DNA of 64,000 nt from Fibrobacter sp. Lineage in GTDB: Bacteria > Fibrobacterota > Fibrobacteria > Fibrobacterales > Fibrobacteraceae. Made by a program: the position numbers and the translations under genes. The stretch is from assembly GCA_024398875.1 (NCBI GenBank), contig JAKSIJ010000011.1, forward strand, positions 1 to 64,000. The letters run 5' to 3'. Shown in pieces: positions 1-64,000 of the stretch. Position 1 is the first letter of the stretch, and the number at the start of each line of letters is the position of its first letter. The notes under the pieces were generated by a model. That model searched no databases. It saw only the letters and a list, made by a program, of their open reading frames with translations, and was not told the origin of the DNA.

Positions 1-611
1 CTGGCAATATTACCTACACGGCGAATTTCAAGGAGATTCCTGCTTCTTCCAGCTCTAGCGATGCGAAGTCTAGTTCCTCTGAAGCGAAATCCAGCAGCAG
101 CGGCGCCAAGAGCAGTTCCAGTTCTGCAAAATCTAGTAGCAGCGACGCAAAGTCTAGTAGCAGCGACGCCAAGAGCAGCTTTAGTTCTGCAAAATCTAGC
201 TCCAGCGATGTAAAGTCTAGCTCCTCTGAAGCTGTTTCCAGTTCTAGTTCTGCGAAGAGTTCCTCAAGTTCCGCGAAGTCTAGTTCTTCTGAAGTGAAGT
301 CCAGTTCCTCCGAGGCTGAATCCAGCTCCAGTGAAGCGAAGTCCAGCTCTAGCGACGCAAAATCCAGCAGCAGCCAGAAGGAATCCATCATCGCCCAGGC
401 TCAACTGCCGCAGTTCAGCGTCACCGCCTCCGGAAAGATGGTCTCCATCGCTGGCGCCCGCCCGAACTCCATCGTGAACGTCTTTGACATGCAGGGCAAC
501 ATGGTGAAGACGGTTGTGGCTACCTCCGCCAACTTCACCTTCGCTCTGCCCAGCGCCGGCGTGTACATCGTCAAGAACGGCTACACCGCCAAGCGTGTGA
601 ACGTCCGGTAG
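1..611 (+). CDS. C-terminal part of a GLUG-type giant secreted protein (5' end outside window)
   Basis: The reading frame is open from base 3 and stops with TAG at 609-611. It encodes the end of a divergent InlB B-repeat-like module (GNITYTANFKEI), a serine linker built on KSSSSEA/KSSSSDA heptads, and a 79-residue C-terminal domain containing FDMQGNMVKTVV and GVYIVKNGYTAKRVNVR. The same architecture ends the two complete GLUG genes downstream, so this is very likely a third paralogue whose GLUG core lies left of the window. The C-terminal domain resembles type IX secretion sorting domains: a beta-sandwich with an FDxxG turn and a basic end. Surface location is inferred. The serine linker mixes TCN and AGY codons. 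Confidence 0.9.
   Translation, partial: GNITYTANFKEIPASSSSSDAKSSSSEAKSSSSGAKSSSSSAKSSSSDAKSSSSDAKSSFSSAKSSSSDVKSSSSEAVSSSSSAKSSSSSAKSSSSEVKSSSSEAESSSSEAKSSSSDAKSSSSQKESIIAQAQLPQFSVTASGKMVSIAGARPNSIVNVFDMQGNMVKTVVATSANFTFALPSAGVYIVKNGYTAKRVNVR
375..611 (+). repeat. 237-bp near-identical C-terminal-domain block, copy 1
   Basis: This segment runs from the QKES codons to the stop and recurs at 9719-9955 and 15241-15477. Copies 1 and 2 differ at only about two bases; copy 3 differs at about nine, clustered near the 3' end. Similarity stops abruptly after the stop codon. This suggests gene conversion or recent duplication. Confidence 0.9.
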
Positions 612-628
612 ACTGATTTCCATAGTTT

Positions 629-656
629 TACGCAATTTGCGTTACGCATTTTGCGT
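629..656. promoter_or_regulatory. Tandem 14-bp operator-like repeat
   Basis: TACGCAATTTGCGT (629-642) is followed directly by TACGCATTTTGCGT (643-656). There is one mismatch, and each unit is nearly palindromic (ACGCA...TGCGT). The pair lies just upstream of the ATPase start, so a dimeric regulator, perhaps the gene's own product, may bind here. That role is inferred from position only. Confidence 0.45.
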
Positions 657-682
657 AATTTTGTTATATTGAAGGTATGAAT

Positions 683-1807
683 ATGTCAATCAATCCCTTC
701 TTTGTTTATGGCTATGGTGGTGCAAAGTATTTTTGTGACCGTAAAACAGAAACCGAAAACCTGATTTCTTCTCTAAAGAACGGCCGGAACGTCACGCTGC
801 TGAGCCCACGCCGTATGGGGAAAACCGGGCTTATTCTTCATGCTTTTGAACAACTAAAAAAACGCGATAGGAACGTGGCCTGTTTCTATATGGATATTTT
901 TCCGACAAGGTCGCTGGAACAATTCACTGCCTTGTTGGGTAAAACGATTCTTGGAACTCTGGACGGTATCGGCAGAAGGGCTGTAAATGCCGCGGTTCAG
1001 GCGTTAAAAAGCTGCAGGGTGGTGGTGTCGGCAGACCCTGTGACCGGTGCACCGCAGTCTTCCTTGGAATTTCAACCGCAGTATGCTAAAAACACGCTTG
1101 AAGAAATTTTTTCCTACCTGAAGAATTCCGACAGGGAATGCTTTGTCGCCATTGATGAATTTCAACAGATTGCGGATTATAAGGATGAAAACATCGAGGC
1201 GCTGTTGCGCTCCTACATCCAGTTTTGTCCGAACGTCCACTTCATTTTTTCGGGAAGCAAGCATCACCTGATGTCGGAGATGTTCGGCTCTGTGGGGCAT
1301 CCGTTTTACCGCAGCACGGAGATTGTCAATTTGTATGCCATTGAGAAATCTGCATATTATGACTTTGCCTATGCATGGATGAGATTTGCACGTATCAAAA
1401 TGTCCCGAGAAGTCTTTGGCGCCTTGCATTCCCGCTTGGAAGGCCATACTTGGTACATGCAGAACGTCTTGAATCGGCTTTATGAAATGCGCCCCGCAGA
1501 GGTTACGCTGGATGATGTGAATATCTGCATTCAGAAGATTATGAATGCGGAAATGGATGTTTATCAGCGTATGCAGAATTCTCTCACCGACAACCAGAAT
1601 CGCCTGCTAGTCGCCATTGCGCATGAAGGTGGCGTGCCCAATATCAATGCCGGAAATTTTATCCAGAAGTATGGTTTGAAAACGGCGAGTAGCGTGAATC
1701 GCGCCCTGGATTATTTGCTGGACAAGGAATTCGTCATGAGCACGCCGAAGGGGTATGTTGTTTATGACCGGTTCTTTGCTTTGTGGCTCAAGGGCATCGG
1801 CTTTTAA
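683..1807 (+). CDS. P-loop ATPase, archaeal-type ATPase family (AAA+/STAND-like)
   Basis: The protein has about 374 residues. The N-terminus carries the FVYGYGGAKYFCDR motif common in this family, then a Walker A (SPRRMGKTG), a Walker B with catalytic acidic pair (CFVAIDEFQQI), and a sensor-like strand (FIFSGSKHHL). The C-terminal 75 residues look like a winged helix. I place the start at ATG 683 because GAAGG at 671-675 is correctly spaced for it; an in-frame ATG at 677 is too close. Such ATPases are common in Bacteroidota and Fibrobacterota, and their function is generally unknown; a role in transposition, defence or regulation has been suggested for relatives. It sits between two giant surface-protein genes, and the last six codons of this gene recur as a relic at 11386-11403. 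Confidence 0.85.
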   Translation: MSINPFFVYGYGGAKYFCDRKTETENLISSLKNGRNVTLLSPRRMGKTGLILHAFEQLKKRDRNVACFYMDIFPTRSLEQFTALLGKTILGTLDGIGRRAVNAAVQALKSCRVVVSADPVTGAPQSSLEFQPQYAKNTLEEIFSYLKNSDRECFVAIDEFQQIADYKDENIEALLRSYIQFCPNVHFIFSGSKHHLMSEMFGSVGHPFYRSTEIVNLYAIEKSAYYDFAYAWMRFARIKMSREVFGALHSRLEGHTWYMQNVLNRLYEMRPAEVTLDDVNICIQKIMNAEMDVYQRMQNSLTDNQNRLLVAIAHEGGVPNINAGNFIQKYGLKTASSVNRALDYLLDKEFVMSTPKGYVVYDRFFALWLKGIGF

Positions 1808-1938
1808 AACCCGCGGGGCCTCGGTTCGTTTATCTATATTTGAGGCGATAGTTCCCCGCATAAAGGAGAATCGATGGGAAAGATGGTTCGTGCAGTGTTG
1901 TTTGCCGTGATGGCTGTTTTTTCCACGGCGGTTTTTGC
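1789..1938 (+). repeat. 5' homology block of GLUG cassette, copy 1
   Basis: The block begins within the last codons of the ATPase gene and covers the whole intergenic region and the signal-peptide codons of the giant gene. It recurs at 11385-11534 with a constant offset of 9596 bp. I see one base difference in the 85 bp before the ATG. Confidence 0.9.
1835..1842 (+). promoter_or_regulatory. Putative -7 box (TATATTTG) of GLUG gene
   Basis: TATATTTG matches the Bacteroidota consensus TAnnTTTG and lies 31 bp before the ATG at 1874. An AAAGGAG ribosome-binding site sits between them. No clear TTG element was seen about 20 bp further upstream. The identical box lies at 11431-11438. Confidence 0.5.
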
Positions 1939-4900
1939 TGAAACAGGAAACCCGTGTGCAATGCCCGAGAATCTTGATGAGATAGACGGGGTTTACCAAA
2001 TAGGCACCTGTGGCGACCTCTACAAGTTTGCTGAGATGGTGAATGGCGGAAAAACTTCCATCAACGGTATGTTGACTGCGGACATCAGCGTGAACGTGGG
2101 CGTGCTCACTTCCGACGGAACATTGAGTGGGACCAACTTCACACAGTGGACTCCGATTGGAACGGAAACCCAGAAATTCAAAGGAACATTTGATGGCAAT
2201 GGCCATACCATCAGCGGACTGTACTTCAGCGATGAAAATGTGTATTACGTGGGCCTGTTCGGGTATATTGGCAATGGTGCAAACGTTCAGAATGTGGGTG
2301 TGGCGGATTCCTATATCAAAGGGCAAATTTATGTCGGTGGCGTGGTCGGTTATTGTTCCGGTGCCGTTAGCAATGCATACAATATGGGTGCCGTGGACGG
2401 AGACCAATATGTCGGTGGTGTGGTCGGAGGAAACAAAAAAGATGGTAACATCGAAAATGTGTATAACACTGGCACTGTGAGCGGAGGATACGCGGCAGGT
2501 GGCGTGGTTGGGGACAATTCTGGCCTCGTTAGACTAGTATACAACACGGGTGCAGTGAAAGGTAAACCAAGTAATCGTGATATCGGCGGTGTGGTCGGAT
2601 ATAACGAAGGCTTCGTCAGCAACGCTTATTACAACACGGATTTTTATACAGGGGGTGCTGTTGGTACAAATGGAGGGAAAGCAGATGTTGAAGGCAAAAC
2701 GACTGCCGAACTTGCCAGTATAACGCTGCCTTCAGATTGGTGGTATGTCGGGTCTGGAGAACCTTTTGGGCGCAATGGAAAACTGGTGTACAAACTCCCT
2801 AAGCTTAAGATTTTCGAATCGCAGTCGCAGCCGGAATTAGTGGTTTTCCAAGAAAAGGCAGACGGTTATTACGAAATCAGCAACGCCCAGGAACTCAAGT
2901 GGTTTGCTCAACTCGTTAATAGCGGCACTTCCGAGATCATAGGCGAGTTGACTGCGGATATCTGTCTGAACGCCTGCGGCGAAGGCGAAAGCGTGCTCAA
3001 GGCAGACGGGACCTTGAATGGAGACGGTTCCAACTTCACACAGTGGACTCCGATTGGAACATCGTCAACTCCATATAAAGGGTTCTTTGATGGCAATGGC
3101 CATACCATCAGTGGGTTGTACTTCAATGATGAATCAAAGGATAATGTGGGCCTGTTCGGGTATATTGGCAATGATGCATTCGTTCAGAATGTGGGTATGG
3201 AGGATTCCTATATCAGGGGAGCGGGCACTGTCGGCGTCGTGGCCGGATATAACGATGGTACCGTTAGCATCGTTTATAACACTGGTGCGGTGAGTGGAGG
3301 AAACAAGGTTGGCGGCGTGGTCGGGGTCAACGGCACCGCTGGCACCGTCGAAATGGCTTACAACACTGGCGCGGTGAGTGGAGGAAACATGGTTGGTGGC
3401 GTGGTCGGGAGTAATGATGGCACCGTCCGCAGCGTTTACAATACTGGTGCGGTGAGTGGAGAAGACGGAGTCGGTGGCGTGGTCGGGAGTAATGGTGGCA
3501 CCGTCATAATAGCTTACAACACTGGCGCGGTGAGTGGAACTGCTGAAAAAAGTGAAGATGTCGGTGGCGTGGTCGGGAATAATGGTGGCACCGTCCGCAA
3601 CGTTTACAACACTGGCGCGGTGAGTGGAATAGACAGAGTTGGCGGCGTGGTCGGATATAACAAAAACATCGTCAGCGACGCTTATTACAACACGGATTTT
3701 TATACAGGGAGTGCTGTTGGTGAAAATGGTGGAATAGTTCGTAGTGCTGAAGGAAAACCGACTGCCGAACTTGCCAGTACAACGCTGCCTCCAAATTTGT
3801 GGGTCGCTGGGTCCGGAGAGCAGCCGGTTGTGAGTGATGGAAAACTGGTGTACAAATTACCGGGGCTTATAGATGTGGGCTCGCAACCAGAAATTGAGTA
3901 TACCGGATTCCAGCCTAATGCAGACGGTTATTACGAAATCAGTAACGCCCTGGAACTCAAATGTTTTGCTCAGCTCGTGAACAGTGGTGCTACTAGTATC
4001 AAAGGCAGGTTGACTGCGGACATTTGTGTGAATGCTTGCGGAGAAGGCGAAAGCGTGCTCAAGGCCGACGGCACCTTGAATGGAAACGGTTCCAACTTCA
4101 CGCAGTGGACTCCGATTGGAACGTTTGAAAGCCCGTATAAAGGAACATTTGATGGCAATGGCCATACCATCAATGGATTGTACTTCAACGATGAAAATGC
4201 AGATGGCGTGGGCTTGTTCGGGTCCATTGACTATGGTGCAAAAGTTCAGAATGTGGGTGTGGTGGATTCCTATATCAGGGGAGCGGGCACTGTCGGCGGC
4301 GTGGTCGGGTGGAATATGAGAGGCTCCGTCAGCAACGTTTACAACGCTGGTGCGGTGAGTGGAAATGATAGGGTCGGCGGCGTGGTCGGGAATAATGGTG
4401 GCTCCGTCAGCAATGTTTACAACACTGGCGCGGTGAGTGGACTGGGCGACGTCGGCGGCGTGGTCGGGACAAATGAGGATGGCTTCGTCAGTAACGTTTA
4501 CAACACTGGCGCGGTGAATGGACGGAACGACGTCGGCGGCGTGGCCGGGGAAAATGGTGGCTTCGTCAGTAACGTTTACAACACTGGCGCGGTGAGTGGA
4601 GATGGTAATGGGGTCGGCGGCGTGGTCGGGAATAATGGTGGCTCCGTCAGCAACGTTTACAACACTGGCGCGGTGAGTGGAGAAAACTGGGTTGGCGGCG
4701 TGGTCGGATATAGTGGTCGCACCGTTAGCAACGTTTATTACAATACGGATTCTTATACAGGGAGTGCTGTTGGAAAATGTGATGGAGAATGTGAGTATAA
4801 AAATGTTGAAGGCAAGACGACCGTAGAACTTGCTAGCACGACGCTGCCTGATGGCTTCTCCAGCGAAATTTGGGTTGCGGGTTCCGGAGAATCGTTTGTG

Positions 4901-7900
4901 AACAATGGAAAACTGTTGCTCAAATTACCGGGGCTCAAAAATGTGGGCTCGCAGCCGGAAATAGAATATACCGGATTCCAGCCCAATGGAGATGGTTTTT
5001 ACGAGATTAGCACTGCACAGGAACTCAAGTGGTTCGCGCAACTCGTAAATGGCGGTGCTACCGATATCAATGGCAAACTGACTGCGGATATCTGCGTGAA
5101 CGCATGCGGCGAAGGCGAAAGCGTGCTCAAGGCTGATGGAACTTTGAACGGCGACGGTTCCAACTTCACGCAGTGGACTCCCATTGGAACGGCAGAAATA
5201 CCATATACAGGGACATTTGATGGCATGGATGCCGAAGGGAATGCACATGTCATTAGAGGGTTATACTTCAATTATGGATATGTGAATTATGTGGGCCTGT
5301 TCGGCCACATTGGCTCTGGTTCGACAGTTAAGAACGTAGGCGTGGTGGATTCGTATATATCGGGGAAGGATTATGTCGGCGGTGTGGTCGGATATAACGA
5401 AGGCACAGCCAGCAATGTGTACAACACTGGCTTCGTGAGCGGAGATTTGGAGGTTGGCGGCGTGGTCGGGTATAATGAGGGTGGCTCTGTCAGTAAAGTG
5501 TACAACGCTGGCTCTGTGAGTGGACACAGCGATGTTGGTGGCGTGGTAGGAGATAACGATGGTCTCATAGACAATGGATACAACACCGGCGTTGTGAATG
5601 GTAGTTTTGTTGGTGGCGTGGTCGGGTGGAATAGTGGCACCGTCAGCAATGTGTATAACACAGGTTCTGTGAGCGGGTCGTCGCCTGTTGGCGGCATAGT
5701 CGGGAATAACGAAGGCTCTGTCAGCAATGTGTATAACACAGGCTTTGTGAGTGGTGAAGATGATGTTGGCGGCATAGTCGGGTATAACGATGCTGATGTT
5801 GGCAAGGCCTATTACAGTACGGATGTACCTTGTGAAGGATGCAGTAATTATTATGGGGCGGGCAAGACGACTGCCGAACTCGCCTCTCTTACGATTGGCG
5901 ATGTGTCCGCGGATTTCCCCCTGCTAGTGGGCGAAGTAGAAAGCCCATGGATCGTTGGGTCCGGAGAGCAGCCGGTTGTGAGTGATGGAAAACTGGTGTA
6001 CAAATTACCGGGGCTTATAGATGTGGGCTCGCAACCGGAATTAGTGGTTTTCCAAGAAAATGCAGAAGGTTATTACGAAATCAGCAACGCCCAGGAACTC
6101 AAGTGGTTCGCTCAACTCGTGAACAGTGGTGCTACTAATATCAACGGCAGGTTGACTGCGGACATCTGTCTGAACGCCTGCGGCGAAGGCGAAAGCGTGC
6201 TCAAGGCAGACGGATCTTTGAATGGAGACGGTTCCAACTTCACGCAGTGGACTCACATTGGAACGGACGTTAATCCATATGATGGAACTTTCGATGGTCA
6301 AGGCCATACCATCCGCGGATTGTATTTCAACGATGAAAATGTGAATTACGTGGGCCTGTTCGGGTTCATTAGCGATAAGGCGAAAGTTCAGAATGTGGGT
6401 GTGGTGGATTCCTATTTCAGGGGAGCGAGCACTGTTGGCGGCGTGGTCGGATTAAATGCGGGAGGCACCATCAGCAACGTTTACAACAATGGTACGGTGA
6501 GAGGAAATGATGATAGGGTCGGCGGCGTAGTCGGGAATAATGGTGGCGCCATCAGCAACGTTTACAACACTGGCGCGGTGAGTGGAGAATACTGGGTTGG
6601 CGGCGTGGTCGGATATAATAGTGGCACCGTCAGCAACGTTTACAACACTGGCGCGGTGAGTGGAAACAAAAATGTCGGCGGCGTGGTCGGATTAAATGAG
6701 GGTGGCACCGTCAGCAACGTTTACAACACTGGCGCGGTGAGTGGAACAAACAGCAGAGTCGGTGGCGTGGTCGGATATGTATACTACCATAGCACTGTCG
6801 AAAACGCTTATTACAATACGGATTCTTATACAGGGAGTGCTTTGGGTGAAAATGTGAGTGGAAGTATTGAAAATGTTGATGGCAAAACGACCGTAGAACT
6901 TGCTAGTACGACGCTGCCTGATGGCTTCTCCAGTGAAATTTGGAATGCCGGGTCTGGAGAACCTGTTGGGAGCAATGGAAAACTGGTGTACAAACTACCA
7001 GGGCTTAAAGATGTGGGCACGCAGCCGGAAATTGAATATACCGGATTCCAGCCTAATGCAGACGGTTATTACGAAATCAGTAACGCCCTGGAACTCAAAT
7101 GGTTTGCTAAACTCGTGAACGGTGGCGCTATCGACATCAAAGGCAAGTTGACAGCAAACATTTGCCTGAACGCTTGTGGTGAAGACGAAAGCGTGCTCAA
7201 GGCAGACGGGACCTTGAATGGAGACGGTTCCAACTTTACGCAGTGGATTCCCATTGGAACTAAAGATGCAATGTTTAAAGGAACTTTCGATGGCGCAGGC
7301 CATACCATCAGCGGGCTTTATTTCAATGATGATAAAACAAGTTATGCAGGACTTTTTGGGAGAAGTACGATAAATGGTTCTATCAAGAATGTCGGCGTGG
7401 TGGACTCCTATATCAAGGGTAATGAGCATGTTGGTGGCATTGTCGGACATAATGGTAATTGCACAGTCAGCAATGTATTTAGCACGAGTACGGTGGAAGG
7501 AGCCACATATGTCGGTGGCATTGCAGGTTTTAACGAAGCTGGAACCATAGTAAATGCTTACAATATGGGTGCTATAAAAGGAAAATCCTGGGTTGGTGGC
7601 ATTGCCGGGTATAATCAAGGCACTACATCGCACATCAACAACGTTTATAGTTCTGGAACCGTAAGTGGAACAAGTTATGTGAGGGGCTTGGTTGGGTATA
7701 ATAATGAATCTAAAACGAAAATCGATAATGCTTTTTACAACACGGATGTTTTTTCGGGGATGGCTGTTGGAAATGTTGATGGAACAAACGTCGAGGGTAA
7801 GACGACTGCTGAACTTGCTAGCACGACGCTGCCTGAGGGCTTCTCCAGCGAAATTTGGTTAGCAGGTTCCAAAGATGTTGTTGATGGCAAACTGGTGTAC

Positions 7901-9955
7901 AAATTCCCAGGACTCAAGATTTTTAACTCGCAGCCAGAGTTGCTGCTTTTCAATGTCCAAAAGGGTTCCGATGGAAAAGACTATTGCGAAATTGCCAATG
8001 CTGACGATTTGTTCAAGTTTGCACAGCTCGTGAACGGTGGCGCTACTGGACTCAACGCCAAGTTGACTGCGGACATCTGTGTGAACGGCTGTGGCGAAGG
8101 CGAAAAGTCTTTGTTAGAGCAGGTTGCCGACCTTGAAGCGAAGGACGAGCTTTCGTCTGAAAGTTTCCGACCGTGGACTCCGATGAATGTTTCATCGAAT
8201 GTGACGGTGGCGTTCGACGGTAATGGTCACACTATCAGCGGGCTGTACTTCAATAAAGAAAAATCTTCCCAGATTGGACTTTTTGGTCAGGTGGTAGGTG
8301 ATGTTTCTGTCAGCAACTTGGGTGTTGTGGATTTTTATGTTAACGGGAATGGTGAGGTTGGTAGCCTTGCCGGACAAGTCACTGGCAAATTAAACATTAA
8401 AAATTGTTATAGTGCTGGTTCCGTGAAAGGAGTGCATTATATTGGCGGCATTGTCGGTGTAAATAGAGATGGTGCCGAATTGAAGATTGAGAACAGTTAT
8501 AACGAAAGTTCCGTGAATGCGCCTTCAGGGATTGTCGGCGGCCTTGTGGGGGAAATCTTTAATTTCGCTAGATTGACCATCACGAACAGCTACAATGCAG
8601 GCTCCGTGAGCGGAACGCAATATGTCGGCGGCCTTGTGGGAGATAACTATTCTGCTATTTTAACCATCGAGAACAGCTACAACGCAGGCACCGTGAGCGG
8701 AACGCAATATGCTGGCGGTCTTGTGGGGGTTAATGAAGATGGAACATTGAACGTTTCGAGCAGCTTCTTCCTTGCAACGGGTGGCGACGGAGATGCCCTC
8801 GGTGGCGAGGTTAGGTCTTCTGACGAATTCCACGACGGCACGGTTGCCGCAGAATTGCATAACTGGTGTGAAAAGGAAGATGGTTCCGAAGATTGCAAGG
8901 AAGGTGGTCTGAATGGCTCCGTGTGGGGGCAGGTTGCTGCTCCAAGAGAGGACGGCTCCGTAGATACTTGGCCTGTACTCGTTCTTGACGGAAGTGGAAA
9001 ACTCGTTTTCTCAATTGTCGCGGAAATGAATGGTGGTTCTACAAAAGATGCCTTCGCCACGAAATATGAGTATGGTACGAATTATGTCCTGCCCATTCCG
9101 GAACGTGCAAACTATACATTTGGCGGATGGTTCACGGATGCCACATTTACGGAGGGTTCCGGCATTACTGAAATCGTATCGACGGATTTTGGCCCGAAGA
9201 ATGTTTACGCCAAGTGGATTCCTGTTAAGTACACTGTCAAGGTCGCTGTAAACAATTCTGCGATGGGCGTTGTAGAAGGCCTGGAAAATTCTGGCGTTTA
9301 TGATTATGGCTCGGAAGTGACGCTCAGGGCGGTCGCTAAAACGGGCTACGAATTCAGCGACTGGGCCGATGACGTGAAGGCTTCTGCCGAGCGCACCATT
9401 GTTGTGACTGGCAATATTACCTACACGGCGAATTTCAAGGAGATTCCTGCTTCTTCCAGCTCCAGCGATGCGAAGTCTAGTTCTTCTGAAGCTGCTTCCA
9501 GTTCCAGCGAAGCGAAATCTAGTAGTAGCGATGGCAAGAGCAGTTCCAGTTCTGCGAAGAGTTCCTCAAGTTCCGCGAAGTCTAGTTCCAGCGAAGCGAA
9601 GTCCAGCTCCTCCGAGGCGAAGTCTAGCTCCAGCGATGCAAAGTCCAGCAGTAGCGGCGCCAAGAGCAGTTCCAGTTCTGCAAAATCTAGTAGCAGCGAC
9701 GCAAAATCCAGCAGCAGCCAGAAGGAATCCATCATCGCTCAGGCTCAACTGCCGCAGTTCAGCGTCACCGCCTCCGGAAAGATGGTCTCCATCGCTGGCG
9801 CCCGCCCGAACTCCATCGTGAACGTCTTTGACATGCAGGGCAACATGGTGAAGACGGTTGTGGCTACCTCCGCCAACTTCACCTTCGCTCTGCCCAGCGC
9901 CGGCGTGTACATCGTCAAGAACGGCTACACCGCCAAGCGTGTGAACGTCCGGTAA
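1874..9955 (+). CDS. Giant secreted GLUG-repeat surface protein
   Basis: This is a 2693-residue exported protein. Residues 1-22 form a signal peptide ending STAVFA. Seven blocks of about 330-360 residues follow, each starting with a YYEISNAQELKWFAQLVN-like segment and a CGEGES motif, then FDGNGHTI-GLYF, then a run of GLUG repeats (VGGVVGxNxGxVSNVYNTGAVSG), then YYNTDFYTG and KTTAELAS. Blocks start near residues 28, 329, 682, 1038, 1396, 1729 and 2032. The tail holds a List/Bact-type repeat with GGWFTD (about 2376-2446), an InlB B-repeat-like module (2453-2522), a serine linker and the shared sorting-type domain. GLUG repeats probably form a beta-helix; adhesion or glycan binding is likely but unproven. 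AAAGGAG precedes the ATG. Confidence 0.93.
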   Translation: MGKMVRAVLFAVMAVFSTAVFAETGNPCAMPENLDEIDGVYQIGTCGDLYKFAEMVNGGKTSINGMLTADISVNVGVLTSDGTLSGTNFTQWTPIGTETQKFKGTFDGNGHTISGLYFSDENVYYVGLFGYIGNGANVQNVGVADSYIKGQIYVGGVVGYCSGAVSNAYNMGAVDGDQYVGGVVGGNKKDGNIENVYNTGTVSGGYAAGGVVGDNSGLVRLVYNTGAVKGKPSNRDIGGVVGYNEGFVSNAYYNTDFYTGGAVGTNGGKADVEGKTTAELASITLPSDWWYVGSGEPFGRNGKLVYKLPKLKIFESQSQPELVVFQEKADGYYEISNAQELKWFAQLVNSGTSEIIGELTADICLNACGEGESVLKADGTLNGDGSNFTQWTPIGTSSTPYKGFFDGNGHTISGLYFNDESKDNVGLFGYIGNDAFVQNVGMEDSYIRGAGTVGVVAGYNDGTVSIVYNTGAVSGGNKVGGVVGVNGTAGTVEMAYNTGAVSGGNMVGGVVGSNDGTVRSVYNTGAVSGEDGVGGVVGSNGGTVIIAYNTGAVSGTAEKSEDVGGVVGNNGGTVRNVYNTGAVSGIDRVGGVVGYNKNIVSDAYYNTDFYTGSAVGENGGIVRSAEGKPTAELASTTLPPNLWVAGSGEQPVVSDGKLVYKLPGLIDVGSQPEIEYTGFQPNADGYYEISNALELKCFAQLVNSGATSIKGRLTADICVNACGEGESVLKADGTLNGNGSNFTQWTPIGTFESPYKGTFDGNGHTINGLYFNDENADGVGLFGSIDYGAKVQNVGVVDSYIRGAGTVGGVVGWNMRGSVSNVYNAGAVSGNDRVGGVVGNNGGSVSNVYNTGAVSGLGDVGGVVGTNEDGFVSNVYNTGAVNGRNDVGGVAGENGGFVSNVYNTGAVSGDGNGVGGVVGNNGGSVSNVYNTGAVSGENWVGGVVGYSGRTVSNVYYNTDSYTGSAVGKCDGECEYKNVEGKTTVELASTTLPDGFSSEIWVAGSGESFVNNGKLLLKLPGLKNVGSQPEIEYTGFQPNGDGFYEISTAQELKWFAQLVNGGATDINGKLTADICVNACGEGESVLKADGTLNGDGSNFTQWTPIGTAEIPYTGTFDGMDAEGNAHVIRGLYFNYGYVNYVGLFGHIGSGSTVKNVGVVDSYISGKDYVGGVVGYNEGTASNVYNTGFVSGDLEVGGVVGYNEGGSVSKVYNAGSVSGHSDVGGVVGDNDGLIDNGYNTGVVNGSFVGGVVGWNSGTVSNVYNTGSVSGSSPVGGIVGNNEGSVSNVYNTGFVSGEDDVGGIVGYNDADVGKAYYSTDVPCEGCSNYYGAGKTTAELASLTIGDVSADFPLLVGEVESPWIVGSGEQPVVSDGKLVYKLPGLIDVGSQPELVVFQENAEGYYEISNAQELKWFAQLVNSGATNINGRLTADICLNACGEGESVLKADGSLNGDGSNFTQWTHIGTDVNPYDGTFDGQGHTIRGLYFNDENVNYVGLFGFISDKAKVQNVGVVDSYFRGASTVGGVVGLNAGGTISNVYNNGTVRGNDDRVGGVVGNNGGAISNVYNTGAVSGEYWVGGVVGYNSGTVSNVYNTGAVSGNKNVGGVVGLNEGGTVSNVYNTGAVSGTNSRVGGVVGYVYYHSTVENAYYNTDSYTGSALGENVSGSIENVDGKTTVELASTTLPDGFSSEIWNAGSGEPVGSNGKLVYKLPGLKDVGTQPEIEYTGFQPNADGYYEISNALELKWFAKLVNGGAIDIKGKLTANICLNACGEDESVLKADGTLNGDGSNFTQWIPIGTKDAMFKGTFDGAGHTISGLYFNDDKTSYAGLFGRSTINGSIKNVGVVDSYIKGNEHVGGIVGHNGNCTVSNVFSTSTVEGATYVGGIAGFNEAGTIVNAYNMGAIKGKSWVGGIAGYNQGTTSHINNVYSSGTVSGTSYVRGLVGYNNESKTKIDNAFYNTDVFSGMAVGNVDGTNVEGKTTAELASTTLPEGFSSEIWLAGSKDVVDGKLVYKFPGLKIFNSQPELLLFNVQKGSDGKDYCEIANADDLFKFAQLVNGGATGLNAKLTADICVNGCGEGEKSLLEQVADLEAKDELSSESFRPWTPMNVSSNVTVAFDGNGHTISGLYFNKEKSSQIGLFGQVVGDVSVSNLGVVDFYVNGNGEVGSLAGQVTGKLNIKNCYSAGSVKGVHYIGGIVGVNRDGAELKIENSYNESSVNAPSGIVGGLVGEIFNFARLTITNSYNAGSVSGTQYVGGLVGDNYSAILTIENSYNAGTVSGTQYAGGLVGVNEDGTLNVSSSFFLATGGDGDALGGEVRSSDEFHDGTVAAELHNWCEKEDGSEDCKEGGLNGSVWGQVAAPREDGSVDTWPVLVLDGSGKLVFSIVAEMNGGSTKDAFATKYEYGTNYVLPIPERANYTFGGWFTDATFTEGSGITEIVSTDFGPKNVYAKWIPVKYTVKVAVNNSAMGVVEGLENSGVYDYGSEVTLRAVAKTGYEFSDWADDVKASAERTIVVTGNITYTANFKEIPASSSSSDAKSSSSEAASSSSEAKSSSSDGKSSSSSAKSSSSSAKSSSSEAKSSSSEAKSSSSDAKSSSSGAKSSSSSAKSSSSDAKSSSSQKESIIAQAQLPQFSVTASGKMVSIAGARPNSIVNVFDMQGNMVKTVVATSANFTFALPSAGVYIVKNGYTAKRVNVR
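9719..9955 (+). repeat. 237-bp C-terminal-domain block, copy 2
   Basis: Near-identical to 375-611. It ends exactly at the stop codon (TAA here, TAG in copy 1). Confidence 0.9.
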
Positions 9956-10107
9956 AGTGCGCATAGGGAAAAATGCGTCTGCTCTATTTGAATATTGTTT
10001 CAAAAAGTATGATTTGTTCTAGTTTTTAGAAATATTTTTAATAATATTTTTCAAAAACTTAAAATTTTTATATATTTTAGAAACGAATAATGAATAAAAG
10101 GCAATGT

Positions 10108-11340
10108 ATGGAGTTGACGCGAACCCGCTATTTGGAGCAAATCCGACCATTTTATGAATCAGACTTGATAAAGGTCTTGACGGGCGTTCGTCGTTCCGGG
10201 AAATCGGTTCTTTTGAATTCCATCAAAAGCGAATTACAGCAGCAGGGCGTTCCCGGGAGCAGGATTGTCTCCATCAACCTCGAGGACCTTGATTTCTCAT
10301 ACATTCAGACAGCGAATGACCTGGACAAGGAAATCAAGAGCCGCATACAGGGGCGCGGAAAGTACTACATCTTTCTGGACGAAATACAGCACGTCGAAAA
10401 CTTCGAAAAGGCGTTGGCCTCGCTCCGTGCAAAACTCAACGCCTCCATCTTCGTCACCGGAAGCAATTCAAGGCTACTCTCTGGCGAACTTGCCACACTG
10501 CTCACGGGACGCACTGTGGAATTCGAGATATTCCCCTTCTCTTTCATAGAAATGAAGGAATATTTCGAACTGAACGGGAGGGATTTTTCCGAGAACCTGA
10601 TTTATGACTACATCAAGTGGGGCGGCTTCCCCGTGCGCTTCGATTTCTACGAAGAGGAGTCCACAAGACGCTACCTCGAAAATCTGTACACAGGCATTGT
10701 CGGGAACGACCTTCTAAAAACAGGCGGGAACGTTCAAAAGAAACAGCTCCTAGACATTTCCCTTTATATTCTGGCAAATGCGGGGCGCGACTTTTCTGCG
10801 GAAAGCATCGCGGAAACCTACAAAGCAGAACACGCCTCCAAAGGCAAAAAGACAATCACCTCGAAAACAGTTTGTAATTACCTGGACCGCCTGGAAAGAG
10901 CCTTTTTAATCCACAAGGTCAAGCGCTTTGACATATTCGGAAAGCGGGCCTTGAAGTCCAAGGAAAAATTCTATGCGGTCGATACAGGCCTCAGGATTAT
11001 CCAGACAAATTCCGTGATTTTCGAAGACACCTTCTTCTTGGAAAACATCGTTTACAACGAACTCCGCCAGAGGGGATTCACCGTCTATATCGGAAAGACG
11101 TATAAGGGCGAAGTGGATTTCATCGCCGTAAGGAATGGCAAGAAATGCTTTATCCAGGTGGCGTACCTATTGGCAAACGAAAGCACAATTCAGCGGGAAT
11201 TCGGAGCGTTCAGCCCTATCCGCGACGCCTCGCCAAAGTACGTCATCTCGCTGGACAAAATCAACATGGGCCGAAACGGAATTGCCCACATCAACCTGGT
11301 CGATTTCCTGTTGCAAAAGCAGGATTTGCTGCTGACGTAA
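10108..11340 (+). CDS. ATP-binding protein, AAA_14 plus DUF4143 family
   Basis: The protein has about 410 residues. The N-terminal ATPase domain has Walker A GVRRSGKS and Walker B YIFLDEIQHVENF, followed by a sensor motif (FVTGSNSRLLSGE) and the typical TGRTVEFEIFPFSF segment. The C-terminal DUF4143 half contains a restriction-nuclease-fold-like pattern (GEVDFIAVRNGKKCFIQV). These proteins are abundant in bacteria and archaea without a settled function. I prefer ATG 10108 because AAAAGG at 10096-10101 is spaced for it; the upstream in-frame ATG at 10090 has no such site. The gene occupies the place where an ATPase of the 683-1807 family appears to have stood, judged by the relic downstream. 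AT-rich DNA precedes it. Confidence 0.88.
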   Translation: MELTRTRYLEQIRPFYESDLIKVLTGVRRSGKSVLLNSIKSELQQQGVPGSRIVSINLEDLDFSYIQTANDLDKEIKSRIQGRGKYYIFLDEIQHVENFEKALASLRAKLNASIFVTGSNSRLLSGELATLLTGRTVEFEIFPFSFIEMKEYFELNGRDFSENLIYDYIKWGGFPVRFDFYEEESTRRYLENLYTGIVGNDLLKTGGNVQKKQLLDISLYILANAGRDFSAESIAETYKAEHASKGKKTITSKTVCNYLDRLERAFLIHKVKRFDIFGKRALKSKEKFYAVDTGLRIIQTNSVIFEDTFFLENIVYNELRQRGFTVYIGKTYKGEVDFIAVRNGKKCFIQVAYLLANESTIQREFGAFSPIRDASPKYVISLDKINMGRNGIAHINLVDFLLQKQDLLLT

Positions 11341-11384
11341 GTGTGCCCTATTGCGTGATTTTTTATCCACAATTCAAAAACCTG

Positions 11385-11534
11385 CAAGGGCGTCGGCTTT
11401 TAAAACCCGCGGGGCCTCGGTTCGTTTATCTATATTTGAGGCGATAGTTCCCCGCATAAAGGAGAATCGATGGGAAAGATGGCTCGTGCAGTTTTGTTTG
11501 CCATGATGGCTGTTTTTTCGACGGCGGTTTTTGC
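11385..11534 (+). repeat. 5' homology block of GLUG cassette, copy 2, with ATPase relic
   Basis: Bases 11386-11403 read AAG GGC GTC GGC TTT TAA, matching the last codons (K-G-I-G-F-stop) of the ATPase gene ending at 1807. The rest of that gene is absent. The block continues through the promoter and signal peptide of the next giant gene. Confidence 0.85.
11431..11438 (+). promoter_or_regulatory. Putative -7 box (TATATTTG) of second complete GLUG gene
   Basis: Exact copy of the 1835-1842 box, at the same 31-bp distance from the ATG at 11470. Confidence 0.5.
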
Positions 11535-14500
11535 TGCCCCGTGCGTGATGCCCGCGAATCTCACGGAGATTGACGGGGTTTATCAGATTGGAACCTGCGG
11601 CGACCTCTACAAGTTTGCCGAGATGGTTAATGGCGGCGAGACTGACATCAACGGCAAGTTGACTGCGGATATTGATTTGAACGGCAGTGACTCAAAACAG
11701 TGGACCCCCATTGGAACGGAATCAACACCATACGCAGGGATATTTGATGGCAAGGATGGCGAAGGGAATGTCCATGTCATCAGCGGGTTGTACTTCAATG
11801 ATGAAAATGTGAATTACGTGGGCCTGTTCGGAATCATAGATTATGATGCGAAAGTCCAGAATGTGGGTGTGGTGGATTCCTATATCAGGGGAGCGGGCAC
11901 TGTCGGCGGCGTGGTCGGATTAAATGCGGGTGGCTTCATCAGCAATGTTTACAACACCGGTGTGGTGAGTGGAAGCAGCAATGTTGGCGGCGTGGCCGGG
12001 AATAATGGTGGCACCGTCAGCAACGTTTACAACACTGGCGCGGTGAGTGGAAGCAGCAATGTTGGCGGCGTGGTCGGGAATAATGGTGGCACCGTCAGCA
12101 ACGTTTACAACACTGGTGCGGTGAGTGGAACAGACGGCAGGGTCGGCGGCGTGGTCGGGAATAATGGTGGCACCCTTAGCAATGTTTACAACACTGGCGC
12201 GGTGAGTGGAATAGACAGAGTTGGCGGCGTGGTCGGATATAATAGTGGCACCGTCAGCAACGTTTACAACACTGGCGCGGTGAGTGGGAATAATGTTGTT
12301 GGCGGCGTGGTCGGGAATAATGATCGCACCGTCAGCAACGTTTACAACACTGGTGCGGTGAGTGGAGAAGGTCTTGTTGGCGGTGTGGTCGGGGCGAATA
12401 CGACAAAAATTTACGTCGCTTATTACAATACGGATTTTTATACAGGGAATGCTATTGGAGAAAATGCAAATGAAGCGAAAGTTTCTCATGTTGAAGGTAA
12501 GACGACTGCCGAACTTATCGCAATTGATATAGGTCCAGATTGGGTGGCCGGCAATTTAGCATACGACAAGACAACCGGGAAATTGACCGCCAGTTTCCCC
12601 TATCTAGAAATTTTCGCAGATTTCCAATACAAGATAACGGCTTTGGAGTTCAAGGTTGTTGACAACGTCATTCAGATTGCAAATGCGGACGACCTCAAGG
12701 ATTTTGCAAGGCTGGTAAATGAATTTGGCGTGACGGATGTTGATGCCAAGTTGACGGCAGACATCTGTCTGAACGCCTGCGGCGAAGGCGAAAGCGTGCT
12801 CAAGGCAGATGGGACCTTGAATGGAGACGGTTCCAACTTCACGCAGTGGACACCAATAGGGACATTTACAAAACCTTTTGTCGGAACGTTTGATGGTGCT
12901 GGACATATTGTATATGGAATGTATTTTAATGACGCTGTGAATGATATAGGATTGTTTCGTTGGGTTGGGTCTGAAGGAAAGGTAATGAATGTTGGTGTGG
13001 AGGATTCTTACCTCAAGGGAGCGTATGGTGTCGGAGGTGTCGTTTCTGATAATAAGGGTATTGTAGACAATGTTTATAATACGGGATCCGTAAATGGAAC
13101 AGGGGCGTGCATAGGTGGTATTGTTGGTAGTAATGTAGGAACAGTTAGTGATTCCTACAATACGGGTATTGTAATCGGTGGTGGCAACTATGTTGGCGGA
13201 GTGGTTGGGTATTCTTCGGGGAAGATTTACAATGCGTACAATACAGGTAGAGTGGAAGGGACAAATGAAGAAAATGAAGGTGTTGGTGGCATAGTTGGCG
13301 TTAGTAATATAGGGGCGGTTGTCAGCAATGTTTATAATACGGGTGATGTGGATGGTGTTAGCGACCACGTTGGCGGAGTGGCCGGAGCTAACAGGGGATC
13401 CATTAGCAACGCATACTTCAATACGGATTTTTTTGATGGAGATGCAATTGGTTCCGGCGAAGGTTCGAATGTCGAAGGCAAAAAGACTACAGAACTTGCC
13501 GCTCTTGATGTGACGTTGGCGTTTGAAAATTCTGATGGTGTATGGAACGGTGGTTATTACATTATTTCTAATGGTTGGCGGAAGTACGCTTTTCCGAGTT
13601 TAAAAGGCGTGGGAACGGCTCCAACATTTATCGAACTTGACCCCAATGCGACAGAGGTTGAAATCAGCAATGTTGAAGAACTTTTCAAGTTCGCCGAGTT
13701 TGTAAATGCTGGCAATACTACTCTCAACGGCAAGTTGACGGCTGATATCGTTGTGAACGAGAATCTGCTGGGCATGGATAATGCCAACGTTAAAAGCGAT
13801 GGAAACTTTGATGTGGATGCGTTCAAAAATACGCATGCAAGCGCTAAACCCATGGCCTGGACCCCGATTGGAACGAATGAAAAACCATATACAGGGACAT
13901 TCGACGGCAATGGCAAATCAATCAGCGGGTTGTATTTTAATGATGACACTACCGCTTTTGTCGGCGTATTTGGGATTTTGGATGGAGCTGTCGTAAAAAA
14001 TGTTGGCGTTGAGGATTCCTATTTCAGGGGCCTGGGAGCAGTCGGCGCTGTTGTTGGGTTGGTTGCTGAAGGTGAAGTCAGCAATGTTTATAGCAAGAGT
14101 ATTGTGAGTGGAAAAGAAAATGTGGGTGGCATTGTTGGAGTCAATGTTGGTAAAGTCGCGGATAGCGACAATATGGGTTCTGTGAGTGGAAAAGAAAATG
14201 TGGGCGGCGTTGCCGGGACCAGTGTTGGTAAAGTCATGGATAGTTATAATACGGGTACTGTAAGAGGTTCCCTCGTTATCGGTGGTGTGGTTGGTCATGT
14301 TCGTGATAAAGGCCAGGTTGATAAAGTCTATAATACGGGTGCTGTAAGTGGGGGAAAATTTGTCGGCGGTGTAATTGGGTATAACGATGCTAGCTTCGTC
14401 GGCAATATGTACAATACTGGCTCCGTGAGCGGGACAGATCTTTATGTTGGTGGCGTGGTTGGGGGTGTTGACAACAAAGGTTCCGTCAGCAATGTGTACA

Positions 14501-15477
14501 ACATGGGTTCCGTGAGTGGACCGAGGTTTACTATTGCCGGCGGCGTAGTTGGCTTCGACAACAGTGCCATTATCAGCAATGCCTACTTCAATACGGATTT
14601 CTATACGGGGAATGCTTTGGGTTCTGGCGAAGATGTTGAAAATGTCGGGGGTAAAACTAGTGCCGAACTTGCTGCTGGAACGTCCCTGAAATTGGATACG
14701 ACTGCTTGGGTTGTTGGCGCGGTAAGTGAAAATGTCAAGCGAGATACCCTCTACTACCCGTATCTCAAGGTCTTTGGCCCGCATAAGTATGTGTTGGGCG
14801 ACGTGAAGAAGTACGCCATCACGGTTGCCGTAAACGATAAAACCATGGGAACTGTGACAGGTGCTGGAACGTACGAATACGGCACAAAAGTTGAAATCAA
14901 AGCTGTTGCAAATGAGGGCTACAAGTTTACCGACTGGGAAGACGACGTGAAGACGGCCGCCCGTACGATTACCGTGACTAAGGCAGAAACCTATACGGCC
15001 AATTTCGAGGCCATTCCGAGCAGCTCCAGTGAAGTGGAGAGTTGTTCAAGCGCAGCGGAAAGTAGTTCTTCTGAGACGGAATCCAGTTCCTCTGAAGCCG
15101 CCTCCAGTTCCAGCGAAGCGAAGTCTAGTTCTAGTGAGGCAAAGTCCAGCAGTAGCGACGCAGAAAGTAGCTCTTCTGAGGCAGAATCTAGCAGCAGTGA
15201 AGCGAAATCTAGTAGTAGCGACGCCAAGAGCAGTTCCAGCCAGAAGGAATCCATCATCGCCCAGGCTCAACTGCCGCAGTTCAGCGTCACCGCCTCCGGA
15301 AAGATGGTCTCCATCGCTGGCGCCCGCCCGAACTCCATCGTGAACGTCTTTGACATGCAGGGCAACATGGTGAAGACGGTTGTGGCTACCTCCGCCAACT
15401 TCACCTTTGCTCTCCCCAGTGCCGGCGTTTACATCGTCAAGAACGGCTACACCGCCAAGCGCGTGAACGTTAGATAA
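11470..15477 (+). CDS. Secreted GLUG-repeat surface protein, shorter paralogue
   Basis: The protein has 1335 residues and the same plan as the 2693-residue neighbour, but only three repeat blocks (starting near residues 23, 395 and 715). Residues 1-22 are a signal peptide nearly identical to the neighbour's. Its first block carries a run of near-perfect GLUG units (VSNVYNTGAVSG); blocks 2 and 3 are more diverged and use different codons. An InlB B-repeat-like module lies at about 1114-1182, a serine-glutamate-rich linker at 1183-1256 and the shared C-terminal domain at 1257-1335. It lacks the GGWFTD module. Export and surface anchoring are inferred from the signal peptide and C-terminal domain. 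AAAGGAG precedes the ATG. Confidence 0.93.
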   Translation: MGKMARAVLFAMMAVFSTAVFAAPCVMPANLTEIDGVYQIGTCGDLYKFAEMVNGGETDINGKLTADIDLNGSDSKQWTPIGTESTPYAGIFDGKDGEGNVHVISGLYFNDENVNYVGLFGIIDYDAKVQNVGVVDSYIRGAGTVGGVVGLNAGGFISNVYNTGVVSGSSNVGGVAGNNGGTVSNVYNTGAVSGSSNVGGVVGNNGGTVSNVYNTGAVSGTDGRVGGVVGNNGGTLSNVYNTGAVSGIDRVGGVVGYNSGTVSNVYNTGAVSGNNVVGGVVGNNDRTVSNVYNTGAVSGEGLVGGVVGANTTKIYVAYYNTDFYTGNAIGENANEAKVSHVEGKTTAELIAIDIGPDWVAGNLAYDKTTGKLTASFPYLEIFADFQYKITALEFKVVDNVIQIANADDLKDFARLVNEFGVTDVDAKLTADICLNACGEGESVLKADGTLNGDGSNFTQWTPIGTFTKPFVGTFDGAGHIVYGMYFNDAVNDIGLFRWVGSEGKVMNVGVEDSYLKGAYGVGGVVSDNKGIVDNVYNTGSVNGTGACIGGIVGSNVGTVSDSYNTGIVIGGGNYVGGVVGYSSGKIYNAYNTGRVEGTNEENEGVGGIVGVSNIGAVVSNVYNTGDVDGVSDHVGGVAGANRGSISNAYFNTDFFDGDAIGSGEGSNVEGKKTTELAALDVTLAFENSDGVWNGGYYIISNGWRKYAFPSLKGVGTAPTFIELDPNATEVEISNVEELFKFAEFVNAGNTTLNGKLTADIVVNENLLGMDNANVKSDGNFDVDAFKNTHASAKPMAWTPIGTNEKPYTGTFDGNGKSISGLYFNDDTTAFVGVFGILDGAVVKNVGVEDSYFRGLGAVGAVVGLVAEGEVSNVYSKSIVSGKENVGGIVGVNVGKVADSDNMGSVSGKENVGGVAGTSVGKVMDSYNTGTVRGSLVIGGVVGHVRDKGQVDKVYNTGAVSGGKFVGGVIGYNDASFVGNMYNTGSVSGTDLYVGGVVGGVDNKGSVSNVYNMGSVSGPRFTIAGGVVGFDNSAIISNAYFNTDFYTGNALGSGEDVENVGGKTSAELAAGTSLKLDTTAWVVGAVSENVKRDTLYYPYLKVFGPHKYVLGDVKKYAITVAVNDKTMGTVTGAGTYEYGTKVEIKAVANEGYKFTDWEDDVKTAARTITVTKAETYTANFEAIPSSSSEVESCSSAAESSSSETESSSSEAASSSSEAKSSSSEAKSSSSDAESSSSEAESSSSEAKSSSSDAKSSSSQKESIIAQAQLPQFSVTASGKMVSIAGARPNSIVNVFDMQGNMVKTVVATSANFTFALPSAGVYIVKNGYTAKRVNVR
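15241..15477 (+). repeat. 237-bp C-terminal-domain block, copy 3
   Basis: Matches copies at 375-611 and 9719-9955, with differences concentrated in the last 80 bases, all or nearly all silent. Confidence 0.9.
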
Positions 15478-15502
15478 AAAAGACTGCCTTGCGGTAGTCT
15501 TT
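15478..15502 (+). terminator. Hairpin after GLUG gene
   Basis: AAAGACTGCC, TTGC loop, GGTAGTCTTT: ten pairs with one G-T. It starts right after the stop codon. The following TTAAGTACTCGAGGCGGGAG repeats the 3' end of the nearby tRNA-Arg locus. Confidence 0.7.
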
Positions 15503-15520
15503 AAGTACTCGAGGCGGGAG
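15499..15520 (-). pseudogene. Duplicated 3' fragment of tRNA-Arg
   Basis: The 22 bases 15499-15520 are identical to 15679-15700, which hold the 3' acceptor and T-stem part of tRNA-Arg plus the join to its terminator. Only the fragment is present, and a hairpin precedes it as in the real locus. It may be an attachment-site remnant or a tandem duplication remnant. Confidence 0.6.
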
Positions 15521-15656
15521 GCTGCTAGCCCTGACGGCCTAGCAGTAATTGCTCGGCTCGGTCATATCGGCAAATAAATTTGCCGCTGCGACACTCGCCT
15601 TACGCAATAATCGAACCCACAGGGTAAAAATGGTCGTGGCTTCTCCTCCCGCAATC
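15521..15656. other. Non-coding stretch with hairpins between tRNA fragment and tRNA-Arg
   Basis: No gene was seen. It contains two inverted repeats: CTGCTAG...CTAGCAG near 15522-15544 and CGGCAAAT-AA-ATTTGCCG near 15568-15585. It also has a TCGAACCCAC segment resembling a T-arm near 15611. This may be degenerate tRNA-locus DNA. Confidence 0.4.
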
Positions 15657-15682
15657 AAAAAAAGCCTCCCAAGGGAGGCTTT
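15657..15682 (-). terminator. Terminator of tRNA-Arg
   Basis: AAAGCCTCCC-AA-GGGAGGCTTT is a perfect 10-bp stem. A-rich DNA on its left gives a T tract for the minus-strand tRNA transcript. Confidence 0.8.
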
Positions 15683-15685
15683 AAG

Positions 15686-15759
15686 TACTCGAGGCGGGAG
15701 TCGAACCCACGACCCTCTGCTTAGAAGGCAGATGCTCTATCCAACTGAGCTACTCGAGC
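15686..15759 (-). tRNA. tRNA-Arg (anticodon TCT)
   Basis: The minus strand folds as a cloverleaf: acceptor GCTCGAG pairing with CTCGAGT, D-arm AGCTCAGTTGGATAGAGC, anticodon stem TCTGC/GCAGA with loop CTTCTAA, and T-arm with GGGTTCGACTCCC. The length is 74 nt. CCA is not encoded. A TATATTTG promoter-like box lies at 15793-15800 on the same strand. Confidence 0.95.
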
Positions 15760-15792
15760 AATTCTATTGGCCTTGCGGTCCAATGACGCGGT

Positions 15793-15800
15793 CAAATATA
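15793..15800 (-). promoter_or_regulatory. Putative -7 box of tRNA-Arg
   Basis: The minus strand reads TATATTTG, 33 bases before the tRNA 5' end. Because no translation signal is involved, it is good support that this motif is a promoter element in this genome. Confidence 0.5.
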
Positions 15801-15858
15801 GAAAATCTTTTTTTGAAGGTGAGGCCAAATCCGCATCAATTCATCGGACCCACTTCAA

Positions 15859-16614
15859 TTACTTCTGATAATCAGAACGGATTTTAAACGCCATGATGGC
15901 AAATGCTCCCGCCACATTCATGCTGGCTTTGCGCCCGGCCATAGGAATGGTCACTTTCATGGTGGCTTCTGCCATGATTTCTGGCGCGATACCCAGTTCC
16001 TCGTTCCCGAGAATGATGAGCCCTTTTGCGGGCCACTTTACATCCCCGATGTTCGGGATGTTTTCGCCAGTTTCCAGTGCGATGATTTCGTAGCCGTTTT
16101 CCTTATGCCATTTGATGCAGTCGAAGGGGCTTTCCCAGCGCTTGATGGGAATCCATTCCTGGCAGCCGCGGGCGGCGCTTTTCACGGTCACGTGGTCCGG
16201 ACTGCAGCTGTAACCGCTGAGGTGGACGCCTTCCAGCCCAAAGCAATCGGTACTCCGGATGATGGAGCCTACATTGAAGGCGCTGCGAAGATTATGGACC
16301 AGAACGGCGAATGGAATGGGAGCCTCATTTGGAGTCTCCCGATCGCCCGGTTCCTGCTCCAGATAGACGTCCCTCTCAAACCCCAAACCTGCCCGTGTGC
16401 GGAAGGTTTTGTAGAGGTCAATCATTTGTGCTTGATTTTTCCCGGAAATCCGCTCCGAGGTCGGTAATTTCAGCCATTCCGCGTAGGTTTCGAACTCCTT
16501 TTTTGCCCTGGGAACGTCGTCTCCCAGCTGCAAAATAATGACGCGCAAAAGTTCGGCGAGCCGCTTGAATTTTGAGGGCTCTTTCATGGCTAAAAACTTG
16601 GGTTCTGTGTACAT
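15859..16614 (-). CDS. TrmH/SpoU-family RNA 2'-O-methyltransferase
   Basis: The protein has 251 residues. The C-terminal SPOUT domain shows all three SpoU motifs: NLRSAFNVGSIIRS (motif 1), LIILGNEELGI (motif 2) and IPMAGRKASMNVAGAFAIM (motif 3), which form the trefoil-knot SAM site. The first 90 residues are a helical extension. The family methylates ribose 2'-OH in tRNA or rRNA; the exact substrate cannot be read from the sequence. The ATG is only 33 bp from that of divergent surE, with no Shine-Dalgarno sequence and a TATCTTTA box ending 4 nt before the start, so the mRNA may be leaderless. Confidence 0.88.
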   Translation of the reverse strand: MYTEPKFLAMKEPSKFKRLAELLRVIILQLGDDVPRAKKEFETYAEWLKLPTSERISGKNQAQMIDLYKTFRTRAGLGFERDVYLEQEPGDRETPNEAPIPFAVLVHNLRSAFNVGSIIRSTDCFGLEGVHLSGYSCSPDHVTVKSAARGCQEWIPIKRWESPFDCIKWHKENGYEIIALETGENIPNIGDVKWPAKGLIILGNEELGIAPEIMAEATMKVTIPMAGRKASMNVAGAFAIMAFKIRSDYQK

Positions 16615-16616
16615 AT

Positions 16617-16642
16617 TTTAAAGATAAAATTCTATCTTTAAA
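16617..16642. promoter_or_regulatory. Symmetric divergent promoter between SpoU methyltransferase and surE
   Basis: TTTAAAGATA (16617-16626) and TATCTTTAAA (16633-16642) are perfect 10-bp inverted repeats with a 6-nt spacer. Each arm contains a TATCTTTA box (TAnnTTT type) pointing outward, ending 4 nt before the methyltransferase ATG and 7 nt before the surE ATG. The palindrome may also serve as an operator. Confidence 0.5.
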
Positions 16643-16647
16643 CGTGC

Positions 16648-17412
16648 ATGGAAAACACGCAAAAACCGCGCATTCTCATCACCAATGACGATGGTGTGAA
16701 TAGCGAAAATATCCACGCCTTGGCGTGTGCCCTCTCTCCTTTTGGGGAGGTTTTCGTGTTTGCCCCCGAAACGGAACAGAGCGGGGTTGGCCACGCCTTC
16801 ACACTCCGGCACAGCCTTCGCGTAAAACAGGTGGATTGCCCCAAAGACTACAAAGTCTATTCGGTTTCGGGCACCCCTGCAGACGCAGCCAAATTCGCTT
16901 TGGGGCATTTTGCTCCCGGTGGCTTTGACGTCTGCTTTTCTGGCGTGAACATCGGCGAGAATTCCGGCGTGGCGTCCCTTTATTCGGGAACCGTGGCTGG
17001 CGCCCGTGAGGCTGCCCTCTGGGGCGTGCCTGCTGTTTCTCTTTCCCTAAGCCTCGGGGGAGAATCTTTGATGCCTACGGTGCTGGATTTTTCCGCCCGC
17101 GTGGTTCGGGAGCGGATGTATGAGAATTTTGGTCCTAGCGTCTTCTGGAACGTGAACTTCCCTAAGGGGACTCCGGAGACCTTCAAGGGCTTCAAGGCCA
17201 CCAAAATGGCCCTCGGTATGTTTACGGACCACTACAAGCCCACTAACGGCGAGTGGCAGTTGGATGGTGAAAAACTCTGGAATGAAAATCCGGCGGATAG
17301 CGATGATTTTTTGCTCAATGCGGGCTATGCGACCATCACGCCCCATCGGGTGGACCAGACCGATTTTGAAAGTTTAGAAGTAATAGATAAAATGCTGCTT
17401 GCAGCTTATTAA
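16648..17412 (+). CDS. surE: 5'/3'-nucleotidase SurE
   Basis: The protein has 254 residues, normal for SurE. The N-terminal metal site is ILITNDDGV (Asp14-Asp15), followed by APETEQSGVGHAFTL with the conserved Ser, and GVNIGENSG with the metal-binding Asn. SurE hydrolyses nucleoside monophosphates and short polyphosphates in the cytoplasm and is linked to stationary-phase survival. It is divergent from the SpoU methyltransferase and followed after 12 nt by gyrA, probably in one transcript. No Shine-Dalgarno sequence precedes the ATG. Confidence 0.95.
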   Translation: MENTQKPRILITNDDGVNSENIHALACALSPFGEVFVFAPETEQSGVGHAFTLRHSLRVKQVDCPKDYKVYSVSGTPADAAKFALGHFAPGGFDVCFSGVNIGENSGVASLYSGTVAGAREAALWGVPAVSLSLSLGGESLMPTVLDFSARVVRERMYENFGPSVFWNVNFPKGTPETFKGFKATKMALGMFTDHYKPTNGEWQLDGEKLWNENPADSDDFLLNAGYATITPHRVDQTDFESLEVIDKMLLAAY

Positions 17413-17424
17413 GTTGAGGATCAG

Positions 17425-20121
17425 ATGTCAGAAGAAATGATTCCAGGATCGCAGTTCAAAAGCCTGATTGAACAGGACATGCAGGATTGCTACCTCCGTT
17501 ATTCCATGAGCGTGATTGTGGCTCGTGCGTTGCCGGATGCTCGTGACGGTTTCAAACCCGTGCACCGCCGCGTGATGTACAGTATGCACAAGTTGGGCGT
17601 GGTTCCCAACAAGTCTACGGTGAAGAGCGCCCGTATCGTGGGTGATGTGATTGGTAAGTATCACCCTCATGGCGACTCTGCCGTGTACGAGACCTTGGTC
17701 CGTATGGCTCAGGACTTCTCTCTCCGCTATCCGCTGGTTTTTGGCCAAGGTAACTTTGGCTCTATCGATGGCGATGGTGCCGCTGCTATGCGTTACACCG
17801 AAGCCAAGATGAACCACATGGGCGCCCTCATGCTGGAAGACTTGGAAAAAGAAACGGTGGACATGGGCCCCAACTATGACGAGTCTTTGGAAGAACCGCT
17901 GGTGCTCCCCTCTGTGCTTCCCAACATGCTGGTGAACGGCACTACGGGTATTGCAGTGGGTATGGCCACCTCCATGGCGCCCCACAACCTGCGTGAAATT
18001 GCAAATGCCATTCATGCGGTTTGCGAAAATCCGGACATCTCTGGCGAAGATTTGCTTTCTTACGTGAGTGGCCCGGACTTCCCCACCGGCGGTGTAATCT
18101 GTGGTCGCGCGGGCATCCGTGAAGCTTACTTGACAGGCCATGGCCGCGTGCGTGTGCGTGCCCGTTCCGAAATTGAGACCGATAGCAAGGGCAAGCCCCG
18201 CATCATCGTGACGGAAATCCCCTACATGGTGAACAAGGCGGAACTCTGCAAGAAGATTGCAGAACTGGTCCGCGAGAAGCGTGTGGATGGCATCACCGAT
18301 ATCCGTGATGAATCCAGCCGCGAAGGTATGCGGATTGTGATTGAACTCCGCCGCGATGCAGTGGGCGAAGTCATTCTCAATAACCTCTACAAGAATACGC
18401 AACTTCAGACAACCTTCAGCATTTACAACCTGGCACTCATTAACAATCTGCCTAAGGTCTTCACGCTGAAGGAACTGATTCAGGTTTACATCGATCACCG
18501 CCTGGATGTGGTGACTCGTGCAACCCAGTTTGATTTGAAAAAGGCAGAAGCCCGCCTCCACATCATCGAGGGCCTCCGCATTGCGACTCAGAACATTGAT
18601 GAAGTGGTGCAGATTATCAAGCAGAGTGCTACAACGGAAGCCGCAAAGGTTGCTTTGCAGGAACGCTTCAACCTGGACGAAATTCAGTCGCAGGCCATTG
18701 TGGACATGCGCTTGTCTCAGCTCACGGGCCTCAACTTGGAGAAGTTGGAAGCCGAATACAACGAGCTGGTGGCAACCGTTGCTGATTTGAAGGACATTCT
18801 CGAAAAGCGTGAACGCCGCATCGCTATTCTCCTGGAACGTTTGGATGCCGTGGTTGCCAAGTTTGGCGACGAACGCCGCACCAGCATCGAGGATGCTGTG
18901 GACGATTTGGATTACGAAGATCTCATCGCCGAAGAAGAACAGGTCATTACCCTCAGTAAGGAAGGCTACATCAAACGCCTCCCGATTGATACCTTCAAAG
19001 CCCAGACCCGCGGTGGTAAGGGCGTTGTCGGTACGGGCCTCAAGGACGACGACGATGTGGACCAGATTTTCACCGCAAGCACGCACAGCTACTTGCTGGT
19101 GTTCACCAACAAGGGTCGTGCCTACTGGACCAAGGTCTATCGCTTGCCCGAAGGCACTCGCAGTGGAAAGGGCCGCCCCATCATCAACTTTGTGGGCCTC
19201 ACCGAGGGCGAAAAAGTTCAGGCCATTGTGCCGGTCCGCAAGTTCGGCGGATTCTTCTGCCTCGTGTTTGCAACCAAGAAGGGCATCATCAACAAGATGG
19301 ACTTGAAGCTGTTTAGCCGCCCGCGCAAGGCTGGTGTGAACGCCATTTCTTTGGATGAAGGCGATGAACTGGTGAAGGTGCAGTTGGTGGGCATGACGGA
19401 AGAGGAATACAACGCCTCTCTCAATGCAAACGAAGATGCTTCCGACAGCGCAGAAACTGCAGAATCCGCAGATGTGGAAAATGTAGAAGGCGCTGACGAG
19501 GATGCAGAAAACAAACCCATTGCTAATGACCTCCTGATGCTTGCTACCAAGAATGGTCAGGCAGTCACGTTCCCCATCACTTGCTTCCGCCCCATGGGCC
19601 GTGGCACTCATGGCGTGCGCGGTATCAAACTTGCGGAAGGCGATGAAGTGATTTCTCTCATCTGGCTCAAGGAAGGCAACAAGATCGTGACCATTACCGA
19701 AAAGGGATTTGGTAAGCGTTCTCAGCCCAGTTCCTATCGCGTGACTAAGCGCGGTAGCAAGGGTGTTCGCAACCTCAGCGCCGATGGTATGGAAAAGACG
19801 GGCCCGGCAGTATTCGTGGAAAGCGTTGCTGACGATTACGACTTGATTATCACCAGTAAGGAAGGTCAGGTCATTCGCATTGAGGCGGATTCCATCCGAC
19901 TGACAAACCGCAGTGCCATTGGCGTGAAGTGCATTCGCTTGAACGAGGGCGACACCGTGCAAGACGCTACCGCGCTCCCCAGTGTGGAAGATATTGAGCA
20001 GGATTCCGCAGAAGCCAAGGAAACCTTCGATAAGGTGGAAGGGGTGGAAGTGGATGACGATTCCATTGTGAAGGACGATTCTGCGGAAGTGTCTGAAACA
20101 AATGAAATCAGTGAAAACTAA
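17425..20121 (+). CDS. gyrA: DNA gyrase subunit A
   Basis: The protein has 898 residues. The N-terminal breakage-reunion domain has the quinolone region HPHGDSAVYETLVRMAQ (Ser present; Glu where E. coli has Asp87) and catalytic Tyr124 in AAAMRYTEAKM. The C-terminal pinwheel contains a gyrase-box variant, QTRGGKG (usual QRRGGKG), which favours gyrase over topoisomerase IV. An acidic Ala/Glu/Asp-rich insertion lies between blades at about residues 672-697, and the last 50 residues are strongly acidic. It introduces negative supercoils together with GyrB, which is not in the window. GAGGAT precedes the ATG. A hairpin terminator follows. Confidence 0.97.
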   Translation: MSEEMIPGSQFKSLIEQDMQDCYLRYSMSVIVARALPDARDGFKPVHRRVMYSMHKLGVVPNKSTVKSARIVGDVIGKYHPHGDSAVYETLVRMAQDFSLRYPLVFGQGNFGSIDGDGAAAMRYTEAKMNHMGALMLEDLEKETVDMGPNYDESLEEPLVLPSVLPNMLVNGTTGIAVGMATSMAPHNLREIANAIHAVCENPDISGEDLLSYVSGPDFPTGGVICGRAGIREAYLTGHGRVRVRARSEIETDSKGKPRIIVTEIPYMVNKAELCKKIAELVREKRVDGITDIRDESSREGMRIVIELRRDAVGEVILNNLYKNTQLQTTFSIYNLALINNLPKVFTLKELIQVYIDHRLDVVTRATQFDLKKAEARLHIIEGLRIATQNIDEVVQIIKQSATTEAAKVALQERFNLDEIQSQAIVDMRLSQLTGLNLEKLEAEYNELVATVADLKDILEKRERRIAILLERLDAVVAKFGDERRTSIEDAVDDLDYEDLIAEEEQVITLSKEGYIKRLPIDTFKAQTRGGKGVVGTGLKDDDDVDQIFTASTHSYLLVFTNKGRAYWTKVYRLPEGTRSGKGRPIINFVGLTEGEKVQAIVPVRKFGGFFCLVFATKKGIINKMDLKLFSRPRKAGVNAISLDEGDELVKVQLVGMTEEEYNASLNANEDASDSAETAESADVENVEGADEDAENKPIANDLLMLATKNGQAVTFPITCFRPMGRGTHGVRGIKLAEGDEVISLIWLKEGNKIVTITEKGFGKRSQPSSYRVTKRGSKGVRNLSADGMEKTGPAVFVESVADDYDLIITSKEGQVIRIEADSIRLTNRSAIGVKCIRLNEGDTVQDATALPSVEDIEQDSAEAKETFDKVEGVEVDDDSIVKDDSAEVSETNEISEN

Positions 20122-20144
20122 CCGGTTCTAAAAGACTTAAAGGG

Positions 20145-20174
20145 CCTATCCCTGTAAATGGGGTAGGTTCTTTT
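20145..20174 (+). terminator. Terminator of gyrA
   Basis: CCTATCCC, 7-nt loop, GGGGTAGG, then TTCTTTT: eight pairs with one G-T wobble and a T-rich tail. Confidence 0.75.
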
Positions 20175-20205
20175 GTCTATAGAGGCTATTTCGCGACGTT
20201 CGTGG

Positions 20206-20236
20206 TTGCGCTTCCAAGTCAAGGGATATATATTTG
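20206..20236 (+). promoter_or_regulatory. Promoter of GH11 xylanase gene
   Basis: TTG at 20206-20208 and TATATTTG at 20229-20236 are separated by 20 bp, matching the Bacteroidota -33/-7 arrangement. An AAGGAG site and the ATG at 20267 follow. Confidence 0.55.
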
Positions 20237-20266
20237 AATTAGGGATGTGGCTAAAAAGGAGCCAAT

Positions 20267-21802
20267 ATGAAAATGACTTTCTTCACAAAACTGATTTTGG
20301 GGCTTAGCCTCGCAGCAACGGGAGCCTTTGCGCAGAGTTTCTGCAATACGGCGTCTCATTCGGGAACGAGTAAGACGGAATCTTCCAGTTATGCAGAAGG
20401 CAACATTGGCGGGAACGATTATGCCATCTGGTACGATCACGCCACATCTGGAAGTGCCACCTTCTATTCAGATGGTTCCTTCTCTTGCTCTTTCCAGAAT
20501 GCGGGGGATTATCTTTGCCGTGAGGGTGTTTCTTTTGGTAGTACAAAGACTTATAAGGAACTAGATGGCGATATTATTGCAGAATTCAAACTAGTGAAAC
20601 AAAATGTGACCGGTGTGGATTACTCTTTTGTGGGTGTTTATGGTTGGATGACGGATGTTCCCGGCTCATATGATTTGGTGGAATACTATGTGGTGGACAA
20701 CTGGTTGAGCCCTGGAGCTCCAAACAAGTGGACTGTTGGAAACGATCCTATTGGAGATTATACCATAGATGGAGCAGTCTATACAGTATACCAGCATGCT
20801 CGTATTGGACAGCCTTCAATTCGGGGTAATAGCGATAATTTTAACCAATACTTTAGCATCCGAACCAGTGCCCGTGATTGTGGTGTAATCAACGTAACTG
20901 CTCACATGAAAAAATGGGAGGAATTGGGACTGAAGCCTGGTAAACTTTACGAAGCCAAAGTGCTTGGTGAAGCGGGGTCAACAGGTAGTGGTGTCTCTGG
21001 CACGGCAGATTTCCCTCATGCTAAGGTTTACATCGGTTCTGCACCCACGCCAACATCCAGTTCTAGCGTGAATCCTGGTTCCAGTAGTGCTTATACGCCG
21101 ACTTCCAGTGCCTCGCCAGACTTTGGCAACCAGACTCCTTACAGCAGCAACTCCATTCCTGGAACCATTGAAATCGAGAACTTTGATGAAGGTGCCAACG
21201 GAGAAGCCTATAACGAAGTGGATGGAACGGACGACCCGGCCAACAATGGATATCGCAGTGGCACGACTGTGGATATCGTTGGCGTTGGTTCTGGCTATGG
21301 TGTGGGTTACACAAACCCTGATGAATGGCTGGAATATACGGTAGATATTCCGACAGGTGGAACGTATAATGCCACTATCATGATTGCCAATGGCAATGAA
21401 AATGCGGTGTCTGTTCCGTTGATGATCAATGGCAATTCTGTTGGCTCCATCAGTGCGGCTAGCACAGGAGATTGGGGAACTTATGCCGAGGCGAGCACCA
21501 CAACGCCAATCCGTTTACCTCAAGGTCGTCACATTTTGCGGGTGAGTTTCCCTTATTGCAATGCAGACTGGCTCAAGTTTGAGTTGGTGGAGGCCGATCC
21601 CGACGCGATTCCTTTTGCAAAGGCTTCTGTGAATCAGCCCGTTGGTAAGTTCCAGGTGTTCGATATGCAAGGTAAGTTGTTGGGCTACATAGACATGGCT
21701 CGCGGCAACTCTATGCAGAATGTTCTGAAGCAAAAATTCCGCAAGTCAGGAGTCTATCTTGTGCGTCAGGGTGACCTCATGCAGAAGATTGCCGTCCGCT
21801 AA
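20267..21802 (+). CDS. Secreted endo-1,4-beta-xylanase, GH11-CBM6 with C-terminal sorting-type domain
   Basis: The protein has 511 residues with a signal peptide of about 22 (ending GAFA). Residues 23-255 are a GH11 jelly roll: AIWYDH, SFQNAGDYLCREGVSF, VGVYGWM, and EYYVVDNW carrying the likely nucleophile Glu139. The acid/base is probably Glu235 in LGEAGSTGSG, an atypical context (usually E-G-Y/W). A Ser/Thr/Pro linker (about 263-296) leads to a CBM6-type xylan/cellulose-binding domain (298-441; IEIENFDEG, YTNPDEWLEYTVD). The last 55 residues (FQVFDMQGKLLG ... GVYLVRQGDLMQKIAVR) resemble the tails of the GLUG proteins. It should cut xylan backbones outside the cell. AAGGAG precedes the ATG, and a strong terminator follows. 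Confidence 0.92.
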   Translation: MKMTFFTKLILGLSLAATGAFAQSFCNTASHSGTSKTESSSYAEGNIGGNDYAIWYDHATSGSATFYSDGSFSCSFQNAGDYLCREGVSFGSTKTYKELDGDIIAEFKLVKQNVTGVDYSFVGVYGWMTDVPGSYDLVEYYVVDNWLSPGAPNKWTVGNDPIGDYTIDGAVYTVYQHARIGQPSIRGNSDNFNQYFSIRTSARDCGVINVTAHMKKWEELGLKPGKLYEAKVLGEAGSTGSGVSGTADFPHAKVYIGSAPTPTSSSSVNPGSSSAYTPTSSASPDFGNQTPYSSNSIPGTIEIENFDEGANGEAYNEVDGTDDPANNGYRSGTTVDIVGVGSGYGVGYTNPDEWLEYTVDIPTGGTYNATIMIANGNENAVSVPLMINGNSVGSISAASTGDWGTYAEASTTTPIRLPQGRHILRVSFPYCNADWLKFELVEADPDAIPFAKASVNQPVGKFQVFDMQGKLLGYIDMARGNSMQNVLKQKFRKSGVYLVRQGDLMQKIAVR

Positions 21803-21835
21803 AAAGAATTTTTTCACCTAGGTTTTTGACATGAA

Positions 21836-21869
21836 AAATCCCTCGAAAAACACCGAGGGATTTTTTGCA
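21836..21869 (+). terminator. Terminator of xylanase gene
   Basis: AAATCCCTCG, 8-nt loop, CGAGGGATTTTTT: a 10-bp perfect stem with T tract. Confidence 0.85.
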
Positions 21870-21875
21870 TTTTTT

Positions 21876-21883
21876 TATCTTTG
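21876..21883 (+). promoter_or_regulatory. Putative -7 box of DUF1846 gene
   Basis: TATCTTTG matches TAnnTTTG and lies 26 bp before the ATG, right after the xylanase terminator. Confidence 0.45.
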
Positions 21884-21909
21884 AGAAAACTTAAGTAAGG
21901 ATAGAGAAG

Positions 21910-23394
21910 ATGTTTAAGGTGGGTTTTGATAACGACGCATACCTGAGGATGCAGTCCGAAAAAATTCAGGAACGCATTGCGAAGTTTGGTGGAAAACTTT
22001 ATCTGGAATTTGGCGGAAAACTTTTTGACGATCATCATGCCTCCCGCGTGCTTCCGGGTTTCAAGCCCGACTCCAAAATTAAGATGTTGGAGAAGTTGAA
22101 GGACAAGGCCGAAGTTGTCATTGCCATTAATGCAAGCGACATCGAGAAGAACAAGGTCCGCGGCGACTTGGGCATCACCTACGATATGGATGTGCTCCGC
22201 CTCATCGACGCTTTCCGCGGTTATGGCCTCTATGTAAGTAGTGTCGTTTTGACCCGCTATCAGGGCCAAGCCAGTGCTGTTGCCTATCAGAAAAAGTTGG
22301 AAAGCTTAGGCTTGAAAGTCTACCGCCACTATACCATCGAGGGCTATCCGGGAAACATTCCGCTGGTGGTCTCTGACGATGGCTACGGAAAGAATGAGTT
22401 TGTGGAAACTACTCGCGAGTTGGTGGTGGTGACCGCTCCTGGCCCGGGAAGTGGAAAGATGGCGGTCTGCCTCTCTCAGATTTATCACGAAAACAAGCGC
22501 GGCGTAAAAGCGGGCTACGCAAAATTCGAGACGTTCCCCATCTGGAATATCGCTCTGAAGCATCCGGTGAACTTGGCTTACGAAGCCGCCACTGCGGATT
22601 TGAATGATGTGAATATGATTGACCCCTTCCACTTGGAAGCTTATGGCCAGACCACCATCAACTACAATCGCGATGTGGAAATCTTCCCGGTGCTGAACGC
22701 CTTGTTCCAGCGCATTCTCGGCCAGTCTCCCTACAAGAGCCCTACGGATATGGGCGTGAACATGGCTGGCAATTGCATCATTGATGATGAGGCTGTTTGT
22801 GAAGCTGCGCGTCAAGAGATTGTGCGTCGTTATTACAATACCAAGTGCCAGGTTCGTAAAGGGAATGCAGAGCCCGATCAGGTTTACAAACTGGAACTGT
22901 TGATGGAACAGGCTCAGGTGAGTGTGTCTGCCCGGCCTGTGGTGGAAGCCGCTGTAAAGCGTGCCGAAGAAACCGAGGGCCCTGCAGTTGCCATTGAACT
23001 TCCGGACGGAAGCATCGTTACGGGCAAAACCACGCAACTTCTGGGTGCTTGCTCCACCATGCTGTTGAATGCCCTCAAGAAGATGGCGAAAATTCCACCT
23101 AGCGTGAATCTGCTTTCTCCCATGGTCATCGAGCCCATCCAGAATTTGAAGACAGGGGCTTTGGGGCATGCAAACCCGCGTCTTCACATGGATGAGGTCT
23201 TGGAGGCGCTCTCCATTTGCGCCTTGACGGATTATAATGCAAAACTCGCTCTGGAAAAACTTCCTCTGTTCCGCAATTGCGAAGTCCATGCCAGCGTGAT
23301 TCTCGCTCAAGTGGATTTGGATATCTTCCGTCGCTTGGGTGTGAACCTAACGATGGAACCGGTGTATCAGACTAAGAAACTCTATCACGGGTAA
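21910..23394 (+). CDS. DUF1846 family protein
   Basis: The protein has 494 residues, full length for DUF1846. Typical segments are FDNDAYLRMQSEKI at the N-terminus, VLTRYQGQASA, VVTAPGPGSGKMAVCLSQ (nucleotide-binding-like glycine-rich loop) and GALGHANPRLHMDEVLEALS near the C-terminus. The family is widespread in Firmicutes and Bacteroidota; structures exist but no agreed function. It is an isolated transcription unit, with its own TATCTTTG box and a bidirectional terminator after it. An AAGGATAGAG purine stretch precedes the ATG. Confidence 0.9.
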   Translation: MFKVGFDNDAYLRMQSEKIQERIAKFGGKLYLEFGGKLFDDHHASRVLPGFKPDSKIKMLEKLKDKAEVVIAINASDIEKNKVRGDLGITYDMDVLRLIDAFRGYGLYVSSVVLTRYQGQASAVAYQKKLESLGLKVYRHYTIEGYPGNIPLVVSDDGYGKNEFVETTRELVVVTAPGPGSGKMAVCLSQIYHENKRGVKAGYAKFETFPIWNIALKHPVNLAYEAATADLNDVNMIDPFHLEAYGQTTINYNRDVEIFPVLNALFQRILGQSPYKSPTDMGVNMAGNCIIDDEAVCEAARQEIVRRYYNTKCQVRKGNAEPDQVYKLELLMEQAQVSVSARPVVEAAVKRAEETEGPAVAIELPDGSIVTGKTTQLLGACSTMLLNALKKMAKIPPSVNLLSPMVIEPIQNLKTGALGHANPRLHMDEVLEALSICALTDYNAKLALEKLPLFRNCEVHASVILAQVDLDIFRRLGVNLTMEPVYQTKKLYHG

Positions 23395-23398
23395 AATT

Positions 23399-23431
23399 AA
23401 ATAAGGCGCTCCATGATGGAACGCCTTATTT
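23399..23431. terminator. Bidirectional terminator between DUF1846 gene and tRNA
   Basis: AAATAAGGCG ... CGCCTTATTT is a perfect 10-bp stem with inner CCAT/ATGG pairing. It serves the plus-strand gene and the minus-strand tRNA. Confidence 0.8.
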
Positions 23432-23433
23432 CG

Positions 23434-23507
23434 TGGGACCTCCCGGACTTGAACCGGGAACCAGCGGGTTATGAGTCCGCGGCTCTAACCGATTGAGCTA
23501 AAGTCCC
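23434..23507 (-). tRNA. tRNA with anticodon CAT (Met or Ile2)
   Basis: The minus strand folds as a tRNA: acceptor GGGACTT/AGGTCCC (one G-T), D-arm AGCTCAATCGGTTAGAGC, anticodon loop CTCATAA, T-arm CCCGGTTCAAGTCCGGG. The length is 74 nt and CCA is not encoded. The anticodon stem GCGGA/CCCGC has an A-C mismatch next to the loop. CAT could be elongator Met or lysidine-modified Ile; it lacks the three G-C pairs typical of initiator stems. The 5' ten bases overlap the glycogen synthase gene. Confidence 0.9.
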
Positions 23508-24928
23508 GACTCTCCTAAAGTTAGTAAATATTTCGCGATGGTCCTGTCCCACTCGTAGTGGAACCCGCTGTAGGCATTGACCACGGCTTTGTCCCAGTCT
23601 GCAGTCTCTTCGCGGTAGACGTGGAGTGCGTCTTGCAAGCGGGCGAGCATCTGGTCGGGAGCGTTGGCGTCATCGACGAGGAATGCATTTGCCATGCCCG
23701 AAGTTTCGGGGCAGTAGTCGTCCAGCATGCTGGCAACACCAACGCGGCGGCCAGTCAGAGGCAGCGTGCCTGCGGCAAGTGCCTTCAAAATAATGGAGGT
23801 GGAGGGCTCCTTCAAATTTGCAGCGAAGAGAATGTCAGAACCTGCAAGTACTGCCCTCAAGTTGTTCACGCTTTCCGCACCAGCAACAAGAGGAATGATG
23901 GCCATGATGCCCTGATACTGCTTTGCCACATCGTGGTAGTAGTTCCATTCCTGACTTTGTTCTGCGGCGCCAACGATGATGAACACGCCTTCCTTTGCAA
24001 TGTTGGAAAGAATGGTGGCCAGCGTTTCGGAGGTGTTTCCGGATTCCTCATCCAGGTGCACATAGAGAATGGGCTTGTCGCAGCATTCCATTTCCAGATG
24101 ACGGGCGAGAACCTCTTTTGCCTTTCGCTTGGCTTCCTTGATGGGGAGGTTGTCATTGATGTTGAAATCCCAGACCTGGTAACTCACGCCGAACTGAATG
24201 CCTTCCAGCTTGTCTCTATTGTGGCTGAGGAAGCCACTCAAACCTCCGGAGAGGTTGGTGTTGATCATGGCGTCGCAGTAACCGGGGGAGGGGAATAGCA
24301 CTTTCCGGGCGAAGAAAATCCCAGCCTTCAAAAGGCTTACCTTGCCCCAGAATTCATAGCCGTCCATGTTGTAGTTTTCACGAGGAAGCCCCATTGCCTC
24401 GATTTCGCTGGAGAGCACATGGAAGTCGTAGGTGATGTTGTGGACGGTAAAAAAGAAAGGAACGTCTCCAAAGTCTTCCTTGTAGGCGGTATGAGTCAGG
24501 GCCCCCGCCATGGCGCCACCCCATTCGTGTCCGAGAATGGCTTTGCACTGGAACCCCGTCTCTTTGGCGTAGGTCAGGGCGGCAGAGGCGAGGAAGGCGA
24601 ACCGGAGGTGGTTGTCTCCATAGGGGACTGCATTGGGTGGTCCGTACACAAAGGGCCGTTCAAAGTATTCTTCGTTGTAGATGTAGGTGTGGAAGGGGTC
24701 TTTCAGGGATTTCCAGATTTCGAAGGGCTTCCCCTGAAGCTTTTCCACCCCCTTAAAAACGCACTGGTAGCTGTAAAGATCCACCAGATTGCTTTTATAG
24801 AAGGGAGAGCAGGTCACAGCATTGGCTCCGGCCCTTGCAAAGGCGTCGGTCATGCGGTTTACCGCCGTCGCCAGGGGGCTCGGGGTCTGCCACCTTCCCG
24901 CTTCGGGGCTAATGACCAGAATTTCCAT
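23498..24928 (-). CDS. glgA: Glycogen/starch synthase-like glycosyltransferase (GT5)
   Basis: The protein has 476 residues, the usual GlgA length. The N-terminal starch synthase catalytic domain has ISPEAGRW, AILGHEWGGAMAGAL, FFTVHNITYDFH and FPSPGYCDAM. The C-terminal Rossmann half has YVHLDEESGN and a diverged end (SIILKALAAGTLPLTGRRVG) corresponding to the EPCGL region. The canonical N-terminal KxGGL is replaced by RWQTPSPLA, so the substrate may differ. It would transfer glucose from ADP- or UDP-glucose to alpha-glucan. The TAG stop lies inside the downstream tRNA. GTAGGAAG precedes the ATG; a TAAATTTG box lies at 24979-24986. Confidence 0.8.
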   Translation of the reverse strand: MEILVISPEAGRWQTPSPLATAVNRMTDAFARAGANAVTCSPFYKSNLVDLYSYQCVFKGVEKLQGKPFEIWKSLKDPFHTYIYNEEYFERPFVYGPPNAVPYGDNHLRFAFLASAALTYAKETGFQCKAILGHEWGGAMAGALTHTAYKEDFGDVPFFFTVHNITYDFHVLSSEIEAMGLPRENYNMDGYEFWGKVSLLKAGIFFARKVLFPSPGYCDAMINTNLSGGLSGFLSHNRDKLEGIQFGVSYQVWDFNINDNLPIKEAKRKAKEVLARHLEMECCDKPILYVHLDEESGNTSETLATILSNIAKEGVFIIVGAAEQSQEWNYYHDVAKQYQGIMAIIPLVAGAESVNNLRAVLAGSDILFAANLKEPSTSIILKALAAGTLPLTGRRVGVASMLDDYCPETSGMANAFLVDDANAPDQMLARLQDALHVYREETADWDKAVVNAYSGFHYEWDRTIAKYLLTLGESGL

Positions 24929-24978
24929 GCTTCCTACTCTTTTTTTAGAAAATTTTTACGGATAAAAAAATTACAGGC

Positions 24979-24986
24979 CAAATTTA
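24979..24986 (-). promoter_or_regulatory. Putative -7 box of glycogen synthase gene
   Basis: The minus strand reads TAAATTTGGCC, sharing ATTTGGC with the boxes of rpsP, ffh and rplS. Confidence 0.4.
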
Positions 24987-25072
24987 TTTAATTAAATTAG
25001 TGTTGACTAGACCAAAAAGTTGATTTGTCCGACGAAAGGTCTGTTTTTGAACTTTACATAGAGGATTCTATA

Positions 25073-26131
25073 ATGAAGAAATTCCTGATTGCTGCTTTGA
25101 CCGTGAGTGTCGCCCTGGCTCTTACCGGTTGTAAGGGAACCAACGAAAAGCGTGGTGACGAACACCTGAAGGAAGGCCGTTTCCGCAATGCCATCAACTC
25201 TTACTTGGATGCCAAGAAGAAGAACAGCATGTCTGATGAGTTCTATGACAACTTCACGCTGGCACTGGTTCGCGCTGCTGAAATCGAAGCCAAGAAGGAT
25301 GTGAACAGCGACCTCATCAATGGCTACTTTGAAAAGGCCTCCGTGAACATGGCCGAAGTGAAGAAGCAGGAAGTGGTGGAAGAATATGTGACCACTCTCG
25401 CTACTGTGGGTAAGAACCAGGCCTCTCAGGAAGGTGTGGACTATGCCACTATCATTAACGCTTTTGCAAAGATGGATACCGCTCTTGCCACTGCCAAGGC
25501 TCGTGGCGCTGGCGAAGCAACCGTGAAGACTCTCCGCAACGAAGCTGAAAATGCTTACGTTGCCAAGAACCTGGGCGATGCCAAGTCTGAATCTGACCCG
25601 GTGGTTGCCGCATATCAGATTATGAAGATTGCAGAAATGGCTCCAGAGAATGCTGAAGTCAAGGAAGCTCTGAACAAGAACCGCATCGATACTCGCGGTT
25701 ACTTCCTCATCTTCGGCGAACAGATTGGCGAAAAGGTGAACCGCCGCATCGACAAGTGGGGCTATGTCATGGCATTCCCCACCATCAAGATGGCTCCGGG
25801 TAGCCTCGCTGGCGAACTCCAGTTCTGGGCTTCTACCGGTAACAACACCAAGTTGGACCCGAGCAAGATCAAGCTGGTCTCTACCGATGGTAAGGAAGTC
25901 GTTGCCAAGGCTGGCACTGGCTGGTGCGAAGCTGAAGTCCTCGAAGGCAAGAAGGGCGAAGAAAAGATTGAAAAGAAGAAGAAGAACCTGAAGGCTGGCG
26001 AAATTGGCGACTTGATGAACGAGTTCCAGTGCTCCCTGAATGTGACCTTCTCTTACGACAAGGATTTCGTTCCTGACTACGTGGAATACAAGGACGAATT
26101 CGGCATTGGCCGCAAGTACCTTGGTCAGTAA
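25073..26131 (+). CDS. Lipoprotein of unknown function, TPR-like helical
   Basis: The protein has 352 residues. Residues 1-18 are a lipoprotein signal with lipobox LTGC (Cys20 region). The next 200 residues are helical and Ala/Lys/Glu-rich (GDEHLKEGRFRNAINSYLDAKKK resembles one TPR); the C-terminal third is more beta-like. The ATG at 25073 has GAGGA at 25061-25065; an in-frame upstream start at 25025 would bury the signal peptide. Strong bias to AAG/GAA/GCT codons suggests high expression. It is monocistronic, with a terminator 25 nt after the stop. No specific family is recognised. Confidence 0.85.
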   Translation: MKKFLIAALTVSVALALTGCKGTNEKRGDEHLKEGRFRNAINSYLDAKKKNSMSDEFYDNFTLALVRAAEIEAKKDVNSDLINGYFEKASVNMAEVKKQEVVEEYVTTLATVGKNQASQEGVDYATIINAFAKMDTALATAKARGAGEATVKTLRNEAENAYVAKNLGDAKSESDPVVAAYQIMKIAEMAPENAEVKEALNKNRIDTRGYFLIFGEQIGEKVNRRIDKWGYVMAFPTIKMAPGSLAGELQFWASTGNNTKLDPSKIKLVSTDGKEVVAKAGTGWCEAEVLEGKKGEEKIEKKKKNLKAGEIGDLMNEFQCSLNVTFSYDKDFVPDYVEYKDEFGIGRKYLGQ

Positions 26132-26155
26132 TCTTAAACGGATTGCTTGAATTTG

Positions 26156-26185
26156 AAGACCTGCTCGAAAGGGCGGGTCTTTTTT
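26156..26185 (+). terminator. Terminator of lipoprotein gene
   Basis: AAGACCTGC ... GCGGGTCTTTTTTG: a 9-bp stem with one mismatch and six Ts. Confidence 0.8.
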
Positions 26186-26222
26186 GTGATAGTGTCGCGT
26201 TTTCTTGTGATAGCGTCGCGGG
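26184..26222. repeat. Short tandem repeat
   Basis: TTGTGATAGTGTCGCG and TTGTGATAGCGTCGCG occur 20 bp apart between the terminator and the stop of the radical SAM gene. Confidence 0.6.
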
Positions 26223-27500
26223 TTAGGCAATTACTTCGCCAATAAGGGCAAAGGGCTCAGCGTCGGTAATGCGGACGTGCAGTTTTTGGCCTATGGGGAA
26301 GGAACCTTGGATGGCGACGGGCCGGTAAGCCGAGTTGCGGGCGATGGTAGTACCTTCCCGGTAGCCGGATTTTTCTATGACTACAAATTCTTCATGTCCT
26401 ATCCAGTGGCCGTTGTTTTCTTCTGCAACTTGCTGGAAAATGTCTGCAAGGGCTGCGGAACGTTCATGCTTCATGGAATCGGGAACGGGAGGGTAGTTGC
26501 TTGCGTCGTCAAACTTTGCAGCTACAGTTCCTGCGCGGGCCACGAACCGCGTGATATTGCAGACAGTAGGCCGTGTGTTGCGAATGAGATTGCAGGTTGC
26601 TTCAAAGTCCTGCTCCGTTTCTCCGGGGAAGCCCACGATGATGTCCGTGCTCAAAGTGAAAAGCGGAAATTCCTTGAGGAAAGCTTCCGCCAGGATTTCG
26701 TAGTCCTGAACGGTATGGCGGCGGTTCATGCCCTTCAGTACAGATTCGCTCCCGCTTTGAACGGGGAGATGAATGAACTTGTAGACCCGTTCGTCTTTGT
26801 AGCATTCCAGCAAAGCGTCTTTGTACTGCAGAATATGCCGCGGATTTCCCATACCGAGGCGGATGCGGTAATCGCCTGGAACGTGAACGAGAATTTTTTG
26901 CACCAGTTCGGCGAGGTTCGTTCCCATGTCAAAACCGTAGCAGCCGCAGTCCTGGCCGGTGAGCTGAATTTCTTTGCAACCGTCAGCGACGAGGGCGGCG
27001 ACGTTTTTTACGATGATTTCGGGACTGAAACTGCGGAGCCGCCCCTTTACCAGATGGGTACTGCAGAAACTGCAGGCGTCGAGGCAGCCCTCCTCAATAT
27101 TTACGATGCCGATGAAGGAATTTTCTCGCAACTTCGGGTGACGCAGATTCTCTTCGCCATTAGCGGCATCGGGGAAGGTGACGCTAGGACAAATACGGAG
27201 TGCTTCCGCCCGAAAGTCCCTGGGCGCACAACCTGTGATATAAATTCTGGCCTTGGGAAATTTTTCCGTCGTATTGCGGAGGAGTTTGAGGGCCCCTGCG
27301 TTCCCCTTCACAGTACAAACGTTGAGGTAGAAGGCATCGGGCGCGCGGTTTGCATCCGGTGCGCTGTTTGGATCTATCGTAAAAACAATTTCCGGCGCCG
27401 GTTCCCCTTTGCTCAAAGCCTCTTGCAAAAGTTTCCGCGCTAGCTTCTCTCCATCTCCAAAATTGGCAGCACAACCCTGGCTTATGATGGCAATTTTCAT
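26223..27500 (-). CDS. tRNA methylthiotransferase, radical SAM, MtaB/CDKAL1-like
   Basis: The protein has 425 residues. The N-terminal UPF0004 domain supplies three Fe-S cysteines (SQGCAANFGDGE, NVCTVKGNA, TGCAPRD). The radical SAM motif is GCLDACSFC (C-x3-C-x2-C). A C-terminal TRAM-like domain follows. It should thiomethylate position 2 of t6A37 or i6A37 in tRNA. VCTVKG and LTGQDCGCYGFDMGTNL look more like the archaeal/eukaryotic CDKAL1 branch (usually NTCTVK and SQDTGAYG) than bacterial MiaB; this is my reading, without a tree. It overlaps the upstream SpoIID-like gene by 4 nt, so it is the last gene of the yajC-def operon. Confidence 0.85.
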   Translation of the reverse strand: MKIAIISQGCAANFGDGEKLARKLLQEALSKGEPAPEIVFTIDPNSAPDANRAPDAFYLNVCTVKGNAGALKLLRNTTEKFPKARIYITGCAPRDFRAEALRICPSVTFPDAANGEENLRHPKLRENSFIGIVNIEEGCLDACSFCSTHLVKGRLRSFSPEIIVKNVAALVADGCKEIQLTGQDCGCYGFDMGTNLAELVQKILVHVPGDYRIRLGMGNPRHILQYKDALLECYKDERVYKFIHLPVQSGSESVLKGMNRRHTVQDYEILAEAFLKEFPLFTLSTDIIVGFPGETEQDFEATCNLIRNTRPTVCNITRFVARAGTVAAKFDDASNYPPVPDSMKHERSAALADIFQQVAEENNGHWIGHEEFVVIEKSGYREGTTIARNSAYRPVAIQGSFPIGQKLHVRITDAEPFALIGEVIA

Positions 27501-28861
27501 TTTTCAAACCGCTGGATGGTAATGCCCGTATAGTAGTGCTTCAGAATCTCGTCGTACTTCTGGCCAGCTTGAGCTCTTGCGCGTACGCCCATCTGGCACA
27601 TGCCTACACCATGCCCAAAGCCTTTGCCGGAGAGAATCCAGTTGTCGCCATCCCGAGAAATTCGGAAGAAGGAGGAGGGCAGGATTGTGCCCTTGTTTTT
27701 GAAAAGCCAGCGGGTTTTGTCGCTGATGATTTCAAAACTTCCTTTGTCTGTAATCACTTCCATGGTGAGAATGCGACCGCTGGGGAGCGTATCCTTGATG
27801 ACGATGTCCGTCACTTTTGTAAAGTCCTTGACTTTTGCCTTCACTTCGCCAGCATTTTCCTTAGCCATTTTCTGCACTTCTGCGTCACTGAACTTGCGCT
27901 CCCAAGTGCTGTAGCTAGATTCGTTGCACCAGGGCGTTCCATCTTCCCGCAAATCAGGCTTGCTCCTCAGATAGGGAATGTCTTCTTTATTCCAGGTGGC
28001 CATGACTTCAGTTTCTCCGCCGCAGGTCGAATGATAGTAGGCGGTGATGAATGCTCCATCGTAAGTCATGGCTTCGCCGGCTGTTTCCTTCACGGCGGAA
28101 TCCGTGAGGCTGGTAGCGCTTTGAAGGCCTTTGTAGACCTGGTCCTTTGTGTCGGCAAATACATCAAATCCTAAACTTTCGCGACTGCCGAAATGCTTAT
28201 AGGCGTAGGTGCGTGCCGCTACCGCTTGGGCTTTCAATGCTTCGAATCGGGAACTGTCCAACTTTCCGATTTCGTAAGGAATTACGCCCCGGATGTATTC
28301 TTCTATGTCCACCACATTGATGGCGTTCAGTTTTCCCTTGTTGATGGCAATGTCAAAATATCCAGGATAGCAGGCGGTCTTCAATGATTTCTTGTCGGGA
28401 GCGATGGCGATGCAAGTACCCTCATCATAGATTTCCTTGGCTTCCACCTCCATGGAATTTTCCTTGCCCTGAAATTTCAACTTTTTCCCTGCGGCGGTAA
28501 TGCGGATTTCTTCGCCACCGCGGATGAGGTACAGTTCTTTCGCGTCAGTGTAAACCCCGACGCGTATGGGGCGGTTCAGTTCTGCAGGAATGGGCTTGGA
28601 TTCAATGGTTTGGCTTGCGATGGCGCTGTTCGCGGGACTCTTGACGGCTGCGGATTTTGCGATTCCTGTAGAGCCAGCTTCTATGGGTGTGAAGTTGGCA
28701 GGTACGACCTCATCATCATTACTTTCGACAGCAGCTTTAGATTCTACTTTTTGCGAAGATTTTGGCATGTCGTCAAATTCCGGCAACACAAAATCTTCGG
28801 CAGCAAACGTCGCTGCAGCGAGAATAAAAAGAGTGAGGGAAAATAGAGGTCGCCAGTTCAT
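27497..28861 (-). CDS. SpoIID/LytB domain protein
   Basis: The protein has 454 residues with a signal peptide of about 20 (LAAATFAAED). Residues about 90-450 form a SpoIID domain: IEEYIRGVIPYEIG, LKAQAVAARTYAY, YYHSTCGGET and GKGFGHGVGMCQMG with the conserved histidines and glutamate. SpoIID of spore formers is a lytic transglycosylase acting on denuded peptidoglycan; relatives in Gram-negative bacteria are thought to remodel the wall at division. An acidic Ser-rich stretch (about 24-70) precedes the domain. It lies 13 nt after def and overlaps the methylthiotransferase. Confidence 0.9.
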   Translation of the reverse strand: MNWRPLFSLTLFILAAATFAAEDFVLPEFDDMPKSSQKVESKAAVESNDDEVVPANFTPIEAGSTGIAKSAAVKSPANSAIASQTIESKPIPAELNRPIRVGVYTDAKELYLIRGGEEIRITAAGKKLKFQGKENSMEVEAKEIYDEGTCIAIAPDKKSLKTACYPGYFDIAINKGKLNAINVVDIEEYIRGVIPYEIGKLDSSRFEALKAQAVAARTYAYKHFGSRESLGFDVFADTKDQVYKGLQSATSLTDSAVKETAGEAMTYDGAFITAYYHSTCGGETEVMATWNKEDIPYLRSKPDLREDGTPWCNESSYSTWERKFSDAEVQKMAKENAGEVKAKVKDFTKVTDIVIKDTLPSGRILTMEVITDKGSFEIISDKTRWLFKNKGTILPSSFFRISRDGDNWILSGKGFGHGVGMCQMGVRARAQAGQKYDEILKHYYTGITIQRFEK

Positions 28862-28874
28862 AGCCGGCTCCCTT

Positions 28875-29414
28875 TTATTTCTTTTTCAGCTTGGACTGAG
28901 TTTCCTTGGCCATCTTCCGCAACTTGGATTGATTCAAGGTGCGGTCGGATGTGGAAATTTTATCGACGAAGAGGTCGCCATTCAGGTGGTCTACTTCGTG
29001 CTGAATGCAACGGGCAAAGAGACCTTCGCAATGGCGGATTTCCTGAGGTTCGCCGTTGATGTCGAAGAACCGCACCGCCACTTTATCCGGGCGCACCACG
29101 TTGCAGAAGATGTCGGGCACGGAAAGGCAACCTTCGTCGTAATCGCAGGGCTTTGCGTCTTCTTCAGGTTCCCATTCCGGGTTGAACATGATGTGGGGAT
29201 CCTTCTCCTCTTCTTCAGGGAGAGTAGTGTCGATAACCACCAGACGGATGTTCTTTCCTATTTGGGGCGCCGCTAAACCGCAGCCGGGAGCGTCGTAGAG
29301 CGTTTCCAGCATGTCCATCGCCAGCTGACGGAGTTCAGGAGTGATTTCCCTGATGGGCTCAGACTTTTTGCGGAGGACTGGATCGCCGTATTTACAAATG
29401 GGGAGAATCGCCAT
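28875..29414 (-). CDS. def: Peptide deformylase
   Basis: The protein has 179 residues. The three deformylase motifs are GCGLAAPQIG (residues 44-53), EGCLSVP with metal ligand Cys96, and QHEVDHLNGDLF with His139, catalytic Glu140 and His143. It removes the N-formyl group from nascent proteins using Fe2+ or Zn2+. It lies 16 nt downstream of yajC and 13 nt upstream of the SpoIID-like gene on the same strand. Confidence 0.97.
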   Translation of the reverse strand: MAILPICKYGDPVLRKKSEPIREITPELRQLAMDMLETLYDAPGCGLAAPQIGKNIRLVVIDTTLPEEEEKDPHIMFNPEWEPEEDAKPCDYDEGCLSVPDIFCNVVRPDKVAVRFFDINGEPQEIRHCEGLFARCIQHEVDHLNGDLFVDKISTSDRTLNQSKLRKMAKETQSKLKKK

Positions 29415-29430
29415 TGCGCTACCTTAAAGA

Positions 29431-29811
29431 TTACTTCTTTTCTTCGGCTTTTGCGTCAGCCTTGGGTTCGGCATTGAGAACCTTCAGAATGGCTGCCTTT
29501 TCGAAGTCAATCAAAGTCGTGGAACCGGTACGGACGGTAATGATGCTGGAGCCGTCTTCAATGTTGGTGACAGTACCGATGATGCCGGCGGCGGTCATCA
29601 CCTTGTCGCCCTTCTTCAATTCCTTGCGCATCTGGTCCATCTTCTTCATTTCCTTCTGCTTCGGACGGATGAAGAAGAGCCACATCACCACAAAGAGGAG
29701 AATGAGGGGGAGGAAGCTAGCGAGGGCGCTGGGCTGTTCTGCTTGAGCGGCATCCTGAGCAAAAATGGTGGAGGCGCTTGCCAAAGTGATGAGAAGGGTC
29801 TTGATTTTCAT
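29431..29811 (-). CDS. yajC: Preprotein translocase subunit YajC
   Basis: The protein has 126 residues. A cleavable-looking hydrophobic N-terminus (ending STIFAQ) is followed by the single YajC membrane helix (LILLFVVMWLFFIRPKQKEMK) and the conserved soluble part (GDKVMTAAGIIGTVTNIEDG). The tail is Lys/Glu/Ala-rich. It associates with SecDF at the inner membrane. First gene of the yajC-def-SpoIID-methylthiotransferase cluster. Confidence 0.93.
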   Translation of the reverse strand: MKIKTLLITLASASTIFAQDAAQAEQPSALASFLPLILLFVVMWLFFIRPKQKEMKKMDQMRKELKKGDKVMTAAGIIGTVTNIEDGSSIITVRTGSTTLIDFEKAAILKVLNAEPKADAKAEEKK

Positions 29812-29834
29812 AATAAACCTTTGGTTGAATTTTT

Positions 29835-29950
29835 ACAGAAAACAATATAGTAATTCACAATTCACAATTTAAAATTCAAAATTCATAATTGCCTCGGAAA
29901 ATTTTACTGCCCGAAATCTCTTGTAATTCGTACCTCATAATTCATAATTA
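29835..29950. repeat. Degenerate AATTCATAATT-type intergenic repeat
   Basis: AT-rich copies of AATTCATAATT, AATTCACAATT and variants fill the gap between yajC and the cyclic-nucleotide-binding genes. The same motif family occurs at 47280-47400 and 63703-64000. Confidence 0.6.
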
Positions 29951-30877
29951 ATCAATGAGTTTCTTGTCCAGCAGGGGGAAGATGCGATTCATTTCCAAGA
30001 GGTCTAGGCTCTTTTCAAATTCGGCATAGAAGCAGGGAACATTATCCAGAGGGGCATGAATGTCAAACGGCTGGTCGGTTACGAAAACGCCTTTGTGCAC
30101 AAGGGGAGCAACAATGCGGGAGGTAAGGGTGAAGTGCATGGACTTCTTTGCCTCTTCTTTCAGTAGTTCCGTTGGGATGGTGCAAATGCCGTCGTTGCTG
30201 GTGAGCCGGTTCCCTTTGGCTAGCTGGAGGAATACAGTAAGCACCATCTGCTCCGTCATGGAGAGAATGTTTGGCGAAACCTGCTTGTGGAGGGCCCGAT
30301 ACTTCAAGGTGTGATAGAGCAGTGGAATCACTTGCAGGCTTTCTGCGCGGACCACATCCCGCTCCATTTTCAATAACTTCAATTCTTCGAGAATCTGCAA
30401 TAGATGGTTGGCTTCTTCGGGCGCGGTGCCGTTCATGTCGTGAAGCTTTTCCTGCAACAGCAGTAGCGGAATCGTGTCCGTCTTGGAATTCTCAATGTAC
30501 TTCGCAAACAGGAAGAGGAGCGGAGGCAGCGCCTGCACCAAATCGCTTTTCTTCTTGTTCTCTTCGGCGATGTGCCTCCGGCTTACGAGGAAACTCATGA
30601 TGGAATTTATCCAGGAGGGCTTCGTGTCTAGAATTTCCTTCAGTTGTTCCTGCTCGATAACCAGGACTTCGCTGTCTTCTTCTGCCTGGATGGTGAGCTC
30701 CCGCGGGGCGGTTTCTAACAAACTAAGTTCCCCGATGATGGACCCCGGCTCGAAATACTCCGGCTCGCTTTCGGGATTCTTGCGGCTAGTGCCCTTGAAC
30801 ATGCCGGATTGGACGATGTAGAGCGAGTTCCCCCGTTCCCCTTCCAGGCACAGATATTCACCTTCGGCGATGAGCAT
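29948..30877 (-). CDS. Cyclic-nucleotide-binding-domain protein (second of a pair)
   Basis: The protein has 309 residues. Residues 1-90 form a cNMP-binding beta-roll: GDSL-like start (LEGERGNSLYIVQSGMF), FEPGSIIGELSLLETAPRELT with the phosphate-cassette Glu and Arg. About 200 helical residues follow without a clear HTH motif. The ATG at 30877 overlaps the upstream stop as TAATG, so translation is coupled. Its N-terminus lacks the usual leading helix. Role unknown; it could be a sensor partner of the upstream paralogue. Confidence 0.8.
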   Translation of the reverse strand: MLIAEGEYLCLEGERGNSLYIVQSGMFKGTSRKNPESEPEYFEPGSIIGELSLLETAPRELTIQAEEDSEVLVIEQEQLKEILDTKPSWINSIMSFLVSRRHIAEENKKKSDLVQALPPLLFLFAKYIENSKTDTIPLLLLQEKLHDMNGTAPEEANHLLQILEELKLLKMERDVVRAESLQVIPLLYHTLKYRALHKQVSPNILSMTEQMVLTVFLQLAKGNRLTSNDGICTIPTELLKEEAKKSMHFTLTSRIVAPLVHKGVFVTDQPFDIHAPLDNVPCFYAEFEKSLDLLEMNRIFPLLDKKLID

Positions 30878-31791
30878 TACAGCACCCCCCGAATGTTGGC
30901 TGCATAGCGGAGCGCCAGTTGGTAGTAGAGAATCTTGTCCTTGTTCACCTGGAAGGAACTGTCGTCGCAAACCTTGAACCACCCGAAGGAGATCATCTTA
31001 ATCCATTCCGTCACATTGATGGCGATTCCAGAATCTGTAAAGAATTTAAGCCAGGAGGGGGCGTCGGTTTGCACGTCTTTCTGGAGTGCGGCGAGAAGGG
31101 TGAGTGCCTTTTTTTGAGTGTCTGTCAGTTGGAAGGGCGCCCAGGGCTTGTTCTTTTCCGAAGCTTTTTGGTAGTCCACGTAAATCTGGAGAAGCATGGG
31201 GTGGTCGGAGCAGATTTCCGTGCCCTTTTCGCCCTTCCGGATTTCCAAAAATTGCCGTCTGGCTAGCGCTTTCAAATCGGCCTGGATTTGAGATTCTGGA
31301 ATCTTGGTCTGCCAGCGGAATTCCCTGCAGAGTTCGTTCATAGGGTAGTTTTTTTTCGGCTCTAGATGGCTGATGTATTCCGACAGGCTTTTGAGAGTGT
31401 TTTGCACCCGAGGCTTTCGCGTGGCGTCCTTCAGTTTGCGGGTTTGGGCAGAAAGTCCCTTGATTACCGCCAATAGCCATAGGGGGAGCGTCTTCAGCTC
31501 CGATTCCATGCAGTCTTCGGAGATAAGGGTGATTTCAGAGTCCTGGGTGGCTTCCAAGGTGTACTTGAAGGGTTCCCTCTCTAGGAGTGCCGCGACGCCA
31601 ACCAGCTCACCGGGCTGCATTTTGAAGATTGTCCTTGCAGGGATTTCACTTCTGTCCACCGCTGCAAGTTCGCCCTTGTTCAGAATGATGATGTTTCGCG
31701 TTTCATCGTCCGGCGAATATACAACAAAACCCGCCTTCACGCTTACCTGCGTGGGCGGGATTAATTGCTTGTGGGAATCCCCCGTACTCAT
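30877..31791 (-). CDS. Cyclic-nucleotide-binding-domain-like protein (first of a pair)
   Basis: The protein has 304 residues, with the same plan as the downstream gene: a degenerate cNMP-binding roll (NIIILNKGELAAVD, MQPGELVGVAALLEREPFKYTLE) then a helical half. The cassette reads GVAALLEREPF, lacking the canonical Glu and Arg, so nucleotide binding is doubtful. It starts about 26 nt after the rplS stop with no terminator between, so it may be co-transcribed with the ribosomal operon. Confidence 0.7.
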   Translation of the reverse strand: MSTGDSHKQLIPPTQVSVKAGFVVYSPDDETRNIIILNKGELAAVDRSEIPARTIFKMQPGELVGVAALLEREPFKYTLEATQDSEITLISEDCMESELKTLPLWLLAVIKGLSAQTRKLKDATRKPRVQNTLKSLSEYISHLEPKKNYPMNELCREFRWQTKIPESQIQADLKALARRQFLEIRKGEKGTEICSDHPMLLQIYVDYQKASEKNKPWAPFQLTDTQKKALTLLAALQKDVQTDAPSWLKFFTDSGIAINVTEWIKMISFGWFKVCDDSSFQVNKDKILYYQLALRYAANIRGVL

Positions 31792-31817
31792 CGGGAAATA
31801 ACCCCTGGTTCCAGAGA

Positions 31818-32165
31818 TTAGGCCTGGCGCTCGTCGATACGGGCGGCCTTACCACGGAGGTCGCGCATGTAGTAGATGCGAGCCTGATGAACCTTACCAG
31901 CGCGATCCAGAACGATGGAATCGATGCGGGGAGAGTTCATGGGGAAGATACGTTCCACAGCCACAGAGCCGCTCATCTTGCGGACGGTAAGAGTCTTGCC
32001 GATGCCGCTGTTCTTCTGCTGGATGACAACACCCTTGAACGGCTGGATACGTTCCTTGGTACCTTCAATAACCTTCACGTTCACAGTGACGGTGTCGCCA
32101 GCGCGGAAGTTAGGCATGTCAGCCTTCAAATTTTCATTTTGGATTGCTTCAATATTCAGGGACAT
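31818..32165 (-). CDS. rplS: 50S ribosomal protein L19
   Basis: The protein has 115 residues, typical length. Conserved L19 stretches are FRAGDTVTVNVKVIEGTKER, FKGVVIQQKNSG, TVRKMSGSVAVERIFP and HQARIYYMRDLRGKAARI. It lies 15 nt after trmD, but has a TAAATTTG box at 32192-32199 within the end of trmD. Confidence 0.98.
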   Translation of the reverse strand: MSLNIEAIQNENLKADMPNFRAGDTVTVNVKVIEGTKERIQPFKGVVIQQKNSGIGKTLTVRKMSGSVAVERIFPMNSPRIDSIVLDRAGKVHQARIYYMRDLRGKAARIDERQA

Positions 32166-32180
32166 AATTGTGACCTCGTT

Positions 32181-32885
32181 TTATTTGTCGCCAAATTTAG
32201 TATTTAATTCCAGTTTTTCAAAGATGTCGGGGCGTCTTTCTTGGGTTCTTTTTAAAGATTCCTGCCTCCGCCACTCCGAAATGTTCTTGTGATGGCCCGA
32301 AAGCAGCACTTCGGGCACCTTTTTCCCCTCAAATTCCTCAGGTCGGGTGTAGACCGGCCACCCTAGTACGCCCTGGGCAAAAGAGTCCGTTTCGCCGGAT
32401 TCCTTGTGGCCGAGGGCCCCGTCCAGGAGCCTGACTACAGCGTCGGTGACAATCATGGCCGGCAGTTCGCCGCCACTCACCACGAAATCCCCGATGGAGA
32501 TTTCCATATCCACCTCTGTCTGGCGGATGCGGTCGTCGATGCCCTTGTAGTGGCCGCAGACCAGCACCAGATGGCTTTCTTCGGAAAGTTCCTTCGCAAT
32601 TTTATGGGTGAAGGGGACGCCATCCGCTGTGAGGTAGATGACTTTTCCGCCGTCTTCTTTGACGCCTGTGCTCCGGATGGCTTTGGCCAGGGGTTCCGGT
32701 CGGAGGACCATGCCCGGTTCGCCGCCATAGGGAACGTCGTCCACCTGACCGTAATCGTTGATGGCAAAATCCCGCAGATAGACGGTATTGAACTCCATGA
32801 GTCCCTTGCTTTGGGCCCGACCCATGATGGAACTTTTCATGGGGGCGAACATCTCGGGGAATATGGTGATGCAATCAATCTTCAT
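32181..32885 (-). CDS. trmD: tRNA (guanine-N1-)-methyltransferase TrmD
   Basis: The protein has 234 residues. Starts at ATG 32885 (MKIDCITIFPEMF) behind GAAAGGAG; upstream in-frame codons belong to rimM in another frame. SPOUT knot motifs are VLVCGHYKGIDDRI and ISIGDFVVSGGELPAM, with GVLGWPVYTRPEEF and the tail LLSGHHKNISEWRRQESLKR. It methylates G37 next to the anticodon. It overlaps rimM by 11 nt. Part of the classic rpsP-rimM-trmD-rplS operon. Confidence 0.97.
   Translation of the reverse strand: MKIDCITIFPEMFAPMKSSIMGRAQSKGLMEFNTVYLRDFAINDYGQVDDVPYGGEPGMVLRPEPLAKAIRSTGVKEDGGKVIYLTADGVPFTHKIAKELSEESHLVLVCGHYKGIDDRIRQTEVDMEISIGDFVVSGGELPAMIVTDAVVRLLDGALGHKESGETDSFAQGVLGWPVYTRPEEFEGKKVPEVLLSGHHKNISEWRRQESLKRTQERRPDIFEKLELNTKFGDK
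32192..32199 (-). promoter_or_regulatory. Putative internal -7 box upstream of rplS
   Basis: The minus strand reads TAAATTTGGCG inside the last codons of trmD, 26 nt before the rplS ATG. It may boost L19 production. Confidence 0.35.
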
Positions 32886-33468
32886 CGGCCATCTCCTTTC
32901 GGGCTTCGCTGCTGTGGTCCTCAGGGCAAAGCGCCCGCAGGTAATCCCCGTCGCAGACGATTCGCTTGCCAGCTGCATCCACTGTCTTGACGCAGTCCTT
33001 AATCCATGGGGCGAGAATGGTCTTCTTGCTGAATTCGTCCTGCGCCGCAGTTTCAAACTTGATATTGAAGGCGTTCACCGTAGGGAGTTCCACTACTTCC
33101 AGCACCTCTCCAACATCCCGGCCATCTTCTGTTTGGACTCGGAAACCCTCCAGCTCGTCGGGGTAGAACTGCCCTTCGGGCGCCGGTAGCCGTTCCGTTT
33201 CTGGAATCAGAACTTCGCCGTTCACCAAAACCGCTACAGCCTCCGGCGTGTCGAAGCCCTTGAACTTCAGGTGCCAGAGGTTCCCTGCCAGCTTGGAATC
33301 TTCCAGCGTGAGGCTGAGTTCCTCGCCGTTCACCTTCCGCACCAGCACCTCCTTCAACAGGCTGTGCCGCTCCAGGTCATGGGTGCAGGGCATGGCTTTG
33401 ATATAGCCCTTAACCCCATGGGCGCGCATGAGTTCGCAGACGGTGATGTATTCTTGAGCGTTTGGCAT
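32875..33468 (-). CDS. rimM: Ribosome maturation factor RimM
   Basis: The protein has 197 residues. The N-terminal beta-barrel has RAHGVKGYIKAMP and LEDSKLAGNLWHLKFKGFD; the PRC-barrel half has FYPDELEGFRV and DVGEVLEVVELPTVNAF, ending with LAPWIKDCVKTVD. It assists 30S assembly through S19. A terminator-like hairpin separates it from rpsP; the 3' end overlaps trmD. Confidence 0.93.
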   Translation of the reverse strand: MPNAQEYITVCELMRAHGVKGYIKAMPCTHDLERHSLLKEVLVRKVNGEELSLTLEDSKLAGNLWHLKFKGFDTPEAVAVLVNGEVLIPETERLPAPEGQFYPDELEGFRVQTEDGRDVGEVLEVVELPTVNAFNIKFETAAQDEFSKKTILAPWIKDCVKTVDAAGKRIVCDGDYLRALCPEDHSSEARKEMADED

Positions 33469-33496
33469 TTAAGTGTGAGGGTGTGGGAGTGGGGAT

Positions 33497-33539
33497 AAAA
33501 AAAGTCCCGCGCGGAGTAAATCCAAAAACGCGAGACTTT
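33497..33539 (-). terminator. Terminator or attenuator between rpsP and rimM
   Basis: On the minus strand AAAGTCTCGCG pairs with CGCGGGACTTT (one G-T), followed by seven Ts. It lies inside the rpsP-rimM-trmD-rplS operon, so it probably sets a high S16 to RimM/TrmD ratio. Confidence 0.75.
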
Positions 33540-33555
33540 CTTCAATTCCTTAGAA

Positions 33556-33999
33556 TTAGGCTTCGGCAGCAGGAGCTTCAGCAGCAGGTGCTTCGGCGGC
33601 GGCAGCAGCTTCAGCGGCAGCGGCTTCCTTGGCGGCCTTTTCAGCTTCGATCTTGGCGAGAGCCTTGGGGCCGAGTTTTGCCTTCTTTTCCTTGTCAGCA
33701 CGAGGAGTAGCGGTCTTGCCTTCGATGGAACGGCCAGCGCGCTGTTCGTGGAACAAGTCCATGATGCCAACCTTCTTGAGGAGGTTGCGGACGGTGTCGG
33801 ACGGCTGAGCGCCCACAGAGAGCCACTTCAGAATCTTTTCCTGATCAAAGCGGATTTCAGCCTTCTTCAGGTTGGGGTTGTAGAAGCCCACCTGTTCGAT
33901 AAAGCTATCGTCGCGAGCCTTGCGGTTGTCGATAACCACGGCGCGGTAGATGGGGTTGTGACGCTTGCCAAAACGAGCGAGACGGATAACTGTAGACAT
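33556..33999 (-). CDS. rpsP: 30S ribosomal protein S16 with Ala-rich C-terminal extension
   Basis: The protein has 147 residues. The first 85 are canonical S16 (VIRLARFGKRHNPIYRAVV, DRKARD-like NRKARDDSFIEQVGFYNP, LSVGAQPSDTVRNLLKK). The last 60 are an added Lys then Ala/Glu/Pro tail ending APAAEAPAAEA, as in some other FCB-group S16 proteins. The start is ATG 33999; the longer frame upstream crosses the TATATTTG box. First gene of its operon. Confidence 0.97.
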   Translation of the reverse strand: MSTVIRLARFGKRHNPIYRAVVIDNRKARDDSFIEQVGFYNPNLKKAEIRFDQEKILKWLSVGAQPSDTVRNLLKKVGIMDLFHEQRAGRSIEGKTATPRADKEKKAKLGPKALAKIEAEKAAKEAAAAEAAAAAEAPAAEAPAAEA

Positions 34000-34048
34000 T
34001 TTAACCTCTATTGGTAACCCTAAAAAGGGGTGGTTTGTTATTTGCGGC

Positions 34049-34056
34049 CAAATATA
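34049..34056 (-). promoter_or_regulatory. Putative -7 box of rpsP operon
   Basis: The minus strand reads TTATATTTGGCC, 49 nt before the rpsP ATG, and shares TTATATTTGGCC with the ffh box at 43838-43845. Confidence 0.55.
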
Positions 34057-34380
34057 ACAACAAAAAGTTTGTGTGTAAAGGACGGAATTGTAAATTTTTC
34101 CGTTGTTTGTAGACAAATTAAGCGAAAATTTGCAAAATTGGGCGAAATAGCGGGATTCTGGAGCACTTTTGACAGAAATCCCTGCTTTTTTCTTGAATTT
34201 TGCGCAATAAATTTACCGAAAATCCTAAAATAGGGCTGTTTTTCGGAAAAAAGTGCTTCGAAACGCACTTCGTCAATCAAAAATGCCGTCTTTTTGCCGA
34301 AAATCTGAAATTTTAGCGGGATTTTTTTCCTTTTGTAGCATAAACCCCCGCCTTTTTGCCATTTTGAAGCTCCCAGAAGC

Positions 34381-34388
34381 TAAATTTA
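34381..34388 (+). promoter_or_regulatory. Putative leaderless promoter of BASS transporter
   Basis: TAAATTTA ends 4 nt before the ATG at 34393. A TTTG lies 22 bp upstream of the box (34355-34358). No Shine-Dalgarno spacing is possible if transcription starts about 5-7 nt after the box. Confidence 0.35.
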
Positions 34389-34392
34389 AGGC

Positions 34393-35325
34393 ATGAAGTT
34401 TTTGGAAGCGATTAGCGGGTTCATCGGGCGGTTCATGGCCCTCATTGTGCTGGCACTAACGATTCTTGCGCTTTTTGTTCCGGCAAGTTGCAACTGGATT
34501 GCCACTTCCTGCGTTACATACTTTCTGGCGGTGGCTATGTTCTGCATGGGTCTCACGCTGAAGTTTTCTGATTTCGTGGTGGTCTTCACCCGCCCGCGGG
34601 ACATTCTCATCGGTTGCGTTGCGCAGTTTACCATCATGCCGTTGTTGGCCTTTGCCCTCGGAAAGATTTTTGGGCTTGAAACGGCACTTCTAGTTGGCGT
34701 GATTCTGGTGGGAACATGCCCGGGGGGAACTTCCAGCAATGTGATTACCTACCTTTCCGATGGCGATGTCCCGCTTTCCGTAGGCATGACCGCGGTGAAT
34801 ACGTTCCTCGCACCGCTTCTCACTCCGGCTATCACCTACCTGCTGCTTCGCACTACCGTCTCTGTGAATGTGCTCTCCATGTTCCTCTCCATCGTGCAGG
34901 TGGTCATCGTGCCCATCGCCGCAGGAATCCTCATCAACAAGTTCTGCGGAAAGTTTGTGCAGAAGTTCGCGAAGATTCTCCCCATGTTCTCGGTCATTGC
35001 CATCTGCCTCATTGTGACGACCGTGGTGAGCCATAATGCGGCTAAGATTCTAGCAACAGGCATCATTGTCTTTGTGGTGGTGATTCTTCACAACCTCTGC
35101 GGGTACGCCTGCGGTTTCGGACTTGCCCATTTGCTCAAGTTCCCGGTGGCAAAGAAGAAGGCACTTTCTGTGGAAATCGGAATGCAGAATTCCGGCCTTG
35201 CCACATCTTTAGCGGGAACCGCCTTCCCGAATCTTGCCATGGCTACAGTGCCGGGCGCCATCTTCAGCGTATGGCATAATATCTCGGGCGCCCTGCTTGC
35301 GGCAGTTTACCGCCGGCTAAAATAG
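34393..35325 (+). CDS. Bile acid:sodium symporter (BASS) family transporter
   Basis: The protein has 310 residues with about nine to ten membrane helices. The family hallmark GVILVGTCPGGTSSNVITYL lies near residue 105; EIGMQNSGLATSLA near residue 260 is the second conserved motif with the substrate-contacting Gln/Asn. BASS proteins couple sodium to uptake of organic anions such as bile acids, pantoate or pyruvate; the substrate here is unknown. It is a monocistronic gene. The last codons (TTTACCGCCGGCT) are repeated just after the stop. Confidence 0.9.
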   Translation: MKFLEAISGFIGRFMALIVLALTILALFVPASCNWIATSCVTYFLAVAMFCMGLTLKFSDFVVVFTRPRDILIGCVAQFTIMPLLAFALGKIFGLETALLVGVILVGTCPGGTSSNVITYLSDGDVPLSVGMTAVNTFLAPLLTPAITYLLLRTTVSVNVLSMFLSIVQVVIVPIAAGILINKFCGKFVQKFAKILPMFSVIAICLIVTTVVSHNAAKILATGIIVFVVVILHNLCGYACGFGLAHLLKFPVAKKKALSVEIGMQNSGLATSLAGTAFPNLAMATVPGAIFSVWHNISGALLAAVYRRLK

Positions 35326-35346
35326 CGCGGCCGTTTACCGCCGGCT
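35305..35346. repeat. 14-bp direct repeat at transporter 3' end
   Basis: GTTTACCGCCGGCT occurs at 35305-35318 and 35333-35346, one copy inside the last codons of the transporter gene and one after the stop. Confidence 0.7.
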
Positions 35347-35355
35347 GAAGTGATG

Positions 35356-36360
35356 TTATTTTTTTTGCCCGATAGCCCAGGGGGCGAATCGCCTAAAGAG
35401 GAACGCAACGGGCATCAGCAGGAAAAGTGCAATAAGGCTTATGCCCGCGTTGATAGCGACGCAATTGTTTATAAAGCTCAAATCGTAGTGTAAAACAAAC
35501 ACAATAAAGGCTTTGATGAATCCAAGGGCGATGATGTGCAGACCAAATAGGGTGAGGGTATTCTTGCCCCAGAAGGAAAGCAGTTTGTTGCTTGGAATGA
35601 ATTTTGCAATTTGAATCACTGCAAGTGATCCCGCGATTGCGGGGATGATGTCAATGAAGTTTTTGAATAGAGCCTCGTGGTAAACGCAACTTGCGTAAAA
35701 AGAGCCGAAGAAGATGAGGGCGCATATTAGGAATGAGAATCCATGGCTCCATTTTGTCTTAAAAATGAATTGGAAGAAATTTTTTTTCTGGAGAACATAT
35801 CCAAGGGCAACAAAAAGTAAATAGTAGCAGGCCAAATCTACGTTCCAAATAAGCCGAGGACAGTATTCAGTTCCTAAAATTTGAAGTGTGAGGCCCGCTG
35901 TAAGTAAAATGCCAATTTCAATTGTAATCAAAATGATTGACTTTTGCTTTAGAATAAAGTAAAATAAAATTTCGCAAACAAAAAGGCAGGTTAGGAACCA
36001 AAGAGGCGAAGGATAAATGCTGTTCCGAAATCCATAAAAAATATGTTGGATTGCCTGTAAAACAGTCGTTGAAGAGCCGTTTGCAACGTCGGCTCCGTAG
36101 TGGCGCCCAATTAGAAGCCAGTAAATAAATAGAATCAGAGAAAAACAAAAATAGGGGACTACGAGAGCGTAAAATTTTTTCTTTAAGAATGTGATGGTGT
36201 CGTAAGAAGTTTTGAAGGTGACCCCCGCGAGTAGAAAGAACAAAGGCATGTGGAAGGAATAGATGAAGTCGGACCATATTTGGGGCAGACTTAAATGTCC
36301 TAAGACCACAAGATAGATGCCGATGGCTTTGGCGTAGTCAATCCAAGAAATCCGTTCCAT
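35356..36360 (-). CDS. Acyltransferase 3 family membrane protein
   Basis: The protein has about 334 residues and ten hydrophobic segments. The N-terminal motif RISWIDYAKAIGIYLVVLGH carries the family's catalytic-type His, and SFHMPLFFLLAGVTF is the second conserved stretch. Such enzymes O-acetylate surface sugars (OafA/WecH, fucose acetylase-like). I start at ATG 36360 (MERISW); an in-frame ATG lies 9 nt upstream. It is clearly more AT-rich than its neighbours, suggesting transfer. The start is only 13 nt after the glnA terminator, with no Shine-Dalgarno sequence. Confidence 0.85.
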   Translation of the reverse strand: MERISWIDYAKAIGIYLVVLGHLSLPQIWSDFIYSFHMPLFFLLAGVTFKTSYDTITFLKKKFYALVVPYFCFSLILFIYWLLIGRHYGADVANGSSTTVLQAIQHIFYGFRNSIYPSPLWFLTCLFVCEILFYFILKQKSIILITIEIGILLTAGLTLQILGTEYCPRLIWNVDLACYYLLFVALGYVLQKKNFFQFIFKTKWSHGFSFLICALIFFGSFYASCVYHEALFKNFIDIIPAIAGSLAVIQIAKFIPSNKLLSFWGKNTLTLFGLHIIALGFIKAFIVFVLHYDLSFINNCVAINAGISLIALFLLMPVAFLFRRFAPWAIGQKK

Positions 36361-36372
36361 ATAACACAAAAT

Positions 36373-36407
36373 AAAAAAACACTTCAGGAAAATCCTGAAG
36401 TGCTTTT
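36373..36407 (-). terminator. Terminator of glutamine synthetase gene
   Basis: CACTTCAGGA-AAA-TCCTGAAGTG is a perfect 10-bp stem. The minus strand has seven Ts after it; the plus side also has a T run, so it can work both ways. Confidence 0.85.
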
Positions 36408-36428
36408 GTCAATGAAGACAAATAAGAA

Positions 36429-37928
36429 TTAGCCGCAGTAGAAGTAGGTCTTCACCAGCTTCTGCATTGCGGTCTTGGACTTCGTGACTTGAGCGCGGAG
36501 CGTCTTGTCCTTGAAGGCCTTCAGCTGTTCCATAATGCCATCAATCATGGCAGGGCTGAACACGCCGAATTCTTCGTAGATTTTGCGCTGCTTGGCGAGG
36601 CAATCGGCGCTAGCCCAGCAACTATCCGGAAGGGTGCTGAGGGTCTTGAGGAGCTTGGCATTTTCCTTCTTGTGAATGTTCACGTTCACGTAGGTCTTTT
36701 CAGCAATCTTGAGGCCGTCCTTGAGGCTCAAGCCATGGCGACAAGCCACGCAGAGGCCTGCCATCAGGAGGTACACGTTGGCGGAAGCGTCCGGAGAACG
36801 CATTTCTACAGTCTGCTTCTGGTGCGTGTCGTAGCTGGTGCCCTTTTCTTCGGGGTTCGCCATCTTGCAGAGGTCAGCCTTGGAAGCCCATCCGAGAGGT
36901 ACGCGTACGAGCACAGAGCGGTTGCGGTCGCCCCAGCAAACGTTGGTGGGAGCTTCCTGGTGCGGAACCAGACGGAGGTAAGAAGTGGGGTTCATGTTGC
37001 CGAAAGCAGTGATGGACGGAGCGAGCTGCATCATGCCTGCAATGGCGCGACGGGCAGTAGAGCTGATGACGCCATTTTCCAGCATCTGGTTGTTGCCGTC
37101 CTTCATGAGGCGCATGTGGATGTGGAGACCGCTACCAGCCTTACCCACGGTAATCTTCGGAGCGAAGGTCACATCCAGGCCGAGCTGTGCGCCCAAGTTG
37201 CGGATAACCCACTTGGCGATGGTGAGCTGGTTGGCTGCATCTTCTGCCGGGCAGGGGAGGAATTCAATTTCGTTCTGTTCGTAGAGCTTGCCATCTTCAG
37301 TGAAGTTACCCACTTCGCTATGGCCATACTTGATCTGGCCGCCGGTCTGTGCGATGTAGAGCATGCACTTCTGGCGGAATTCGTTGAACTTTGCAAACGG
37401 AGCGGATTCGTGGTAACCCTTCTGGTCTACAGCAGGGAAGGTCTTCGGATCGTCAGCGATGACGTAGTATTCCAGTTCACCCATGGCCTGAAATTCAAGA
37501 CCAGTTTCCTTCTTGAAGGCCTGGCAAGCCTTGTGGAGGGTGTATTCCGGAGAGGATTCCAGCGGCTGACCGTCCTTGTTGAAGAAGCTGCAGAGGAGGC
37601 AGAGGGTGGGGAGAGTTGCAAACGGGTCCATGAAGGCCGAGGAGAAACGGGGCACCACATAGAGGTCGGAAGAGGAGGCTTCGATGTAGCTGAAGAGGCT
37701 GGAACCATCAACGCGTTCGCCGCAGCTGAGGATTTCATCCAGGTAGTCGGCGTTGTTCACGACAAAGTTCAAAGTCTTCAAGCGACCGTCTCCACCAGCG
37801 TACATGAAGTTCACATGGCGGATGTCGTTCTTGCGGATGTAGTTCTTGATATCATCCTTGGTGAATTTTGCACGAGGCTTCTTGAGTGCGACCTCGAGGG
37901 TGTTGGCGGACAAATCGATAGTTGCCAT
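36429..37928 (-). CDS. glnA: Glutamine synthetase, type I
   Basis: The protein has 499 residues. The beta-grasp start has VNFMYAGGDGRLKTLNF; active-site segments are MGELEYYV, GSGLHIHMRL (GAGxHxH equivalent), NRSVLVRVPLG and VEMRSPDASANVYLLMAGL. It makes glutamine from glutamate, ammonia and ATP. The NLYDLP adenylylation loop of the enteric type is replaced by YVNVNIHKKEN with no Tyr in place, so control by adenylylation is unlikely. It has its own promoter (37966-37998) and strong terminator, and very high-expression codon use. Confidence 0.92.
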   Translation of the reverse strand: MATIDLSANTLEVALKKPRAKFTKDDIKNYIRKNDIRHVNFMYAGGDGRLKTLNFVVNNADYLDEILSCGERVDGSSLFSYIEASSSDLYVVPRFSSAFMDPFATLPTLCLLCSFFNKDGQPLESSPEYTLHKACQAFKKETGLEFQAMGELEYYVIADDPKTFPAVDQKGYHESAPFAKFNEFRQKCMLYIAQTGGQIKYGHSEVGNFTEDGKLYEQNEIEFLPCPAEDAANQLTIAKWVIRNLGAQLGLDVTFAPKITVGKAGSGLHIHMRLMKDGNNQMLENGVISSTARRAIAGMMQLAPSITAFGNMNPTSYLRLVPHQEAPTNVCWGDRNRSVLVRVPLGWASKADLCKMANPEEKGTSYDTHQKQTVEMRSPDASANVYLLMAGLCVACRHGLSLKDGLKIAEKTYVNVNIHKKENAKLLKTLSTLPDSCWASADCLAKQRKIYEEFGVFSPAMIDGIMEQLKAFKDKTLRAQVTKSKTAMQKLVKTYFYCG

Positions 37929-37965
37929 TGTTTTTCCTTTATAGGGGTTTCTTTTAAAATCGCAG

Positions 37966-37998
37966 AAAATATATAAAAGTTACAGGGAAATCATCAAA
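37966..37998 (-). promoter_or_regulatory. Promoter of glutamine synthetase gene
   Basis: On the minus strand TTTG (37998-37995) is followed after 21 bp by TATATTTT (37973-37966), near the Bacteroidota -33/-7 layout. The ATG is 38 nt further. Confidence 0.45.
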
Positions 37999-38053
37999 AT
38001 AGGGGGGTGATTTATGACCTTGCGGAGCGTTTTTTTGGAGCAATAGTGAAGGT

Positions 38054-38087
38054 TTTGCTTCTTTATTGGTAGGAATATGTATATTTA
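38054..38087 (+). promoter_or_regulatory. Promoter of cystatin-like lipoprotein gene
   Basis: TTTG (38054-38057), 22 bp, TATATTTA (38080-38087). An AAAGGAG site and ATG 38122 follow. Confidence 0.45.
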
Positions 38088-38121
38088 AACCGGTTTCAAT
38101 ACAAAATACAAAGGAGTAAAA

Positions 38122-38700
38122 ATGAAAAAATTGTTCTTTGCAGCACTTTCCTTTGGACTTGCGCTCTCTCTCAGCGCTTGCTCTGACGATAGTTCATCCG
38201 GTCCTGGCGACGAAGGCGGCAAGACTGGTGAATTTTCTGATTTTAAAAAGATTGACGAAGATGCAAAGAAGGTTCTAGACGCAGCCATTGAGGGCTCTAA
38301 ATACAAATCAGCTGAGTGCACCGAGTTTGCAACGCAGCTTGTTGCAGGCACCAACTACAAGTTCAAGTGCACCCTTGAGGATGAAGATTTCATTCTTGAA
38401 GTTTTTAAGGATTTAGATGGCAAGGTCACGCTTGGCGATGAAGACCCGAGCAACGAAGAAGGTGGTGCGTTCTCGGCTTTCGAAACGCTCGAAGAGAATG
38501 CTCATGCACAGGAGGTTCTGGAGGCCGCCATTAAGGACTCTAAATATGAATCAGCAAAGTGCACCGAGGTGGCAACGCAGGTTGTTGAGGGCACCAACTA
38601 CAAGTTCAAGTGCAACAATGAGGACGAAGATTTCATTCTCGAAGTCTTTGAAGACTTAGATGGCAAGGTCACGCTTGGCGATTTCATACCGGCCAACTAA
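38122..38700 (+). CDS. Lipoprotein with two tandem cystatin-like domains
   Basis: The protein has 192 residues. Signal and lipobox LSAC place Cys20 as the lipid anchor, followed by a DDSSSGPGDEGG spacer. Two 70-residue repeats follow. Each has a central helix (VLDAAIEGSKYKSAEC / VLEAAIKDSKYESAKC) and a hairpin with the cystatin QxVxG motif: QLVAGTNY at 72-79 and QVVEGTNY at 153-160, then KFKC. Each repeat has two Cys that could form a disulfide. QxVxG in cystatins enters the cleft of papain-type proteases, so this may be a surface cysteine-protease inhibitor; that is inference from motif and fold order. AAAGGAG precedes the ATG. Confidence 0.75.
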   Translation: MKKLFFAALSFGLALSLSACSDDSSSGPGDEGGKTGEFSDFKKIDEDAKKVLDAAIEGSKYKSAECTEFATQLVAGTNYKFKCTLEDEDFILEVFKDLDGKVTLGDEDPSNEEGGAFSAFETLEENAHAQEVLEAAIKDSKYESAKCTEVATQVVEGTNYKFKCNNEDEDFILEVFEDLDGKVTLGDFIPAN

Positions 38701-38731
38701 GTAAACTTTTCAAAAATTGAGCCGAAAAAAT

Positions 38732-38760
38732 GCCCCGCTTTCTTAGAAAGCGGGGCGTTT
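38732..38760. terminator. Strong bidirectional terminator
   Basis: GCCCCGCTTTC-TTA-GAAAGCGGGGC: an 11-bp perfect stem with GTTTTC on the plus side and TTTTTTC on the minus side. It ends the cystatin-like gene and, in the other direction, stands where a terminator for the displaced ffh 3' end would be. Confidence 0.9.
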
Positions 38761-38762
38761 TC

Positions 38763-38886
38763 TTATTTCCGTTTCTTCTTGACTTTCGGGGGAGTGTAGT
38801 TGGAGCCAATCTGGCCGCCATTGTTCTGCTTTTTGGCAAAATCGCCCACTCTCTTGAACATTTCCTTCATACCTGCAACTGCTTGA
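38763..38886 (-). pseudogene. Displaced 3' end of ffh
   Basis: 38772-38886 matches the ffh 3' end at 42481-42596, with about one mismatch in the first 98 bp and a few at the far end. The fragment still reads MKEMFKRVGDFAKK ... PPKVKKKRK-stop from an ATG at 38870 to TAA at 38763. The true gene ends PKVKKKKKR. It has no upstream ffh sequence and is probably not functional. Confidence 0.85.
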
Positions 38887-38904
38887 TGGACCGATTTCCT
38901 GTAA

Positions 38905-39783
38905 TTATTCGGCTAAGTCGTTTGATTTGGGCTCGATTTGCGGGCGAATTCTGCATGCTTCGATTGTCTTCGTGGCAAATTGATTCCAGTAGGAGTCAAT
39001 GTAATTGTAAGTGTAATGGATAGTAAAGTATTTTCTCGAATTGGCTGAGCCGTTGTCCTGAGACTGGCTTGGCTGTACCACAATATCGCAAGCGACTGTG
39101 GTTTCTGTATCATTCGTGATATCTCCGAATTCGGCGTTGCAAGATTCCTTGAATTGCAATTTGGATTGCGCGAACATTTCAGTGTTGAACCACGGGTTTG
39201 TCCATTTTTTCGTGATGGTGTTGCTGTGCAAGTAAACGGAATAAAAGATGGTGTCCTGGTATGTTTCGCATGCGATCACATCGGAATTGCCATTATAAAA
39301 CTCGAATGCGGTTCCGTTTTCTAACTGGATTCGATTGGGCAAGCACCACAAGGGATTTTCGGGGTAGTCCGGATTTTCTGCACACCAATAATCTACGGTA
39401 ATGTCGTTGCTTATCGGGTTGCCGTTCAACCAGCTTTCGAGTGTTTCTTCGGTTTCGGCAGGAATCGAAAATATTGGTGGAGTGTATGTCGAGTCTGAGG
39501 GAGTGAGGTGGATTTGCGCATTCGGCCCACTTGACGTTTGGGCGACGGTTGCTTCCGGTGCTGTCGATGGACTTGACGAGCATGCTATTGGTGGAGTGTA
39601 TGCGGATGGATCTGATGTGGGGTCCTGTTGTGGCTCGAGGCTAATTTGCTTGCCCAGTTCGCTGGAAACCTGGGCGGCCGATGCTTCCTGTGCTGTCGAT
39701 GGGTTTGACGAGCACGCGGCGAACGCGAATGCTACTGCGGCTCCGATGATTGTTCCTGTGATTGATTTGGTGATGGTTTTCAT
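38905..39783 (-). CDS. Lipoprotein of unknown function with duplicated N-terminal segment
   Basis: The protein has 292 residues. The signal ends FAFAACSSN (lipobox AAC). A 45-residue segment beginning ACSSNPSTAQEASAAQ is repeated as ACSSSPSTAPEATVAQ, so a lipobox-like Cys occurs internally as well. The C-terminal 190 residues hold six Cys and many aromatic residues (DYWCAENPDYPENPLWC). The end, YIDSYWNQFATKTIEACR, resembles the end of the next lipoprotein upstream (PNWKKYGTQIIKICR), so they are paralogues. Last gene of a TIGR02147-lipoprotein-lipoprotein run. Confidence 0.8.
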   Translation of the reverse strand: MKTITKSITGTIIGAAVAFAFAACSSNPSTAQEASAAQVSSELGKQISLEPQQDPTSDPSAYTPPIACSSSPSTAPEATVAQTSSGPNAQIHLTPSDSTYTPPIFSIPAETEETLESWLNGNPISNDITVDYWCAENPDYPENPLWCLPNRIQLENGTAFEFYNGNSDVIACETYQDTIFYSVYLHSNTITKKWTNPWFNTEMFAQSKLQFKESCNAEFGDITNDTETTVACDIVVQPSQSQDNGSANSRKYFTIHYTYNYIDSYWNQFATKTIEACRIRPQIEPKSNDLAE

Positions 39784-39873
39784 GTTTTTCTCCTTTTTTA
39801 AGAATAAGTCTTACAACGAGTCAGAATAGATTTCTGACACTTTTCATTTTTAATTTTTCATTTTTAATTTTTT

Positions 39874-40551
39874 TTATTCTCTACAAATTTTTATAATCTG
39901 CGTTCCGTATTTTTTCCAGTTCGGGTCGGTGTATTGTATGGCGTTATTCTCGACCAGGTTTTCTTTAGTCGGTGCTATTTTGCAGCTGTAGCTTTGTTGC
40001 CCGTCAGTGATGCCTTCTGTTTCTGTAATGAAATTTCCGTGTTCATGAATGCAGTCGGCCTCGAAATCCATTGCAATTGATGTTGCCGAGGTATCGGGAA
40101 TTGTGAAATTTTTTTGTATAAGCGAACTCGAAACTTGGACCATGTATGCGAACCATGTTTTATCAGTTTTGCAACTGAGCGAAGCGAAATGATCAATTTC
40201 TAATTGTCGTAATATTCCGTGTTCGGTCTTTACTCCTGCGAGTAAACTTGTATGTTGTGCTGATGTGTCAGGATTGATGATTATAACGTAAAGGTGGCTG
40301 GAGGATGGGGGGAGAATGGTCGTTTTCGAATCGACAGTGAATGTTTTTTTGTCTTGGAACCAGATGGCTGATGCGCTGTCGATTGCGGCGTCGATTTGCG
40401 CCGTGATGGCGTTCGGTTGTTCGTCCGTGCCGGCAGTGTTGTCGTTTCCGCAGGCGGCGAGGGTGGTGACCGTGACTAGCGTGAATGCGGCTGAAAAAAG
40501 ACTTGCAAATGCTGCAACCACGAGGGACTTTATTTTGTTCATAGACTTCAT
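39874..40551 (-). CDS. Lipoprotein of unknown function next to TIGR02147 gene
   Basis: The protein has 225 residues from ATG 40551, which has AGGAG 10 nt upstream; a longer in-frame start at 40629 would run into the upstream gene and lose the signal peptide. Lipobox TTLAAC, then Thr/Asp-rich spacer. The C-terminal half shares with its neighbour an FxADCIHEHGNFITET-like strand (neighbour: SCNAEFGDITNDTET), a Cys in SYSCKIAP, and a Trp-Lys...Cys-Arg ending. It starts 11 nt after the TIGR02147 stop, so it is co-transcribed. Confidence 0.78.
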   Translation of the reverse strand: MKSMNKIKSLVVAAFASLFSAAFTLVTVTTLAACGNDNTAGTDEQPNAITAQIDAAIDSASAIWFQDKKTFTVDSKTTILPPSSSHLYVIIINPDTSAQHTSLLAGVKTEHGILRQLEIDHFASLSCKTDKTWFAYMVQVSSSLIQKNFTIPDTSATSIAMDFEADCIHEHGNFITETEGITDGQQSYSCKIAPTKENLVENNAIQYTDPNWKKYGTQIIKICRE

Positions 40552-40562
40552 GGTCGTATCTC

Positions 40563-41375
40563 CTATACTTTGTCTGTCAGTGGAAAAAGTTGCAAGTTGA
40601 GACGATAAACTTGGTCGATTTTCTTGCATTCGTTGGCGAGCGCGATGACGCGTTTGCGGCAGTTGTTGACTTCTTCGGAAATGCGGGCGAAAGTCGGTGT
40701 GTCGATACCCATCGTGACTCCCGAAATGTTTCTTTCGTTCACGTCGATTTTGTCGATGGCTTCTTTGGCGAGGTCCGTCATTTCGCGGTTCATGGCGCGG
40801 AGCGCGAGCGGAATCGCTTCGGACGAACCGGTGATGGCCCTGTCCGTTTGCTGGTACGTGTTTTCGGCGGTTTCCTTGAGGAATTTCGCTTTGGTGAGCA
40901 TGGCGAGCGAATCACGGACTTGCTGCGCCGTGAAAGCGTGCTTGATTTTTTTTGCAATTTCAAGCGGGAGGGCGCCTGGCATGAGCGGTGCGAGTTCTCG
41001 GACAATGGAATTCACGGCGGATTCGTAATAGGCGAATGTGTCGGCGTCGATTACGCGTGCGCGCTGTTCTTTCGCGATGCGGGTGAGGTCCGCAAAGGCA
41101 GCCTTTTTCTTGTCGTCGTTTGTGGCGTTCCCGAATTCGACCATCTTTTCGAAGTACGTGAGTTCGAAGCCGGTGAGCTTCATTGCTGCGGCGACACGTG
41201 GTAACCCGACTCGACTTAGCGAACTTTTTCCTTCGCATACAAGCTTGAGGTAAGATGGCGAAGCGAACCCGGCGTCCTTCGAAAATTCGCGCCAGGTAAA
41301 GCCGAACTTCTTGCGTTCTTCGTAGAAGTCCTGCATGTAGCGGCGGTAATCTTGGTATTCGGTTATCGGTTTCAT
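40563..41375 (-). CDS. TIGR02147 family protein (Fibrobacter-type regulator)
   Basis: The protein has 270 residues. The family signature is clear: YQDYRRYMQDFYEERKK at the start, then an HTH-like segment (FTWREFSKDAGFASPSYLKLV), and GFELTYFEKMVEFGNA. A middle part with LAMLTKAKFLKETAENTYQQTDRAI and a C-terminal ISGVTMGIDTPTFARISEEV follow. This family is nearly confined to Fibrobacter and some other soil and gut bacteria and is thought to be regulatory; targets are unknown. Its position directly before two lipoproteins suggests it controls them. Confidence 0.9.
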   Translation of the reverse strand: MKPITEYQDYRRYMQDFYEERKKFGFTWREFSKDAGFASPSYLKLVCEGKSSLSRVGLPRVAAAMKLTGFELTYFEKMVEFGNATNDDKKKAAFADLTRIAKEQRARVIDADTFAYYESAVNSIVRELAPLMPGALPLEIAKKIKHAFTAQQVRDSLAMLTKAKFLKETAENTYQQTDRAITGSSEAIPLALRAMNREMTDLAKEAIDKIDVNERNISGVTMGIDTPTFARISEEVNNCRKRVIALANECKKIDQVYRLNLQLFPLTDKV

Positions 41376-41689
41376 GGGGCTAGGTGACAGGTATTAGGTG
41401 TTAGGTTTTAGGTATAAAGTTTGGCGGCGTTACCGCGATTATTCTTTTCTCGTTATCGGCTTCGACCGGGAATCTCCAACCTTTGTATGAATAAATATAA
41501 AGTTTTTTTTGTGAAAGTCAATAGTTTGTGATACAAAAAATGTGATTTTTAACTAAAAATTAAAGAAAATTGATTGCTTTTAAAATTTGTTTTCGTAAAT
41601 GAAACAAAATCTTTTGCGAATGATACACGGGTGTGGCTTCGCAGCTCGCCCCCTTTTTTTGAAAACCGAACATTTTATATTATAAAACC
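41376..41689. other. Intergenic region between TIGR02147 gene and toxin-antitoxin-like pair
   Basis: About 310 bp, AT-rich. Near 41391-41420 it has consecutive TTAGGT units (TATTAGGTGTTAGGTTTTAGG). No gene was seen. The right end holds the palindrome at 41673-41687. Confidence 0.5.
41673..41687. promoter_or_regulatory. Palindromic operator candidate at toxin-antitoxin start
   Basis: TTTTATA-T-TATAAAA is a perfect 15-nt palindrome ending 2 nt before the ATG at 41690. Autoregulated toxin-antitoxin operons often have such operators. Confidence 0.45.
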
Positions 41690-41908
41690 ATGGCAAGACC
41701 TATTCGTGAAACTCCGATTCTCTTTGGCGAAGATGCCCGCCGCTTTTTAGCGGCGATGGAGGAACGCCGTCCGGAACCTCCAGAAGTTCGAGCCCGCCGT
41801 TTGCGGAACTACGAGCTTTTGAAAGAAGCTTATGAACGAGGTATGGCTGAACAGCGTGCCCGTGAAGAAGCCAATGGAGGTATTGATCCGTGTTTTCGAA
41901 AAGTGTAA
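41690..41908 (+). CDS. Small antitoxin-like protein paired with GNAT
   Basis: The protein has 72 residues, highly charged and helical (ARRFLAAMEERRPEPPEVRARR, LKEAYERGMAEQRARE). It is followed by an acetyltransferase gene that overlaps by 19 nt, an arrangement seen in GNAT-type toxin-antitoxin modules. No RHH motif is obvious, so the antitoxin label rests on context. A perfect palindrome lies immediately upstream. No Shine-Dalgarno sequence is visible. Confidence 0.65.
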   Translation: MARPIRETPILFGEDARRFLAAMEERRPEPPEVRARRLRNYELLKEAYERGMAEQRAREEANGGIDPCFRKV

Positions 41909-42453
41909 ATACTAATTACCCGTTGAAATTCATTCGTTTAGATCCAATAAATGGTGTAAAGGCCTTTGATTGTGGTGATCAAGATTTAAACGATTTCATT
42001 CTCAGGCGAGCTCCCGAATTCCAAAATTATTTGCTGTCGGTTAGCTATGCTTGTGTTGATGTTGACGATGCAAGTAAGGTTTATGCTTACTGCAGTCTTG
42101 CCAATGACAAGGTTGCCGTGGGCGATTTCAAGGACAAGACCGAATTCAATCGCTTCCGTAAAAAACAGGGATTTCCGAACGAAAAATGTCTGAAAAGCTA
42201 CTCTGCGGTCAAGTTGTGTCGGCTAGGCGTTGATGAATCTGCAAAAGGCCATCAAATCGGTACGACTGTTTTGGATTACATCAAGTCGATGTTTGTCTTT
42301 GAAAACAAGACGGGCTGCCGATTCTTGACGGTTGATGCGTATTTAAAGGCGGTTCCCTTTTACGAAAAGAATGGGTTCCGTTTTATGAATGCTGAAGACG
42401 ACGATCCGCATACGCGCCAGATGTACTTTGATTTGATTGACTTGGTGGCGTAA
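41890..42453 (+). CDS. GNAT N-acetyltransferase, possible toxin
   Basis: The protein has 187 residues. GNAT core: LSVSYACVDVDDASKVYAYCSL (beta strands), then VKLCRLGVDESAKGHQIGTTVLDYIK with the acetyl-CoA pyrophosphate loop (KGHQIG), and FLTVDAYLKAVPFYEKNGFRFM. This resembles TacT/AtaT-type toxins that acetylate aminoacyl-tRNA, but a housekeeping acetyltransferase cannot be excluded. The start is GTG 41890 with GGAGG at 41876-41880 inside the small upstream gene; translation is probably coupled. It converges on ffh with a 15-nt gap. Confidence 0.78.
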   Translation: MFSKSVNTNYPLKFIRLDPINGVKAFDCGDQDLNDFILRRAPEFQNYLLSVSYACVDVDDASKVYAYCSLANDKVAVGDFKDKTEFNRFRKKQGFPNEKCLKSYSAVKLCRLGVDESAKGHQIGTTVLDYIKSMFVFENKTGCRFLTVDAYLKAVPFYEKNGFRFMNAEDDDPHTRQMYFDLIDLVA

Positions 42454-42468
42454 GAAAAAGCGTGGCGC

Positions 42469-43830
42469 CTAGCGCTTCTTTTTCTTCTTGACCTTCGGGG
42501 GAGTGTAGTTGGAGCCAATCTGGCCGCCATTGTTCTGCTTTTTGGCAAAATCGCCCACTCTCTTGAACATTTCCTTCATGCCTTCGTACTGCTTGAGCAC
42601 GGCGTTCACGCGACCAATCTCGGTGCCAGAACCCTTGGCGATACGGGCTTTGCGGCTGCCGTCAATAATTTGGGGCTTTTTGCGTTCCTTGGGGGTCATG
42701 GAACTGAGAACCGCTTCCACATAAACCAGTTCCTTTTCGTCAATCTGGTCAATGGGGAGTTTGTTGAGGCCTGGGATGAGGCTCAAAATGTCCTTGAATC
42801 GTCCAATCTTCTTTACGGTGCGGAGTTGGTTCAAAAAGTCGTTCAAATCAAAGGTGTTGTTGAAGATTTTCTTCTTCAAATCCTTGGCGTCTTTTTCATC
42901 AATGACTTGCTGTGCTTTTTCCACGAGGGAGACCACGTCGCCCATGCCGAGAATGCGGCTGGCCATGCGGTCCGGATGGAAGAGGTCAATGTCCGGCAGT
43001 TTTTCGCCAACACCGATGAAGCAGATAGGTACGCCCGTCATCTTCTTGATGCTGAGGGCCGCACCGCCGCGGGTGTCGCCATCCATCTTGGAGAGGCAGA
43101 CGCCAGTGAAAGAGAGGCGCTGCCAGAAGGTCTCTGCAACGTTCACGGCTTCCTGACCGATCATCGCATCGGCGACGAAGAGGATTTCGTCGGGGTGCAC
43201 GGCGTCGCGGGCCTTTTCCAGTTCCTGCATCAATTCTTCGTCAATCTGCAGGCGGCCTGCGGTATCGTAAATCACCAGGTCAAAACCGTTGTCCTTCGCG
43301 TACTGGTAGCCGTGCTTGATGATTTCGACCGGGTTTCCCTGGCCTTCGTCATAAACCGGAATGCCGATGGACTTGCCCAAAACCTGCAACTGCTTGATGG
43401 CGGCCGGGCGGTAAACGTCGGCTGCCACGAGGAGCGGTTTGCGCTTCTTTTTGCTCCTCATGTAGAGGGCAATCTTGCCGGCAAAAGTCGTTTTACCGGA
43501 ACCCTGGAGACCCACCATCATGATGCCGACGGGAGCCGCACCGGAGAGGTTGATTTCCTTGGTTTCGCCACCCATGACGTTCACGAGTTCGTCATGAATG
43601 ATTTTCACAATCTGCTGGCCCGGCGTCACGGAGGTGAGCACTTCAGACCCAAGTGCCTTTTCCTTGACTGCTTTTACAAAGTCGCGGGTCACATTGAAGT
43701 TCACGTCGGCTTCCAGGAAGGCGCGGCGCACCTCGCGGAGAGATTCCGCAACGTTTTCTTCAGTCAGCTTGCCCTGCCCACGCAGGTTCTTGAGGGTCGA
43801 TTCTAGAGAGTCAGTCAATTGTGAAAACAT
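42469..43830 (-). CDS. ffh: Signal recognition particle protein Ffh
   Basis: The protein has 453 residues. N domain, then G domain with GLQGSGKTTFAGK (P-loop), DTAGRLQID, and SKMDGDTRGGAAL; methionine-rich M domain follows (MTPKERKKPQIIDGSRKARIAKGSG, which binds SRP RNA). It targets nascent membrane proteins to FtsY and Sec. The last 115 bp are duplicated at 38772-38886. No terminator follows its stop, unlike the duplicated end. A TTATATTTGGCC box lies just upstream. Confidence 0.97.
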   Translation of the reverse strand: MFSQLTDSLESTLKNLRGQGKLTEENVAESLREVRRAFLEADVNFNVTRDFVKAVKEKALGSEVLTSVTPGQQIVKIIHDELVNVMGGETKEINLSGAAPVGIMMVGLQGSGKTTFAGKIALYMRSKKKRKPLLVAADVYRPAAIKQLQVLGKSIGIPVYDEGQGNPVEIIKHGYQYAKDNGFDLVIYDTAGRLQIDEELMQELEKARDAVHPDEILFVADAMIGQEAVNVAETFWQRLSFTGVCLSKMDGDTRGGAALSIKKMTGVPICFIGVGEKLPDIDLFHPDRMASRILGMGDVVSLVEKAQQVIDEKDAKDLKKKIFNNTFDLNDFLNQLRTVKKIGRFKDILSLIPGLNKLPIDQIDEKELVYVEAVLSSMTPKERKKPQIIDGSRKARIAKGSGTEIGRVNAVLKQYEGMKEMFKRVGDFAKKQNNGGQIGSNYTPPKVKKKKKR

Positions 43831-43837
43831 AGTAGGC

Positions 43838-43845
43838 CAAATATA
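43838..43845 (-). promoter_or_regulatory. Putative -7 box of ffh
   Basis: The minus strand reads TTATATTTGGCC, ending 7 nt before the ffh ATG at 43830. It is the same 12-mer as at rpsP, but so close that the ffh mRNA may be leaderless. Confidence 0.5.
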
Positions 43846-43877
43846 ACTAACGAGAGCCAGAGTTCTGGGATTTTTCG

Positions 43878-43885
43878 TATATTTT
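43878..43885 (+). promoter_or_regulatory. Putative leaderless promoter of lipoprotein gene
   Basis: TATATTTT ends 5 nt before the ATG at 43891, with no Shine-Dalgarno sequence between. Confidence 0.35.
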
Positions 43886-43890
43886 CAAGC

Positions 43891-44724
43891 ATGAAAAGGA
43901 TATCTTTTTGTCTTTTGATGCTTGTTTTTGCGGTTCTTACCGCTTGCGCGGGCTCTGCCGGCGGTGGCGAATCGGATGCTAGCGGCATGGGCGACACTCC
44001 TTGTGAGGAATGCGGCTCCCGTGGCGATATCGAACTGAAAATTACGGATGAAAAGTTCTACCGGGAATGGAATCAGACTGCATTTTCTCGTTTGGATTCT
44101 AACGCTGTCGTAGGCGTGTTTCCTGCCTTGAAGGTGAATGCTAAACGGCCTGAAAAGTGCAAGTTCTGCCACAGTTTTAGCGCAGAGGCCTTGGATTTCG
44201 ATCTCGCTCGAGTGGAAGATTCCGTCTTTGTGGCGGCCTTCCCGAAAATGCAGCGGGAGTTGATGCTTCCGGGCATGCGGCTTCCGGACGAAGATTCGCT
44301 CTATATCGATTCTGTGGCAGCAAAATTCTTGAATAGCGTTTTTGCCGATGGAAAAAAACTTTCGGATTACTCCCCGTGGGCGGAGCGCGATGGCATTGAA
44401 CAAGCCTACACGCGTGAGGTTCCGCAGACTCTGAAAAATCTGATGCAAGAAGTTGCAAGTCGCTATGCCCTGCGCTACATTTCCATTCCTGTGGCCATGG
44501 ATGTAGAGATGATTCCTGATTTGGGAAAGAGCGGTGGCTACACCTGGAAAATTCTCTGGACGCTTTGGGACTGTCGTTATGGTGAGCTGGTCTTTTTGAC
44601 GTATTCTGAATGGACTGCAGCAACTACGAGTAGGGTGGCTCCAGAAAAGGAATGGGCGACACCTTTCTCTCCCAGACTTTCCAAGATGTTCAACGTTGAT
44701 TTCTCCAAACTGGAATCCCACTAA
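43891..44724 (+). CDS. Lipoprotein of unknown function
   Basis: The protein has 277 residues. Signal with lipobox LTAC (Cys19), then a Gly/Ser spacer with CEEC and later CKFCHSF, three Cys pairs that might bind metal or form disulfides. The rest is mixed alpha/beta, with NLMQEVASRYALRYISIPVAM resembling the region of lipoprotein families that describe outer-membrane assembly factors, but I recognise no family. Divergent from ffh and 36 nt upstream of psd. Confidence 0.82.
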   Translation: MKRISFCLLMLVFAVLTACAGSAGGGESDASGMGDTPCEECGSRGDIELKITDEKFYREWNQTAFSRLDSNAVVGVFPALKVNAKRPEKCKFCHSFSAEALDFDLARVEDSVFVAAFPKMQRELMLPGMRLPDEDSLYIDSVAAKFLNSVFADGKKLSDYSPWAERDGIEQAYTREVPQTLKNLMQEVASRYALRYISIPVAMDVEMIPDLGKSGGYTWKILWTLWDCRYGELVFLTYSEWTAATTSRVAPEKEWATPFSPRLSKMFNVDFSKLESH

Positions 44725-44760
44725 CGAATCCATTCAACCAAATTTTATTACTTTGAAAAT

Positions 44761-45612
44761 ATGAACAGCGCCTTTTATGTTTTTATGAAGCTTTTGCCGA
44801 AGAACGCGGCTAGTCGTGCCTTCGGTGCCATTACTCGCTTGCGTCTTCCTTTGGTGAGTACAGTTGCAAAAAATCTTTTTGCCTCTTACTACAAACTGAA
44901 TATGGAAGAGTCGGAGTTCCCGCTCAGCCATTACCGCAACATTGGGGAATTGTTCATCCGTAAACTCAAACCCGGTGCACGCCCTGTGGCAGACGCAGAA
45001 ATCGTTAGCCCTGTGGATGGAGTTCTCTCCCAGACGGCAACTTTTGATGGTAAGCAGGAACTGATTCAGGCTAAGGGAAAGACCTATTCTTTGCGGGATT
45101 TGCTCCGCGATGACGAAATGGCAAAACGCTTTGAAGGTGGCGCCTTTGCTACGATTTACCTCGCCCCTTTCAACTATCATCGCATTCACAGCCCTGTGAA
45201 GGGAACCTTGGTGGATGCCAGTTATTGTCCCGGCACGCTTTGGCCCGTCAATGTGGGTAGCGTGGAACGAGTGGAAGGCCTTTTCTGCATCAATGAACGC
45301 CTTACCAGCCGCATCCGTCTGGACGATGGTTCCGAAATTTTGGTGGTGAAGGTGGGTGCGACCAATGTGGGCCGTATTGGTGTAGTTTACTCCGATGATA
45401 TACTCACCAATGCCGGCCGTTTGCCACGAAATAAAAAGAGGTTGGACTGGAAACCCACTACGGAAGTGAATTTTGAGAAAGGTGGGGAGCTTGGCCGCTT
45501 TGAAATGGGTAGTACCGTCATTTTGGTGGTGGATAAAAAGATTCGGGAACGGATGCCGAATTTGTTCAAGTCCCGTGTAGGTCAGGCGGTCAAGGTGGGC
45601 GAGGCCCTCTAG
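44761..45612 (+). CDS. psd: Phosphatidylserine decarboxylase
   Basis: The protein has 283 residues, E. coli-type length. FPLSHYRN-type start region (EFPLSHYRNIGELFIRKLKPG), VSPVDGVLSQ, APFNYHRIHSPVKG with the conserved His, and the self-cleavage motif MGST (Gly250-Ser251), where Ser becomes the pyruvoyl group. It makes phosphatidylethanolamine in the inner membrane. A TTACTTTG box ends 5 nt before the ATG, so the mRNA may be leaderless. The next gene starts 3 nt after its stop. Confidence 0.95.
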   Translation: MNSAFYVFMKLLPKNAASRAFGAITRLRLPLVSTVAKNLFASYYKLNMEESEFPLSHYRNIGELFIRKLKPGARPVADAEIVSPVDGVLSQTATFDGKQELIQAKGKTYSLRDLLRDDEMAKRFEGGAFATIYLAPFNYHRIHSPVKGTLVDASYCPGTLWPVNVGSVERVEGLFCINERLTSRIRLDDGSEILVVKVGATNVGRIGVVYSDDILTNAGRLPRNKKRLDWKPTTEVNFEKGGELGRFEMGSTVILVVDKKIRERMPNLFKSRVGQAVKVGEAL

Positions 45613-45615
45613 GCT

Positions 45616-46482
45616 ATGGTTTCGGTCAAGCGATTCATTCACGACGAGCCGCTGTTGTTCAAGGGGGCGCAGAAGTTCGTTCAGATGTTTTCTCGGGTAG
45701 AAGACCCGGTGATGTGCGTCGCTTCGCAATGTAAATCCATCGATTCTAAAATCGCATGGTGCATTCTTGGAACGGCGTTGTTTCAAGATATAAGTTATTT
45801 CGAGTTGCAGCGCTTGTTGCAAGCTTTGTACGCCAAATTTCCCGAAGAAAAATTGTGGACGTTGCCCGTTCCTCGCGGCGGAGAAATTGAGAAGATTGTG
45901 GAGAAGGTTCTCGGCTGCAGAACTTGGTCCCTTTTCCCCCATGTGTCTGGAATTTTCTGGAGTGTGGGCCTCTTTGTGCGGCATCATGAGAACCTTGCGG
46001 AATGGCTCCAGAGCCGCACGCCCGAGGGCCTTTGGCGTGATTTGGGTGAGATTTATTTTATGGGGAAGCATAATCCGCGTCCTAAGGCCTGCGCCGCCAT
46101 CTATCGATTCCTTGCGCCTGCGCCTATGGGGCTTGGGCTAAAAACCGCGCAGTCCTTGTCCTCAACGCTGCAGTCCTTGCCTTCAACATCGCAGTTTACA
46201 AAACTCCCGCCGCTCCCGCTTACTATGGGCGCTAGACGCTTTCTTGCCATTCTCGGGCCCGCGAAGGATGACGGCTTTGCGGACTTGGCGCCGGAAGCGA
46301 AGCAGAAAATGGCCAGCGAGATTTATGAGGCGCTCGCGCCCAAAAATCCTTACACCGCGGCTCACGCGTTGCAGTTTTTTTTGGAGCAGGGAAATGAAGA
46401 TTTCATTTGCCGCGAAGTGACGGACCATTGCGCCCAGTGCCCGCTGTTTGAGTTTTGCAGCTACGGGGAGGCCCGCGGATGA
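45616..46482 (+). CDS. Uncharacterised protein with endonuclease III-type Fe-S cysteine motif
   Basis: The protein has 288 residues. The C-terminus has C-x6-C-x2-C-x5-C (CREVTDHCAQCPLFEFC), exactly the [4Fe-4S] spacing of endonuclease III/MutY glycosylases. Upstream, GARRFLAILGPAKDDGF and a helical body could be a diverged HhH-GPD fold, but I do not see a clear Lys/Asp catalytic motif. A Ser/Thr/Gln-rich insert (TAQSLSSTLQSLPSTSQ) interrupts it. It might be a DNA glycosylase relative. It follows psd by 3 nt and overlaps the next gene as ATGA. Confidence 0.7.
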   Translation: MVSVKRFIHDEPLLFKGAQKFVQMFSRVEDPVMCVASQCKSIDSKIAWCILGTALFQDISYFELQRLLQALYAKFPEEKLWTLPVPRGGEIEKIVEKVLGCRTWSLFPHVSGIFWSVGLFVRHHENLAEWLQSRTPEGLWRDLGEIYFMGKHNPRPKACAAIYRFLAPAPMGLGLKTAQSLSSTLQSLPSTSQFTKLPPLPLTMGARRFLAILGPAKDDGFADLAPEAKQKMASEIYEALAPKNPYTAAHALQFFLEQGNEDFICREVTDHCAQCPLFEFCSYGEARG

Positions 46483-47288
46483 GAAAGTTTTTGCTCGCAA
46501 TAACATTCCTCCTGATGGCCTGCGCTCCAGAGGAAACCCCTATTCCGTTATCGCAAATCCCATACGAAAATCGCGCCCCCATTTCGGTGGTGGAGGATTC
46601 CATCAGCCAGGTGGGGAATGGCTTTTCCCGTCAAATCGACTTCCGTTATTTGACGCAGTTCGGTGACACTCTTGACATTTCTGTTCTGGAATTCAAAAGC
46701 GACGTCTATGCGCTGGACTACTACATGAATAGTGGACGTTTTCAGGGAATCCATCCCATCATCCGTGGAGAATTCATGGAGCAGAGCATCCGGTCCGATG
46801 CTCGCATCTTCGTTTTCCGGCACGACAGCTTCCGCCGCTACGAACGCAGTCAGTTGGAAAACTACGTCCGCAGCTTCCCGGGCTATAGGGCGGGGTTCCC
46901 GCAGGAATTTTTAAGCCTGCCTTTTGAACATCGTTTGCCGGGGCGCACCTCCATTCAGACCCAGAACTTCTTTGGTGGTGGTGCGGAATTCCCGGTGCTC
47001 ATACAGAGCTATGGCGATGGGGCGCTCCGCTGGAATGTGGCTCGCAGTTGGGATGTGGTAGAAGCGGATACCTACGAACGCTGGATCAGTCGGCTCCCTC
47101 GGGTAGAACCTAAGGGCATCGCTGTAAGTCGCGAAAATGTGTATTTCCGCAGTGGCGATGGGACAAATGCCATGGCAACATTGCTCCCCGGCGGTCGTGT
47201 GGTTTGTTTGTGGGGCTACTTGGATTGGTTTGATTTGGAACGGCTGTTCTTCATTGCTGCCGACCGGATTTTTGAGTCCAGATACTGA
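46479..47288 (+). CDS. Lipoprotein of unknown function
   Basis: The protein has about 269 residues from ATG 46479, which overlaps the upstream TGA by 4 nt (ATGA) and opens a lipoprotein signal with lipobox LMAC. A longer in-frame start at 46455 would precede the signal. The body is mixed, with YLTQFGDTLDISVLEFKSDVYALDYYMN and a C-terminal GGRVVCLWGYLDWFDLERLFF. Its fold is not recognised. Third gene of the psd run. Confidence 0.8.
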   Translation: MRKFLLAITFLLMACAPEETPIPLSQIPYENRAPISVVEDSISQVGNGFSRQIDFRYLTQFGDTLDISVLEFKSDVYALDYYMNSGRFQGIHPIIRGEFMEQSIRSDARIFVFRHDSFRRYERSQLENYVRSFPGYRAGFPQEFLSLPFEHRLPGRTSIQTQNFFGGGAEFPVLIQSYGDGALRWNVARSWDVVEADTYERWISRLPRVEPKGIAVSRENVYFRSGDGTNAMATLLPGGRVVCLWGYLDWFDLERLFFIAADRIFESRY

Positions 47289-47400
47289 TATAATGCTGAA
47301 TGCATAATTCTGAATGCTGAATTGATTTCGGGCGAGAAGGGTGTTTCCTCAGCATTTTTTTTCAAATTCTGCATTCTGCATTCATAATTCTTAATTATAT
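47280..47400. repeat. Intergenic GAATGCTGAATGC / TTCTGCATTCTGC repeat
   Basis: GAATGCATAATTCTGAATGCTGAATT on one side and TTCTGCATTCTGCATTCATAATTC on the other form an imperfect inverted repeat, of the same type as at 55065-55098 and 63735-63785. Confidence 0.6.
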
Positions 47401-47407
47401 TAATATC

Positions 47408-47743
47408 ATGGCTATAGAAAAATTTGCAGAAACGCTTCTTGAAAAGCTCCGCTTCATTACTCAGGCGGAGACGGTAATCGGTAAACCCATCCAGGCTGGG
47501 TCTGCTACGGTGGTTCCTGTCAGTCGTGTGTCCGTGGGCTTTGGCCTTGGCGGTCATGCGGGCAAGGGAGAGCTCACTGCTTCTGGCGGAGGCGCTTCTG
47601 TCGACCCGGTAGCGTTTTTGGTCATCAATGGAGAAGATGTTCGCATCATGCCTATCACCAAGGACAGTTCTCTAGTGTCTAAGGTGATGGATATCGTTCC
47701 CGACGTGGTGACCAAGTTCAGCAAGAAGGGCGGCGAAGGGTAA
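47408..47743 (+). CDS. GerW/YtfJ family protein
   Basis: The protein has 111 residues. Features of the family are ETVIGKPIQAGSATVVPVSRVSVGFGLGG, a Gly-rich loop (GKGELTASGGGASVDP), and VAFLVINGEDVRIMPI. In Bacillus the YtfJ protein (GerW) is linked to spore germination, but homologues are widespread in non-spore-formers with unknown role. It is followed by a terminator. Confidence 0.88.
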   Translation: MAIEKFAETLLEKLRFITQAETVIGKPIQAGSATVVPVSRVSVGFGLGGHAGKGELTASGGGASVDPVAFLVINGEDVRIMPITKDSSLVSKVMDIVPDVVTKFSKKGGEG

Positions 47744-47786
47744 AACTAGGTACTACGTCCAGTTTACTAATAAAAGTTTACAAATG

Positions 47787-47811
47787 AAGACGCCAAAAGG
47801 CGTCTTTTTTT
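47787..47811 (+). terminator. Terminator of GerW-like gene
   Basis: AAGACGCC-AAAA-GGCGTCTTTTTTT: an 8-bp stem with 7 Ts. Confidence 0.9.
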
Positions 47812-47839
47812 ACTAAAAGGGGCTTTTTTATAAAAACTC

Positions 47840-47871
47840 TTTGATTTTTCCCAAATAAAAGGGTAAATTTA
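47840..47871 (+). promoter_or_regulatory. Promoter of fibro-slime gene
   Basis: TTTG (47840-47843), 20 bp, TAAATTTA (47864-47871), about 40 nt before the ATG. Confidence 0.45.
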
Positions 47872-47911
47872 GTGGCGGTATACCTATATAAACCAAATTT
47901 GGAAAAATTTT

Positions 47912-50900
47912 ATGAAAACATCTAAAATTTCGTTCTTTGGTAAAGTTCATTCTTTTAAGTCTGCTCTGTGCGCAGCGCTCCCGTTGATGGTGATTTCCGT
48001 CACTAGTTTTACTGTGGATGCTGATGCTGCGTGCTCAGGAACGATTAAGTTCAAACCGCCTACCGCATGGAGCTCCGTTTACGTAGCCATGGATAATAGT
48101 GCCAGGGAGGTTCCCGCAAGCACTATGGTTGATGGTTATTATGTGATTGATTTGGCGACTTATGCTCCTGATGCAGGTTGGAACTCTACAAAGTTCAAGT
48201 TTGTTGGCAGTACAGGTGGGTGTGGAAACCAGGTTCCAATGGTGAGCAGCACATCTTTTAACACAACGGGAGATTTTTGTAACAACTATAGTATCCCGTG
48301 CCCTGGTTCTGGGAATACCTCGTATGTGGCCGAAGATCCTCTTAATCTAGGGAATACCTACATCGGTTCCGTTCCTCCCGATGCCAAGTACTTCTATGTG
48401 AAGGCACCGCAGACCGCAGACTGGGTCTGGGCGACTCCGATGGTGCGCGAACAGGGCTCTGCGACAGGTGTGGAAATGAAGCCTGTTGAAGGCCGTTGTG
48501 GCTGGTTCAGTTATGTCTGGGACCAGGCTCATGTGCCGGGTGTGGCTGAAGTTTACAGCAAGGAAGACCCGTCTCTTATGCTGGGCGATGCTGTTCCTCT
48601 GGGAGCGTTGCTTTCTGATGCAAACCCGAAGGTCTACTATAGCGATGGTGATTTGCTGTTTGATGACCCTGGTACCAATGGTTCTTGCGCCGGCACGCAG
48701 GGAACTGCTCTGTACTTCTTGCCTCCGGCAGACAAGGAGTGGCAGTCCGCCAAGCCCATGTTCCGTGCAACGGGTACCCTTGGAGCCTTGGAAATGACTC
48801 CGGCTCCTGGCATGTGTGGCTGGTATGTTTACAAGTGGGGTGTGGGTAATCCTCCTCCTACGGAAGGCTACATTTTCCGCAGCACTGATACCACAGACCA
48901 GGTTGGCTATTACGGCTTTGCTGGTGACTTCTCGTCGATTCCTGTGAAGCAGTTGTTCATCGACCGTGGTGGTGCAAGTTTGTATTTCATCCCGGACCCT
49001 GGGGACTGGATTGATGATGAATCCCTGGGCTGGTATGGTACGAATCCAGGCGTTGATGGAACCTGCGAATTCAAACTGGCCGCTGTGATTTATGATACGG
49101 ACGAAAACCTGAATCCGTTGTTTACAAGCGATGGAAACAATGGAGGGTTTGGTGCCTGTACGGGTGTTCGTCATGGTATTGTAAAAACGGAACTTGGCGC
49201 AGATAAGAAGCCCGTGTTTAATGCAGGTAACTCTAATGCTAGTCTTTGTGCTGGCGATGAAACTAAATTCAAAACACTCTTCAATTATACCGCTGGAGTT
49301 AATGAAGTCCAGTGCTATGATATGACGTTCAGACACTATGGTTCTGACCCTCGTTGGGGCTTTGATTCTGACTCCGCTGTTACAGATGGAAATGTAGGTG
49401 GTTTCTATCCTGTTGAAAATACGTCGGATGCTACCGTTGTGACTTCTATTAGTCCTCAATCCTGCCCTACATGTCGCAATAAGCGCTATGCGCAGGGTCC
49501 GGTGCCTACAACGGCGGCTTACAAGGTTGGTTTTGACCAGTATTGCAATACCCCAGGCTTCTTTGGAGGTAAGGATTGCGAAGGTCTCTTTGCCAATGGT
49601 GATTGGCCGGGTGGAGTTTGGGATTGGGGTGCCTCTCGTTGGTCCGGAACCCACAACCAGCAGTTCTGTTTCGAATCTCATGCCACCTTCACCTACAGTG
49701 AAGACCAGGAATTCACCTTCCGTGGTGACGATGACATTTGGGTGTTCATCAATGGAAAGATTGCCGTGGATAATGGCGGTGCCCACTTGGCAGCTCCTGG
49801 CCACGTGGTGTTGAAGAATCTGAACCAGACGTATGGTGAGGGTTTCCTCGTTGCGGGTCAGGATTATCCTTTGGATATCTTCTTCTGCGACCGCCGTACC
49901 ACCATGTCTAACGTGATTATCAAGACCAACATGTTCATCAAGCAGAGCTCTGGTCTAGATGCTTCTGCTACAAAGAATAGCGATGGTAGCACCTCCTATA
50001 ACGTGTGCTATGACCGTTCTGGCGATGGCGACTGCGCCTCTGTGGCTTTGGGTTCCACAGGTTCTGCAACAGGAACCATCCATGCCTGCGGTGACAAGAT
50101 TAAGGAATACGGTAACCTCAAGTTCTCCATTGCAACTCGTGCTGGCGACCAGTCATGGCCCCTGACTGCTGGTCAGAAGGGTATGCAGTATGGTGGCATT
50201 GATTTGTCCGACCCGTTCACTCCTAAAATCAGTACGGATAAGATGGGCAACTTGCCTCCGGGCTCTTATCGCTTGGTAATCGACTTCTGTTCTGCCGATG
50301 GTCAGTGCGATGACAAGGCGCGCACATTTGTGAACTTCCGCATCAAGGGTACCTTGGATATCATCACTGCTGATGCTACCTACACGGTGGGCCCTGGCGA
50401 AGAAGAAAGTCCGTACTACAAGAGCGGCACCAAGTGGACTTACCACTCCAAGGGAATGGCCGGTTCTCGTGTGCCGGTGTACATTTCCGCTATTGTGGAT
50501 AACGCCATGGATCCGCTCTCGGCTCCTGGCCAGACCTACACCCTTACTTTGTCTGAAGGCATGATTGCCTATGCAGGCAAGACTGGGGATGCCCGTGTCA
50601 CCTTCCCGAAGACGGTGGGTGAGTCTGGTGTGGATACGGTTTGGATTTACCAGAGTCTTTCTGCCATGACTCAGGCGAAGGAAGTGAAGACCGTGAAGTT
50701 GAAGGCGACAGCCTCCATCGAGTTTATTGTGCCGGAACTCCACTTTGCAGAAGTTGCTTCTACAGATTCTGCAGGCAATGTGGCTAGCTGGAAACACCCG
50801 ATTATTCACGACCCGGATTCTCTGGATGGTGAAGAGAACTTCCACTGGATTGGTTCTGATGTGGACCTCTACTTGTTGGTCTGGAACCCCATTGACAATG

Positions 50901-52639
50901 AAATTTGCACCAACTGCGAATTTACCATGAGCATTAGCGACGCGTCCAAACTTGTGAATGGCACTGTGTCCGCTAAGGAAGGGGTTGCTACAGTAACTAT
51001 CAGTTCTAAGATTGAGTATATGGAAACTCCCGCTTATATCGTGGTGTCCGCTGATGACAAACCGGACTTAATCTTTACGAAGTACGATAATCTGCGCTTC
51101 CGCGAACCGCCGGTCCCATATCCGGTGGTGGTGGATATCTTTGATGCCGATGGCCCGTCTATTGCTAGCCTCGCTATCCCGGAACCCTACCATTCCGATG
51201 GCAAGCATTACCTGGATGGCAAGGCGGACTCCTTGGCTGTGTACTATAACCGTGCCTTTATGCCGGGTCCGGATGGTGACTACAAGGATTCTTTGCCTGA
51301 TTTCCTCTGCATCAATTGGGATGAAGAAAACCTTGAAGCCCACAACTTCGTAGAAGAAGGCAAGTCCACCAAGAAGCGCGATACCACGGTGCAGTGCTCC
51401 TACATCTTTGAAAAGGAAGCCATTCTTGCTGCTTTCAAGGCTCGCCCCAAGGGTGTGGATAGTGTTCTCCAGTTTGCGGTGAAGGATACCGCCCTTTCTG
51501 TGGAAGTGAAGACTGCTGGTGACGGCAAGGTGCTGAACTATGCTTCATTTGCAGATCCGCGTCGTAAGGATGCTAATGGTAATCCGATGATTTCTAAGGA
51601 GAGTTTCACTAAGGGCTTGACGGATCGCATTGCCCCTGTGATTGTGAGCGCTCGTGTGGATGGTGCTGGCGACAAACTGAACCGCTTTACGGTAAGGCTC
51701 TCTGAACCTGTGGATATTACCGACACCACTTATTCCAAGTCTCCGTTCACCTTCTACATGAACTCTGCAACGGAAGTCTCCGAAGATAAGCGCTATGCTA
51801 GCCCCAGCGCTACAACGGCTCCGACGGGTATGAAGTCCGACCGTATTGTGCTTGTGTACGACAAGACTCAGGAAAAGACAAACCCCACGCCTCGTTTGGG
51901 CGACTATGTGCGCTTCCGTGCTGATACCTGGCTGTGGAAGGATATGGCCAATGTGGTCAACGATACGACTGCGGTTATAAGAGCGAAGGGCGATGCCGAT
52001 ATGCATTGGAATTCCCCAACGAACTATAATTCCAAGAATCGCGTGGCTTCTCCGTGGACCATCATTGTAGGTGACTACTCTGTGGAAGTTTCTTCTGTTA
52101 ATTTGGCTTCTATGGATGCCAAGATTGATGCGAAGAATACTCCAGTGGGTGAGGCTTACACGATTCCTACCAATGCGGGTAAGGATGAAATCAAGGCCTT
52201 GTATCCCAACACGCTGGGCTACATCGTGAAGTCTGATATGAGCGCCTTCATCAGTAAGGATGCCAATACAGAAAAACTCTTTGAGAACAAGCCCGAATTG
52301 TTGGAAGAGGTGTACTTCGATTATGAAGTCCAGTATTACACCAACCTGGGTGGATATGTGGCTAAGACAGAAGGCCGTATCTACTGTAAGGATGATGTGA
52401 ATATGGCCAAGTACAAGAAGCAGTACTTTGATGGTAAGGATTGTCAGTCCAACCCCAAGAACTTCTATCTGGCTTGGAACATGCTCTCTGACAAGAAACG
52501 CTTGGTGGGTACTGGCGCCTATATCGCAAAGCTCTCTTCTTATGTTTACCTTGGTAAGCAGCTGGGTAAGGCCAGAAGCAGTAAGGCTGATGAAACCTCT
52601 GTCTGGGGTGCTAAGCGCGGCAAGGGCTTAGTGAAGTAA
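47912..52639 (+). CDS. Fibro-slime domain surface protein
   Basis: The protein has 1575 residues. An N-terminal signal of about 38-40 ends near VDADAA. Two or three 100-residue repeats with CGWFSYVWD/CGWYVYKWG follow. The fibro-slime domain lies at about 390-680: CNTPGFFGG, SHATFTYSEDQEFTF, the PA14-like GDDDIWVFINGKIAVDNGG and QDYPLDIFFCDRR. Then come Ig-like modules, and the protein ends basic (GKARSSKADETSVWGAKRG). It has no FDMQG-type C-terminal domain. Fibro-slime proteins of Fibrobacter are secreted or outer-membrane proteins, several of them reported as cellulose-binding, so attachment to fibre is the likely role. AT-rich promoter, strong terminator after. Confidence 0.9.
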   Translation: MKTSKISFFGKVHSFKSALCAALPLMVISVTSFTVDADAACSGTIKFKPPTAWSSVYVAMDNSAREVPASTMVDGYYVIDLATYAPDAGWNSTKFKFVGSTGGCGNQVPMVSSTSFNTTGDFCNNYSIPCPGSGNTSYVAEDPLNLGNTYIGSVPPDAKYFYVKAPQTADWVWATPMVREQGSATGVEMKPVEGRCGWFSYVWDQAHVPGVAEVYSKEDPSLMLGDAVPLGALLSDANPKVYYSDGDLLFDDPGTNGSCAGTQGTALYFLPPADKEWQSAKPMFRATGTLGALEMTPAPGMCGWYVYKWGVGNPPPTEGYIFRSTDTTDQVGYYGFAGDFSSIPVKQLFIDRGGASLYFIPDPGDWIDDESLGWYGTNPGVDGTCEFKLAAVIYDTDENLNPLFTSDGNNGGFGACTGVRHGIVKTELGADKKPVFNAGNSNASLCAGDETKFKTLFNYTAGVNEVQCYDMTFRHYGSDPRWGFDSDSAVTDGNVGGFYPVENTSDATVVTSISPQSCPTCRNKRYAQGPVPTTAAYKVGFDQYCNTPGFFGGKDCEGLFANGDWPGGVWDWGASRWSGTHNQQFCFESHATFTYSEDQEFTFRGDDDIWVFINGKIAVDNGGAHLAAPGHVVLKNLNQTYGEGFLVAGQDYPLDIFFCDRRTTMSNVIIKTNMFIKQSSGLDASATKNSDGSTSYNVCYDRSGDGDCASVALGSTGSATGTIHACGDKIKEYGNLKFSIATRAGDQSWPLTAGQKGMQYGGIDLSDPFTPKISTDKMGNLPPGSYRLVIDFCSADGQCDDKARTFVNFRIKGTLDIITADATYTVGPGEEESPYYKSGTKWTYHSKGMAGSRVPVYISAIVDNAMDPLSAPGQTYTLTLSEGMIAYAGKTGDARVTFPKTVGESGVDTVWIYQSLSAMTQAKEVKTVKLKATASIEFIVPELHFAEVASTDSAGNVASWKHPIIHDPDSLDGEENFHWIGSDVDLYLLVWNPIDNEICTNCEFTMSISDASKLVNGTVSAKEGVATVTISSKIEYMETPAYIVVSADDKPDLIFTKYDNLRFREPPVPYPVVVDIFDADGPSIASLAIPEPYHSDGKHYLDGKADSLAVYYNRAFMPGPDGDYKDSLPDFLCINWDEENLEAHNFVEEGKSTKKRDTTVQCSYIFEKEAILAAFKARPKGVDSVLQFAVKDTALSVEVKTAGDGKVLNYASFADPRRKDANGNPMISKESFTKGLTDRIAPVIVSARVDGAGDKLNRFTVRLSEPVDITDTTYSKSPFTFYMNSATEVSEDKRYASPSATTAPTGMKSDRIVLVYDKTQEKTNPTPRLGDYVRFRADTWLWKDMANVVNDTTAVIRAKGDADMHWNSPTNYNSKNRVASPWTIIVGDYSVEVSSVNLASMDAKIDAKNTPVGEAYTIPTNAGKDEIKALYPNTLGYIVKSDMSAFISKDANTEKLFENKPELLEEVYFDYEVQYYTNLGGYVAKTEGRIYCKDDVNMAKYKKQYFDGKDCQSNPKNFYLAWNMLSDKKRLVGTGAYIAKLSSYVYLGKQLGKARSSKADETSVWGAKRGKGLVK

Positions 52640-52697
52640 CGTTGCGAGCGCGTGCCTCCCACGTCATTGCGAGGCCGAAGGCCGTGGCAATCTAACG
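52640..52697. repeat. CGTCATTGCGAG repeat element, partial copy
   Basis: CGTCATTGCGAGGCCGAAGG through GGCAATCTAACG. The same element recurs at 54922-55060 and 63809-63940. Confidence 0.75.
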
Positions 52698-52722
52698 CAT
52701 TGATTATACAGCGCAAAAATTT

Positions 52723-52749
52723 AAGAGTCTGCTTCGGCAGACTCTTTTT
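52723..52749 (+). terminator. Terminator of fibro-slime gene
   Basis: AAGAGTCTGC-TTCG-GCAGACTCTT then TTTG: a perfect 10-bp stem. It is convergent with recF. Confidence 0.85.
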
Positions 52750-52754
52750 GTGTT

Positions 52755-53873
52755 TTATGTCAGTTGAAAGTGCGCGTCGGCGGTGAAGGGGAGTTCTTCT
52801 GCCTGAGGCGTTGCAATAAAGACCTGGCAATCTTTTTCACGAATCAGGGCGGCTACAGCATCGCGGCGGTTTACATCCAGCTCCGCGAAGATATCATCCA
52901 GAAGCAGAATGGGTTTGCCTACGTAATGGGAGGCTACATCCACTGCGGCAAATCGCATGGCGATTGCAGCGGAGCGGCACTGGCCCTGACTCCCCACGGA
53001 GCGCATTTCGTAGCCGGAGGCACAGAGCGCCAAATCGTCTTTATGGGGACCCGCCATGGTGAGGCCCTGCAGTTTTTCCACGAGTTCTAAACCCGCTAAT
53101 TTTGAGGCAAAAGTCTTCCGTAGAATTTCTTCGTCGGGCACAATGCCTGAATCGCCAAAGTCTGCAAGACCGTCTTCCTTGAGAATGGAGCTTTTGTAAT
53201 CGCAGGTAATGGCATCCACACCGCCGGAGAGTTTGTGGTAGTAATCCGTAATCACGGGAGAAATTTCGCAGGAGAGGTTCAGCCGGGCGAGCCACAGCTT
53301 GGCGCCCAAATCCACCAGCTGGGTAGTGAGCACCTGGAACAAGTCTTCGCCGCCGGTGGGGGCGCCATCCCGCTTGTACTGCTTGAGCCACTGGTTCCGC
53401 TGCTGCAGCACCCGCTTGTAGTGCCTCAGTAGCGCCGCATTGGCAGGGGAGCGGTAACAGAGGATTTCGTCCAGCCAATGGCGACGCACCTCCGGAGCCC
53501 CCCGCAGGAGTTCGATGTCCGAGGGCTGCATGATGACTGCGGGGCACTTCCCGAAGAATACCGCCGGCGACCGCAGTGCTTCACCGTTTTCTTTGGCGCT
53601 TATTTTATTGCGGTCGACGCCTACTGCCCGCGAAAAACTGCTTTCGCCGCAGGTGAAATCTCCCCGCAAAATAAGGCCGTCCGTGTTCCAGCAAATCAGT
53701 TCCTTCAAATCCTTTGCCCGGAAGGAAAATCCTTGGGAAAGCAGGTAGATGGATTCCAGAATAGTGGTTTTTCCGCAGCCGTTTGCTCCGGAGAAAACGT
53801 TGATGCCAGGCAAAAACTCATATTCGAGATTTGCTAGGCTGCGCACATTCTGGATGGCAAGATTCTTTATCAC
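52755..53873 (-). CDS. recF: DNA replication and repair protein RecF
   Basis: The protein has 372 residues. Walker A GANGCGKTT (residues 29-37), signature QGQCRSAAIAMRF and Walker B ILLLDDIFAELD define the ABC-type ATPase; RSPAVFFGKCPAVIMQPSD is typical of RecF. It loads RecA at gaps. Unlike many genomes it is not next to dnaN/gyrB; here it is last in a run of envelope genes, overlapping the PorV-like gene by 4 nt. Confidence 0.95.
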   Translation of the reverse strand: MIKNLAIQNVRSLANLEYEFLPGINVFSGANGCGKTTILESIYLLSQGFSFRAKDLKELICWNTDGLILRGDFTCGESSFSRAVGVDRNKISAKENGEALRSPAVFFGKCPAVIMQPSDIELLRGAPEVRRHWLDEILCYRSPANAALLRHYKRVLQQRNQWLKQYKRDGAPTGGEDLFQVLTTQLVDLGAKLWLARLNLSCEISPVITDYYHKLSGGVDAITCDYKSSILKEDGLADFGDSGIVPDEEILRKTFASKLAGLELVEKLQGLTMAGPHKDDLALCASGYEMRSVGSQGQCRSAAIAMRFAAVDVASHYVGKPILLLDDIFAELDVNRRDAVAALIREKDCQVFIATPQAEELPFTADAHFQLT

Positions 53874-54904
53874 GGGATAAAGCCTCGCAGCCCGAAACTC
53901 AAGGGATTCCAGAGCCCTGCTTCCGATTCGTAAGTCAAGGCGTAGTTCACATCAAAGAGCCATTTCTTCTTCCCGATGCGGACGTTGAATTTATAGCCTA
54001 GGCCAAGCATGGCGTCCAAATCGTCCATGCCCACACGAATAGTTCCTTCTGGGATGATTTCGCATTCAAAGCCCACACGGCCTGTCCATACATGCCATCC
54101 GGGGTCAAAAACAAGAAGCGTATCTGCCACCTGATAATCCAAAGCTTCCATCCAGGCATAAACGGGTTTGCCCATGACTTCGGAGCGATAGCCTAGTCCG
54201 ATTTGCAGAATTTTGGGGCGGAGGCCTTCTGTGGAGGCTACGGAGTTGTCGGAGCTGATGTTCTTTGTCCAGCGGGCGGAAAGGTTATTGCTGAAACTGA
54301 TGTTTCGAACCATGACGGAGGTGGACCAGTTTTTGTTCCATTGTCGGAGCCAGCCGAAATTCAGGGAGACGGGACTGGTAAATCCATCTTCAATATCCAC
54401 ATCATCATAATATTCTGCAATATCCAGGTTATCATAACTCATGGAAAGGGAAAGGCCGAAGGCGTCCCGACGGGTGGCCCGGTATGAAAATCCCAGATAC
54501 ATCATGGAGAAAAATGGCGTGGCTGTTCCCAAGGTTTGGTCGTCATCGTCAATCACATCAAAATCCAAATCACCGCGGTAGAGCATGGCAAAACCTACGC
54601 CCATGCGTTTACCTACAGGGGATTCGATGCCCAGGGAACCGCCCATGCGGTCCAAATCCCGTTTCTCTGCATTCAACGTGTAGGAAAAATTCTGACGAAA
54701 ACCGAGAATGGCAGGGTTCCAGTAGGCGCCGGGCATGGAAGCGGTATCGGCAGAACCCGTGTTTCCGCGGCCTAGTTCGCGAGTGCCTGCACCCATGCGT
54801 TCCACAAAGCCGTCAAAACCGCCCAAGGCCGCCTTTTTATCTACAACACCCGCCTGCGCAATGCTTAAAATGAAAAACAACAAAATGGTTGCTTTTTTCC
54901 ACAA
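53870..54904 (-). CDS. PorV/PorQ-like outer-membrane beta-barrel protein
   Basis: The protein has about 344 residues if started at TTG 54904, which places a signal peptide (WKKATILLFFILSIAQA) at the N-terminus. The open frame extends to 55099, but that part translates repeat DNA and is rejected. ELGRGNTGSADTASMPGAYWNPAIL is the PorV/FadL-type opening motif; alternating beta strands and a WNPLSFGLRGFIP end follow. PorV-type barrels are partners of type IX secretion. It overlaps recF by 4 nt. Confidence 0.75.
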   Translation of the reverse strand: MWKKATILLFFILSIAQAGVVDKKAALGGFDGFVERMGAGTRELGRGNTGSADTASMPGAYWNPAILGFRQNFSYTLNAEKRDLDRMGGSLGIESPVGKRMGVGFAMLYRGDLDFDVIDDDDQTLGTATPFFSMMYLGFSYRATRRDAFGLSLSMSYDNLDIAEYYDDVDIEDGFTSPVSLNFGWLRQWNKNWSTSVMVRNISFSNNLSARWTKNISSDNSVASTEGLRPKILQIGLGYRSEVMGKPVYAWMEALDYQVADTLLVFDPGWHVWTGRVGFECEIIPEGTIRVGMDDLDAMLGLGYKFNVRIGKKKWLFDVNYALTYESEAGLWNPLSFGLRGFIP

Positions 54905-54921
54905 TGTTATGCAGTTCAACC

Positions 54922-55060
54922 CAACGTCATTGCGAGGGGCGGATGATAAAACGTCATTGCGAGGCCGAAGGCCGTGGCAATCTACAGACAACGAATGGAT
55001 TGCTTCGCTACGCTCGCAATGACGTAGGGGAGGGCGTTGCCTCTTCGCAATGACGTGTGG
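54922..55060. repeat. Palindromic CGTCATTGCGAG repeat cluster
   Basis: CGTCATTGCGAG at 54924-54935 and 54952-54963, its inverse CTCGCAATGACG at 55013-55024, and TTCGCAATGACG at 55044-55055. The outer copies form an inverted repeat, as in a MITE or REP-like element. It lies between the two envelope genes. Confidence 0.75.
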
Positions 55061-55061
55061 G

Positions 55062-55098
55062 AGGCATTCTGCATTCAGCATTCTGCATTCAGCATTCA
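55062..55098. repeat. GCATTCTGCATTCAGCATTC simple repeat
   Basis: Three copies of a GCATTC-based 14-mer just downstream of the FlgD-tailed gene stop, in the same family as 47280-47400 and 63735-63785. Confidence 0.65.
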
Positions 55099-56733
55099 TC
55101 TGCCACCTCCCAGGGTCATCACTTTACCCCAGCCAATGTGGCCATGATTGTCTTTTACGCGCACATAGTAGATGCCCATGGTGCAAGGTCTGCCGTAATC
55201 ATCCAGTCCGTCCCATACATCTTCTTTTGCGTTGGTGCTGCGGGAATCGTCGGCAGCGCGCGGAGCAGATTTTACAATCTTCCGCACCTTCTTCATGTCG
55301 TAACTAAAGACCTCGATTGTGATTTTGGAATCTTTGCTTACTTTGTACGAAACTAGGGATTCCCCGCCGGCGGTAATGACTGAAGGAACCATACGAACAG
55401 ACCCTAGATTACCGCTCAGTTTTGCGCGGTTGAGGATGGGGGCCCAGGTGGCGCCCGAGTCTGCGGAAACGGAAATCCCATTGCCATAGGTTGCAACGGC
55501 TAGGCCCGTTGTGCCGCCTTCCATGGGGAATGCGGTAATGGAGGTGATAATTGCGTCTCGGTCGGTGACGCCCGTTTCAAAGCTGTGGAGGTAGCGCGTT
55601 TCTTCTTCCTCGTCCAGCGTGAATCCGCGCACGCCCGAGGAATCCAGCCTCAGGTAGCCGCTGACGGAACCGCCTGCAACCCAAACTCCTACAAATGCTT
55701 GTTTCCCTATGAAGGCAACGCCTGTAGTAGTGTAGTCTTCCTTATCGAAGATGTCTCGCTTTTCCGCCTTCTTTGTGGCGTTCAGGAAGGGAACTTTTGC
55801 AAAGTCTTTATCTTTGGCGAATTTGCGCCAGAGGCTTCCCTTGACATCGCCATCCTTTAGGAGAGATGTTTCTGCAATGATTTGGAGTGGTGAGCCTCCC
55901 ATCCAGAGTCCCGTGACTCGAGATTCTTCCAGTGCTTTGGATGCGCTTACGATGGAACCGTCGGCTTTGTAAATCCAGAGACCTTTGGCGGTGCTCATCC
56001 ACAAATCGCCTGTAGATTCTTCTACGGTAACATCGTAAATTGCGGTGTATTTCTCCAGATCGATGGAGGCGTCTTCGTCCAATTCCTCCAATTTCAGAGA
56101 TTTGCGATTGAAGAGATGGCGACTGATTTTGGGCTCGTTGCCGATGCCTTTGGAAATGTCGTATTTCAGAATGCCGAGGACGCCGTTTGCGGCCCACAGA
56201 ATGTTCTTCTTTTTATCGAAGGCAAATCCGCTGGCGGCGTAATCCATGGGGGATTCCACAGCAGTTGCTGCAACGGGCTGTGAAACGGGCGTTTCATAAA
56301 TGGCGTCCATACCGCGGACAGAGAAAAATCCGGCAGGCATCAGGAACTGGCCCGCGTCGTCGAAGGTAAACATGGGGAGCACGCGGCCCAGGTCGCCCGC
56401 GTCCGCCGTCGCTATGTGCCGGCGTTCGCTCAGTTTATCGTTTAGGAACCCGGACTGCATGGCGGACACAGAGTCTGAAAGCGCCTCCTGCTTGGATTCT
56501 ACAACCCGAATGCTGGCGTAGTCGCTGGAGTTATTTTTGGCGACGGTAATGCGGGTGATGCCGCTAGCCACATCGCCGCGGGAATAAACCCAGAGGGCAC
56601 CCTCGCTCCCTGCTGGAGCTACGGAGAGGGCCCAGTTGCTGAACAAGGTCTCGGTGGCCGCGAAGCCCGCGGTTACTGTCCCGAGAACCACCCACGTAAA
56701 TGCCAACCCAATAAATTTTCGAAAACCTAGCAC
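55096..56733 (-). CDS. Secreted beta-propeller-like protein with FlgD-type C-terminal domain
   Basis: The protein has about 545 residues if started at GTG 56733, which has AAGGA 8 nt upstream and gives a clean signal peptide (FRKFIGLAFTWVVLGTVTAGFA); the TTG at 56757 lies inside the lolA end. The body has propeller-like segments (SGFAFDKKKNILWAANGVLGILKYD, STGDLWMSTAKGLWIYKAD). The end, VFSYDMKKVRKIVKS ... DDYGRPCTMGIYYVRVKDNHG, is the FlgD/T9SS-like Ig module. It is between the LolA-like and PorV-like genes on the same strand. Confidence 0.78.
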   Translation of the reverse strand: MLGFRKFIGLAFTWVVLGTVTAGFAATETLFSNWALSVAPAGSEGALWVYSRGDVASGITRITVAKNNSSDYASIRVVESKQEALSDSVSAMQSGFLNDKLSERRHIATADAGDLGRVLPMFTFDDAGQFLMPAGFFSVRGMDAIYETPVSQPVAATAVESPMDYAASGFAFDKKKNILWAANGVLGILKYDISKGIGNEPKISRHLFNRKSLKLEELDEDASIDLEKYTAIYDVTVEESTGDLWMSTAKGLWIYKADGSIVSASKALEESRVTGLWMGGSPLQIIAETSLLKDGDVKGSLWRKFAKDKDFAKVPFLNATKKAEKRDIFDKEDYTTTGVAFIGKQAFVGVWVAGGSVSGYLRLDSSGVRGFTLDEEEETRYLHSFETGVTDRDAIITSITAFPMEGGTTGLAVATYGNGISVSADSGATWAPILNRAKLSGNLGSVRMVPSVITAGGESLVSYKVSKDSKITIEVFSYDMKKVRKIVKSAPRAADDSRSTNAKEDVWDGLDDYGRPCTMGIYYVRVKDNHGHIGWGKVMTLGGGR

Positions 56734-56743
56734 GGGAACATCC

Positions 56744-57382
56744 TTATCGCATGTCAATTTCGTCTACACCGGGTACGGATTTGTAGCGAAAGTCTTCCGC
56801 CTTTATGGATTTTAACACATTCAATTTCATGATGTTATACCAGGAGGCGTTGCCACTGGGGTCGACGGTGAACAATCGCACGGGGGAGAAGTCTTTTTTG
56901 GAGAGCCACACGTCCATGTGGGAGAACTGGCCGGCGTATTTGGAGGGGTCCAGTTTAAGCACCCACAGTTTTTGTCCGTTGAATTCTGCTTCCGTGATTT
57001 CTTCGGCTTTGCAGTTCAGGTATTTGAATAGCAGTTCTGAGGGGTGGAGTGCTGAGGAAAGGTCTTCCACCGCTTTGATGAGCACCTGCTTTTGTTCCAT
57101 GTTCCATTGCCAAAGGGTCTCGCCGTCGCTGTAAAATTGGATGCCAGCCATGTTCAGCTTAAAGCGGTCTCCTTCGGCAACTAGGAGACTTCCTTTCTGG
57201 GAGGCGATGTCTGGGGAGTCGGCGTAGAAGACTTGCACCTGAAATTCCAGATTCCAGGCCTTACCGGACTTGAACCAGTTCTGGGATTTGACCATGGCTT
57301 CGTCGGCGGAAATGGCAAATGCCGTCGGTGCAAAAATAAGGGCGAATAACAAGCAATAAACAAAAGAAACGAGGGATTTCAT
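56744..57382 (-). CDS. LolA-like outer-membrane lipoprotein carrier
   Basis: The protein has 212 residues from ATG 57382 (GGAG upstream), with a signal peptide ending PTAFA. LolA features: WFKSGKAWNLEFQVQVFYADSP, a hydrophobic half-barrel, KLDPSKYAGQFSHMDVWLSKKDFSPVRLF and a C-terminal strand. It would ferry lipoproteins across the periplasm. The longer open frame to 58486 is antisense to the barrel gene. It heads the LolA-FlgD-PorV-recF run. Confidence 0.83.
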   Translation of the reverse strand: MKSLVSFVYCLLFALIFAPTAFAISADEAMVKSQNWFKSGKAWNLEFQVQVFYADSPDIASQKGSLLVAEGDRFKLNMAGIQFYSDGETLWQWNMEQKQVLIKAVEDLSSALHPSELLFKYLNCKAEEITEAEFNGQKLWVLKLDPSKYAGQFSHMDVWLSKKDFSPVRLFTVDPSGNASWYNIMKLNVLKSIKAEDFRYKSVPGVDEIDMR

Positions 57383-57463
57383 AAAACTCCTGCTACTGCT
57401 CCCAAAAATACAAAATAGCCTGAAAGGGAGGCTATTTCTCTTTTCCAATCCGCTTAAATTTTC

Positions 57464-57471
57464 TATTTTTG
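57464..57471 (+). promoter_or_regulatory. Putative -7 box of barrel-protein gene
   Basis: TATTTTTG matches TAnnTTTG, 25 bp before the ATG, with GGAAGG between. Confidence 0.4.
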
Positions 57472-57496
57472 CGAAGAATCTAATTGGAAGGAATTT

Positions 57497-58615
57497 ATGC
57501 GCAATTTCATTTTGCCTATAGCCTTGGTTTCGGCTGCCTGCGCCTTTGCCGCCGAAGTGGAAATTCATGGTTCCGTAGACATGGACTACGGTAGCTATTT
57601 TGATAGTGATTTTGACCCGAAGAATGCGGCCAATCAGGATATCGACCTTTCTGCCACGGCTTTCATGGACGAGAACGTGTCTGTGACGATTATGGCCAAC
57701 ACCCACAGCACCTACACGGACTCTACGGGAACTCATGGCTCGGAAACTCACCGTCACGACTTTGCTCGCAGCACCGCTTTTGGTGACGAGGAAGGCCGTT
57801 GGACGGAATTCAACTTTGATGGTGTGCAGCTCCGCTGGGATGTGACTCATGCGGTAGGCATCATCTTTGGCGATTTGACTTATAGTGCAGGTTCCTTCAA
57901 CTACTACTTCTGGCGCGATCCGGCCCGTTATGCGGTGATTGTTCGTGAAGAAAGTCTTCGCGGTATTGGTGCTGAATTTGGAAACGACAAGTATGGCAAG
58001 GGCCGCGTTTACATGGGCGCCTCCGACAATACGCTCCACACTATGGCTGTTTATGGCAGCTATGCAGTACCTCTCCTGAATAGAAATGATGAACACTTGG
58101 TGCTGACTCCCAGCGTGGACTGGATGTTCGGTGATGAGATTGGCCGTGGCTACACCTACGTTCTCGGTACGGAAGTGGACTACTCCAAGAGTTACGAGAA
58201 GTTGAATTGGGGCATCTATGCCGTGTGGGGCCTCCACCCTTATAAGGGCAAGGGAGTTCACTCCTTCTTGGTGGAACCTAGCTTTAACTACTCCATCTTC
58301 AATTTGGGTATGAGCTATTTCTATGCCATTACCGATGAAGACTATGCTGCTGCTGATCAGATTTTCACCGACGACCAGAAGATGTTCTCTGTGGAGCCCA
58401 GCTTCAATCTCCACAAAAAACTGACTCTCGGCGTGAGCTATGAATATCACGACCCGGATGACGAAGTCCATGGGGATGACTACCACTTCCTGGGCATGAA
58501 CTTCTATGTCTATCCCACCATGCGTACGGAAGTAGTGTTTTGGTACGGCTACAACTTTAGCGATAACATCGATACCGATTTTGCAATGGGTATCAGCGGC
58601 AGGGCGGATTTCTAA
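57497..58615 (+). CDS. Outer-membrane beta-barrel protein of unknown function
   Basis: The protein has 372 residues, with a signal peptide ending ACAFA. Alternating aromatic strands (VEIHGSVDMDYGSYF, WTEFNFDGVQLRWDV, LGVSYEYHDP, YHFLGMNFYVYP) and a C-terminal GISGRADF indicate a porin-like barrel. A Ser/Thr/His-rich loop (HSTYTDSTGTHGSETHRHD) follows strand two and may bind metal. Other Fibrobacter genomes carry similar porin-like proteins. GGAAGG precedes the ATG. Downstream OpgC-like gene begins 14 nt after its stop. Confidence 0.82.
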   Translation: MRNFILPIALVSAACAFAAEVEIHGSVDMDYGSYFDSDFDPKNAANQDIDLSATAFMDENVSVTIMANTHSTYTDSTGTHGSETHRHDFARSTAFGDEEGRWTEFNFDGVQLRWDVTHAVGIIFGDLTYSAGSFNYYFWRDPARYAVIVREESLRGIGAEFGNDKYGKGRVYMGASDNTLHTMAVYGSYAVPLLNRNDEHLVLTPSVDWMFGDEIGRGYTYVLGTEVDYSKSYEKLNWGIYAVWGLHPYKGKGVHSFLVEPSFNYSIFNLGMSYFYAITDEDYAAADQIFTDDQKMFSVEPSFNLHKKLTLGVSYEYHDPDDEVHGDDYHFLGMNFYVYPTMRTEVVFWYGYNFSDNIDTDFAMGISGRADF

Positions 58616-58629
58616 CCTAGGATTCCTCC

Positions 58630-59682
58630 GTGCGAATTCGGGCTCTTGATTCCATCCGGGGGCTTCTGCTGTTGCAGATGACTCTGGACCATTTCGGGAA
58701 GCCCATCTCCCATTATCTCTACCAGTGCTTCGGGTTCTTCAGCGCCGCTGAAGGATTCTTTTTTCTGTCGGGTTTTGTTGGCATTCTCGCGGCCACAAGC
58801 AAGGGCGTCAAGGACCCGGGACAGCATTGGATGCGGTGGCGTGCGCTAAAGACCTGGCGTTATCACATTGCGACTTTGCTTATATTGTGCTTGCTGAGTT
58901 ACTGGCTATTGCCTTCCATTTTTGGAAATTTCAAAAGCATTTTCCAGAACCCTGCTGGTGGAATTCTCTGGAGTCTGCTATTGGTGCACACGCCGGAGTG
59001 GCTGGACGTGCTGCCATTGTATGTGGTGTTTTTGTTGCTTGGCTCCTTCGTGTTTCCGCTGTTTGTGAAGGCGAAAAATAAGCGGCAGATTTTTTACTTG
59101 TGGCTGCCTTCATTAGCGGTGTGGACTGTTGCGCAGTTTGGTTTACAGGGTTGGATAAATGGGCTCTTCCCGGCATGGGTGAGTCATGGAGACTTTGACC
59201 CGTACAGCTGGCAGTTCGTCTACTTTAGCGGTGCTGCGGTGGCGGCCTGGTGGAAGCGGGTTCGGGCCGAAGAGTCTGCGGGTGCGCCGTTTGCGGTGCG
59301 TTCCGTTGTGAAGTTGAGCCCACTTCTCATCCCCATCCTCATCTTCTGCTTTTTGTGGTCTCATCAGTTCATTCCGCTGGAACTGCCCTCGGAAATTTTT
59401 ACCAGCAAGGTGCATGTAGGGTTCCTCCGGTTTGTGAACTTCTTTGCATTCATGCTCGGCATTTGTTACATCGTGCGGAAATGGCCGAACCTTCTGGATT
59501 TCAAGTTCACCAACGTGATGGGGCGGCATAGTTTGGACGTGTACAGCGCGCACATCGTGCTTGTGTATTTGTGGTTTGCGGTACCAAATTCCATTCGCTA
59601 CTATGTGCCTTGGAATGTGGTGGTGCCCGTTGTTGCCTGCGTGTTGCTGTGGGCTTTGGCAAAGTTGCGGGATAGAAAGTGA
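58630..59682 (+). CDS. OpgC family membrane protein
   Basis: The protein has 350 residues with about ten membrane helices. The OpgC motif RIRALDSIRGLLLLQMTLDHFG at the start and FFFLSGFVGILAA near residue 45 are typical; MGRHSLDVYSAHIVLVY near the C-terminus is conserved too. OpgC succinylates osmoregulated periplasmic glucans in proteobacteria; here the acceptor is unknown. The start is GTG 58630; no Shine-Dalgarno sequence is clear, so translation may be coupled to the barrel gene. Confidence 0.85.
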   Translation: MRIRALDSIRGLLLLQMTLDHFGKPISHYLYQCFGFFSAAEGFFFLSGFVGILAATSKGVKDPGQHWMRWRALKTWRYHIATLLILCLLSYWLLPSIFGNFKSIFQNPAGGILWSLLLVHTPEWLDVLPLYVVFLLLGSFVFPLFVKAKNKRQIFYLWLPSLAVWTVAQFGLQGWINGLFPAWVSHGDFDPYSWQFVYFSGAAVAAWWKRVRAEESAGAPFAVRSVVKLSPLLIPILIFCFLWSHQFIPLELPSEIFTSKVHVGFLRFVNFFAFMLGICYIVRKWPNLLDFKFTNVMGRHSLDVYSAHIVLVYLWFAVPNSIRYYVPWNVVVPVVACVLLWALAKLRDRK

Positions 59683-59683
59683 T

Positions 59684-60604
59684 ATGGCGAAACTCGGTTA
59701 CAGTTTTCTTTTGGTGTTGACGGCGTTCATCTGGGGCTCCACTTTTGTGGCCCAGGCGGAAGGCAATTCTGCAGGTCCCTTTGTCTTCACTTGCATCCGC
59801 AATTTTATCGGGTCGGCCTTTCTGGTACTGGTTTTCAAGTTTCTGGATGTCATCCACAAGTCGGTGCGCCGGCCCGCCAATGCGGCAGAACGAAAGCATT
59901 TATGGAAGGCGGGAACGCTTTGCGGCCTAGCACTTTTCTTCGGCATGAACCTCCAGCAGTTCGGAATGTCCCTCGGAACATCGGCAGGGAAGTCGGGATT
60001 CCTTACGGCCTGCTACATCATTCTCGTGCCGGTACTCAGCATTTTTCTCGGGAAGAAAAATTCCCTTAGAATTTGGGTTTGCGTGCTATTGACGCTAGTG
60101 GGATTGTTCCTGCTTTGCGTCAAGGGAGATTTCTCGGTGGAAATTTCCGATGGAGTGCTCCTTCTCTGCGCCTTGGCTTTTTCTGTCCAGATTCTCGTGG
60201 TGGATAGGTATGTGGGTGAGGTGGACCCGGTGCGACTTTCCTGCATTCAGTTTTTCGTCTGCGCCGTCCTCACACTCATTCCCATGCTTGCGATTGATTT
60301 GAAGTTTTCCGCGCCCGTTATTGCCCATGCGGTAGAGGTCTATTCCCACTGGGATGCTTGGATTCCGCTACTTTATGCGGCCATTCTCTCTACGGGAGTG
60401 GCCTTCACTTTGCAGATTATTGCCCAGGATAAAATAAAGCCCACCATAGCGTCGCTATTGATGAGCTTGGAATCCGTATTTGCGGTTCTTTCGGGCTGGG
60501 TGGTTCTTGGAGAACGGTTCACAGCCCGAGAAGCCGTTGGGTGCTGCCTAATGATGGCGGCGATTATTTTTGCACAGCTCCATTCTTCCGACAAATCATC
60601 TTGA
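59684..60604 (+). CDS. EamA/DMT family transporter
   Basis: The protein has 306 residues and ten predicted helices in two EamA halves: AFIWGSTFVAQAEG (first helix with the WGS motif) and LYAAILSTGVAFTLQIIAQDK, then LLMSLESVFAVLSGWVVLGE. DMT proteins export amino acids, metabolites or drugs. The start at ATG 59684 is 2 nt after the OpgC stop; a longer frame upstream is not coding. Its 3' end overlaps the convergent NhaC gene by 41 bp. Confidence 0.88.
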   Translation: MAKLGYSFLLVLTAFIWGSTFVAQAEGNSAGPFVFTCIRNFIGSAFLVLVFKFLDVIHKSVRRPANAAERKHLWKAGTLCGLALFFGMNLQQFGMSLGTSAGKSGFLTACYIILVPVLSIFLGKKNSLRIWVCVLLTLVGLFLLCVKGDFSVEISDGVLLLCALAFSVQILVVDRYVGEVDPVRLSCIQFFVCAVLTLIPMLAIDLKFSAPVIAHAVEVYSHWDAWIPLLYAAILSTGVAFTLQIIAQDKIKPTIASLLMSLESVFAVLSGWVVLGERFTAREAVGCCLMMAAIIFAQLHSSDKSS

Positions 60605-62099
60605 CGGCGAAAAGCCCGCCGATGATGAAGATGACGCCCACAACCAGTGAAAGGACTGCGCTGCGGGTAAAGCCTGCAATGATGTAGCTTACAAAGCTCA
60701 CGCTTGCCACAGCCAGAGCGTAGGGGAGCTGGGTATTCACGTGGTTCACATGATTACATTCGGCGCCGGCGCTAGCCATGATGGTAGTGTCTGAAATGGG
60801 GGAGATGTGGTCGCCACAAACAGCACCCGCCATACAGGCAGAGATGGAAATAATCATCAGGTTGTAGTCGATACCGCTGAAGGCTGCCACTACAATAGGA
60901 ATCAAGATGCCGAAGGTTCCCCAGGAGGTGCCGGTGGCAAAAGCCAGGAACACGGCGATGAGGAAGATGATGGCGGGCATCAGGTTCATGAAGGTGGAGG
61001 CACTGCCGGCGATAAGGCCTGCAACGAAGTCCTTGGCACCAAGGGTGTCGGTAACGCCCTTCAAACTCCAGGCCAGCACCAGAATGAGGATGGCGGGCAC
61101 CATGGCCTTGAAGCCTTCAGGAAGGCATTCCAGGCATTTGCGGAGTTTAAGAACGCGACGAGTCAAGTACCAAGCGATGGTGAAGGTGAGGGCGGCAAAG
61201 CTACCCAGCACAAGGCCAACGGAAGCGTCACTGGCGCCAAAGGCATCCACGAAGCCCTTGTGGGCTTCGCCACTGCTGAAGAATCCGCCGGTATAGATAA
61301 GTCCGATAAAGCAGAAAATGATGAGGCTGATGATGGGGAAGACAAGGTCCAGGATTCCGCCCTTACCTTCAGCGGGGGCGATGTCCTTCATCTTTTCGTC
61401 AATCATCTGTTCTGCGTTTTCAAACTTCTTCATGGGGCCAAAATCCACCTTCATCAAAACGATGGCGAAGAGGGCCACGATGGTGAGGAGTGCGTAGAAG
61501 TTGTAGGGAATGGCCTTCACAAAGAGTCCCAGTCCGTCTTCGCCATCTACAAAGCCCGTCACCGCCGCCGCCCAGGAACTGATGGGGGCGATAATGCAGA
61601 TAGGGGCGGCGGTAGAGTCGATGAGGTAAGAGAGCTTTTCATGGCTCACCTTGAACTTGTCGGTGACCGGGCGCATCACACTACCTACGGTGAGGCAGTT
61701 GAAGTAGTCGTCCACAAAGATGAGAATGCCAAGGCAGATGGTTGCAACCTGGGCCCCAACCTTAGATTTGATGTGGGTCTTGGCCCAGTTACCGAAAGCG
61801 GCGGATCCGCCGGACTTGTTCATCAGGGCGACCATGGTGCCTAGGATGACCAGGAAGAAAAGAATACCGACGTTCCAGGGGTCGCTGACCTGCTTAATCA
61901 TGCCGTCTTTGAATACGGCGTCCAAGAAGGCGGGGAAACTTCCCTGGCTGATAAACAGGGCTCCCATGACAACACCGCAGAACAAGGAGGAATAGGCTTC
62001 CTTAGTAATGAGGGCGAGGAGGATTGCCACAATGGGTGGTACCAGTGCCCAGAATGTGCCGTGGGCGAAAATCCAAGTTTCTACAACTTGCTGTTCCAT
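60564..62099 (-). CDS. Na+/H+ antiporter, NhaC family
   Basis: The protein has 511 residues with about 12-13 helices. Family motifs: VPPIVAILLALITKEAYSSLFCGV, FVDDYFNCLTVGSVMRPVTDKFKVSHEKLSYLIDSTAAP (ion-site Asp pair) and ATGTSWGTFGILIPI with GDHISPISDTTIMASAGAECNHVNHVNTQ. It exchanges sodium for protons or organic anions at the inner membrane. It overlaps the convergent EamA gene by 41 bp. Confidence 0.92.
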   Translation of the reverse strand: MEQQVVETWIFAHGTFWALVPPIVAILLALITKEAYSSLFCGVVMGALFISQGSFPAFLDAVFKDGMIKQVSDPWNVGILFFLVILGTMVALMNKSGGSAAFGNWAKTHIKSKVGAQVATICLGILIFVDDYFNCLTVGSVMRPVTDKFKVSHEKLSYLIDSTAAPICIIAPISSWAAAVTGFVDGEDGLGLFVKAIPYNFYALLTIVALFAIVLMKVDFGPMKKFENAEQMIDEKMKDIAPAEGKGGILDLVFPIISLIIFCFIGLIYTGGFFSSGEAHKGFVDAFGASDASVGLVLGSFAALTFTIAWYLTRRVLKLRKCLECLPEGFKAMVPAILILVLAWSLKGVTDTLGAKDFVAGLIAGSASTFMNLMPAIIFLIAVFLAFATGTSWGTFGILIPIVVAAFSGIDYNLMIISISACMAGAVCGDHISPISDTTIMASAGAECNHVNHVNTQLPYALAVASVSFVSYIIAGFTRSAVLSLVVGVIFIIGGLFAVKMICRKNGAVQK

Positions 62100-62231
62100 C
62101 AGGACTCCTAAACTTTTGAAAAGTATGGATGTTTTAAAAGATTTTTAAAATCTAGTCAAAATAAAGCTGGCGATGTAATGTGGACCTAAAAAATGGGTTT
62201 TGGATAAGTGAAAAAAGCGGGATTGTTGCAC

Positions 62232-62257
62232 AAAAAAGCCGCGACGGTAGTCGCGGC
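62232..62257 (-). terminator. Terminator of mscL
   Basis: GCCGCGAC-GGTA-GTCGCGGC, 8-bp perfect stem, with six Ts on the minus strand. Confidence 0.9.
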
Positions 62258-62292
62258 GTAAATCTTGGTTCCTGAGTCGAGGAATCCGGCGA

Positions 62293-62739
62293 TTACTTCT
62301 TGAGAAGGTCGCGGATTTCGGTGAGGAGCTTTTCCTCAGCAGACGGTTCAGGAGGAGCAGGAGGTTCGGCAGGAGCCGGAGCTTCTTCTTCCTTCTTGCG
62401 CATGTTCTGCATGAAGCCAAGGAACTTTTTCATGACGATGAACACCACGATGGCCACAATGAGGAAGTCGATGATGCCACCGATGAAGCTGCCATAAGGA
62501 ATTTCAACGCCACCGAGGTTTGCGCTGAGAGCCTTGAGGCCTTCGCCAGCATCCTTGCCGCCACCGAGGGCGATAAGACCTGTAACGCAAGGCATGACGA
62601 TGTCATTCACGAAAGAGGTGACGATCTTACCGAAGGCGCCGCCGATGATAACACCGATGGCCATGTCGACGATGTTGCCCTTGAATGCGAAGGCCTTGAA
62701 TTCTTCGAGAAGGGATGTTGCTTTTCCTTTGATATTCAT
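62293..62739 (-). CDS. mscL: Large-conductance mechanosensitive channel MscL
   Basis: The protein has 148 residues. [35 protein letters not shown] (N-terminal amphipathic helix and pore-lining TM1) and the second helix ([18 protein letters not shown]) are canonical; the tail [13 protein letters not shown] is the bundle helix. An Ala/Pro/Glu-rich spacer separates TM2 and that helix. It opens on sudden osmotic downshock. Confidence 0.97.
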
Positions 62740-62832
62740 AAAGGTTCCTTATGGTTTGTTGTTTGTTTTAAGCGGTTAAAAAATAGCTTTGTCCATGGCT
62801 TTTTCAAGCCTGATTTCTAAATTGTGTGAGCT

Positions 62833-63702
62833 ATGTCATGGTTACTTTTGGCCTTTGGTTCTGCCGTTTTCTTGGGCTTTTATGATTTGGCCAAGAAAAA
62901 ATCGGTTCAGGACAATGCCGTTCGCCCGGTTTTGTTGCTTTGCAGTGCGTTTTACGCCCTTTTTATGCTTCCGTTGCTATTTACGGGGCATTGCGAATCC
63001 CTTACCTTCCACGACCACCTCTACCTTATGGGAAAAGCGGTCATCGTGGGGGCGAGCTGGCTCTTTACCTACAACGCCATCGCCCACATGCCCCTTAGCA
63101 TTTCCACCACCATTCGTGCCCTGGCTCCCCTTTTCACCATCATGATTGCGGTTGGCTTTATGGGGGAGCGGCCCTTCCCGCTGCAGTGGTTGGGTATAGC
63201 GATTTGTATCTGCTCTTATGTGGGGCTGAGTCTTGCTGGCCGTAAGGAGATGGGACATTTCTTCAGCAACGGCTGGGTCATTTCCATGGTGCTCGGAACC
63301 ATTCTTGCCTCCTGCAGCGGAATCTACGACAAATTCATTCTCCAGCGGATGAACTTCGAGCCCATGACGGTGCAGGTTTGGTTTAGCATCTATATGCTGG
63401 TGGTGCAGTTCCTCATTACCGCCTTCACCTGGTTCCCCACGCGAAAGAGCACTACGCCTTTCCAGTTCCGCTGGACATTTTTGGCCGTTGCGGCCCTTCT
63501 CATCATTGCGGATCGCTTCTACTTTTTGGCGGTTGGGAATCCAGATGCACTGATTTCTGTGATTACGGTGCTTCGCCGTTCCAGCGTGTTCATCAGCTTT
63601 GTCTTTGGAATACTAATTTTCAAGGAGCGGAAGAGCAAGATGAAGTTTCTCGCCTTGCTTGGAGTGGTGTTGGGACTTTGCCTGATATCGTTGGGAAAAT
63701 AG
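62833..63702 (+). CDS. EamA/DMT family transporter
   Basis: The protein has 289 residues with two EamA halves and ten helices: FGSAVFLGFYDLAKKKSV at the start, then TYNAIAHMPLSISTTIRALAPLFTIMIAVGFMGERP, and in the second half PDALISVITVLRRSSVFISFVFGILIFKE. Substrate unknown. No clear Shine-Dalgarno sequence precedes the ATG at 62833. Confidence 0.85.
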   Translation: MSWLLLAFGSAVFLGFYDLAKKKSVQDNAVRPVLLLCSAFYALFMLPLLFTGHCESLTFHDHLYLMGKAVIVGASWLFTYNAIAHMPLSISTTIRALAPLFTIMIAVGFMGERPFPLQWLGIAICICSYVGLSLAGRKEMGHFFSNGWVISMVLGTILASCSGIYDKFILQRMNFEPMTVQVWFSIYMLVVQFLITAFTWFPTRKSTTPFQFRWTFLAVAALLIIADRFYFLAVGNPDALISVITVLRRSSVFISFVFGILIFKERKSKMKFLALLGVVLGLCLISLGK

Positions 63703-64000
63703 AATTATAAATTATGAAGTATGAATTATGAGATGATGAATGCTGAATGCTGAATGCAGAATGTAGAATGCTTAATGCAGAATGATGAATTATGAGAGTC
63801 TTCAGAAACGTCATTGCGAGCGTAGCGCGGCAATCCAGGCATGATTAATTATGAGTTATGAATTATGAGTTATGAATTATGAGATATGAGGTATGAGATG
63901 CTTCAGAAACGTCATTGCGAGCGTAGCGCGGCAATCCAGACATGATTAATTATGAATTATGAGTTATGAGTTATGAGATATGAGATGTTTCGGGCGGTGG
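63703..64000. repeat. Intergenic repeat region to window end
   Basis: No gene seen. A simple-repeat stretch (GAATGCTGAATGCAGAATG, TTATGAGTTATGAATTATGAG) contains two copies of CTTCAGAAACGTCATTGCG followed by GAGCGTAGCGCGGCAATCCA, 101 bp apart (from 63800 and 63901). The unit starts to repeat a third time at 63988. Confidence 0.8.

Follow-up and report, generated by a model that had tools for sequence, protein, structure and literature searches.

The GLUG genes at the start of the window, a stretch of 64,000 nucleotides from a Fibrobacter sp. genome (GenBank assembly GCA_024398875.1, contig JAKSIJ010000011.1), probably belong to a recombination-shuffled family of secreted proteins that occupies three loci and whose modules have been swapped both between copies and with a sister species. 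Each protein combines a signal-like N-terminus, two to seven predicted beta-helix blocks, a Ser-rich linker and a C-terminal T9SS sorting domain, the last of which should direct it to the cell surface. As we envisage it, the copies would recombine by homology, both at the conserved junctions between blocks and at the conserved ends, so that whole blocks and ends move between loci and the number of genes and of rungs changes, and blocks would also be exchanged with the sister species. The machinery is presumably that of general homologous recombination, the proteins may serve as adhesins or as a coat, and there may be selection for diversity, whether by phage, grazers, host antibody or substrate.

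Two of the three GLUG genes in the window, A2 and A3, are complete (Table 1), while A1 is short only because the contig begins at position 1 and cuts it off. A2 and A3 each begin with a hydrophobic, signal-like N-terminus (in the family, as read by eye, it ends in ...STAVFA) and finish with the same 78-aa end, and their cores differ, as the earlier note had said, with seven blocks in A2 and three in A3. A block measures about 300-380 aa and is built from three to seven GLUG rungs of about 26 aa. The GLUG repeats (PF07581) score 137 and 86 bits, above the Pfam cut-off of 20.5, and a single block is predicted to fold as a beta-helix (pLDDT 84), the nearest structure being 3n6z (E 3.8e-7), a Bacteroides protein named putative IgA1 protease. 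The last 78 aa match TIGR04183, the T9SS type A sorting domain, with 26.1 bits against a cut-off of 23; a profile of Fibrobacter relatives matches gingipain C-terminal domains in the PDB, and the predicted seven-strand fold of this end has its best Foldseek matches in the sorting domains of RemA and RgpB, both T9SS substrates. The window's genome holds 26 sorting domains that exceed the TIGR04183 cut-off, as well as a gene for the SprA translocon (SprA_N, 88.5 bits), and export by the T9SS has been suggested for cellulases of F. succinogenes (PMC6851124). Since the 3' domain is a T9SS sorting domain, the constant 3' end is a common secretion tag and it is the varied part that should be displayed; the GLUG proteins are probably anchored at the cell surface.

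Table 1. Features of the GLUG locus in the window (positions in the window)
Feature	Position	Strand	Remarks
GLUG gene A1, 3' part only	1..611	+	cut at contig start
A1 Ser-rich linker	about 36-374	+	
A1 sorting domain	375-611	+	
AAA-type ATPase gene	677..1807	+	between A1 and A2, outside GLUG family
90-bp segment upstream of A2	1797..1886	+	exactly equal to 11393-11482; ATPase gene end, promoter-like TATATTTG (1835-1842), ribosome-binding site, first codons
GLUG gene A2, complete, 2693 aa	1874..9955	+	signal-like N-terminus, 7 blocks, List_Bact and InlB-type repeats, Ser-rich linker, T9SS sorting domain
274-bp recombination tract in A2	3669..3942	+	identical to A5 (contig C34)
267-bp tract	9695..9961	+	identical to A4 3' end (contig C34); runs 6 bp beyond A2 stop
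T9SS type A sorting domain of A2	9719..9955	+	
AAA_14-DUF4143 ATPase gene	10090..11340	+	between A2 and A3, outside GLUG family
90-bp copy of A2 upstream segment	11393..11482	+	promoter-like TATATTTG at 11431-11438
GLUG gene A3, complete, 1335 aa	11470..15477	+	3 blocks, InlB-type repeat, Ser-rich linker, T9SS sorting domain
A3 block 1	11545..12690	+	predicted beta-helix, pLDDT 84
1039-bp tract in A3	13753..14791	+	identical to G066 gene B6b, at a non-matching locus
T9SS type A sorting domain of A3	15241..15477	+	

The family in the window's genome comprises six 3' ends and five 5' ends on contigs C3, C34, C45, C12 and C9, with three further members beyond the window's genes spread over four other contigs; the genome carries at least six family genes at three loci. 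These loci (C34-C45, C9-C12 and that of the window) were recognised by comparison with G066, a Fibrobacter sp. MAG from horse faeces and the sole relative found among the named genomes scanned. Syntenic flanks of the two species are 94.5-97.2% identical, and the same three loci differ between them in gene number, cores and neighbouring genes, so that the search for the same locus with different cores in a related genome, which the earlier note had proposed, found what it was meant to find. At the C34 locus both species have the order GLUG-ATPase-GLUG, the blocks of the first gene counting 3, 7 and 2 rungs as opposed to 6, 6 and 2 in G066. At C9-C12, a probable lipoprotein gene of G066 is followed by three GLUG genes in tandem, whereas the window's genome has an AbiE-type toxin-antitoxin pair. 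At the window's locus two GLUG genes are visible in G066, along with a glycoside hydrolase 8 gene, and ATPase genes are missing. In any one family gene, the share of 150-bp windows that are at least 94% identical to the gene at the same locus is only 0-52%. The toxin-antitoxin pair, of AbiEi/AbiEii type, lies on C9 directly upstream of a GLUG gene (L012:1304-2754); with this pair in one species and a probable lipoprotein gene in the other, accessory genes seem to come and go at the GLUG loci. The interleaved ATPases were also considered as a component of the system, and were rejected because at two of the three loci they are missing from the arrays visible in the sister species.

The shared ends reported in the earlier note were borne out: the 5' DNA of the window's genes comes in two copies that are identical over 90 bp, and the 237-bp 3' domain in three copies with two, nine and nine differences among them, whose proteins are identical across the final 78 aa. 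The segment upstream of A3 even holds 11 bp from the 3' end of the first ATPase gene, though a different gene precedes it there, and this displaced relic is a direct trace of copying. That similarity ends at the stop codons is true, to within a few bases, of the window, but not of the copies on C45 and C12, where it continues beyond the stop, or of the sister species' arrays, where it continues as far as the next gene. The 3' ends differ on average by 6.3 bases within the window's genome, 12.8 between species and 12.7 within G066, and their clustering by species is modest (p 0.02, shuffled species labels), indicating that homogenisation within species is real, though not complete; among copies of the window's genome the 5' coding ends diverge by 4-17%. 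The picture is one of whole-gene mosaics rather than of uniform ends around isolated cores. Part of the constancy of the 3' end has a simpler cause, namely that it encodes the T9SS sorting domain, while its low synonymous divergence still requires recombination.

The longest identical tracts (1039, 615, 600 and 522 bp) sit in the cores. Besides the tract that A3 has in common with a G066 gene, A5 is identical over 615 bp to B6a of G066, at a different locus, and over 600 bp to A6, at another locus of its own genome; within G066, B4 and B6a have 522 bp in common, and 530 bp are exactly alike between the B6a-B6b and B6b-B6c borders. The genes that share the 1039- and 600-bp tracts are otherwise 79-85% alike. 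In pairwise alignments that are 69-93% identical, exact runs as long as those observed did not arise in any of 2000 permutations (p<=0.0005 in each tested pair). Synonymous differences per site between A3 and B6b, mostly 0.3-0.9, fall to 0.00 across the tract and then rise again, and the 5' break of this tract comes directly after the conserved block-junction sequence TTGACNGCNGAYAT, which occurs 32 times in family regions. Long exact tracts in cores, across loci and across species, thus indicate that recombination shuffles core modules between loci and between species. Of the earlier proposal, recombination between copies and different cores at the same loci are supported; that conversion keeps the ends uniform around separately varying cores is not, given where the longest tracts lie and how far the 5' ends have diverged. 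The core tracts, like the three further members on four contigs and the T9SS nature of the 3' domain, go beyond that note. Along about 78 kb of syntenic flank the longest exact match to G066 is 822 bp and the next 412; the former (window 61660-62481, in flank otherwise about 94% identical) overlaps a membrane transporter gene and its neighbour and is a possible recent exchange outside the GLUG family. Interspecies exchange is thus not unique to GLUG genes, which weakens any claim of special transfer.

One may also consider a true antigenic- or phase-variation system, in which gene conversion into expressed genes makes the cells of one strain switch cores frequently. The identical tracts, the many potential donors per genome and the combination of constant ends with differing cores would all suit it, and the earlier note had likened the layout to such systems. 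Nevertheless, no copy was seen to be silent or promoterless: each of the 11 5' ends recovered keeps a start codon, a ribosome-binding site, a signal-like N-terminus and the start region AAAGGAGAA, and the differences observed are between species, not between cells. The promoter-like TATATTTG is present in eight of the 11 (seven at -39, one at -91), and it fits the TAnnTTTG element known from Bacteroides promoters, which makes it a putative promoter element in Fibrobacter. No switch feature was found in these 5' ends: they hold no simple repeats and no coding repeats for phase variation, A2 and A3 have no homopolymer (two tracts lie upstream of starts elsewhere, at -128 in A6 and -64 in B3), inverted repeats of >=11 bp are absent from the 5' regions except for a short hairpin in B6a, with none flanking a promoter, and next to the loci no recombinase gene was noticed. 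The intact 5' ends speak against silent-cassette antigenic variation of the pilE/vlsE type, and the lack of inverted repeats around a promoter in them against invertible-promoter phase variation. Such a variation system is therefore improbable.

The main weakness of the mosaic evidence is that it rests on fragmented assemblies, the sister genome being a MAG, and on a comparison between species. Short-read assemblers might have created false mosaics, by linking the wrong copies wherever these have a word in common and by merging repeats that are almost the same. Indeed, C3, C9, C12, C34 and C45 all end within family genes, family truncations coincide with contig ends, and words of about 55 bp are common to contig ends and other family copies, so that a number of the junctions may be wrong and closely similar tracts may have been merged; joining at conserved in-frame words would, moreover, leave reading frames open. 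Yet the 1039- and 615-bp tracts are found in two separately binned genomes with differing outer sequence, and gene number and interleaved accessory genes differ at loci that are anchored by unique flanks, so we give an assembly artefact only a small chance of accounting for the mosaics. Since the family explains why assemblies break here, the true repertoire is probably underestimated.

It is very improbable that ordinary duplication followed by strong purifying selection, with protein constraint keeping the ends alike while the cores drift, underlies the pattern: the 3' end encodes a functional sorting domain, with codon differences within the window's genome, summed over pairs, of 80 synonymous to five non-synonymous, but protein selection does not hold synonymous sites identical across 215-1039 bp, the longest tracts are in cores and link different loci and species, and the GLUG genes of G034 and G084, which do evolve in this way, colinear and without paralogue tracts, look quite different. 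GLUG proteins are present in 52 of the 80 Fibrobacter genomes. The GLUG genes looked at in G034 and G084 are colinear orthologues, and no exact runs of 40 bp, within-gene repeats aside, exist between GLUG paralogues in G034, G084, G071, G008 or G029, control genomes that are better assembled and have more diverged paralogues. We therefore rejected the notion that GLUG repeats are generally recombinogenic; as the GLUG genes looked at in the controls behave normally, shuffling is a property of the window's GLUG sub-family, with the reservation that the controls' paralogues are more diverged and their assemblies better.

A GLUG protein of another kind was seen in one MAG, G007, where a gene on contig C19 (L065:1996-4203) encodes 735 aa with a signal-like N-terminus, GLUG repeats and a full ubiquitin domain that includes LRLRGG (PF00240, E 5e-30). 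The gene has uvrB on one side and a GLUG gene on the other, and at the matching place on C42 it is missing; ubiquitin-like sequences 65-100% identical to its own occur in 10 of the 80 Fibrobacter genomes. The two uvrB copies of G007 (L064 and L065, on C42 and C19), each adjoining a GLUG gene, are 95.5% identical, so that the MAG either mixes two strains or species or has had the gene duplicated.

A secreted GLUG family shuffled by recombination between its loci and with a sister species thus remains the reading that we prefer. A stronger version, a within-strain system in which T9SS-anchored beta-helix modules are continually reshuffled between expressed loci and topped up from a neighbour species, with neither a dedicated recombinase nor a switch, appears unlikely. 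The parts are ordinary (a T9SS tag and a GLUG beta-helix), and it is the evolutionary mode for which we found no report in Fibrobacter: no paper in the library searched joins GLUG and Fibrobacter, and a combined search on antigenic or phase variation and gene conversion listed none that focused on Fibrobacter. Recombinational surface variation has been studied mainly in pathogens, and here the case is a fibre-degrading gut genus. Whole beta-helix modules exchanged even across a species border would provide a system in which to ask what the driver is: phage, grazers, host antibody or substrate.

Among known systems, the opa genes of Neisseria (PMC13183285) likewise occupy several full-length fixed loci, with conserved parts and with variable regions recombined between loci, and there too conversion yields identical or near-identical alleles. 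The GLUG family differs in having no coding repeat for phase variation, in an exchanged unit that can be as large as an entire block, about 1 kb long, in predicted export by T9SS, in changes of copy number and of neighbouring genes, and in its host genus of fibre-degrading commensals; by this analogy, it would work like a recombining opa repertoire without the on/off switch. With other TIGR04183 proteins, including F. succinogenes cellulases (PMC6851124), it has in common the C-terminal sorting domain, which in the GLUG family matches gingipain and RemA domains in profile and fold, and its signal-like N-terminus would correspond to their N-terminal signal; its cargo, however, is GLUG beta-helix arrays and not enzymes, and sorting-domain DNA is near-identical only inside the GLUG gene family. 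Finally, PF07581 proteins, among them the IgA1 protease-type beta-helix domains (3n6z and others), have GLUG repeats and the closest predicted fold in common with it, whereas the Fibrobacter proteins string up to seven blocks in series and no protease domain was found in them.
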